This document shows positions 1-33,007 of a stretch of DNA of 33,007 nucleotides, piece by piece. The notes below the pieces were generated by a model that was given only the letters and a program-made list of their open reading frames with translations, ran no database searches and was not told the DNA's origin. Each line of letters begins with the position of its first letter. The stretch's first letter is position 1. Location of the stretch: the NCBI GenBank assembly GCA_020832495.1, contig JAFIEP010000032.1, forward strand, positions 1-33,007, read 5' to 3'. The DNA comes from Acidimicrobiia bacterium. GTDB lineage: Bacteria; Actinomycetota; Acidimicrobiia; Acidimicrobiales; Acidimicrobilacustridaceae. Made by a program: the position numbers and the translations under genes.

Positions 1-261
1 TCCGCTCACGGGCGCACGGCGAGACGCCGTGTTCATGGACCCGACCGACGCCGCCGCCCAAGGCGTCGCCCACGGCGGCCGGGTGGGGGGGCGGTGCGCC
101 ACCGGGGGGGACCAGGGTCGGGGGCGCCCGGGCCACCTGCCCGCCCCGCGACCCCCCCGGGGGCGCCCCGCAGCCCCCCCCCCCCGCCCGCGGCGACGCC
201 GCGGGCGGCGGCGTCGGTCGGGTCCATGAACACGGCGTCTCGCCGTGCGCCCGTGAGCGGA
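1..261. repeat. Fold-back inverted repeat at the window edge
   Basis: Bases 1-59 are the exact reverse complement of 203-261. The intervening 143 bases continue the pairing imperfectly and are almost pure G/C, including a 12-C run at 174-185. The arms encode the same piece of the oxidoreductase (AVFMDPTDAA) in both directions. A coding sequence that turns back on itself with decaying quality is typical of a hairpin or chimeric-read artefact at a contig end. A genuine inverted duplication cannot be excluded. Confidence 0.9.
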
Positions 262-2219
262 TCCTTGTCGGACCACACCATGCTGTTGAACTGCTTGCCC
301 CGGCGGGTGGCCACGGTGAAGCACCCCTCGGGCAGGGCGGGCGACGTCGCCACCACCGCAGCGAACTGCCCGCGCCCCGATGGTGTGGGAAACGCACCGT
401 CGGCGCAGAGGTGACGCCCACCCCACTGCACGGCGTCCCCGGTCATGCGCAACGCCTCGATCCCGGCGTAGGTGGGCACCACCTCGGCGATCTCTCGGCG
501 CAGGTCGACGTTGGTGGGCCAGGAAAAAGCACCGGCCAACTCCGGACGCACCCGGGTGGCCACGTGGGCGAAGAGTCGCCACTCGGTGCGGGCCTCGCCC
601 ACCCGGCGGGGGATCTCCGGGCTGTAGGCGATCCGTCGCTCGGTGGTGGTCTCGGTCCCACCCCCCTCTTGTTCGTAGCGGGTGGTGACCGGCAACAGCA
701 CCACGTCCTCGCCGGGCACGAGCATCTGGGTCGACACCACGATGTCCTGGTGCACCCGCAGCGGCACCTGCTCGAGCGCGGCGGCCATGCGGGGCGGATC
801 GGGCAACACGTCGAGGAAGTTGCCGCCGCTCATCCACAGCACGTCGAGTTCGCCCCGCTCGATTGCTTCGGGCATCTCGGCTGCGGTGAGGCCCGGCGCG
901 GAGGGCACGTCGAACCCCCACTGTTCGGCCAGTGCGGCGGCGTTTGCCTCGTCCACGGCCACGCCGCCGGGCAGCGCCGTGGCGTAGCAGCCCATCTCGG
1001 CGCCCCCCTGCACCCCGGAGTGACCCCGAAACGGCATGAGCCCGGCACCGTTGCGACCGATGTTGCCCCGGGCGAGGGCCACGTTCACGATGGCCCGCAC
1101 CGCACCCACCGCATCGGTGTGCTGGGTGATGCCCATCGACCACAACAAGATGGCCGAGCCGGCACCGGCGTAGAGATCCACGAAGGCGTCGAGGGTGGTG
1201 GCGTCGACCCCCGCCATGGCCAACAGGCCATCACGCCGTTGCTCCCCCAGGGCGGCTTCGAGCGTGGCCCACCCTTCGGTGTGGCGCTCGATGAACTGGC
1301 GATCCAACGCCCCTCGTTCCACCAGTCGCTGCAGCACGGCGTTGGCGAAGGCCACGTCACCACCTGGGCGCACCGGCACGTGCAGGTCACACATGCGGGT
1401 ACCGAACACCGCCGACTCGGCGCTCGACGGCACCCAGTACCGGTCGAGGCCGGGCTCCAGATAGGGGTTGACCACCGCCACCTTCGTGCCATGACCTCGG
1501 CGGGCCTCGTAGAGGTGCTTCATGAACACCGGTTGGTTGTTGGCCGGGTTGGCGCCCCACACCACGAGCAGATCGGTCTCGAGCACATCGGTCAACGAAC
1601 ACGTACACGCCGCCACCCCGATGGACTCCTTCAGGGCAACGGTGGAGGGGGCGTGGCACACCCGGGCGGCGGAGTCCACCGAGGCGATGCCCAGGGCCCG
1701 GGCTGCCTTGCCGGCGACGTAGTAGGTCTCGTTGGTGAGCCCACGAGAGGTGACGTACATGGCCGAGCGTTCCCCGCCCGCAGCCCGCAGGCCGTCGGCC
1801 ACCACGTCGAGCGCCTCGTCCCACGACACCCGCGAGAACCCTTCCTCCCCTCGGCGGCGGCGCATGGGGTAGGCCAACCGTCCGAGCCGCCGGAGTTGGT
1901 CGCCTCGGTGGCGGGACAGCGCAGCACAGTCCGACAGCACGATCGGGTCGATCGGGTCGGCGGTGTTGACCTCGAGCAGGCGCAGGCGGGTGGTGCACAG
2001 GTGGATGCCGTCGATCGTCCAGTCGTGCAGGCCGGCCACGCCGAGCGCACAGCCGTCGCACACCCCTTTGGTCAGCACGTCCCAGGCGTAGCGGGGATGG
2101 GCCCGGTTGTCCCACAGCACCTCGAGCATCTCGCGCTCGTGCCGTGGTTTCGTGTGACCGATCCCGGTAGGCGACAGTCCGACCCACAGGTCGGGGCGGA
2201 GCGGGATGCGACGACCCAT
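33..2219 (-). CDS. Molybdopterin oxidoreductase, FdhF/YdeP-like formate dehydrogenase alpha subunit (3' end corrupted)
   Basis: A member of the molybdopterin-dependent oxidoreductase family related to formate dehydrogenase alpha chains and YdeP. Residues C54, C57 and C75 lie in the N-terminal cysteine cluster region. RVCHAPSTVALKES (about 187-199) holds C188 at the place of the catalytic Cys/Sec of FdhF-type enzymes. VVWGANPANNQP and the later GGNFLDVLPDP segment fit the bis-MGD-binding domains. The start is the ATG at 2219, 64 nt after fdhD on the same strand, so the pair probably forms an operon. The sequence is convincing to about residue 653 (base 261). Beyond that it enters the fold-back repeat and becomes Gly/Arg/Pro-rich nonsense, so the C-terminal cofactor-binding domain is missing or corrupted and the stop at 33 is not real. 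The electron donor and acceptor cannot be told. The substrate is inferred from family and fdhD, not proved. Confidence 0.85.
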   Translation of the reverse strand: MGRRIPLRPDLWVGLSPTGIGHTKPRHEREMLEVLWDNRAHPRYAWDVLTKGVCDGCALGVAGLHDWTIDGIHLCTTRLRLLEVNTADPIDPIVLSDCAALSRHRGDQLRRLGRLAYPMRRRRGEEGFSRVSWDEALDVVADGLRAAGGERSAMYVTSRGLTNETYYVAGKAARALGIASVDSAARVCHAPSTVALKESIGVAACTCSLTDVLETDLLVVWGANPANNQPVFMKHLYEARRGHGTKVAVVNPYLEPGLDRYWVPSSAESAVFGTRMCDLHVPVRPGGDVAFANAVLQRLVERGALDRQFIERHTEGWATLEAALGEQRRDGLLAMAGVDATTLDAFVDLYAGAGSAILLWSMGITQHTDAVGAVRAIVNVALARGNIGRNGAGLMPFRGHSGVQGGAEMGCYATALPGGVAVDEANAAALAEQWGFDVPSAPGLTAAEMPEAIERGELDVLWMSGGNFLDVLPDPPRMAAALEQVPLRVHQDIVVSTQMLVPGEDVVLLPVTTRYEQEGGGTETTTERRIAYSPEIPRRVGEARTEWRLFAHVATRVRPELAGAFSWPTNVDLRREIAEVVPTYAGIEALRMTGDAVQWGGRHLCADGAFPTPSGRGQFAAVVATSPALPEGCFTVATRRGKQFNSMVWSDKDPLTGARRDAVFMDPTDAAARGVAAGGGGGLRGAPGGVAGRAGGPGAPDPGPPRWRTAPPPGRRGRRLGRRRRSGP

Positions 2220-2283
2220 GGATTCGCACCGTAGCCCGCACCCCTCCCCAGCTGTCGACGCCGGCAACGGGAGGTGCAGGGGT

Positions 2284-3087
2284 TCAACCGTGGAGCGCCT
2301 CGGGGCTGTAGACGTTCATACGCCCGTCGCGTGCGAAGCCAGCGAGCAGCAGACCGGCGCGCCGGGCGGTGGCCACCGCCAAGGCCGACGGCGCCGACAC
2401 CGCCACCAGCGCGCTGAAGCCCGCTGCCCACGCCTTCACCACCATTTCGAACGAGGCCCGACCGCTCACGTACAACCCGAGGTCCCGCGCTGGTAGCTGC
2501 TCGGCCATGAGCAGGTGTCCGACCACCTTGTCGACGGCGTTGTGACGGCCGATGTCCTCACGCACCACGCCGATCGACCCGTCGAGGTCGAAGGTGGCCG
2601 CCGCGTGCACCGCGCCCGTCCGGGCGAACAGCTCCTGGTGTGGTCGAACCGCGTCGGGTACCCGCACCAGCACGTCGAGCGACCATGCCGGCACGTCGCC
2701 GAGCGGCTGGAGTCGATCAGTGAGCTCGTCGATGCTGGTCGAGCCGCACAGTCCGCACGACGACGACGCCGTCGACAACCGCGGCTCGCCGACGGGCGCG
2801 AGGCCCCCCGTGTCGACGCTGACCACGTTGGGGTCGTCGAGCGTCGGTGGGCCTTGCCGGCCGTGGCGACAACTCTGCACTGGCGCGCCGTCCAGCCGCC
2901 CGTCGGTGAAGCAGAACCCGGCCGCCAGTTCGAAGTCGTGGTCCGGGGTCCGCATGGTGGTGGCCACCAGCGTGCCGTCGAGGTGGATCTCGAGGGGTTC
3001 CTCGACCACCAGGTCGTCCGGCACCGGTCGGGACTCACCGTCCGCGTAGCGGGTGGAGAGCACCCGGTTGATCGCGCCCTGTGACAT
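2284..3087 (-). CDS. fdhD: FdhD, sulfurtransferase for formate dehydrogenase maturation
   Basis: FdhD passes sulfur from a cysteine desulfurase to the molybdenum cofactor of formate dehydrogenases, in the cytoplasm. The protein has 267 residues, a normal length. The mobile-loop cysteines are C111 and C114 (SCGLCG). Other family blocks are VREDIGRHNAVDKVVG, VSGRASFEMVVKA and the C-terminal AGFARDGRMNVY. The start ATG at 3087 is supported by a TACGCT -10 box six bases upstream, which predicts a leaderless message. It lies immediately before the molybdopterin oxidoreductase gene on the same strand, which is the expected client. Confidence 0.96.
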   Translation of the reverse strand: MSQGAINRVLSTRYADGESRPVPDDLVVEEPLEIHLDGTLVATTMRTPDHDFELAAGFCFTDGRLDGAPVQSCRHGRQGPPTLDDPNVVSVDTGGLAPVGEPRLSTASSSCGLCGSTSIDELTDRLQPLGDVPAWSLDVLVRVPDAVRPHQELFARTGAVHAAATFDLDGSIGVVREDIGRHNAVDKVVGHLLMAEQLPARDLGLYVSGRASFEMVVKAWAAGFSALVAVSAPSALAVATARRAGLLLAGFARDGRMNVYSPEALHG

Positions 3088-3093
3088 GGGTGG

Positions 3094-3099
3094 AGCGTA
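3094..3099 (-). promoter_or_regulatory. -10 box of fdhD, predicted leaderless
   Basis: On the minus strand TACGCT is followed by 6 nt and then the ATG at 3087. This TANNNT-N6-start layout places the transcription start at or next to the A of the start codon. No Shine-Dalgarno sequence fits between them. Confidence 0.6.
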
Positions 3100-3119
3100 C
3101 CGGTGGGAGGCTCGTCAGC

Positions 3120-6011
3120 TCACGGGTCGAGGCCCAGCTCCCCACAGAGCACCACGGCGGCCCGAGCGACGTCGCCGTCGAAGCGGGTGGGCCAGGCCTC
3201 GAGCAGTCGCCATCCCATGCGACGCAGCACCCGGTGGCGCACGATGTGCGCCGTCGGACCGGCGGGGTGCACGGCGCACTCGAGCCCCACGGCATCAGCG
3301 CCGTCGCCCACCACCAGGTCCAACGTCATGGCACCGACCGGATAGTGCTGACGGACGACGACGCCGGCCCGGTCGAGTTCGGTGGCCAGTTGCCGCACCC
3401 AGGGGGTGTCGGCCGGGGTCAGCGGCGGCGGCAGTTGCGGCGGTCGCTCGGCGTGACGGAGAAAGTCCGCCAGCAGGCCGGCCGGCGGTTCACGCAGCGA
3501 CGTCACCACCACCAGCCGTTGGCGCGCCCGGGTGACCATGACGTTGAACAGGTTGGGGTCCTCCACGAACCGACGGCTGGCGGCCGCGGTGTCGTCGTCG
3601 AGCGCCAGCGACACCACCATGAGGTCGCGTTCGTTGCCCTGGAACGCGTGGACGGTCCCGACCCGCAATCCGAAGGCGGTGATGTCCTCGAGGGTGAATC
3701 GGTCCAGCACGGCGTGCTCGAGCGCGTCGGCGTGCGCACGGAACGGCGTGACCACCCCGATAGAGCGGCAACCGTCGGCCACGGCCTGCTCCACGAGCGT
3801 CATTGCCTCGGTCACCTCACGGCGGTTCACCCCATCCTCCTCGCGTTGCCCGTCGACTCGACGCACGTCGATGGCGCGCTGTCGGTCGTTGCGGGGATGA
3901 CGCGTGACGATGTGCACCGGCACCGGCGAGAAGCGGGCGGCCGGGAACTCGACGAGGTGCGGCACCGACCGGAAGTGCTCCTCCAGCCAGACCGGGGCGG
4001 CCACCGCCGTGGCGGCATCGAAGGCGCTGGAACGACGCACGTCCAGCCGGCTGCGAACCACCGGTGGCAAGCCGTGGGCTCGCAGCACGTCCTCCACGGC
4101 GGCGTCGGCCACGAACGACACATGCCGGAGCTGGTGGGGATCGCCCACGATCATGGCCCGAGCGCCGCGAGCGAGTGCGGTGGCCGCCCGAGGAAGGTCG
4201 ATCTGCGACGCCTCGTCGAGGATGACCAGGTCGAACATGGCGGCCTCTGCGGGAAGGAGATCGTCGATGTCGCGCAGCGTGCCCACCCACAACGGCAGGG
4301 CGGCGAGCAACGCAGCCGGGTCGACGTCGCGCAGCATCCGGCGACGAGCCGCCCGCCCGGCTCGCAAGGCGGTGGCCAAAGCGGCAGCGGCCTGCCGAGC
4401 CGGGCGCGCTCGCGCCGCGCCGCTGCGGCTGGCCACGTCGAGGAGCCCACCGGCGGCGGCGAGCCGTTCCTCCACTGCCGCCTCGACTTCGTCCCACCCG
4501 GCACCGACGGACGTGCCTCCCTGGCTGGCCAACTCTGCGGCGATCCGCCGATCGCCGGCCACTTCGACGGCGTGCCGTAGGCGATCGAGTGGCACCCGGT
4601 CGGAGGCGCCGACCAGTCGCCGGAGCGAACGGTCGGCCCGGCGCTGTCGGCGCTCCGACCACCACCCGTTTCCGGGGTCGGCGGCCCGTCGCACCAGGTC
4701 ATCGAGGCGGGACAGGTCGACGTCGGGGGTGAACGCCCCCGGTGCAGCCATTTGGGCGAGTGCACCGCTCCTGCGCTCGGCTCGCTCCGCACGGCGCTCC
4801 CGTTCGAGCACTTCCCGCACGGCGTCGAGCGTCCACTCCAGCCGCGACTGGGCCTCGGTGTAGCGGCGCCGCAACTCCCCGACGGACCCGGCGGCCACGG
4901 CGCCGTCGAGCCCGGCCGCCATCTCGGCCGCCAACTCACGTCGACGCTGCGAACCTCCGAACACCACCGGCGACGGCCCGGGTAGTGCGGCCAAGCGGTC
5001 GGCGAGCACCTCTACGGCGTGCTCGGTCTGCGCCGCCAGCAGCACACTGGCCCCCGAGGCGAGCGCGTCGAGCGCGCCGGCCACGGCCACCTGCGTCTTG
5101 CCGGTGCCTGCCGGACCGGCCACCACCACGATCGGGTCGTGGCGGGCCCGGCGGAGGGCGTCGTGTTGGGCGGCGGTCAACTCGACGGGCGGGTCGTACG
5201 GCGGCACGGCCGACCGGGGCCCGCCCGTGTGGTCCTCGGGTGCCAGCACGGCGGCCACCGCCGTCCCCGACACCCCCGGTGTCACCGCCCACGATCGCAA
5301 GGCGGAACCCAGATCGACTGCCTCGACTGCTCGACCGAGGTAGAGCCCCGAGCCGACCACGGCCGACAACCCCTCGGTGCCACGGCGTCCAGTCGGGTTC
5401 TCCGCGCCGACGAGCTGCACCGTGCCGAGACCGCACGCCGCCACCACCCGGTTCACCCAGGCGGCGAGTGCGGGGAAGCGACCCAATGACTCCCGGGTGA
5501 TCTCGTAGCGAGCCGGAGGGAAGGGAACCTCGGACTCCAACGTCTCGAGGCTCTCGTCGGCGCCGGCCAACGCCGTCAGCTCGACATCGCCCGCCCGCAC
5601 CAGACGGGCTGTACCCGAGAGGCGCTCGAGCATACCGGTGGCGATCCCCACCGGCGCGCTCAGCAGCGGATGCAGCACGTCGACGGGGCCGTCGCCGTCG
5701 TCGAGCGTGCCCGCCAACCACACCCATCCCACGCGGAGCAGGTGCTCGTCGGGGTGGAGGGCATCGACCGCAGCCAGCCGCCGAGCCGCCTCCCGAGACG
5801 ACGCGGGGATCGGCACACCCTCGACGTCCTCGAAGCGCCCGCCGTAGCTCGGGCCCAACAGTTCGCCGACCTCGACGTCGGTGCCCAACCAGACCAGTGA
5901 GCGCCCTGCGGTGGTGACGTCGAGTTCGGCGCGACGCCGCGCAGCCCCACCGGGGGCGAGGTCGGCCAGCGCGGCCAGCACCGCAGCACAGGTGGGGGTG
6001 GGATCGCCCAT
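3120..6011 (-). CDS. Large SF1 DNA/RNA helicase with C-terminal restriction-endonuclease-like domain
   Basis: 963 residues. The first ~290 residues match no domain I can name. The helicase core has Walker A GPAGTGKT (about 298-305), Walker B/DEAS motif VILDEASQ (about 595-602), GDPHQLRHVSF (about 621), VGTVHAFQGNERD (about 783) and NVMVTRARQRLVVV (about 820), an order typical of Upf1/Dna2-like SF1 enzymes. The last ~80 residues (GAMTLDLVVGDG, VGLECAVHP, GWRLLEAWPTRF) resemble the Vsr/MTES_1575 nuclease fold usually found at the end of such helicases. Where that family normally has Glu-Cys-Asp, this one reads Glu-Cys-Ala, so nuclease activity may be lost. The start ATG at 6011 lies nine bases after a TAGCGT box. 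It is a single gene, downstream of a palindromic repeat region. A role in repair or in defence against foreign DNA is possible, and neither is shown. Confidence 0.85.
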   Translation of the reverse strand: MGDPTPTCAAVLAALADLAPGGAARRRAELDVTTAGRSLVWLGTDVEVGELLGPSYGGRFEDVEGVPIPASSREAARRLAAVDALHPDEHLLRVGWVWLAGTLDDGDGPVDVLHPLLSAPVGIATGMLERLSGTARLVRAGDVELTALAGADESLETLESEVPFPPARYEITRESLGRFPALAAWVNRVVAACGLGTVQLVGAENPTGRRGTEGLSAVVGSGLYLGRAVEAVDLGSALRSWAVTPGVSGTAVAAVLAPEDHTGGPRSAVPPYDPPVELTAAQHDALRRARHDPIVVVAGPAGTGKTQVAVAGALDALASGASVLLAAQTEHAVEVLADRLAALPGPSPVVFGGSQRRRELAAEMAAGLDGAVAAGSVGELRRRYTEAQSRLEWTLDAVREVLERERRAERAERRSGALAQMAAPGAFTPDVDLSRLDDLVRRAADPGNGWWSERRQRRADRSLRRLVGASDRVPLDRLRHAVEVAGDRRIAAELASQGGTSVGAGWDEVEAAVEERLAAAGGLLDVASRSGAARARPARQAAAALATALRAGRAARRRMLRDVDPAALLAALPLWVGTLRDIDDLLPAEAAMFDLVILDEASQIDLPRAATALARGARAMIVGDPHQLRHVSFVADAAVEDVLRAHGLPPVVRSRLDVRRSSAFDAATAVAAPVWLEEHFRSVPHLVEFPAARFSPVPVHIVTRHPRNDRQRAIDVRRVDGQREEDGVNRREVTEAMTLVEQAVADGCRSIGVVTPFRAHADALEHAVLDRFTLEDITAFGLRVGTVHAFQGNERDLMVVSLALDDDTAAASRRFVEDPNLFNVMVTRARQRLVVVTSLREPPAGLLADFLRHAERPPQLPPPLTPADTPWVRQLATELDRAGVVVRQHYPVGAMTLDLVVGDGADAVGLECAVHPAGPTAHIVRHRVLRRMGWRLLEAWPTRFDGDVARAAVVLCGELGLDP

Positions 6012-6020
6012 CGGCGCCCG

Positions 6021-6026
6021 ACGCTA
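6021..6026 (-). promoter_or_regulatory. Candidate -10 box of the SF1 helicase gene
   Basis: TAGCGT on the minus strand, nine bases before the ATG at 6011. The spacing is slightly longer than for the clear leaderless genes of this window, so a leader of about 2-3 nt would be expected. No -35 sequence is obvious. Confidence 0.4.
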
Positions 6027-6062
6027 TCGCCCTCCATCGTCTGGCCTCGTCCACGGGGGCCA

Positions 6063-6205
6063 CACCCCCGCCCGACTGCGCGCAACCAACCACCGAGGTG
6101 GTGGCCCACTGCGCGCAGTCGCCTCGCGACCCGCACCCCCGCCCGACTGCGCGCCACCAACCCCCCAGGTGGTGGGCCACCGCGCGCCGTCGCCTCGTGG
6201 GCCGC
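6063..6205. repeat. Two tandem copies of a 71-bp palindromic (REP-like) unit
   Basis: Copies begin at 6063 and 6134, and each starts CACCCCCGCCCGACTGCGCG. Copy one contains nested palindromes: outer arms GACTGCGCGCA (6074-6084) and TGCGCGCAGTC (6110-6120), inner arms ACCACC and GGTGGT (6089-6094, 6097-6102) with a 2-nt loop. Copy two keeps the plan with several changes. The unit lies between the helicase start and the groEL stop, outside any credible gene. Confidence 0.8.
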
Positions 6206-6350
6206 CCCGGCGCCCCCCAGCGGCCCAACGGGGCGCGGCGCCGGCCACCCCCCCCCCGGGGGGCCCCCCCCGCCGCTGACTCGTTCGTTGATCAGATCCT
6301 GGCGGCGCAGCGACGACCTGGTGGGGTCGACGCCGGTCCACCGCAGCGGA
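6206..6350. other. G/C homopolymer-rich intergenic stretch
   Basis: About 145 bases between the palindromic repeat and the groEL stop, with no credible gene. It includes runs of 10 C, 6 G and 8 C at 6248-6271, resembling the poor sequence in the fold-back at 60-202. It may be a third, degenerate repeat unit or a badly sequenced hairpin. I see no clear groEL terminator. Confidence 0.6.
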
Positions 6351-8067
<1,717 letters not shown>

Positions 8068-8155
8068 CAGGAAAGCAGACTCTGCGGGGTGTCGCAACCT
8101 CCGCGCCCACGACGGACCGGGTTCGGGGCCACTCGACTGCGCAGCCGACCTGCTC

Positions 8156-8184
8156 TTGACAGAAGGCATCGACGTATCTACGTT
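8156..8184 (+). promoter_or_regulatory. Promoter of the tetR-hydroxylase operon
   Basis: A perfect -35 TTGACA (8156-8161), a 17-bp spacer and TACGTT (8179-8184) as -10. The -10 sits inside the operator palindrome at 8178-8210, so binding there would block RNA polymerase. The TTG in this -35 box is formally an in-frame start but cannot be translated from this promoter. Confidence 0.7.
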
Positions 8185-8210
8185 TTCCGATGTGCCTTCG
8201 GAAAACGTAG
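8178..8210. promoter_or_regulatory. Operator palindrome for the adjacent TetR regulator
   Basis: CTACGTTTTCCGA (8178-8190) and TCGGAAAACGTAG (8198-8210) are perfect 13-bp inverted arms around a 7-bp centre. Overlap with the -10 box and position just before the tetR start imply autorepression. Arms this long suit a TetR dimer or a pair of dimers. Confidence 0.85.
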
Positions 8211-8233
8211 AGCAGTCGAAATTGGCGGGGCCA

Positions 8234-9046
8234 GTGGTGACCACCGATCGGCGGACCCGCAAGCGGGCGGCCCGACGCGACCAGCTGCTCGATCTGGCCG
8301 CCGAGCTGGTGGCCACCTCAGGGGTGGACGGCCTCACCATGGCCGCCCTGGCCGAAGCGGCCGACTACGCGCCGGCGTCGCTCTACACCTACTTCTCCTC
8401 ACGTAGTGCCCTGCTCGCCGCACTGCAACAACGAGCACTCGACACCTTGCGGGCGGTGGCCGAGGCCCAAGTCGACGCCTGGAGCGCACACCGCGGCGAC
8501 GACGCCGACGACGCCGCGGGTCGCCTCCACTGTCTCGCCCGGCTGTGGGCCTTCTCCGACCTGTTCCTCAGCGCCCCCGAGCAGCACCCTGAGGAGTTCC
8601 GCCTCCAGCAGCAGCTCCTCGTCGCCACCGACGCGGAGGAGATCGACGACGCCGCCGCGGTGGTACCAGCCGCCATGGCCGTGCTCGCTGTGCCCACCCG
8701 TCTGCTCGTCGACGCCGCCGACGCCGGGGCCATCGACACCGCCGAGCAGATGGCCGATCCCCTCGGCCGACCCGTCGACGGCGCCGTCGGCCGCACCCTT
8801 GCCTGGGTGGTGGCCCTCAACGGTGCGCTGCTGACCGACGGGCTGGCCACCGGACTCCCCACCACCGGACGACATCTCGGGGAGCAACTCACCGGCGCAC
8901 TGTTGCGCGGCTGGGGTGCCGACCCGGCGAGCGTGCACCACGCACGTGAACTGTCCAGTGACTGGGTGCGCCACGCTCACCAGGCGCACGCCGCCCGCCC
9001 CGAATCCACCGACCATCGCCGATCCGACGAAGGACCGACGCCATGA
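8234..9046 (+). CDS. TetR/AcrR family transcriptional repressor
   Basis: A DNA-binding repressor with an N-terminal helix-turn-helix and a C-terminal ligand pocket. After a basic stretch (TRKRAARRDQLLDLAAELV) comes the helix-turn-helix region DGLTMAALAEAADYAPASLY, followed by TYFSSRSALLAAL, the standard TetR recognition-helix pattern. The C-terminal ~200 residues are helical with no recognisable ligand signature. I chose the GTG at 8234 (or 8237) because the longer frame begins inside the promoter and operator. About 270 residues. Its stop overlaps the ATG of the fatty acid hydroxylase gene by four bases (ATGA), so both are translated from one message and the regulator most likely controls that enzyme through the upstream palindrome. 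The ligand is unknown. Confidence 0.9.
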   Translation: MVTTDRRTRKRAARRDQLLDLAAELVATSGVDGLTMAALAEAADYAPASLYTYFSSRSALLAALQQRALDTLRAVAEAQVDAWSAHRGDDADDAAGRLHCLARLWAFSDLFLSAPEQHPEEFRLQQQLLVATDAEEIDDAAAVVPAAMAVLAVPTRLLVDAADAGAIDTAEQMADPLGRPVDGAVGRTLAWVVALNGALLTDGLATGLPTTGRHLGEQLTGALLRGWGADPASVHHARELSSDWVRHAHQAHAARPESTDHRRSDEGPTP

Positions 9047-9675
9047 CCACCGTTGCCACCATCGTCGTCGCCGTCACGGCAGGAGCGCTCCTGTGGACGT
9101 TGGCGGAGTACCTGCTCCACCGGTTCGCCATGCACTGCCTCAAGGGCAAGGGCATCATGAGCCGGGAACACCTCGAACACCACGTCCACTCGTCGTGGCA
9201 CTTCTCCCGCACCCACCTGATGAGTTGGGCCGGCATGCTGGCCGTCGGCTTCGGACTGTGGATGCCGTTGGCCTGGTGGGCCACCGGCCCGGCGATCGGC
9301 CTGGCCGTGGCCGTCGGGTGGGCACTGGGCTACTTCTTCTACGAGCTCCAACACGCCCTGGCCCACCTGAGGGGACCGTCGGGCGGCTACGGCACCTGGC
9401 TCCGGCGCCACCACTTCCACCACCACTTCGGGCACCCGATGGCCAACCACGGCGTCACGCTCCCCGTGTGGGACCGGGTGTTCGGCACCTACGAGCGACC
9501 CGAGCGGGTGCGAGTCCCCCGGCGGCTGGCGCTGCCGTGGATGGTCGACGACGACGGTGAACTGCGCCCGGAGTACGCCGAGGACTACGAGCTGGTCGGT
9601 CGAGCGACCGACAGCGAGCGGCTGGCCGGCCTCGACCGAGCTCGTGCCTTTGCCTCGGTGGCACCTGCGGACTGA
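9043..9675 (+). CDS. Fatty acid hydroxylase superfamily membrane protein
   Basis: A di-iron membrane enzyme of the fatty acid hydroxylase/sterol desaturase/carotene hydroxylase superfamily, 210 residues. Histidine clusters that would bind iron are HRFAMH (26-31), HLEHHVH (43-49) with H53, the YELQHALAH region and RRHHFHHHF. Hydrophobic segments lie at about residues 5-24 and 60-105. Members hydroxylate or desaturate lipid chains, sterols or carotenoids. The substrate here is not visible. The ATG overlaps the tetR stop, so expression is tied to that repressor. The tail after about residue 150 is polar and probably cytoplasmic. Confidence 0.88.
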   Translation: MTTVATIVVAVTAGALLWTLAEYLLHRFAMHCLKGKGIMSREHLEHHVHSSWHFSRTHLMSWAGMLAVGFGLWMPLAWWATGPAIGLAVAVGWALGYFFYELQHALAHLRGPSGGYGTWLRRHHFHHHFGHPMANHGVTLPVWDRVFGTYERPERVRVPRRLALPWMVDDDGELRPEYAEDYELVGRATDSERLAGLDRARAFASVAPAD

Positions 9676-10008
9676 GGGGCCAGCGGCAAGCAGCCCGACA
9701 CCACGCGGCTGCATGTCGGCTCACCGCTGGCGGGTCACGTCGATCGCTGCTGTCGCTGCCACAACGCCGAACGCCGGCTGCACCCACCCGAGTGGTGCAA
9801 CCGGTCGAACGGCCCCTGTGCTGCTGGACTGTCCCTCCACTGCGATCGTGGTCCAAGGATCGGCCCCTCACCGCCGCGCACTTGAGCACGATGGGCCGAT
9901 AGGACCTGGCAAATGAGCCGAACGACCGGGTCACCCGGCTGCGTTCGGTAGCTGCCCACCTGGGGTCGGGCGTGGCCTGCGACCGACCCGAGGCCGACCG
10001 CGCCGGGC
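9676..10008. other. Gene-free stretch between convergent genes
   Basis: About 330 bases without a credible gene. Short inverted repeats are present, for example ATCGGCCC (9859-9866) with GGGCCGAT (9893-9900), and TGCACC with GGTGCA near 9780-9800. These could terminate the two converging transcripts, but none is followed by a T-run. Confidence 0.4.
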
Positions 10009-10284
10009 TCAGCCCCCGGCGACCGCCTGCATGATCGACAGCGTGCCCCCCTCGGGGACGGGGGTGTCGAGGCCGTCCATGAAGCGGACGTCGTCGTCGT
10101 CGACGAACAGGTTCACATACCGAACCAGCGTCCCGTCGGCGTCGAGGAGCTTGTCGGAGAACCCCGGATGCGCGGCATCGAGGTTGCCGAGCACCTCGCC
10201 GACGGTGCCACCTTCCACCTCGACCTGGGACTGGCCGCTGGTCATGGTCCGGAACACCGGGGGCACTCGAACGGTGACGCTCAT
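10009..10284 (-). CDS. MoaD/ThiS-family ubiquitin-like sulfur carrier protein
   Basis: 91 residues, beta-grasp fold, ending in the di-glycine QAVAGG needed for C-terminal activation and thiocarboxylation. Central features are the GGTVGEVLGNLDAAHPGF block, the VNLFVDDDDVRFMDGLDTP segment and the late PEGGTLSIMQAVAGG. Together these resemble the MoaD/ThiS-type carriers of actinobacteria, including the CysO branch of cysteine synthesis. The sequence alone does not separate molybdopterin, thiamine or cysteine roles, and no partner (moaE, thiG, cysM, mec) is adjacent. The ATG at 10284 has GAGGA about 7 nt upstream. Its leader contains three hairpins (10302-10371). Confidence 0.88.
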   Translation of the reverse strand: MSVTVRVPPVFRTMTSGQSQVEVEGGTVGEVLGNLDAAHPGFSDKLLDADGTLVRYVNLFVDDDDVRFMDGLDTPVPEGGTLSIMQAVAGG

Positions 10285-10376
10285 GGGAATCCTCTCGTCG
10301 CCGCCCCGCAGGGCGGTTGGTGGTCGCCGCCCCGCAGGGCGTTCAGGCTGGCCCCCGGCGCCGAGCCGGGGATCCC
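10285..10376 (-). promoter_or_regulatory. Potentially structured leader of the MoaD-like gene
   Basis: Minus-strand leader with a hairpin at 10353-10371 (arms CCCCGGC/GCCGGGG) and two copies of a 19-nt unit (10297-10315 and 10323-10341), each containing a CGCCC/GGGCG hairpin. GGGA at 10373-10376 and TCCC at 10285-10288 could close the set into a multibranch structure touching the ribosome binding site. GC-rich DNA folds easily, so the control function is an inference. It matches no riboswitch class I recognise. Confidence 0.4.
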
Positions 10377-10433
10377 TGATCCTACCGAGCGGCGGCAAGA
10401 AAATGCCCGTTGCGGTTGGCATCGGAGCGCCCC

Positions 10434-11348
10434 GTGGGAAACGATGACCAGGTGTCGATCCTGCGGACGCTCCACCACGGAGACTTCGACCTCGGCCAGC
10501 TCGGCGAGGCCAAAGGGGACCTGAGTGTCTCGGTCTGCCTTCCGGCGCACAACGAGGCGGCCACCGTCGGCTCGATCGTGGCCACGATCGTGGACCAGCT
10601 GGGACCGGCAGCTGCGGGCCTGGTGGACGAGGTGCTGGTGCTCGACGACCACTCAACCGACGCCACCGCGGCCGTGGCCGCCGGAGCCGGCGCCCGAGTG
10701 GTGACCGCTGGCGACGTCCTCCCCGAGTTCGGTGACGGCCACGGCAAGGGCCAGGCCCTGTGGAAGTCGCTGTACGCCAGCGAAGGCGACCTGGTGGTCT
10801 GGTGCGATGCAGACGTCACCGACTTCGACGCAGGATTCGTGACCGGGCTGGTCGGCACCCTGCTGTGTGAGCCCGACGTCGTGTTCGTCAAGGGCTTCTA
10901 CGACCGGCCCCTCCGCCAGGGTGCCGGCGGCGGACGTGTGACCGAGTTGGTCGCCCGGCCCGCGGTCGCCCTCCTGCACCCGGAGCTGACTCCATTCGTA
11001 CAGCCGTTGGCCGGAGAGTACGCCGGTCGCCGCCACGTCCTCGAACGACTGCCGTTCGTCGGCGGCTACGGCGTCGATCTGGCCCTGCTCATCGACGTGG
11101 CCGCCCGGTACGGGCTGGGCGCCATGGCACAGGTTGACCTCGGCGTGCGGGTACACCGGAACCGGAGCCTCGACGAGCTGGGGCCGCAGGCCATGGCCGT
11201 GTTGCAGGCCGCCCTGGCCCGAGCGACCCCCGACCGCACGCCGGCGAGTGCCGACCTCCTCCGCCCGGACAAGGCGCCGGTGCGGGTGGACATGGACGAG
11301 CGACCTCCGCTCATCGAGGTCCCCGCCTACGAACGCCGCACCGCCTGA
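10434..11348 (+). CDS. gpgS: Glucosyl-3-phosphoglycerate synthase
   Basis: A GT-A family (GT81) glycosyltransferase that moves glucose from UDP- or ADP-glucose to 3-phosphoglycerate, the first step to glucosylglycerate and, in mycobacteria, to methylglucose lipopolysaccharides. Recognised by SVCLPAHNEAATVGSIVATI, VLDDHSTDAT, WCDADVTDF (metal-binding D-x-D), FYDRPL, GGGRVTELVARP, PLAGEYAGRR, GYGVDLALLIDVAARYGL and QVDLGVRVHRNRSL, all in the order known for GpgS. The GTG at 10434 is preferred because GGAG lies seven bases before it. A longer frame from a TTG at 10410 lacks a site. About 304 residues. The phosphatase GpgP is not adjacent. A glycerate kinase and trehalose genes follow within 6 kb. 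Confidence 0.94.
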   Translation: MGNDDQVSILRTLHHGDFDLGQLGEAKGDLSVSVCLPAHNEAATVGSIVATIVDQLGPAAAGLVDEVLVLDDHSTDATAAVAAGAGARVVTAGDVLPEFGDGHGKGQALWKSLYASEGDLVVWCDADVTDFDAGFVTGLVGTLLCEPDVVFVKGFYDRPLRQGAGGGRVTELVARPAVALLHPELTPFVQPLAGEYAGRRHVLERLPFVGGYGVDLALLIDVAARYGLGAMAQVDLGVRVHRNRSLDELGPQAMAVLQAALARATPDRTPASADLLRPDKAPVRVDMDERPPLIEVPAYERRTA

Positions 11349-11447
11349 TCGAACTTCTCGCCGAGTCCTCAGTTCTCGGCCCTGTGGGCCGATGGACCCA
11401 TGTAGGCGCCGTCCACCGTGGCGGCGGGGCAGGGCAAGGACACGACC

Positions 11448-11732
11448 ATGAGCCGTCCCCAGCGACGATCTCCCGATGACGACCGCCCGCAGCGAACCAC
11501 ACCGCCCGCCGATCGGCTGGCGGAGCTGGTGAGCGAGCTGACCGGCACCGAACCAGGCGCCGCCCGCTATGCCGTGCGAGCCATTCCCCACCGTCGAGAT
11601 GCGCTCGAGGTGGTGGCCAACGCCATGATCTCCGTGGACCAACCGCCGCCCGAGGGCTTCCGGGTCACCGGCTTCCTGCGCACCGGCGAGGAGGCCCTCA
11701 CCCCCGAGCCACCACCCGAGGAATCCGCCTGA
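11448..11732 (+). CDS. Hypothetical small protein
   Basis: 94 residues with no family I recognise. The first ~25 residues are polar and basic (RPQRRSPDDDRPQR). The middle (ADRLAELVSELTGTEPGAARYAVRAIP) looks like two amphipathic helices and the end is Pro/Glu-rich. ATG at 11448 has AAGGA eight bases upstream. It follows gpgS on the same strand after about 100 nt and may be co-transcribed. It converges with the amidase gene, whose stop lies nine bases away. Confidence 0.6.
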   Translation: MSRPQRRSPDDDRPQRTTPPADRLAELVSELTGTEPGAARYAVRAIPHRRDALEVVANAMISVDQPPPEGFRVTGFLRTGEEALTPEPPPEESA

Positions 11733-11741
11733 CCGGCTCGT

Positions 11742-13199
11742 TCAGGCGTGCACCGCCGGGCGACGCTCCTGCCAGGGAGCGGCCTGCTCGAGTTGCGCCG
11801 CCAGCCCGACCAACAGATCCTCCCGCCCGGGACGGGCCACCAGCTGCACACCGATGGGCAGTCCCGTGGGGCTCTGCCCGAGCGGCAGTGAGATGGCCGG
11901 CTGACCGCTGACGTTGAACGGCGCCGTGAACGGAACAATGGCCGCGGCCCGCAGGAGCCCGGCGACGGGGTTGTCGGGCTGGGCGCCGAACTGGCCGAGC
12001 GTCCACGGCACCTCGGGGATCGTGGGGGTGACCAGCACGTCGACCGACTCGTCTTCCCACCACTCGAGCAGGGCGCGTGCTGCGGCGTGGAGGCCACCGA
12101 CGGCGGCGTAGTAGGCCGCTCCGGGGGTACCCCGGCCCATTTCGGCCAGCGTCCACGTCCCTGGTTCCACCCCCGAGGCGTCAATGGTGACCCCCGACAG
12201 CGCGCTCAGCGATTCCAACTCGGCGGCGGTCCACACACCCATGGCCGTCACGAAGTGCGCGGTGAAGGAGGCGGACGCCTCGGCGTCGGTCCACGGGGCC
12301 GGGGTGCCCTCGTCGACGTGGTGGCCGAGCGAGCCCAACGCGTCGACGGCTTGTTGCACCGCAGCACGAACCTCCGGTTCGGTGGCCACCGCCGCATCGG
12401 GCGACGTGGTGGTCCAGCGAACCCGTAACTGCTCCGGCGGGTCGTCCAACTCATCGACGTAGGGACGGCTCGGCGGGGACGCCCAGTAGGGGTCGCCGGT
12501 TCCCGGGCCGTGGACGGCGTCGAGCACACCGGCGGTGTCGCGCACCGAGCGGGTCACCACCAGGCGGGCCACCAGCCCACCCCAGGCCTCACCGGCCTCG
12601 GGACCCAGGGTGATGCGCCCCCGGCTGGGCTTGAGCCCCACCAGCCCGCACACCGATGCCGGCAACCGGATGGACCCACCGCCGTCCCCGGCGTGGGCCA
12701 GCGGCACGAGGCCGGCCGCCACGGCCGCCGCCGAGCCACCGCTCGAGCCGGCGGGCGACCGCTCCAGGTCCCACGGGTTGCGGGACGGTCCGGCCACGGC
12801 CGGCTCGGTGCTCGGCAACAGCCCCAACTCGGGGACGTTCGTACGTCCCACGAACACGACGCCCATGCGGCGGAACCGTTCGGTGAGCCAGCTGTCGGTC
12901 GGGGCCAGGAAGCCGGCGTCGGCCAATGCTGCCACGCCACCGTGGTAGGGCTCACCGGCCTGGAAGCCGTCGAGGTCCTTGAGCAGCATGGGCACCCCCC
13001 GGAACGGCCCGTCGGGCAGGTCGCCAGCCGCTTCCTCCCTGGCTCGTTCGAACCGGCGATGGATCACGGCGTTCAGTTGAGGATCGATCCGCTCGATGCG
13101 ATCGATGGCGGCGTCGACCAACTCCACCGGGCTGACCTGCCCGCTGCGAACCAACGCTGCTTGGGCCGTGGCATCCATCGTTGCGATGTCGTCGGTCAC
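11742..13199 (-). CDS. Amidase signature family hydrolase
   Basis: A 485-residue Ser-cisSer-Lys amidase, the family that includes GatA, FAAH and aryl or aliphatic amidases. The catalytic Lys is K74 ([12 protein letters not shown]). The signature block [17 protein letters not shown] (148-164) holds the cis-Ser at about 152-153, and the nucleophile is S176 in [12 protein letters not shown]. The GTG start at 13199 has GGGGGA just upstream. The longer frame to 13352 has no coding character. No gatB or gatC is nearby, so a stand-alone amide or ester hydrolase is more likely than the tRNA amidotransferase subunit. The substrate is unknown. Confidence 0.93.
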
Positions 13200-13281
13200 C
13201 GTTCCCCCATCATCGGCTGGACGCGGGCCCTGCGGGCCCTGCGTGTGCGGAGGGCCATCGTACCCGGCACCTCGACAGCGG

Positions 13282-13287
13282 TAGGAT
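13282..13287 (+). promoter_or_regulatory. Candidate -10 box for the small membrane protein gene
   Basis: TAGGAT on the plus strand, about 83 nt before the ATG at 13371. It would give a leader of roughly 75 nt. No convincing -35 is visible. Confidence 0.35.
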
Positions 13288-13370
13288 GGTCGGTGTGTCG
13301 GCGGTGCGACCGCACACCCGGGTGGCCGCCCCGACATCCCCGAGCAGAGCACCAGCGAAGAGACGACACC

Positions 13371-13559
13371 ATGGACGACCTCGAGAAGCCCGACACCCCG
13401 ATCCTGCTGTGGGTGATCGTCGGCGTGCTGGCCTTCATCGGGCTGTTCAGCATCCTCGGCTTCGTGTTCTCGACGCTGTTCGTCCTGGTCCGCCTGGCAG
13501 TGTCGGTGGGGATCATCGTGCTGATCGTGCTCGGCCTGCGCGCCCTCATCAGGCGCTGA
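13371..13559 (+). CDS. Small two-helix membrane protein
   Basis: 62 residues: a short acidic N-terminus (MDDLEKPDTP), two hydrophobic helices (about 12-33 and 36-58) and a basic end (RALIRR). No family is recognised. ATG at 13371 has a weak GAAGAGA 8-14 nt upstream. It is divergent from the amidase gene and convergent with the glycerate kinase gene. Hydrophobic periodicity and the clear stop support a real gene, but nothing shows what it does. Confidence 0.6.
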   Translation: MDDLEKPDTPILLWVIVGVLAFIGLFSILGFVFSTLFVLVRLAVSVGIIVLIVLGLRALIRR

Positions 13560-13620
13560 TCAGCGTCCAGGTTGCCCACACCCGACGCAGGTCGGTCCGG
13601 GCCACCGCCTCGGCGGCTGC

Positions 13621-14619
13621 TCAGCGGGCGTCGGTGATCTGCGCCAGTCGTTCGGCCACGGCCTCGCCAACGCACTCGAGGGTGGCCCCCATGGCCCGCT
13701 CCCCACCGAAGCGCTCGGTGAGACTGACCGCATCGACTCGCCTGCTCACACCGTCGAACACCTGCCCGGCCACCACGAACAGGTCCACCTCGAGATCGGC
13801 GGCGTAGCTGCTGATCCCGCCGATGACCTTGCCGTCGAAGGACTCCTCGTCCACGAACCCCTCACCGGTGATCACCAGATCGGCGGGCGACATGCGCTCG
13901 TAGAGTTCGATCTCCTCGGCCACCAGTTCGAAGCCCGACACCAGCTCGGCGCCGATCGCCGCCAAGCCTCCGGCCAGACCCCCGGCGGCACCCCCACCGA
14001 CCACGTCGGTGACGTCCACCCCGTAGGTCTCCTGGTAGTCGAGCACCAGGCGTTCGAGCCGCCGCCGCAGAAGGGCCACCTCGGCGTCGCTGGCCCCCTT
14101 CTGGGGGGCGAACACCTCGGCCGCGTCCACGAACCCCAGGCGCACGTCGCAAGCGACCACCAACTCCACCCCCCGGAAACGCTGGGGCGGGTACATGGCT
14201 CGCAACGCGCCGAACCCGCCGTCGGTGGTGGCCGATCCACCGACCGCCACCACCACACGTCTGGCCCCCAGTTCCACCGCTTCGACCAGCAGCTCACCGG
14301 TGCCGTAGGTCGAGGCAGCCACGGCGTCATTCCCTTCGGGCCCGCCCACCAGTGCCAGCCCCGAGGCGCGCGCCATCTCGATCACCGCCGTTCGCCCCTC
14401 GAGTCGCCAACCGGCCTCGACGGGATCCCCCAGCGGTCCGGTCACCACCGAAGAACGGTTGGGCCCTCCCAGCGCATCCAGGGTGCCCTCACCGCCGTCG
14501 GCCATGGGGGCCCGATCACAGGTGCCGCCCCGCGCTTCGACCACTTCGGCAATGGCGGCCGCCACCTCCGCAGCGGTGGCGGTGCCACGGAACTTGTCGG
14601 GAGCGGCCAGCACGTGCAC
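13621..14619 (-). CDS. Glycerate kinase (GlxK/GarK family)
   Basis: A glycerate 2-kinase family enzyme that phosphorylates D-glycerate with ATP, feeding it to glycolysis. 332 residues beginning VLAAPDKFRGTATAAEVAAA. Family blocks are MADGGEGTLDAL (39-50), VAVGGSATTDGGFGAL, VFAPQKGAS, VVGGGAAGGLAGGL and VITGEGFVDEESFDGK (family DxQS reads DEES here). The GTG at 14619 is used. TAGACA lies six bases upstream and AGGGGG could instead be a ribosome site. It is divergent from otsA across 62 bp. Lying between gpgS and otsA, it could recycle glycerate released from glucosylglycerate, which is an inference. Confidence 0.93.
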   Translation of the reverse strand: MHVLAAPDKFRGTATAAEVAAAIAEVVEARGGTCDRAPMADGGEGTLDALGGPNRSSVVTGPLGDPVEAGWRLEGRTAVIEMARASGLALVGGPEGNDAVAASTYGTGELLVEAVELGARRVVVAVGGSATTDGGFGALRAMYPPQRFRGVELVVACDVRLGFVDAAEVFAPQKGASDAEVALLRRRLERLVLDYQETYGVDVTDVVGGGAAGGLAGGLAAIGAELVSGFELVAEEIELYERMSPADLVITGEGFVDEESFDGKVIGGISSYAADLEVDLFVVAGQVFDGVSRRVDAVSLTERFGGERAMGATLECVGEAVAERLAQITDAR

Positions 14620-14669
14620 ACCCCCTGTCTACCTTCCCGACACCTGGGTTGCGCCCGGAACGGCTTCGG

Positions 14670-14675
14670 TAGGGT
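14670..14675 (+). promoter_or_regulatory. -10 box of otsA, predicted leaderless
   Basis: TAGGGT followed by 6 nt and the GTG at 14682. TTGCGC at 14649-14654 could be the -35, though the 15-bp spacer is short. The opposite strand carries TAGACA at 14626-14631 before glycerate kinase, so the two divergent genes share one small control region. Confidence 0.55.
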
Positions 14676-14681
14676 GGACCG

Positions 14682-16118
14682 GTGACCGACCATCGTGGCG
14701 ATCCCGCACCCCACTCCACCGCAGACGACCGTGGCCACCCCCCGGTGGTGCTGGTGTCGAACCGCGGTCCCATCTCGTTCTCCCTCGACGACGCCGGTCG
14801 CCCCGAGCCGCGCCGAGGGGCCGGCGGACTCGTGTCCGGGCTGGGTCCACTGGTGGTGGACACACCCCACGCCTGGATCGCCGCTGCGCTCGGTGAGGGT
14901 GACCGGGTGGCCGCCGCCGACGGCATGGTGGAAGCCGAGGGCTTCCGGGTCCGCACATTGGCCGTCGACCGATCGGACTTCGCTGCCGCCTACGACGTGG
15001 TGTGCAACGCCACCTTGTGGTTCGTGCACCACGGCTTGTTCGAAGCGGCGCGGCGCCCACGCCTCGACCGGCGGTGGGGCCAGGCATGGGAGGCCTACCG
15101 TCGGGTGAACCGAGTGTTCGCCGACGCAGTGGCCGAGGACGCTCCCGAAGGCGCCGTGGTGCTGGTGCAGGACTACCACCTGTGCCTGGTGGCTTCCACA
15201 CTGGCCGACCTCCGACCGGATCTGCGCTGCGTGCACTTCAGCCACACGCCGTTCGCCGGACCCGACGACTTCCGGGCACTGCCCGACGCGGCGGCCGACG
15301 AGCTGCTCGCCGGCATGGCCGACCACGTGGCCTGCGGTTTCCACAGCCGGCGCTGGGCCGAGCGCTTCGAGGCGTCGTGCGCAGCGCGGGGCGTGACCCC
15401 GCCGGCCACGTTCGTGTCACCGTTGACGTCGGACCCCGACGACCTGACCGCCAGCGCCGCGCTGGACGCCACCGCCGAGGCAGGCCGTCGACTCGACGAG
15501 ATCGTGGGCGACCGTCGCTTCTTGGTGCGCGTCGACCGTATCGAGCTGTCGAAGAACCTCCTGCGGGGGTTCTGGGCCTTCGACGAACTCCTCGAACAGC
15601 ACCCCGAGTGGCGGGGCAACGTGGTGTTCGGCGCGTTCGTCTACCCGTCACGGGAGGGCTTGGTGGAGTACCTGGCCTACCGCCAGGAGGTGGAGACGAC
15701 GGTGGCGGAGCTCAACGAGCGCTGGGGCACCGACGACTGGACACCGATCCTGTCCGACATGGGCGACGACTACCCCCGCTCGGTGGCGGCGCTCGGTCGC
15801 TACGACGTCCTGTTGGTGAACCCGGTGCGCGATGGCCTCAACCTGGTGGCCAAAGAGGGGGCCCTGCTGAACCAGCGTGACGGTGCCGTGGTACTGAGCA
15901 CCGAGGCCGGCGTGTACGACGAGTTGGCCGCCACGGTGGAAGGCGTCAATCCCTTTGACGTGAGCGCCACGGCGGAGGCCATCGACCGGGCGCTGCGGAT
16001 GCCCGCTGACGAACGGCGGCGACGAGCGGCGGAACTGCGGCGGCTGGCCCTGGGGCGCACCCCTGGCGACTGGTTCGACGAACAAGTGCAGGCGGCACTC
16101 GGTCGGCCTGGCGGCTGA
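14682..16118 (+). CDS. otsA: Trehalose-6-phosphate synthase (GT20)
   Basis: Joins glucose from a nucleotide sugar to glucose-6-phosphate, making trehalose-6-phosphate, an osmolyte and stress-protectant precursor. 478 residues. Motifs in order are VLVSNRGPISF (about 22-32), the glycine loop RRGAGGLVSGLGPL (about 44-57), VLVQDYHLCLV, FSHTPFAGPDDFRALP, the phosphate-binding Arg and Lys in RVDRIELSKNLL (about 285-296) and NPVRDGLNLVAKEG (about 379-392) with the Asp and Glu of GT-B enzymes. It begins with a leaderless-type GTG. It converges with otsB, whose product completes the pathway. Confidence 0.95.
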   Translation: MTDHRGDPAPHSTADDRGHPPVVLVSNRGPISFSLDDAGRPEPRRGAGGLVSGLGPLVVDTPHAWIAAALGEGDRVAAADGMVEAEGFRVRTLAVDRSDFAAAYDVVCNATLWFVHHGLFEAARRPRLDRRWGQAWEAYRRVNRVFADAVAEDAPEGAVVLVQDYHLCLVASTLADLRPDLRCVHFSHTPFAGPDDFRALPDAAADELLAGMADHVACGFHSRRWAERFEASCAARGVTPPATFVSPLTSDPDDLTASAALDATAEAGRRLDEIVGDRRFLVRVDRIELSKNLLRGFWAFDELLEQHPEWRGNVVFGAFVYPSREGLVEYLAYRQEVETTVAELNERWGTDDWTPILSDMGDDYPRSVAALGRYDVLLVNPVRDGLNLVAKEGALLNQRDGAVVLSTEAGVYDELAATVEGVNPFDVSATAEAIDRALRMPADERRRRAAELRRLALGRTPGDWFDEQVQAALGRPGG

Positions 16119-16163
16119 ACCAGGCCGTTCCCTCGACCCGCTGGCCCAGGTGCCGCAGCGGTC

Positions 16164-16952
16164 TCAGCCGGCGGGGGCCACGACCCGGGTGACGAACTTG
16201 CCCAACAGGGACATCACCCCGTCGGGTCCGTCGACGATGACGTCGGCCCGCTCGAGCATGGCGGGGCTCGACTCCTCGCTGCGCGCCACCACCCGCACCG
16301 TGTGCACACCGTCGGTGGCCAACTGGTCGAGGGCATCGAACGCGGGGAGGTCGCCCACATCGTCACCGAAATAGCAGACCGACTCGAGATCCTCGGCCAA
16401 GCTGAGCAGGGCCGTGCCCTTGTCCGCCCGGATCGGTGGGTGCAGTTCGACCGACATCCGGGCCCGGCGGCACTCGAGTCCCGAACGAGCCGCTTGCTGC
16501 GCAGCGAAGCGGTCCACCTTCGCCTCGGCCTCGGGATGCTCGCGGTAGTGGAGGGTGATCGACAGGCCCTTGCTCTCGACGCGCATCCCCTCGGGGCCCT
16601 TCTGGCTGGCGCAGGCCACCACGTCATCGACCACCTCGCGCCACGCCCCCGCCTGGGGATGGTCCCGCCGTTGGCCGTCGATGCGGGTCTCGAGGCCGTA
16701 CAAGCCGGCCAAGGCGATCTCGTCCCCGAAGAACGACTCGAGGAAGGCGAGCGGTCGGCCCGACAGAATGCCCACCCGACCGACCGACCCGGCCAGGTCC
16801 TCGAGCAACTGGGCGGCACCTGCACGGGGCACGGCCCGAGCGGGATCCATCACGATGTCCGCAATGGTGCCGTCGAAGTCGACGAACACACCCGCAGTGC
16901 TCGGCGAAGCGAGAAATGGTGCGAACCGCCGCGACGGCCACCGACCGGTCAT
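16164..16952 (-). CDS. otsB: Trehalose-6-phosphate phosphatase
   Basis: A HAD-superfamily phosphatase that removes phosphate from trehalose-6-phosphate. 262 residues. Motif I is VFVDFDGTIADI with nucleophile D25 and acid/base D27. Motif II is ILSGRPL. The motif III lysine lies in RADKGTALL. Motif IV is CYFGDDVGDLPAFDAL. The cap contains the ELHPP segment typical of trehalose phosphatases. The ATG at 16952 follows a TACGCT box by seven bases. Its stop faces that of otsA with only 45 bp between, so the two steps are neighbours but separately transcribed. Confidence 0.95.
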   Translation of the reverse strand: MTGRWPSRRFAPFLASPSTAGVFVDFDGTIADIVMDPARAVPRAGAAQLLEDLAGSVGRVGILSGRPLAFLESFFGDEIALAGLYGLETRIDGQRRDHPQAGAWREVVDDVVACASQKGPEGMRVESKGLSITLHYREHPEAEAKVDRFAAQQAARSGLECRRARMSVELHPPIRADKGTALLSLAEDLESVCYFGDDVGDLPAFDALDQLATDGVHTVRVVARSEESSPAMLERADVIVDGPDGVMSLLGKFVTRVVAPAG

Positions 16953-16959
16953 GGGTCTC

Positions 16960-16965
16960 AGCGTA
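16960..16965 (-). promoter_or_regulatory. -10 box of otsB, predicted leaderless
   Basis: TACGCT on the minus strand, seven bases before the ATG at 16952, in the 52-bp gap after the VirR-like gene. It gives otsB its own promoter downstream of the NAT-DUF3263-VirR operon. Confidence 0.6.
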
Positions 16966-17004
16966 TCCTCACCGGTGGACCGCCAGAACGCACCGGGCCA
17001 AAGG

Positions 17005-17655
17005 TCACGACACCAGCTCGGGACCGACCAGCACCACGACCTGTGCCCCTTGCAGGTCAGGCACCGGAGGTGGGTCGGGCAACGCCGCCACGCTCGTCGG
17101 GTCGGCGCCGAGCGCAGCAGCCACGGCGTCGGCGTCGGGCTCGAAGCCCTCGGCATAGAGCACCTGGGTGGAGGCCACCGGAGCGGCGTCGGCCAGGCCC
17201 ACCACGTCGTAGCCGGCGCCTTCCAGTTCGCCACCGATCGTGCCCGCCGCACCGACAGTGCCGCCGGTGGCGTTCGCCACCACCACCTGCACCTCGGCAG
17301 GCGGGCGGACCACGGTGGTGGTCGTCTGGGAGGGATCCAACGTCGGGGGCTCGTTGCGGTCGATCTCGGGCTCGGCGATGGTCGTGGTGGTGGTCGGCGC
17401 CGCCGTCAGTCCGCCGTCCTCGTTGAAGCCCTGTACGAGCAACACGAATCCGAGGACCACGGCCAAGCCGACGAGGAAACCACCCACCACCTTCTGTTGT
17501 TCACCGTCGAGGCCGGCCAGCGGGTTCATCGACGAACCCTCCGCAGGCGCAGGCTGCACCGCTCGCTTGCGGGCGGCAGGCTCTCGTCCGGCCGGCGGGG
17601 TACCCGACCGACGCTTCGGGGGTTGGCGCGGCGGCTCACCACTCTGCGGACTCAC
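17005..17655 (-). CDS. VirR-like membrane protein with LytR_C domain
   Basis: 216 residues. The first ~50 are Pro/Arg/Lys-rich and cytoplasmic. A membrane helix (VVGGFLVGLAVVLGFVLLV, about 56-75) follows, then a Thr/Pro-rich linker with TTTTT and TTTTV, then a C-terminal LytR_C domain (about 118-216; VQVVVANATGGTVGAAGTIGG, ASTQVLYAEGF). This matches the layout of mycobacterial Rv0431/VirR, an envelope protein affecting vesicle release and wall integrity. The GTG at 17655 overlaps the stop of the DUF3263 gene by four bases. The same gene pair occurs in Mycobacterium (Rv0430-Rv0431), which supports the call. The molecular function is uncertain. Confidence 0.88.
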   Translation of the reverse strand: MSPQSGEPPRQPPKRRSGTPPAGREPAARKRAVQPAPAEGSSMNPLAGLDGEQQKVVGGFLVGLAVVLGFVLLVQGFNEDGGLTAAPTTTTTIAEPEIDRNEPPTLDPSQTTTTVVRPPAEVQVVVANATGGTVGAAGTIGGELEGAGYDVVGLADAAPVASTQVLYAEGFEPDADAVAAALGADPTSVAALPDPPPVPDLQGAQVVVLVGPELVS

Positions 17656-17921
17656 GATCCGGGTACGTCGAGCTGCTTGGCGGCCTGCGTGGCCCCTTGG
17701 CGCTCGCGACGACGTCGTTCGCGCTGCCGCCGGAGCCGTCGGACCACGAGGGGGTCGTGTGCGTAGGCCTCATCGGACTCGAGCAACTGGTTGAGGATTT
17801 GGTAGTAGCGCTCCGCCGACAGCTCGAACCGCTCGACGATGAGCGCTTCCTTCGGGCCTTCCTGCGTCCACCACGACTTCTCGAAGTCGAGGATCGCCCG
17901 GTCTCGTTCGGTGAGCTCCAT
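17652..17921 (-). CDS. DUF3263 family small protein
   Basis: 89 residues. LTERDRAILDFEKSWW, RFELSAERYYQILNQLL and HDPLVVRRLRRQRERRRRER closely follow the plan of Rv0430 of Mycobacterium: an aromatic-rich N-terminus, a helix-turn-helix-like middle and a basic tail. The middle looks like a sigma-region-4-like DNA-binding fold, so a regulatory role is plausible but unproved. The ATG at 17921 overlaps the stop of the NAT gene by one base. A GTG three bases earlier is an equal alternative. It overlaps the VirR-like gene downstream, so the three form a tightly coupled operon. Confidence 0.9.
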   Translation of the reverse strand: MELTERDRAILDFEKSWWTQEGPKEALIVERFELSAERYYQILNQLLESDEAYAHDPLVVRRLRRQRERRRRERQGATQAAKQLDVPGS

Positions 17922-18805
17922 CACCCGAAGCGTTGTTCACCGTCGTCGACATTGCAAGCACCCTCGTGGCCGGCCCCGACGACACGCGCCGCCGCAGCAG
18001 CGGTGACCTCGGGACAGCGGGCTCCCGCAGCGGCGAAGAGCTGCTCCGGGGCGCCCGAACGGGTCTCGACACTACCGTCCACGCTCCAGCGCACGAACTC
18101 GAGCGCCGTGGGATCGGCAGGTTCGGGTCGTGGGTCGTCGGCCCACAACCGGCCAACCGAGCGGACCGAGACCACGGCGTCGGCGGGACAGCGCCGCCAC
18201 GACACCCGATCCACGCGCACCCCGGTGAGGTGTTCGGCCACCCGCACCATGGCGCCCACGTCGTCCGGCCCGAGGTCCAGCGACAACACCCGGTAGCTGG
18301 CTGCGTCCCGGGCGGGGTGGTGGAACCAGTGCTCGAACACACCGTCGGCGTCTCGACGCAGCCCTGCGGCGTACGGACCGTGCCGGCCCTCCGCTGCGGC
18401 GCAGATCGGCAGGGGTTCGCCGCTCGGGTGGATCACGTCGCACAACAGTCGCTCGTCGCCGTCTCCTGCCAGGACCACCGAGCCGTGGAAGTCGACCTCC
18501 TGCGGCCCCTTCCACAAGGCTCGTTCCATGCTGGCCGTCGCCCGCCACCCGTACTGCTCACACATTCCGCCGAAGGCCGACACCTGACTCCAGCAGGTCC
18601 CGCCGCCACCGTTCGCCAGCCACCGTTCGCACAGCGCCACGCCGTCGGCTTCGGGTGACGCTCGGCCGTCACGGGCAGCGAGTGCCTTCTCCAGGTTGGT
18701 GAACGGCACCGACGACACCCATGCCCGATAGAAGGCACCGAGCGTGGCCACGTCGCGTGGGGCGTCGACACCGAGCGCCTCGAGCATCTGCTCGGCGAGC
18801 GGCAT
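17921..18805 (-). CDS. Arylamine N-acetyltransferase-like protein
   Basis: 294 residues resembling the NAT family, which transfers acyl groups from CoA through a Cys-His-Asp triad. The triad fits C71 (GGGTCWSQV), H107 (DFHGSVVL) and D123 (ERLLCDVIHP), almost the positions known in bacterial NAT enzymes. VPFTNLEKAL matches the PFENL block. The C-terminal third is divergent. The ATG at 18805 has GAGG nearby. The longer frame to 18982 translates the tRNA gene in reverse and is not real. It is the first gene of an operon with DUF3263 and the VirR-like gene. The acyl donor and natural substrate are unknown. Confidence 0.8.
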   Translation of the reverse strand: MPLAEQMLEALGVDAPRDVATLGAFYRAWVSSVPFTNLEKALAARDGRASPEADGVALCERWLANGGGGTCWSQVSAFGGMCEQYGWRATASMERALWKGPQEVDFHGSVVLAGDGDERLLCDVIHPSGEPLPICAAAEGRHGPYAAGLRRDADGVFEHWFHHPARDAASYRVLSLDLGPDDVGAMVRVAEHLTGVRVDRVSWRRCPADAVVSVRSVGRLWADDPRPEPADPTALEFVRWSVDGSVETRSGAPEQLFAAAGARCPEVTAAAAARVVGAGHEGACNVDDGEQRFG

Positions 18806-18901
18806 CGGGACCTCGAAGCGGGAGTGCACGCCCGCATGGTGGCACCGCTGGCCATCCCGACGCACCACGAGGCTCACCCACGGGCTAGAACTGAGGGACC
18901 C

Positions 18902-18977
18902 GCCCGGGTAGCTCAGGGGCGAGAGCAGCTGTCTTGTAAACAGCAGGTCGTGGGTTCGAATCCCACCTCGGGCTCCA
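18902..18977 (+). tRNA. tRNA-Thr (anticodon TGT)
   Basis: A complete cloverleaf. The acceptor GCCCGGG pairs with CTCGGGC (18967-18973), with one G-U pair. The anticodon stem GCTGT/ACAGC encloses CTTGTAA with TGT at 18935-18937, reading ACA. The T arm contains GTTCGAATC. CCA is encoded at 18975-18977. It lies just upstream of the ECF sigma operon. Confidence 0.97.
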
Positions 18978-19005
18978 CACACCGCAACATTTCGAGATCA
19001 ATCGC

Positions 19006-19034
19006 CATCCGAGGCGCCGAGCGCTCCGAACAAG
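19006..19034 (+). promoter_or_regulatory. ECF-type promoter of the sigma/RskA operon
   Basis: CATCC at 19006-19010, a 16-nt spacer, then CGAACAAG at 19027-19034. This resembles the SigK-type pattern known from mycobacteria (CCATCC ... CCGAAT). The same arrangement recurs at 20490-20518, so the sigma factor probably drives its own operon. Confidence 0.65.
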
Positions 19035-19069
19035 GAGTGTGCCCATCCTCTCCGCCACGCGGCGTGCAC

Positions 19070-19663
19070 ATGACCGCTGACCCCGACCCACCCCCGGCCG
19101 AGTCGACGTCCGACGCCGCGCTGGTCATCGCCGTCGCACGCGGCCGCCAAGAGGCACTGGCTGCGTTGTGGCGCCGTCACGGCGGCGTGGTGCACGGCCT
19201 CGCTCGCCGCCTGCTGCGCCGCGACGACCTGGCCGAGGACGTCAGCCAGGAGGTGTTCCTGAGCCTGTGGCGCCACCCCGAACGCTTCGATCCCCAACGG
19301 GGCTCGCTGCGGACGTTCCTGCTCACGACCTGCCACCGCCGGGCGGTGGACGTCATCCGTGCCGAGGAGGCACGCCGTAACCGTGAGCTGCGCGAGCAGC
19401 TCCAGGCGCCAGTTCCCACGGTCGAACTCGAACAAGCCTTCGCTGACGCCGCCGTGGCGGAACTGGTCCGCCACGCCCTCGGGCAACTCCCCGTCGAGGA
19501 GCGCCGAGCGATCGAGCTCGCCTACTGGGGCGGCCACACCTACCAGGAGGTTGCTCGCCTTCTCGAACAGCCGGAGGGCACCGTGAAGAGCCGCATCCGC
19601 GCCGGCATGCGCCGCCTCCGCGAGCTCATGGCCACTGCCGACAGCGAGGGGGTGGCGACATGA
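19070..19663 (+). CDS. ECF RNA polymerase sigma factor (SigK-like)
   Basis: 197 residues. Sigma region 2 spans about 20-95 (LAEDVSQEVFLSLWRHPERF, then FLLTTCHRRAVDVIRAEEAR, for -10 recognition and core binding). Region 4 spans about 132-190 (LGQLPVEERRAIELAYWGG, then TYQEVARLLEQPEGTVKSR, a helix-turn-helix for the -35). It directs RNA polymerase to stress promoters when freed from its anti-sigma factor. The ATG at 19070 is preferred. Upstream in-frame GTGs at 19037 and 19064 are possible, and no strong ribosome site decides. The stop overlaps the anti-sigma gene by four bases, the classic coupled sigma/anti-sigma layout. A matching promoter motif lies 36-64 bases upstream. Confidence 0.93.
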   Translation: MTADPDPPPAESTSDAALVIAVARGRQEALAALWRRHGGVVHGLARRLLRRDDLAEDVSQEVFLSLWRHPERFDPQRGSLRTFLLTTCHRRAVDVIRAEEARRNRELREQLQAPVPTVELEQAFADAAVAELVRHALGQLPVEERRAIELAYWGGHTYQEVARLLEQPEGTVKSRIRAGMRRLRELMATADSEGVAT

Positions 19664-20466
19664 GCTCCACCATCGACCCGATGGACCACTCGAACGTCGA
19701 GGCCCTGTTGGCCGCCTACGCGCTCGATGCCGTCACCGATGAGGAGCGCCGCGCCGTCGATGACCTGCTCGAGACGTCCGAGGATCTCCGCGCCGAGGTG
19801 GCCGACCACCTCGAGGTGGCGGCCCTGCTCGGCACCGTGCCTGACGATCCACCGGCAGCCGTGTGGGATCGGATCGCCGACCAGCTCGACGACCCGATCT
19901 CTGAACAGGTCTTCGAACGGGAACCGTCGGCGAACGCCGACGCCCACACCGTGCAGCCCGGCGCTGCCGATCGCCCCTCCGAGGTGGTGCCGATGCGACG
20001 CTCATCGTCGCCACAGCTCGGTGGCTGGCGTCTGCTGGCCGTCGCTGCGGTCGCCCTGGCCCTGGTGGCGGTGGGTGCATTGGTGGCGCGAGCAGTGGCA
20101 CCGACGACCGAACGCGACCTGGCCACCGAGGCGGTGACCGCCGCCGCCGAACCGGGGGCACGCACGTGGGAACTCCTCGGGGACGACGATCGTCGCCTGG
20201 CCACCGTCGTCCTGCGAGCCGACGGGGAAGGGATCCTCGTGGCCGACGACCTCCCACCCCTCGACGCGGCACGCACCTACCAACTGTGGGCGCTCGCCGG
20301 TCCGGACGGGTCGGTACCCATCTCGCTCGGGGTGCTCGGCGCGAACCCGGCGGCGGCTGCCTTCACCGCCGAGACGCCGGTGGCCGGCATGGCGCTCAGC
20401 ATCGAGGCTCGCGGTGGCGCCGTGGCGCCGGCCGACGGCCCGATCGCCGTTGCCGTGGCGGAGTGA
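19660..20466 (+). CDS. RskA-family membrane anti-sigma factor
   Basis: 268 residues. The N-terminal ~75 residues (ALLAAYALDAVTDEERRAVD, then DLLETSEDLRAEVADHLEVA) form the helical anti-sigma domain that holds the ECF sigma factor. It has no Cys residues, so it is not a zinc-type anti-sigma. One membrane helix lies at about 123-147 (WRLLAVAAVALALVAVGALVA). The outer RskA domain (about 150-268) includes RTYQLWALAGPDGSVPISLG. Release of the sigma factor is expected to need regulated cleavage by site-1 and Rip1-type proteases. It overlaps the sigma gene by four bases. Confidence 0.93.
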   Translation: MSSTIDPMDHSNVEALLAAYALDAVTDEERRAVDDLLETSEDLRAEVADHLEVAALLGTVPDDPPAAVWDRIADQLDDPISEQVFEREPSANADAHTVQPGAADRPSEVVPMRRSSSPQLGGWRLLAVAAVALALVAVGALVARAVAPTTERDLATEAVTAAAEPGARTWELLGDDDRRLATVVLRADGEGILVADDLPPLDAARTYQLWALAGPDGSVPISLGVLGANPAAAAFTAETPVAGMALSIEARGGAVAPADGPIAVAVAE

Positions 20467-20489
20467 TCGGAAAAACTTTCGGAATCGTG

Positions 20490-20518
20490 CATCCGATCGG
20501 CGTTCGGCAACGTACAAG
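20490..20518 (+). promoter_or_regulatory. Second ECF-type promoter motif, downstream of rskA
   Basis: CATCC at 20490-20494, 16 nt, then CGTACAAG at 20511-20518, almost identical in sequence and spacing to the motif before the sigma gene. It points rightwards into a gene-free stretch that ends at a strong hairpin (20636-20670). Confidence 0.55.
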
Positions 20519-20635
20519 TAGGTGTAGGGCGCCGAGCAGCGAATCGACGACCTGCAGCAGAGCGGACACCGAACCGCAGTCGGCGGTCCGCCAGTTCCCT
20601 GGGGCTTTCTCGGGCTCCGCTCCAGGGGCGATGTC

Positions 20636-20670
20636 ATCGGGGCGGCGATCCACTGGGTCGCCGCCCCGAT
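20636..20670. terminator. Strong hairpin, bidirectional terminator
   Basis: ATCGGGGCGGCGA (20636-20648) pairs perfectly with TCGCCGCCCCGAT (20658-20670) around a 9-nt loop. It lies between the rightward sigma/RskA operon and the leftward YibE/F gene, whose stop is at 20675. There is no T-run, as is common in GC-rich actinobacteria. Confidence 0.75.
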
Positions 20671-20674
20671 GGCG

Positions 20675-21997
20675 TCACGCCACGGCGTCGGCCGAGGGGG
20701 TGGCGTGGCGGGCGGTCAGCGCCGCCAACCAGGTGGTCAACGGGACGGCAGCCACCAGGCCGATGCTGCCTACCAAGGTACGCACGATCTCGGTCGCCAC
20801 GATCTCCCCGTTGGCAATGGCGGCCAACGGCTGGTCGGTGGCAGCGAACAGCAGGAACAAAGGCATGGCCGCACCGGCGTAGGCCAGCACCAGTGTGTTG
20901 ACCGTGGAGGCAACGTGGTCCCGGCCGATGCGTATCCCGGCGGCATACAGCTCAGCGGTACTCATGCGGTCGTTGGCCGCCCGCAACTCGAACACCGCCG
21001 AGGCCTGGGTGACGGTCATGTCGTCGAGCGCCCCGAGTGCGCCGATGATGATCCCGGCGAGCAGCAGACCCCTCAGGTCGATGGTGCCCGACACCTGGCG
21101 GAGGAACGTCACCTCGTCGCCGCCGAGGCCGGTCAGGTTGGCCAATGACACGAAGATCACCGACAGTGCAATGGTCAGCGCCAGCGCGCCGAGGGTACCG
21201 AGCAATGCCACCGTGCTCATGGCGGTGAAGCCATGCGCCAGGTAGATGGCCAGGAACGAGATGGCGGCCGCGGTGACCACTGCCACCAGCACGGCGTCGG
21301 AATCGTCGAGCAGCGCCGGGACGGTGAAGACCAACAGCACCGCCAGGCTCAACGCCAGTCCCACCAGCGCAGCCAGCCCTCGTAGGCGCCCCAGCAACAC
21401 GACAGCGAGGGCGAAGAGCACGGCCAGCCAGAACAGCACCGAGGTCCGCTGTCGGTCCGAGAACCGGTAGCGGAACTCGGGTTCGGCGGCGGCGTCGTAG
21501 GACAGCACCACCACCTCCCCCTCGCGGAAGTCCGCCGAACCGGCGTCGAACACGTCGAGGCCAACGCTCAGCCCCTCGTCGGGCCCCTCGAGCAGCTCCA
21601 CCCGCAGCTGAGCGCACTGCAGACCGCTGTCGTCGACGATGGGCGCACCGGGACACGGCACCTCGTCGACCGCCCCGACCCGCGCGTCGAAGAAGGTGGT
21701 GGCGAAGCCGGGCAGCGGCGGCGGCGACTCGCCACTGGGCCACAGCGCCACCAGTCCGATCACCGTGGCGAACGCCAGCACAGCAGCAATGCCCCACAAC
21801 CATCGGTTGGTGGTCTCGGGGATGTCCAGCAGGTCGTCGCCGTGGCCGTGGCCGACGTGGGTGTGACCGGCCGGCGCCACATCGGAGACCGCCTCCCCCT
21901 CGCCGTCCGTCCCGCTCCCCCCGGTGGCGGCGTCAGCGGGGTCGTCGGGTTGGTGGGACCGGTCGTCGGGTTCGTCGGGCAGGTCGTCGGCGTCCAC
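20675..21997 (-). CDS. YibE/F family multi-pass membrane protein
   Basis: 440 residues. A long acidic, polar cytoplasmic start contains a His-rich patch (HTHVGHGHGDD, about 45-55). A first helix at about 66-87 is followed by a ~95-residue extracytoplasmic domain with two Cys (EVPCPGAP, LQCAQL). About seven further helices follow from residue 188, including GALGALDDMTVTQASAVFEL, the family hallmark. YibE/F proteins are membrane transporters of uncertain substrate. The His-rich tail suggests metal binding. The GTG at 21997 is the annotated start, and no clear ribosome site decides it. It lies 57 nt after the lipoprotein gene and may be co-transcribed with it. Confidence 0.88.
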   Translation of the reverse strand: MDADDLPDEPDDRSHQPDDPADAATGGSGTDGEGEAVSDVAPAGHTHVGHGHGDDLLDIPETTNRWLWGIAAVLAFATVIGLVALWPSGESPPPLPGFATTFFDARVGAVDEVPCPGAPIVDDSGLQCAQLRVELLEGPDEGLSVGLDVFDAGSADFREGEVVVLSYDAAAEPEFRYRFSDRQRTSVLFWLAVLFALAVVLLGRLRGLAALVGLALSLAVLLVFTVPALLDDSDAVLVAVVTAAAISFLAIYLAHGFTAMSTVALLGTLGALALTIALSVIFVSLANLTGLGGDEVTFLRQVSGTIDLRGLLLAGIIIGALGALDDMTVTQASAVFELRAANDRMSTAELYAAGIRIGRDHVASTVNTLVLAYAGAAMPLFLLFAATDQPLAAIANGEIVATEIVRTLVGSIGLVAAVPLTTWLAALTARHATPSADAVA

Positions 21998-22054
21998 GCA
22001 GCCATCGTGACCGCGGCACGACCCTGAGCGGTGGATCCGCCCGGCGGCCGGCGG

Positions 22055-22744
22055 TCACCCGTCGGTGTCGGAACCCTCGGCGCCCCCCACCACACGATCC
22101 TCGAGGGTTTCGCAGTCGTCGATGACGGTCTGCCCGTCGTACACACCACTGGTGCCGAACACCCACACCGACACCACCGGAGGGAGCAGCTGCAGCGGCA
22201 CCTGGTATTCGAGACCCTGCCCGTCGGGGTCCAGAGCCACCTCGATGTCGAGGCGCTCGGGGGTGGATCGGGCCATCACCCGGCCCTCGTCGGTCTCGTA
22301 GGTGACGAGCTCGAGCACCCAGTCGTCCTCGTCGCGCTGCACCTGCAGCTCCCAGCTGGTCAGCTGCCCGGGGAAACCCTGGAAGAGCAGGTAGACCGGC
22401 TCTTCAACCTCGCGGACGTCGCCAGCGAGTTCGAAGCGGACCCACAGGTCCGACGGCTGTTCTCCCTCACCGAGGAACTCCACCTCGCCCAGCACGAGGT
22501 CCACACCAGCCGGCTCGGAGAGGTTCTCCTCGGCACGAACGTCGGCGGTCAGATCGCCAACCTCGTCGACACAACGAACGCCCCGCCGGTGCTCGAGCAC
22601 ACGGTCGCTGAGATCCTCGATCTGGAAGGCCGCGGCGTCAGGGCTCGGCTCGCCATCGTCACCTCCGCACCCGACGAGCAGCAGGGCCCCGACGGTCAAC
22701 ACCGTCGTCACACGACGACGAGTGGAGCGGGTGTGTGACGACAT
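22055..22744 (-). CDS. Secreted lipoprotein of unknown function
   Basis: 229 residues. A basic N-terminus (RSTRRR) and hydrophobic helix lead to the lipobox LLLVGC with lipidated C26, so the mature protein is anchored outside the membrane. The mature part is acidic and beta-rich (DLWVRFELAG, WELQVQRDEDDWVLELVTYE), with cysteines at about 58 and near the end (DDCETLEDR) that could pair. I recognise no family. The ATG at 22744 is the first start before the signal peptide. It stands between the cyclase and YibE/F genes on the same strand. Confidence 0.8.
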   Translation of the reverse strand: MSSHTRSTRRRVTTVLTVGALLLVGCGGDDGEPSPDAAAFQIEDLSDRVLEHRRGVRCVDEVGDLTADVRAEENLSEPAGVDLVLGEVEFLGEGEQPSDLWVRFELAGDVREVEEPVYLLFQGFPGQLTSWELQVQRDEDDWVLELVTYETDEGRVMARSTPERLDIEVALDPDGQGLEYQVPLQLLPPVVSVWVFGTSGVYDGQTVIDDCETLEDRVVGGAEGSDTDG

Positions 22745-22868
22745 GGCGCCATGTTGGCACGACCGGTGCCCCGAGCCGACGCGGCCACCGCCGGGCGGGG
22801 GCAGACGACCACCGTGGAGCGTCCCTGCACCGCCCGGCCCGGCGGCCGCGATCGCCGGAGCAACCGAA

Positions 22869-23621
22869 CTAGGCGGCCGGTGTGTCGCCGGCGAGCGCCG
22901 CATCCACCTCGGGGCGGGCCCGGACCCGCACCACACCGGCGACGCGGCCCATACCCGCCACCTGCACGGTCAGCTGGCCCAGCGGTTCCATCCAGTTCGG
23001 CAACTCGTGGGGCGGCTCGGCAGCCAGGATCTCCCCTGCCTGCGCGGCATCGCTGAGCCGCGCCGCCAGGTTCACGGCCCGACCCACGTAGTCGTCGCCT
23101 TCGAACAACAGCACACTGCCGCCGGCCACGCCGGCGTGCGTGTCGAGCCCGGTGGCGCGGAATCGACATTCGAGCTCGGCCACGGCGGCCAACAAGGGGG
23201 TCATCTCGGTGCCGACCAACATGACACCGTCACCGAGCCACTTGGCCACCCGCACGCCACGGCGTCCGACGACCTGGCGGGTGACCGACCGGAAATGGGT
23301 GAGGATCTCGATGGCGGCCTGCTCACCGTGCTGGTCGCAGTAGCTGGTGAAACCACAGATGTCGATGAAGGCGAAGGCCCGCTCGACGGCCATGGGCACG
23401 CCGTCCCCGGGCAGCGGCGCACTGATGGCTGCCGCACCAGGCGCCGCGGAGGGCTCGCACGGCACCAGGAACCCATCGGCGGGCGATTCGTCGTCGGCGT
23501 CGTCCACCAACGAGCGCAGCCGCTCGAGCACCGCCCGAGGTGCCTCGACGAACGGATCGGTGGCCTGTTCGGCCAAGGTGAGCTTGCGTGCCGCCGGCGG
23601 CGGCGTACGTCGAGTTCGCAT
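22869..23621 (-). CDS. Soluble class III adenylyl cyclase
   Basis: 250 residues. A short N-terminal region (about 1-80, no membrane helix) precedes one cyclase homology domain (about 82-235). Metal-binding aspartates are D87 (FIDICGFT) and D131 (KWLGDGVML). K127 and D177 (DDYVG) occupy the adenine-recognising positions. N184 and R188 (AVNLAARL) are the transition-state pair. All catalytic positions are present, so it should make cAMP as a homodimer. The start ATG at 23621 has GGAGGA upstream. A Crp-family regulator that could bind cAMP lies about 3 kb away (26499). Confidence 0.9.
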   Translation of the reverse strand: MRTRRTPPPAARKLTLAEQATDPFVEAPRAVLERLRSLVDDADDESPADGFLVPCEPSAAPGAAAISAPLPGDGVPMAVERAFAFIDICGFTSYCDQHGEQAAIEILTHFRSVTRQVVGRRGVRVAKWLGDGVMLVGTEMTPLLAAVAELECRFRATGLDTHAGVAGGSVLLFEGDDYVGRAVNLAARLSDAAQAGEILAAEPPHELPNWMEPLGQLTVQVAGMGRVAGVVRVRARPEVDAALAGDTPAA

Positions 23622-23994
23622 GAAAGTCCTCCTCACCCTCAGAGCGAGCGGGGCTCACCCGGTGGGTCTGGCCCGGCCCAGCAGCCTCGTTGCGGCCAGG
23701 TCGGTCGGGGTTCCGACAGGTGCTCCACCCGTTCGTGCCCTTGGTCGCACCCTAGCTGCAAACCGTTGCAAGCACGCGACACCATTTCGTGAGCATCTGG
23801 TGTCGCTGAGATGTCCGGCGGGCACGAAATACCGTCTGAGCAGGCACGATGCCTGGGCGACACCCGAGACCCCTCCACCGCCGGTCGGCGGGTGGTTTTC
23901 GTCACACGTTCGTCACATTCGGTGGTCGGCAGGGGTCGGTGGCGGCGCCTGGTGGGCCGCCACCACGGCTGCTCACCCAGTGGGTCGACCGCGC
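23622..23994. other. Gene-free stretch with direct repeat and hairpin
   Basis: 373 bases upstream of the cyclase gene and after rlmB, with no credible gene. It holds a hairpin with 9-bp arms GCGACACCA (23776-23784) and TGGTGTCGC (23798-23806), and a perfect direct repeat TTCGTCACA (23898-23906 and 23909-23917) with an 11-bp period, one helical turn. TAGGGT on the minus strand at 23747-23752 could be a cyclase -10. Confidence 0.5.
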
Positions 23995-24999
23995 TCAGGC
24001 CGTGGAGGTACGGGGCATGCCTGCCGCCAGGCGTCGGCGCGCCACCTCGAAGCAACCCAGGGCGGCAGCCACCGAGACGTTCAGCGAGGCCAGTTGACCG
24101 AGCATGGGAATGGCCACCAGCGCGTCGCAGCGTTGCCGTGCCAGGCGGGACAGTCCTCTCCCCTCGGCCCCCAACACCAGTGCGATGGGCCCGTCGCCGG
24201 CGGGGAGGTCGGCCAGGTCCACGTCGCCACCGGCGTCCATGCCCACCACCCACACGTCGTGTTCCCGCAGGTCAGCGAGCGCTGCCGGTACACCTCCGAC
24301 GAGGGCCATGGCCACGTGCTCCACGGCGCCAGCGGCCGCCTTGGTCACCGCCGGGGTGACGTGCACAGCCCGGTGCCGCGGCAGTACCACCCCCGTGACG
24401 CCTGCACATTCCGCCGACCGGAGAATGGCACCCAGGTTCTGCGGATCGGTGATCCCGTCGAGCACCAAGAGGAACGGGTCCACCCCGCGGCTCGGCTGCA
24501 TCAGCGCTTCGAAGTCGACCTCGGGCAGCGGCACGGCCCGGGCCACCACGCCCTGGGGTCGCTCGGTTCGCGCCGTGCGCTCGAGTTCGGCGCGTGACAC
24601 CCGACGCACGGTTGCACCGACCTGGCGGGCCAGTTCGACCAGGTCGGCGGCATCCTGGTCATCGGGTGCCGCCGCCACGAGGACGTCGCGCACCTGGCGG
24701 CGCCCAGCCACCAGCAACTCGCGCACCGCCTGGCGACCTTCCACCTGGTCACCGCCGAGGCCCTTGGGCCCGGCCTGACGCCGCCGCTCGGGCGATGCCC
24801 CCGCTGCGCCGCCGGCACCGACCCGGCCGTGGCCACCGGTGGGCGCACGCCCCGACCCTGTTCCTGCACCACCCGCCGCCGGACGCCCGACTCCTCGCCG
24901 TCCACCCGAGCTGCGACCCTTCGCCGGCCCACCACGACCCTTTGCCGAGCCGCCACCACTCCGCTTGCCGCCGCCCTTGCCACCCCGACCGCCGGTCAT
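23995..24999 (-). CDS. rlmB: 23S rRNA (guanosine-2'-O-)methyltransferase RlmB (TrmH family)
   Basis: A SpoU/TrmH-family enzyme that methylates a 23S rRNA ribose using S-adenosylmethionine. 334 residues. The first ~80 are an Ala/Gly/Arg/Lys-rich disordered RNA-binding tail. A substrate-binding domain (GGDQVEGRQAVRELLVAGRR) follows, then the knotted SPOUT domain with DGITDPQNLGAILRSAECAG, VLGAEGRGLSRL and IPMLGQLASLNVSVAAALGC. The ATG at 24999 overlaps the ispF stop (ATGA), better than the GTG two codons earlier. In many actinobacteria cysS lies between ispF and rlmB; here it is absent. Confidence 0.94.
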   Translation of the reverse strand: MTGGRGGKGGGKRSGGGSAKGRGGPAKGRSSGGRRGVGRPAAGGAGTGSGRAPTGGHGRVGAGGAAGASPERRRQAGPKGLGGDQVEGRQAVRELLVAGRRQVRDVLVAAAPDDQDAADLVELARQVGATVRRVSRAELERTARTERPQGVVARAVPLPEVDFEALMQPSRGVDPFLLVLDGITDPQNLGAILRSAECAGVTGVVLPRHRAVHVTPAVTKAAAGAVEHVAMALVGGVPAALADLREHDVWVVGMDAGGDVDLADLPAGDGPIALVLGAEGRGLSRLARQRCDALVAIPMLGQLASLNVSVAAALGCFEVARRRLAAGMPRTSTA

Positions 25000-25538
25000 C
25001 GCCACACCACCGCCACCGCCATTGCGGCGATGCCCTCGGTTCGCCCCAGCGCCCCGAGGCCTTCGGCTCGGTTGCCCTTGACGGTCACCGGTGCCCCGAC
25101 GGCATCGCTGAGTCGGTCGGCCATGTCCTGACGTCGCGGCGCCAACTTGGGACGCTCACAGATGACGGCGCAGTCGACGTTGCCCACCGTCCAGCCCTCG
25201 TCGCGCACGCTCTGGCCGGCGCGACGCAGTAACCCGATGCTGTCGGCCCCGGCGAAGGCCGGGTCGTCGTCGGGGAAGTGCTGGCCGATGTCGCCGAGAC
25301 CGGCGGCGCCGAGGAGCGCGTCGGCGCAGGCGTGCGCCACCACGTCGGCATCGCTGTGACCGGCCAACCCGCGCTCCCCCGGGAAGTGCACACCACCGAG
25401 CACCAGGAGACGCTCCGGGTCGTCGACGAAGGCGTGGATGTCGAACCCCTGCCCGACGCGCAGCGTCGGCGGTCGCACATCGGGTCGGTCCGGAGACGGG
25501 GGGCTCGTCGCGCCGGCTGGTGAGGTCGGTGTGTCCAC
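24996..25538 (-). CDS. ispF: 2-C-methyl-D-erythritol 2,4-cyclodiphosphate synthase
   Basis: Closes the cyclodiphosphate in the MEP route to isoprenoids, using zinc and a trimer. 180 residues with a ~26-residue Pro-rich extension. The metal ligands lie in GFDIHAF (D33, H35) and the following GHSDADVVAHACADAL block; the order GLGDIGQHFPDDDP and KGNRAEGLGALGRTEGIAA is that of the family. The GTG at 25538 is supported by a TAGCGT box six bases upstream, which also gives it a promoter of its own 120 bp after ispD. The stop overlaps the rlmB start. Confidence 0.97.
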   Translation of the reverse strand: MDTPTSPAGATSPPSPDRPDVRPPTLRVGQGFDIHAFVDDPERLLVLGGVHFPGERGLAGHSDADVVAHACADALLGAAGLGDIGQHFPDDDPAFAGADSIGLLRRAGQSVRDEGWTVGNVDCAVICERPKLAPRRQDMADRLSDAVGAPVTVKGNRAEGLGALGRTEGIAAMAVAVVWR

Positions 25539-25544
25539 ACCCGA

Positions 25545-25550
25545 ACGCTA
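25545..25550 (-). promoter_or_regulatory. -10 box of ispF, predicted leaderless
   Basis: TAGCGT on the minus strand, six bases before the GTG at 25538. It separates ispF-rlmB from ispD transcriptionally. Confidence 0.6.
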
Positions 25551-25659
25551 CCGGAGCCACCGCTACAGCCGTGGGCCACGGACCGACGGCCGACCGTCCA
25601 CGGTCGTGTGCAATCCAGCCGCGGTGTCCCCCACCGGACATCGGAGCGGGTGATCCGAC

Positions 25660-26334
25660 TCAACGTGGCGACGGACCGTCGCCCAGCATCGTCTCGAGAG
25701 CCTCGAGGTCGCCGGGATGGGTCACCTTCGTGTTGGCCGGATCGCCGAGCACGACCACCACGCTGCCACCGGCGAGTTCCACCAGCGCGGCGTCGTCGGT
25801 GGCGTCCCCACCCTCGGAGTGGGCCCGACGCAGGACGTCGCCTCGGAACGCCTGGGGCGTCTGCACCGCCACCAACTCGCGGCGCTCGAGCGTCTCGATG
25901 ACCCGCCCTCGCTCCACCCGCTTGATGGTGTCGGACACGGGCAGCCCCGGCACGGCACCGTCGGCCCCGGCGCGCACGGCATCGACCACCGACGTGAACA
26001 GCGCCGGTGGTGCCAACGGTCGCGCCGCGTCGTGCACCACGATGATCCCGGTGCCCGAGGGCACCGCCGCCAGGCCGGCCCGCACCGAGGCAGCGCGGGT
26101 CGATCCCCCGGCCACCACGGCGTCGGCGGCGTCCTCTGTGTCGGCCACCCGCTCGGGTGGGACCACCAGCACCACGCCGTCACTGACGCTGCGAGCGGCC
26201 GCCAGTGACCAATCGAGCACGCGGTGCCCCGAGAGCTCCAGGTACTGCTTCGGGCGGGCCGTGCCGAACCGTCGCCCGCTGCCGCCGGCCACCACGATCG
26301 TCCAGACGACACCTTCTGACGCTGGCGGGGTCAT
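25660..26334 (-). CDS. ispD: 2-C-methyl-D-erythritol 4-phosphate cytidylyltransferase
   Basis: Couples CTP to methylerythritol phosphate in the MEP pathway. 224 residues. The nucleotide-binding start is VVAGGSGRRFGTARPKQYLE. Further motifs are VVHDAARPL, GLPVSDTIKRV and VQTPQAFR. The ATG at 26334 has GGAG five bases upstream, and the longer frame has no coding character. Its promoter -10 is probably TACAGT at 26386-26391. It is divergent from crp. carD, which often precedes ispD in actinobacteria, is absent. Confidence 0.97.
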   Translation of the reverse strand: MTPPASEGVVWTIVVAGGSGRRFGTARPKQYLELSGHRVLDWSLAAARSVSDGVVLVVPPERVADTEDAADAVVAGGSTRAASVRAGLAAVPSGTGIIVVHDAARPLAPPALFTSVVDAVRAGADGAVPGLPVSDTIKRVERGRVIETLERRELVAVQTPQAFRGDVLRRAHSEGGDATDDAALVELAGGSVVVVLGDPANTKVTHPGDLEALETMLGDGPSPR

Positions 26335-26385
26335 GTCACTCCACGGGACGGGACCGGCGCGGCCGGGCTGCTGTGCCGCCTCCGC

Positions 26386-26391
26386 ACTGTA
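26386..26391 (-). promoter_or_regulatory. Candidate -10 box of ispD
   Basis: TACAGT on the minus strand, giving a leader of about 45 nt with a GGAG ribosome site. The 164-bp region is shared with the divergent crp promoter. Confidence 0.45.
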
Positions 26392-26485
26392 GACCGGGCG
26401 TGCTCCGAGCGAGCCGCCACGGGTTCGACACACCCGCGCCGCGGCGGCCGTGACGAACCGGAACCCGCCCGTCGAGGGGTGGCTG

Positions 26486-26491
26486 TAGCAT
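26486..26491 (+). promoter_or_regulatory. -10 box of crp, predicted leaderless
   Basis: TAGCAT followed by 7 nt and the GTG at 26499, leaving no room for a ribosome binding site. Confidence 0.6.
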
Positions 26492-26498
26492 CACCGCT

Positions 26499-27158
26499 GT
26501 GCCGGACCGCGAACTCCTGTCCCGAACCGAACTGTTCTCCGAACTGGACGAGGCTGCGCTCGACCACGTGGCCAACGTGGCCACCCGCCGGCAGTGCCAA
26601 CGAGGGGACGTGCTCTTCAGCGAGGGTGACGAACCCACCAACCTGTTCGTGGTGCTCGAGGGCCGCATCGCCATCGCCAACCGTTCGAGCGACGGACGCG
26701 AGTCGGTGGTGGCGCTCATGGAGAGCGGCGACCTCTTCGGTGAGCTGCCGCTGTTCGACGGCCTGACCCGCTCCGCTGCTGCCCGGGCGCTGGAGCCCTC
26801 CGAGGTGATCGTGCTGCCCTACGCACCGCTGCGGCAGCTCTACGAAGCCCGTCCCGAGCTGCTGTGGAAGGTGGTGAAGCTGCTGGCGGCGCGGTTGCGA
26901 GCCACCGACGCCGCACTGGCCGACTCGGTGTTCCTCGACGTCACCGGCCGCACGGCCAAGCGCCTCCTCGAGTTGGCCGCCGGGGCCGACGAGTTCGCCC
27001 TGCCCATCACCCAAGAGGAGTTGGCCGGCATGGTCGGCGCCTCACGGGAGCGGGTCAACAAGGCCATCGCCTCGTTCATCCGGCTGGGCTGGATCGAGCA
27101 GATCGATCGCCGCTACCGCATCACGAACCGCGAGCAACTGGAGTTGCGGGCACGCTGA
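26499..27158 (+). CDS. Crp/Fnr family transcriptional regulator (actinobacterial Crp/GlxR-like)
   Basis: 219 residues. The cyclic-nucleotide-binding domain (about 1-120) has the phosphate-binding cassette GELPLFDGLTRSAA (81-94), with the E82 and R91-S92 that hold the cAMP phosphate in CRP. A long dimer helix (120-143) follows, then a winged helix-turn-helix (ITQEELAGMVGASRERVNKA, about 170-189). There is no Fnr-type cysteine cluster. Length and sequence match the global cAMP regulator of actinobacteria. The nearby adenylyl cyclase at 22869 is an obvious signal source. The GTG start at 26499 is leaderless-type. A terminator hairpin follows. Confidence 0.93.
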   Translation: MPDRELLSRTELFSELDEAALDHVANVATRRQCQRGDVLFSEGDEPTNLFVVLEGRIAIANRSSDGRESVVALMESGDLFGELPLFDGLTRSAAARALEPSEVIVLPYAPLRQLYEARPELLWKVVKLLAARLRATDAALADSVFLDVTGRTAKRLLELAAGADEFALPITQEELAGMVGASRERVNKAIASFIRLGWIEQIDRRYRITNREQLELRAR

Positions 27159-27169
27159 CCCGAGCGGCG

Positions 27170-27190
27170 GCACGGGCGGCCGGCCCGTGC
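27170..27190. terminator. Hairpin between crp and disA
   Basis: GCACGGGC (27170-27177) and GCCCGTGC (27183-27190) are perfect 8-bp arms around a 5-nt loop, located between the two convergent stops at 27158 and 27209. It probably ends transcription in both directions. Confidence 0.75.
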
Positions 27191-27208
27191 GTCCCGGCAC
27201 CGGCGCGG

Positions 27209-28282
27209 TCAGGAATAGCGGTCGAGGATGCTCGACGAGGTGAGCTTCGAGAGCCCGTCCTTGATGGCCCGGGCCCGGGTCTCACCCACGCCTTCGACGT
27301 CGTCGAGGTCCGCAATGGTGGCCCGCATGATCTTCGACAGCGTGCCGAACCGCTCGACGATGTGGTCGATGATCTGCTCGGGGAGGCGAGGAACCCGCGA
27401 AAGCAGGCGGTAGCCGCGAGGCTGCACCGACGCCTCGAGGTCGAGTGCCCCGTCGGGGAGGTGCAGGACGTCGGCCACCATCTTGAGATCCAGGAGGTCC
27501 TCGGTGTCGAGCTGCCGCAACCCTTCCATTGCTTCCTCGAGGTGCCAGCCCGCATCTTCGTGGAAGTAGTCCTGCACCACCAGCCGGCGCTCGTCCTCCA
27601 CGCCCTCCATGATCTCGTCCAGCTGCAGCCGCACCAGGCGGCCGTCGGTGCCCAGCTCGACCAGGTCGCTCTCGATCTCCTCGGCAATGCGGATGACCAT
27701 CTCGGTGATCTGCAGCAGCGTGACCACGTCGCGCACGGTGACCACGTCCTCGAGTTCGGCGGTGGACAGCTCCCCTGAGGTGGTGTCGAGTCGTGTCTTG
27801 TAGCGCTCGAGGGTCTGGATGGCGGTGTTGGCCCTGCTCAGCAGCCGTGGGATCGGCTCGAGCGGCTTCTTCTCCTCACCCACGTAGACGGTGAGCACCG
27901 CCATGTCCTCGCTCACGGCGATCACCGGCACGTTGATGGCTCGCGCCACCCGCTCGGCGGTGCGGTGGCGGGTGCCGGTCTCGGTGGTGGGCACGCTCGA
28001 GCTGGGCACGAGGTGGACGTTGGCCCGTGCGATGCGGCTGGCATCTGACGACAAGATGATGGCGCCGTCCATCTTGGCCAGCTCCGACAACCGCTGCGGG
28101 CTGAAGGCAGCGTCCAACAAGAAGCCGCCAGAGCACATGTTCAACACATCGGGCCCGTCGCCCACCACGATCAGGGCGCCCATGGACGCCTGCAGGATGC
28201 GGTCCAGGCCCTCGCGCAGCGACTTGCCGGGCGCGACCGTGGCCAGCGCGTCCAGGAGCGGCTGACCTCGGCGACGTGGCAC
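27209..28282 (-). CDS. disA: DisA, DNA-integrity scanning diadenylate cyclase
   Basis: Makes the second messenger c-di-AMP from two ATP and scans DNA for branched or damaged structures. 357 residues. The N-terminal DAC domain has DGAIILSSD (D72-G73-A74) and GTRHRTAER (R105-H106-R107). A central helical linker (about 145-280) joins to the C-terminal DNA-binding helix-hairpin-helix domain (LPEQIIDHIVERFGTLSKIM, DVEGVGETRARAIKDGL). The GTG at 28282 follows a TAGAAT box by six bases. The usual neighbour radA is separated by two genes. Confidence 0.97.
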   Translation of the reverse strand: MPRRRGQPLLDALATVAPGKSLREGLDRILQASMGALIVVGDGPDVLNMCSGGFLLDAAFSPQRLSELAKMDGAIILSSDASRIARANVHLVPSSSVPTTETGTRHRTAERVARAINVPVIAVSEDMAVLTVYVGEEKKPLEPIPRLLSRANTAIQTLERYKTRLDTTSGELSTAELEDVVTVRDVVTLLQITEMVIRIAEEIESDLVELGTDGRLVRLQLDEIMEGVEDERRLVVQDYFHEDAGWHLEEAMEGLRQLDTEDLLDLKMVADVLHLPDGALDLEASVQPRGYRLLSRVPRLPEQIIDHIVERFGTLSKIMRATIADLDDVEGVGETRARAIKDGLSKLTSSSILDRYS

Positions 28283-28288
28283 AGCCGG

Positions 28289-28294
28289 ATTCTA
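28289..28294 (-). promoter_or_regulatory. -10 box of disA, predicted leaderless
   Basis: TAGAAT on the minus strand with six bases to the GTG at 28282. Confidence 0.65.
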
Positions 28295-28470
28295 GGCGCG
28301 TGCCGCCATGACAGCGGGCGGAACGACCTGGGAGGCACCGTCGTTCCACCGCAGCGGTGGCCGCGCGGGTCCGTGGGTCCGACCGTGGCGTCGCTCATGC
28401 CCAGGAGGGTCCTGGTGCGCCGCCGACTCGCTGAGGGGGTGGCCAGCTCCCGGCGATCAGCGGTCGGCGG

Positions 28471-29127
28471 TCAGCGCGCCAGGAACTCGAGGGCGCGGCG
28501 CCAGGCGTCGGCGGCGTCGTCGGGACGGTGCGCCGGGCGTTCGGGGTCGTGGACGAAGCCGTGTTCGGCGCCCTCGTAGCGGACGACCTCGACGCCGGCG
28601 GCCTCGAGCTCGGCCACGTCCACCGCAGGGGTCCACGGGTCCTCGGTGCCGATGATCGCCAGTGCGCGCACCCCGGCGGCGTCGCGCACGGCGGCCAAGG
28701 GGTCGGCCTGTGTGGGGCTCTGCCACTGTTCGGGTACGTGGATCATGCCGTAGAACGACACGATCTGGCGGAACCGGCCGGTGGCCGCGGCCTTCAGTGC
28801 GTACATCCCACCCATGCAGAACCCGAGCACCACTGCTTCGTCACAGCCGGTCTCGTCGGCCGCCGCCACGGCATCGCCGAGAATGGTGGCGTCGTCGATG
28901 CTGCCCACCGCGCCGAGACGCTCGTCCAACGTGAGGTGTTCCCGACCGGGCCACGGTTCGATGGCCACGACGACCCAGCCGGTGGCCGCCGACAGACCAC
29001 GCACGTGCTCGTCGAAGAGTGGACGCAAGCCCATGATGTCGGGGATCACCACCAGGGCGCGCGTCGGAGCGACCTCCTCGGGCCGGACGATCTCTGCGGC
29101 AGTTCCTGACGCAAGGGTGATCCGCAT
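28471..29127 (-). CDS. Dienelactone hydrolase family protein
   Basis: An alpha/beta hydrolase of 218 residues with the Cys-Asp-His triad of this family: C104 (GFCMGG), D162 (GTEDPWTP) and H188 (GAEHGFVHDP). Dienelactone hydrolases open lactone rings in chloroaromatic breakdown, but many chromosomal members have unknown general esterase roles. No aromatic-degradation gene is nearby. The ATG at 29127 has a TAGAAC box seven bases before it, suggesting a leaderless start. The longer frame to 29172 has no support. Confidence 0.92.
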   Translation of the reverse strand: MRITLASGTAAEIVRPEEVAPTRALVVIPDIMGLRPLFDEHVRGLSAATGWVVVAIEPWPGREHLTLDERLGAVGSIDDATILGDAVAAADETGCDEAVVLGFCMGGMYALKAAATGRFRQIVSFYGMIHVPEQWQSPTQADPLAAVRDAAGVRALAIIGTEDPWTPAVDVAELEAAGVEVVRYEGAEHGFVHDPERPAHRPDDAADAWRRALEFLAR

Positions 29128-29134
29128 ACCTAGG

Positions 29135-29140
29135 GTTCTA
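29135..29140 (-). promoter_or_regulatory. Candidate -10 box of the dienelactone hydrolase gene
   Basis: TAGAAC on the minus strand, seven bases before the ATG at 29127. It lacks the final T of the TANNNT pattern, so it is weaker than the others. Confidence 0.4.
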
Positions 29141-29183
29141 TCCTGCTCACCGGGGCCGGGCGCGGCAATCAAGCTGACCGCAC

Positions 29184-29201
29184 TGTGACATGGGTCTCAC
29201 A
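29184..29201. promoter_or_regulatory. TGTGA-N8-TCACA palindrome between divergent genes
   Basis: TGTGA (29184-29188) and TCACA (29197-29201) with an 8-bp centre. The arms equal half-sites of Crp-type operators, but the usual spacing is six. It lies in the 118-bp gap between the divergent dienelactone hydrolase and methyltransferase genes. Confidence 0.3.
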
Positions 29202-29245
29202 TGCCAACGGCGACGCGCAGCCGCTGGCCGTTCGGAGGTTGCGTC

Positions 29246-30139
29246 ATGCCAGCACGGGAGGAGGCAGCACGGGAGGGCGACGGCCGCACCTCGGACGGCT
29301 ACACCACCGATGCTGCCCTCTACGCCGCGCACGCCGACGAGAGCCCGTGGAACCGCTGGTACGAGCGGCCGGCTCTCGACCGGTTGCTGACCGACGACGA
29401 ACTGGCTGGCGCGCTGGTGCTCGATGCCGCCTGTGCTGCGGGGGCGGCCAGCGAGCAACTGCGTCACCGGGGGGCGGCGGTGATCGGCGTCGACTCGAGC
29501 CATCCCATGGCTCGGCTGGCCCTGGCCCGCCGGAACGGGCCGACGGGTGTCGTCTCAACTGACCTGGAGGGGCCGCTCCCCTTCGCCGACCACTCGTTCG
29601 ACGTGGTCTACAGCTCGCTCACCGTCCACTACCTCGCGGATCTGGGGACGGCGTTCCGAGAACTGGCGCGCGTGCTCCGACCCGGCGGGATCCTGGTGCT
29701 GTCCACGCACCATCCGTTCGACGAGGCGTTACGGGTGGCCGCCCACCGATCCCGCATGCAGATCGACAGCTACTTCCGGACCGGGACGGTGACCGAGCAG
29801 TGGGCCATCGGCGGACAGCCGTTGGGCCGATGGCTCGTCGAGCGCCTGTCGCTCGAGTCGTTGTCGGCCGTGCGTGCTCGACGCCGGGTGAGCTGGCGCG
29901 CCACACGCCGCACGCGGTTGACCGTTCGGTTCCAGCGGCGCACCCTCTCGCAGTTGCTCAACCCACTGCTCGATGCCGGACTGGTGCTCGAGCGGGTGGG
30001 CGAACCACTGCCGTCGGGCGAGTTGATCAGCCGCTTCCCGAGAGCCGGGGCATTGTTGCGACGCCGACCGGGATTCCTGTTCCTGCGCGCACGGCGGCCA
30101 CACCCCACCCGACGGAGCTCCACCAACGTCGATCGGTGA
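29246..30139 (+). CDS. Class I SAM-dependent methyltransferase
   Basis: 297 residues. The Rossmann methyltransferase core begins after about 45 residues with motif I VLDAACAAGAAS (a variant of the usual D-x-G-x-G-x-G), then VIGVDSSHPMARLA, LPFADHSFDVVYSSLTVHYL and LARVLRPGGILVLSTHHPF, as in the UbiE/COQ5-like group. The C-terminal ~100 residues are very Arg-rich (RARRRVSWRATRRTR) and end basic, which suggests an acidic partner or membrane surface. The ATG at 29246 has GGAGG at 29234-29238, so the earlier ATG at 29201 is rejected. The target is unknown. Confidence 0.9.
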   Translation: MPAREEAAREGDGRTSDGYTTDAALYAAHADESPWNRWYERPALDRLLTDDELAGALVLDAACAAGAASEQLRHRGAAVIGVDSSHPMARLALARRNGPTGVVSTDLEGPLPFADHSFDVVYSSLTVHYLADLGTAFRELARVLRPGGILVLSTHHPFDEALRVAAHRSRMQIDSYFRTGTVTEQWAIGGQPLGRWLVERLSLESLSAVRARRRVSWRATRRTRLTVRFQRRTLSQLLNPLLDAGLVLERVGEPLPSGELISRFPRAGALLRRRPGFLFLRARRPHPTRRSSTNVDR

Positions 30140-30264
30140 GGATGCCCCCACCGGGACGCGACCGCTCGACAGGCGAGCTGAGGGCCGAGCTGGGAACTTC
30201 GGTCTGGTCCGGCGGGCGAGGCCGGTTCCCTCCGACGAGACCGCTGCAGTCCGGAGAGGCCGGT

Positions 30265-31680
30265 TCAGTCCAACAGCTCGGCTGGTGTCGCCATCGTGGC
30301 CGTGCCGACATCGGTGTCGGGGTAGTACTCGGGGAACCCTGCCCGGATGGCGTCGGGCACGGTGGCCACTCGCTTGATGGCCATGCCGGCGTTCGACCCC
30401 TCGTAGGAGGCGGGAACCACTGCCTTGCGGAAGCCCAGCCGGGCCGCCTCGCGCAGGCGCTGTTCGCAGTGGGCCACCTGCCGGACCTCACCGGCGAGGC
30501 CGACCTCGCCCACCGCCACCAACCCGGGCGGCAGTGGCGCGTTGGCCACCGATGAGACGACCGCCATGACGAGACCCAGGTCGGCGCCGGGTTCGCTGAT
30601 GCGAACCCCACCCACCACCATGGCGAACACGTCGGCGGAGGGAAGGTCGGGAAGGCGACACTGTTGGCTGAGCACGGCGAGCAGCAACCCGAGGCGGGTG
30701 GTGTCGAAGCCCTGCGCCGATCGGCGAGGGGTGGGCAGGTTGGAGCGCTGCACCAGCGCCTGGACCTCGACGAGGAGCGGCCGCCGTCCCTCGAGGGTGG
30801 GTACCACCATGGTGCCGGCCACCCCGGGGCGACGGTCGGCCAGGAACAGTTGGCTGGGGTCGGCGACGGCGGTGAGCCCGCGGTCGCTCATCTCGAAGAC
30901 GCCGAGTTCGGCCGTCGTGCCGAAGCGGTGCTTGTGCGCCTGGAGGAGGCGGAGTCCGTGGGACCGGTCACCGTCGAACGACAGCACGGTGTCGACCAGG
31001 TGCTCCAACACACGAGGTCCGGCGAGCGCACCATCTTTGGTGACGTGTCCGACCAGGATGGTGGCCACACCCGAGGCCTTCGCCTCGGCCACGATGGCGG
31101 CGGTGCACTCGCGGATCTGGGCGACCGACCCCGGTGCGGACGACAGCGAGGGGTCGTGCAGGGTCTGGATCGAGTCGATGAGCACCAGGTCGGGCTTCAC
31201 GGCGGCGAGATGGGCGGCCAGTTCACCGATGGTGAGCGCCGGAGCGAGCCACAGACGCGGGTGGAGCGCGCCCAGCCGCTCGGCCCGCAGACGGATCTGT
31301 TCGGGGCTCTCCTCCCCGGAGAGGTAGAGCACGCGGTGGCCGTTGTCGGCCACCGAGGCGGCGATCTGCAACAACAGGGTGGACTTGCCGATGCCTGGCT
31401 CGCCCCCGAGCAGGGTGACCGACCCCGGCACCAACCCGCCCGACAACACGCGATCGACCTCGTCGATGCCCGTCGGTTCCGCCGACAGTTCATCGGCAGC
31501 GAGTTCGGTCACCGGCACGGCAGGAACGAGCGGCTGGTCGGTGGCCGATGTCGTCGAGAACGACGCACTCCGTTCCTCGACCAGGGTGTTCCATGCGCCG
31601 CAGCCGGAGCAGCGGCCCTGCCACCGCGGCGAGTGGTGGCCACAGTCCTGGCAGGTGAACACGGTGCGGGTCTTGGCCAT
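30265..31680 (-). CDS. radA: DNA repair protein RadA (Sms)
   Basis: An ATP-driven branch-migration helicase in homologous recombination. 471 residues. The N-terminal zinc finger is C10, C13, C24 and C27 (CQDCGHHS ... CSGCGAW). The RecA-like core has Walker A GEPGIGKST (93-101). The RadA-specific motif reads KHRFG (about 253-257) instead of KNRFG. The C-terminal Lon-protease-like domain (about 300-471; LPSADVFAMVVGGVRISEPG, ADLGLVMAVVSS) lacks a protease role. The ATG at 31680 follows a TAGTCT box by six bases. Its stop faces the methyltransferase gene. Confidence 0.97.
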   Translation of the reverse strand: MAKTRTVFTCQDCGHHSPRWQGRCSGCGAWNTLVEERSASFSTTSATDQPLVPAVPVTELAADELSAEPTGIDEVDRVLSGGLVPGSVTLLGGEPGIGKSTLLLQIAASVADNGHRVLYLSGEESPEQIRLRAERLGALHPRLWLAPALTIGELAAHLAAVKPDLVLIDSIQTLHDPSLSSAPGSVAQIRECTAAIVAEAKASGVATILVGHVTKDGALAGPRVLEHLVDTVLSFDGDRSHGLRLLQAHKHRFGTTAELGVFEMSDRGLTAVADPSQLFLADRRPGVAGTMVVPTLEGRRPLLVEVQALVQRSNLPTPRRSAQGFDTTRLGLLLAVLSQQCRLPDLPSADVFAMVVGGVRISEPGADLGLVMAVVSSVANAPLPPGLVAVGEVGLAGEVRQVAHCEQRLREAARLGFRKAVVPASYEGSNAGMAIKRVATVPDAIRAGFPEYYPDTDVGTATMATPAELLD

Positions 31681-31686
31681 GGGGTC

Positions 31687-31692
31687 AGACTA
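31687..31692 (-). promoter_or_regulatory. -10 box of radA, predicted leaderless
   Basis: TAGTCT on the minus strand with six bases to the ATG at 31680. Confidence 0.6.
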
Positions 31693-31741
31693 GAGAGCCC
31701 GTGTGACATGATCGGCCACCATCGGAGGGCTGCTCGGCGGT

Positions 31742-32530
31742 TCAGTGGCGGAGCGACCGGCGACGGAGCGCGGTCAGGGCGGCCACGAAGGCGGCGGCCA
31801 GCGTGCCGAACACCACGAGCCCACCGACCACTGTCCCGGCCTGCTCCACGATCGACGGCTTCTCCCTGACGGCCACCAACTCGACTCGGGCCGGGGGATC
31901 GCCAGGGCGCACCGTGGTCGACACGGTGTCCTCACCCAAGCTGAGCGACACCGTGAGCTCGACCTGCTCGGCCAGGGGCTCCCCGGTGGCAGCTTCGATC
32001 TCGGCCACCAGCGGTCCCAGGGGGTCGGGCCCGAGGATCGACTCCAGTCCCTCGTCGACCAGTGCGCCCAACCCGTCGGCCACATCCACGTCCACCGCGG
32101 CCCGCGTGGTGACCGCCGCCTCGTCCTCGGTCACGGCCCACTCGGTGCCGCTGAGAATGCCGTCCACTCCTCCCACCTCGGCCAGCACTGCGCTCAACTC
32201 GACGCTGTCCTCGAACGAGCGGGCCACGTTCACCCATGTCGTGCCGTCGGCGTCGACCTCCGGCTGCTCGGCCACGTCCCAGCCGGCGGCCGCCAGGTCG
32301 TCGAGCGAGAGCTCCACGGTGGGGTCGCCGAGACGAGCCAGCGCCTCCGAGTCGAGTCCCAGCGCCACCTCCACCCGGCCGCTGCCGTCCTCCTCGAAGG
32401 CGACGTCCACCACGGCGGTGGCCCGACAGCCGGCGACCAGGAGCAACGCCGTCAGCAGCAACGATGCCGTCAGCAGCGGCGGGCGACGGTTCGGACGCAG
32501 AGCCCGGTCAGCGGGAGGCGAGAGCTGCAC
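31742..32530 (-). CDS. LppM-like lipoprotein with C-terminal membrane anchor
   Basis: 262 residues. A basic start (RALRPNRRPP) and hydrophobic helix end in lipobox LLLVAGC with C35. The mature domain (AVVDVAFEEDGSGRVEVALG, then SLDDLAAAGWDVAE) resembles the LppM fold of mycobacteria, though the match is by general pattern only. A second helix near the C-terminus (about 232-252, VVGGLVVFGTLAAAFVAALTA) and RRRS tail anchor the other end. It is therefore an envelope protein held at both ends. The GTG at 32530 is chosen as the start of the signal peptide, with TAGCGT eight bases upstream. Function unknown. Confidence 0.8.
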   Translation of the reverse strand: MQLSPPADRALRPNRRPPLLTASLLLTALLLVAGCRATAVVDVAFEEDGSGRVEVALGLDSEALARLGDPTVELSLDDLAAAGWDVAEQPEVDADGTTWVNVARSFEDSVELSAVLAEVGGVDGILSGTEWAVTEDEAAVTTRAAVDVDVADGLGALVDEGLESILGPDPLGPLVAEIEAATGEPLAEQVELTVSLSLGEDTVSTTVRPGDPPARVELVAVREKPSIVEQAGTVVGGLVVFGTLAAAFVAALTALRRRSLRH

Positions 32531-32575
32531 AGCGCTGCACGCTACGCGGCAGGGGTGAGGGCGGGAAAACGACGA

Positions 32576-32601
32576 CACCCCCGGCCAGGAGGCCGAGGGT
32601 G
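32576..32601 (-). terminator. Hairpin upstream of the LppM-like gene
   Basis: CACCCCCGGCC (32576-32586) and GGCCGAGGGTG (32591-32601) pair around AGGA with one mismatch, and the flanking GACG/CGTC can extend the stem. It lies between the MerE-like gene stop (32780) and the lipoprotein gene (start 32530), so it could end leftward transcription. The nearby region 32602-32779 has no gene. Confidence 0.55.
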
Positions 32602-32628
32602 ACGTCGGACAGGATGCGGACAATGTAC

Positions 32629-32644
32629 GGCGCTGTTCAGCGCC
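32629..32644. repeat. Short perfect palindrome
   Basis: GGCGCTG-TT-CAGCGCC, 7-bp arms. It may be a protein-binding site or part of a terminator. No partner gene is indicated. Confidence 0.45.
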
Positions 32645-32779
32645 TGTCACTGAGCCGCCCGACTCAATCTGGAGGGCCGTTCGTCCTATCCAGGCACAGC
32701 GCGCCACCGGTGGTGGCAGGTGCTCGACGGCGGCACCGGCAGCCGTCGTCTGGCGAGGGGCGGAACGGGCGAGCCAGGT

Positions 32780-33007
32780 TCAGCGATTGGCCGGGAGGGG
32801 GCACGCACCACCGTTGCGTGCACGACGGAGCAACCTGAAGCCGTACCAGGTGCCCACCACCCACGCCGCGGTGATGAGCGTGCCGGCCAGCCAGGCGTGC
32901 TCCCGCACGACGACGCCGACCGCTGTGCCCCCGAACACCGAGGCCAGCAGGGCCAAGGTGAGCGGCAGATGGCACGGGCAGAACACGAAGGACCCGAACA
33001 GCCAAAG
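32780..33007 (-). CDS. MerE-like mercury transport protein (N-terminus beyond the window)
   Basis: 75 residues are visible, reading in from the window edge as LWLFGSFVFCPCHLPLTLAL. The CPCHLPL motif, the following hydrophobic helix (ALLASVFGGTAVGVVVREH) and a second helix (LAGTLITAAWVVGTWYGFRLL) match the two-helix mercury importer MerE, whose paired cysteines pass Hg(II) or methylmercury. The end is GACPLPANR. An internal GTG at 32986 is not the likely start, because the coding pattern continues to the edge. Other mer genes (merA, merB, merR) would lie outside the window and cannot be checked. Confidence 0.7.
   Translation of the reverse strand, partial: LWLFGSFVFCPCHLPLTLALLASVFGGTAVGVVVREHAWLAGTLITAAWVVGTWYGFRLLRRARNGGACPLPANR

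Follow-up and report, generated by a model that had tools for sequence, protein, structure and literature searches.

In mycobacteria, the promoter used by the ECF sigma factor SigK is of the CCATCC/CCGAAT type. A published study (PMC7509140) describes SigK sites as conserved across Actinobacteria, together with a mpt83-sigK-rskA cassette. According to the same study, mpt83 has been lost in Nocardia and cysteine-less SigK forms exist there, while the SigK cysteines are present in 94% of ECF18 and 56% of ECF19 members; the signal that activates SigK is stated to be unknown (PMC7509140). For Mycobacterium tuberculosis, published sigma consensus sequences are reported to predict poorly (PMC4821874). 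A search of titles and abstracts outside the subscription literature returned no link between SigK and a molybdopterin oxidoreductase, or between RskA and Acidimicrobiia.

A SigK-like sigma factor and its anti-sigma factor in Acidimicrobiia

We analyzed a 33,007-nucleotide stretch of DNA (the window) from an Acidimicrobiia bacterium, which constitutes the entire contig C59 of a 4.46-Mb genome in 147 contigs. The features of the locus are as follows.

19006..19034, + strand: P1, with CATCC (19006-19010, -35-like), N16 and CGAACAAG (19027-19034, -10-like); probable SigK-type promoter for the sigma-rskA operon
19070..19663, + strand: gene for a SigK-like ECF sigma factor of 197 aa, counted from the ATG at 19070 (the gene caller's start is the GTG at 19064)
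19660..20466, + strand: RskA-type anti-sigma gene, 268 aa, overlapping the sigma gene by 4 bases
20470..20481, + strand: element GAAAAACTTTCG, 8 bases ahead of the P2 CATCC; exact in genome G032, one mismatch in G033 and G034
20490..20518, + strand: P2, with CATCC (20490-20494), N16 and CGTACAAG (20511-20518); apparent counterpart of the relatives' fasciclin promoter, the gene missing here
20675..21997, - strand: yibE/F-like gene, convergent to P2 (YibE_F PF07907, E 5.5e-73)

A tRNA gene (18902-18974) ends 31 bases ahead of P1. The best solved-structure match of the sigma factor is SigK (4nqw, E 3.4e-29), and its best profile match is the curated SigK family NF007228, with 163.4 bits under a cut-off of 226. 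The positions of the SigK residues Cys133 and Cys183 are occupied by A and L, respectively, and both cysteines are missing in all 42 compared sigma sequences, the window's among them. We therefore name the protein SigK-like, as SigK is its nearest relative, yet it scores under the curated cut-off and lacks both cysteines. The anti-sigma protein contains the RskA C-terminal domain (PF10099, 55.8 bits against a cut-off of 29.4) and matches the RskA-type profile NF052375 (112 bits, cut-off 100), and its score for the RskA N-terminal domain PF22618 is 19.9 bits against a cut-off of 27.

Two motifs of high score in the window

A first-pass annotation of this DNA had proposed a pair of CATCC-N16 motifs around the operon. 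Both motifs were found exact (19006-19033 and 20490-20517), on the plus strand and with equal spacing, and the next base after each is G. With at most one mismatch to the motif, the window holds three matches, a number never reached in 100 shuffles (mean 0.51, maximum 2). A sigma-70-type consensus scan of 18850-20900 returned no promoter. In the whole genome, CATCC-N16-CGNACAA occurs exactly at six places, including P1 and P2; three of the remaining four are labelled within genes, and the fourth is C28:358. The shorter core CATCC-N16/17-CGWAC occurs at 59 places, compared with 62 for the N19/20 spacing control. Since the wrong spacing yields as many matches, the bare core says little, and the motif does not by itself define the regulon directly, as had been suggested.

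We then scored the sites with a weight matrix whose training set was 25 sites preceding the relatives' sigma genes, with the window left out; the training sites were chosen by the consensus of the first-pass annotation, and two of them (L029 and L034) are weak. In the window, P1 scores 23.0 bits and P2 19.2 bits, with the next best site at 12.2 bits. In the genome, the scoring covered the fetched loci of the 59 core matches and hence core-type -10 boxes, among which only five sites reach at least 19 bits: C34:10470 (28.4 bits), C114:139 (24.3 bits), P1, C114:1741 (21.2 bits), and P2.

P1-like sites accompany the sigma gene across the order

Comparison of 42 sigma loci revealed a P1-like site (9 or 10 of 10, within 150 bases upstream) in 23 of them, including the window, each with a shuffle P of at most 0.05. 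The set comprised 30 loci from genomes, window included, and 12 named contigs, which are the closest named loci, metagenomic, and labelled Acidimicrobiales, Acidimicrobiia, Acidimicrobiaceae, Ferrimicrobium, Actinomycetes or Actinomycetota. In the other 19 loci, no site of at least 9 was found within the 150 upstream bases searched; several genus g12 loci scored as misses hold a site scoring 15 to 21 bits farther upstream, and L010 and L043 carry extra sites just beyond the 150-base search. By the matrix, 23 of 39 sigma genes in the annotated loci have an upstream site of at least 17 bits, a figure that is partly circular. The spacing is N17 in 21 of the 25 training sites and N16 in the window. 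A TTTCG or A-rich element was also considered as a general feature of the P1 sites and was unsupported on testing.

The recurrence of like sites in 23 of the 42 sigma loci argues that the local SigK-like ECF sigma factor regulates its own expression through P1, a reading that is well supported by this comparative footprint. The first-pass annotation had read the motif as the recognition site of an autoregulated local sigma factor, and for P1 this reading holds; the absence of the motif near orthologous sigma genes, which it had named as contrary evidence, was looked for, and the motif was present in those 23 loci.

P2 resembles a fasciclin promoter of related genomes

For 37 of the 42 loci, 400 readable bases were available beyond the rskA-like frame, and a site of at least 17 bits lies within these 400 bases in six: the window, G051 and four same-family genomes. 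Wider sampling added G028, G029, G033, and G034, giving eight same-family genomes with a post-rskA site (G011, G016, G028, G029, G032, G033, G034, and G035), all of genus g12 and with scores of 17.3 to 20.2 bits. In all eight, the site is followed by a gene for a fasciclin (MPT70/83-type) lipoprotein, the G033 copy being cut by the contig end. The fasciclin ATG lies 72 or 81 bases past the start of CATCC in the seven genomes read as sequence (in G011 and G035 it was read by eye, as the script took an earlier GTG). The -10 box of the g12 sites is CGGAG, versus CGTAC in the window. In G051, which belongs to another family, a 26.1-bit site is followed by a molybdopterin oxidoreductase gene and a fasciclin gene. 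Weak variants (7.2 to 11.5 bits) precede the fasciclin gene in G019, G020, and G013, and no site of 14-15 bits was found behind rskA in G025, G003, G005, G006, G009, and G014; the G024 contig stops too early for the post-rskA search.

The bases upstream of P2 are also shared with some of these relatives. Among 37 family genomes, the arrangement GAAAAACTTTCG-N8-CATCC occurs without a mismatch only in the window and G032 and with one mismatch in G033 and G034, in all four cases behind rskA; the other six matches of this type have two mismatches and are located elsewhere. Neither these 37 genomes nor the 80 relatives searched include another member of the window's own genus. When the 40 bases before P2 were compared with those of the relatives, the match was reached by none of 1000 shuffles for G032, G033, and G020, by 1 for G034, by 6 for G019, and by 37 for G016. 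No likeness was found to G011, G029, G035, G013, and G051 (189 to 747 of 1000 shuffles), and nine P1 sites taken as a control gave 165 to 1000 in the same test. The 12-base element (window 20470-20481; L277, L281, and L282) is partly palindromic in G033 and was not found with P1 sites.

Behind P2 itself, no plus-strand gene follows, so that the linked fasciclin target is missing in the window, and a blastx search for what might be left of a fasciclin or oxidoreductase gene gave no match better than chance. Given the position and upstream element common with the relatives, P2 appears to be the counterpart of their fasciclin promoter, and it looks like an orphaned target promoter whose fasciclin gene was lost here. 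The earlier description of twin motifs framing the operon does not fit P2, which stands apart from the sigma/anti-sigma operon: the site at this place in the relatives precedes a fasciclin gene, or in G051 the oxidoreductase-fasciclin pair, and in the window P2 faces a convergent gene.

Candidate targets elsewhere in the genome

As labelled, 9 of the 59 core matches are intergenic, and C114:1741 becomes a tenth after correction of an overextended gene call. In a position-filtered comparison of 30 loci per search, the intergenic share was 7/27 at the real spacing and 3/28 at the control spacing. The ATG directly after C114:1741 opens the gene for a 550-aa Oxidored_molyb-domain protein. Among the best 30 homologue loci of this gene (65 of 80 genomes matched), eight, that of the C114 gene among them, score higher at an upstream site than in any of their own 60 shuffles. 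This oxidoreductase gene stands directly before the sigma gene in G013 and G003 and is divergent from it in G063. C34:10470 lies 94 bases ahead of the ATG of a gene whose secreted product has an LPATG-like end (assigned by eye) and gave no Pfam match. The matrix, combined with the comparison with relatives, points to a few target genes, and the regulon probably includes the membrane-anchored molybdopterin oxidoreductase (C114) and the secreted protein (C34).

Two other high-scoring sites were rejected as promoters. C114:139 is within the 3' end of the oxidoreductase gene, and since a like sequence occurs at the equivalent place in two relatives, protein conservation explains it. This promoter-like 3' end of the oxidoreductase gene recurs in three genomes (L206 3069, L207 2928, and L208 2982, gene-oriented) as a false positive of motif scans. 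C147:46366 (18.1 bits) falls inside a fasciclin gene, past its ATG, and was set aside as chance. This fasciclin gene is one of two in the genome, located in the interior of contigs C134 and C147; no convincing site was found upstream of the C147 gene, and the 500 bases preceding the domain of the C134 gene remain open frame.

Of 423 other genes in the annotated loci, seven carry a site of at least 17 bits in the 190 upstream bases, and five of these seven, close to the sigma gene, encode lipoprotein, cupredoxin-like or ferritin-like products, a class assigned by Pfam for two (one matched) and by eye for the others. Fasciclin genes count 0 of 10 here, the caller having set their start codons too far downstream. 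Additional sites of this kind were seen ahead of such genes beside the relatives' sigma genes (L184 1194-2434, L186 3789-4627, L188 11538, and L191 2743-4427). The G005 locus (L199 5954-8128) carries two sigma/anti-sigma pairs of the SigK-like/RskA type in tandem.

Proposed model and alternative explanations

We propose that the SigK-like ECF sigma factor and the RskA-type membrane anti-sigma factor are transcribed from P1, which would be recognized by its own sigma factor, so that the sigma factor, once released, would amplify its own operon. The same sigma factor would also act at a second promoter, P2, whose equivalent in the relatives would drive the fasciclin lipoprotein behind rskA; here, the fasciclin gene would be gone from this place, with P2 and its upstream element retained. 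Taken together, self-recognition of P1, a fasciclin promoter without its gene at P2, and the C114 and C34 targets form the joint explanation that we consider likely. If active, P2 would give an untranslated RNA of about 150 nt ending at a hairpin before yibE/F. The folded structures in this stretch are as follows.

20597..20627, + strand: hairpin in the possible P2 transcript (fold)
20633..20673, no strand assigned: 19-pair hairpin between rskA/P2 and yibE/F (fold z -7.5), possible two-way terminator

The second hairpin has no T-run and is missing from the output of a consensus terminator scan, and no reading frame of note was found from about 20524 to this hairpin. P2 could instead have been retained for a functional SigK-dependent small RNA (about 20524-20673) rather than as a mere leftover; its score of 19.2 bits and the very stable hairpin that closes the stretch speak for this idea. 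However, without the terminal hairpin the stretch folds like its shuffles (z -0.51, 59/200), it has no Rfam match, and 12 of 198 genomes of the order match it, of which one is this genome and the rest show pieces of 27-58 bases. We regard such retention as unlikely, and assign as little weight to the combined scenario in which a fasciclin promoter that lost its gene now gives rise to a SigK-dependent small RNA acting on the envelope regulon or against yibE/F; a small RNA from P2 is possible but unsupported.

Recognition of P1 and P2 by a different ECF sigma factor of the genome, in which the sigma factor has 15 matches at E <= 0.001, is rather improbable, because the site accompanies the SigK-like sigma gene across the order and the next best sigma factor is merely 35% identical. 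The apparent gene loss would be an artifact if the contig were misjoined after P2 and the fasciclin gene were truly next, as the draft state of the assembly (147 contigs) and the gene order of the eight relatives could suggest; both fasciclin genes found sit inside other contigs, however, and we hold a misjoin to be quite improbable. The core matches are numerous and mostly within called genes, which could make the P2 motif a chance match, but P2 is among the only five sites of at least 19 bits, and its place and the GAAAAACTTTCG element are conserved, leaving chance a very slim prospect.

Comparison with known SigK-RskA systems

Under the preferred reading of P1 as self-recognized and P2 as a promoter left without its fasciclin gene, the SigK/RskA promoter code would extend into the order compared here. 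The sites suggest coherent envelope targets in this order, namely the molybdopterin oxidoreductase, fasciclin, cupredoxin, ferritin-like, and other lipoproteins. Because the signal of SigK is given as unknown in PMC7509140, this redox-looking target set offers a testable hint. P2 is likely an example of a promoter outliving its gene, and the locus also cautions that a bare two-box motif cannot delimit such a regulon.

The mycobacterial SigK-RskA systems and the mpt83-sigK-rskA cassette (PMC7509140) share with this locus a SigK-like sigma factor with an RskA-type anti-sigma factor, conserved SigK sites and, as proposed here, autoregulation. The fasciclin lipoprotein is a linked target in the relatives of the window, as in the cassette; unlike in the cassette, the relatives' target sits behind rskA, and it is absent in the window. 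In contrast to mycobacterial SigK, the window sigma factor has neither Cys133 nor Cys183 and falls under the curated SigK cut-off. Compared with mycobacterial SigK-RskA, the spacing is N16 in the window and mostly N17 in its relatives. Another parallel is with the cysteine-less SigK of Nocardia (PMC7509140), where both cysteines are likewise missing and the fasciclin/mpt83 gene is lost beside the operon; unlike in those Nocardia, with an RskA of ~81 aa, the RskA of the window is full length (268 aa).
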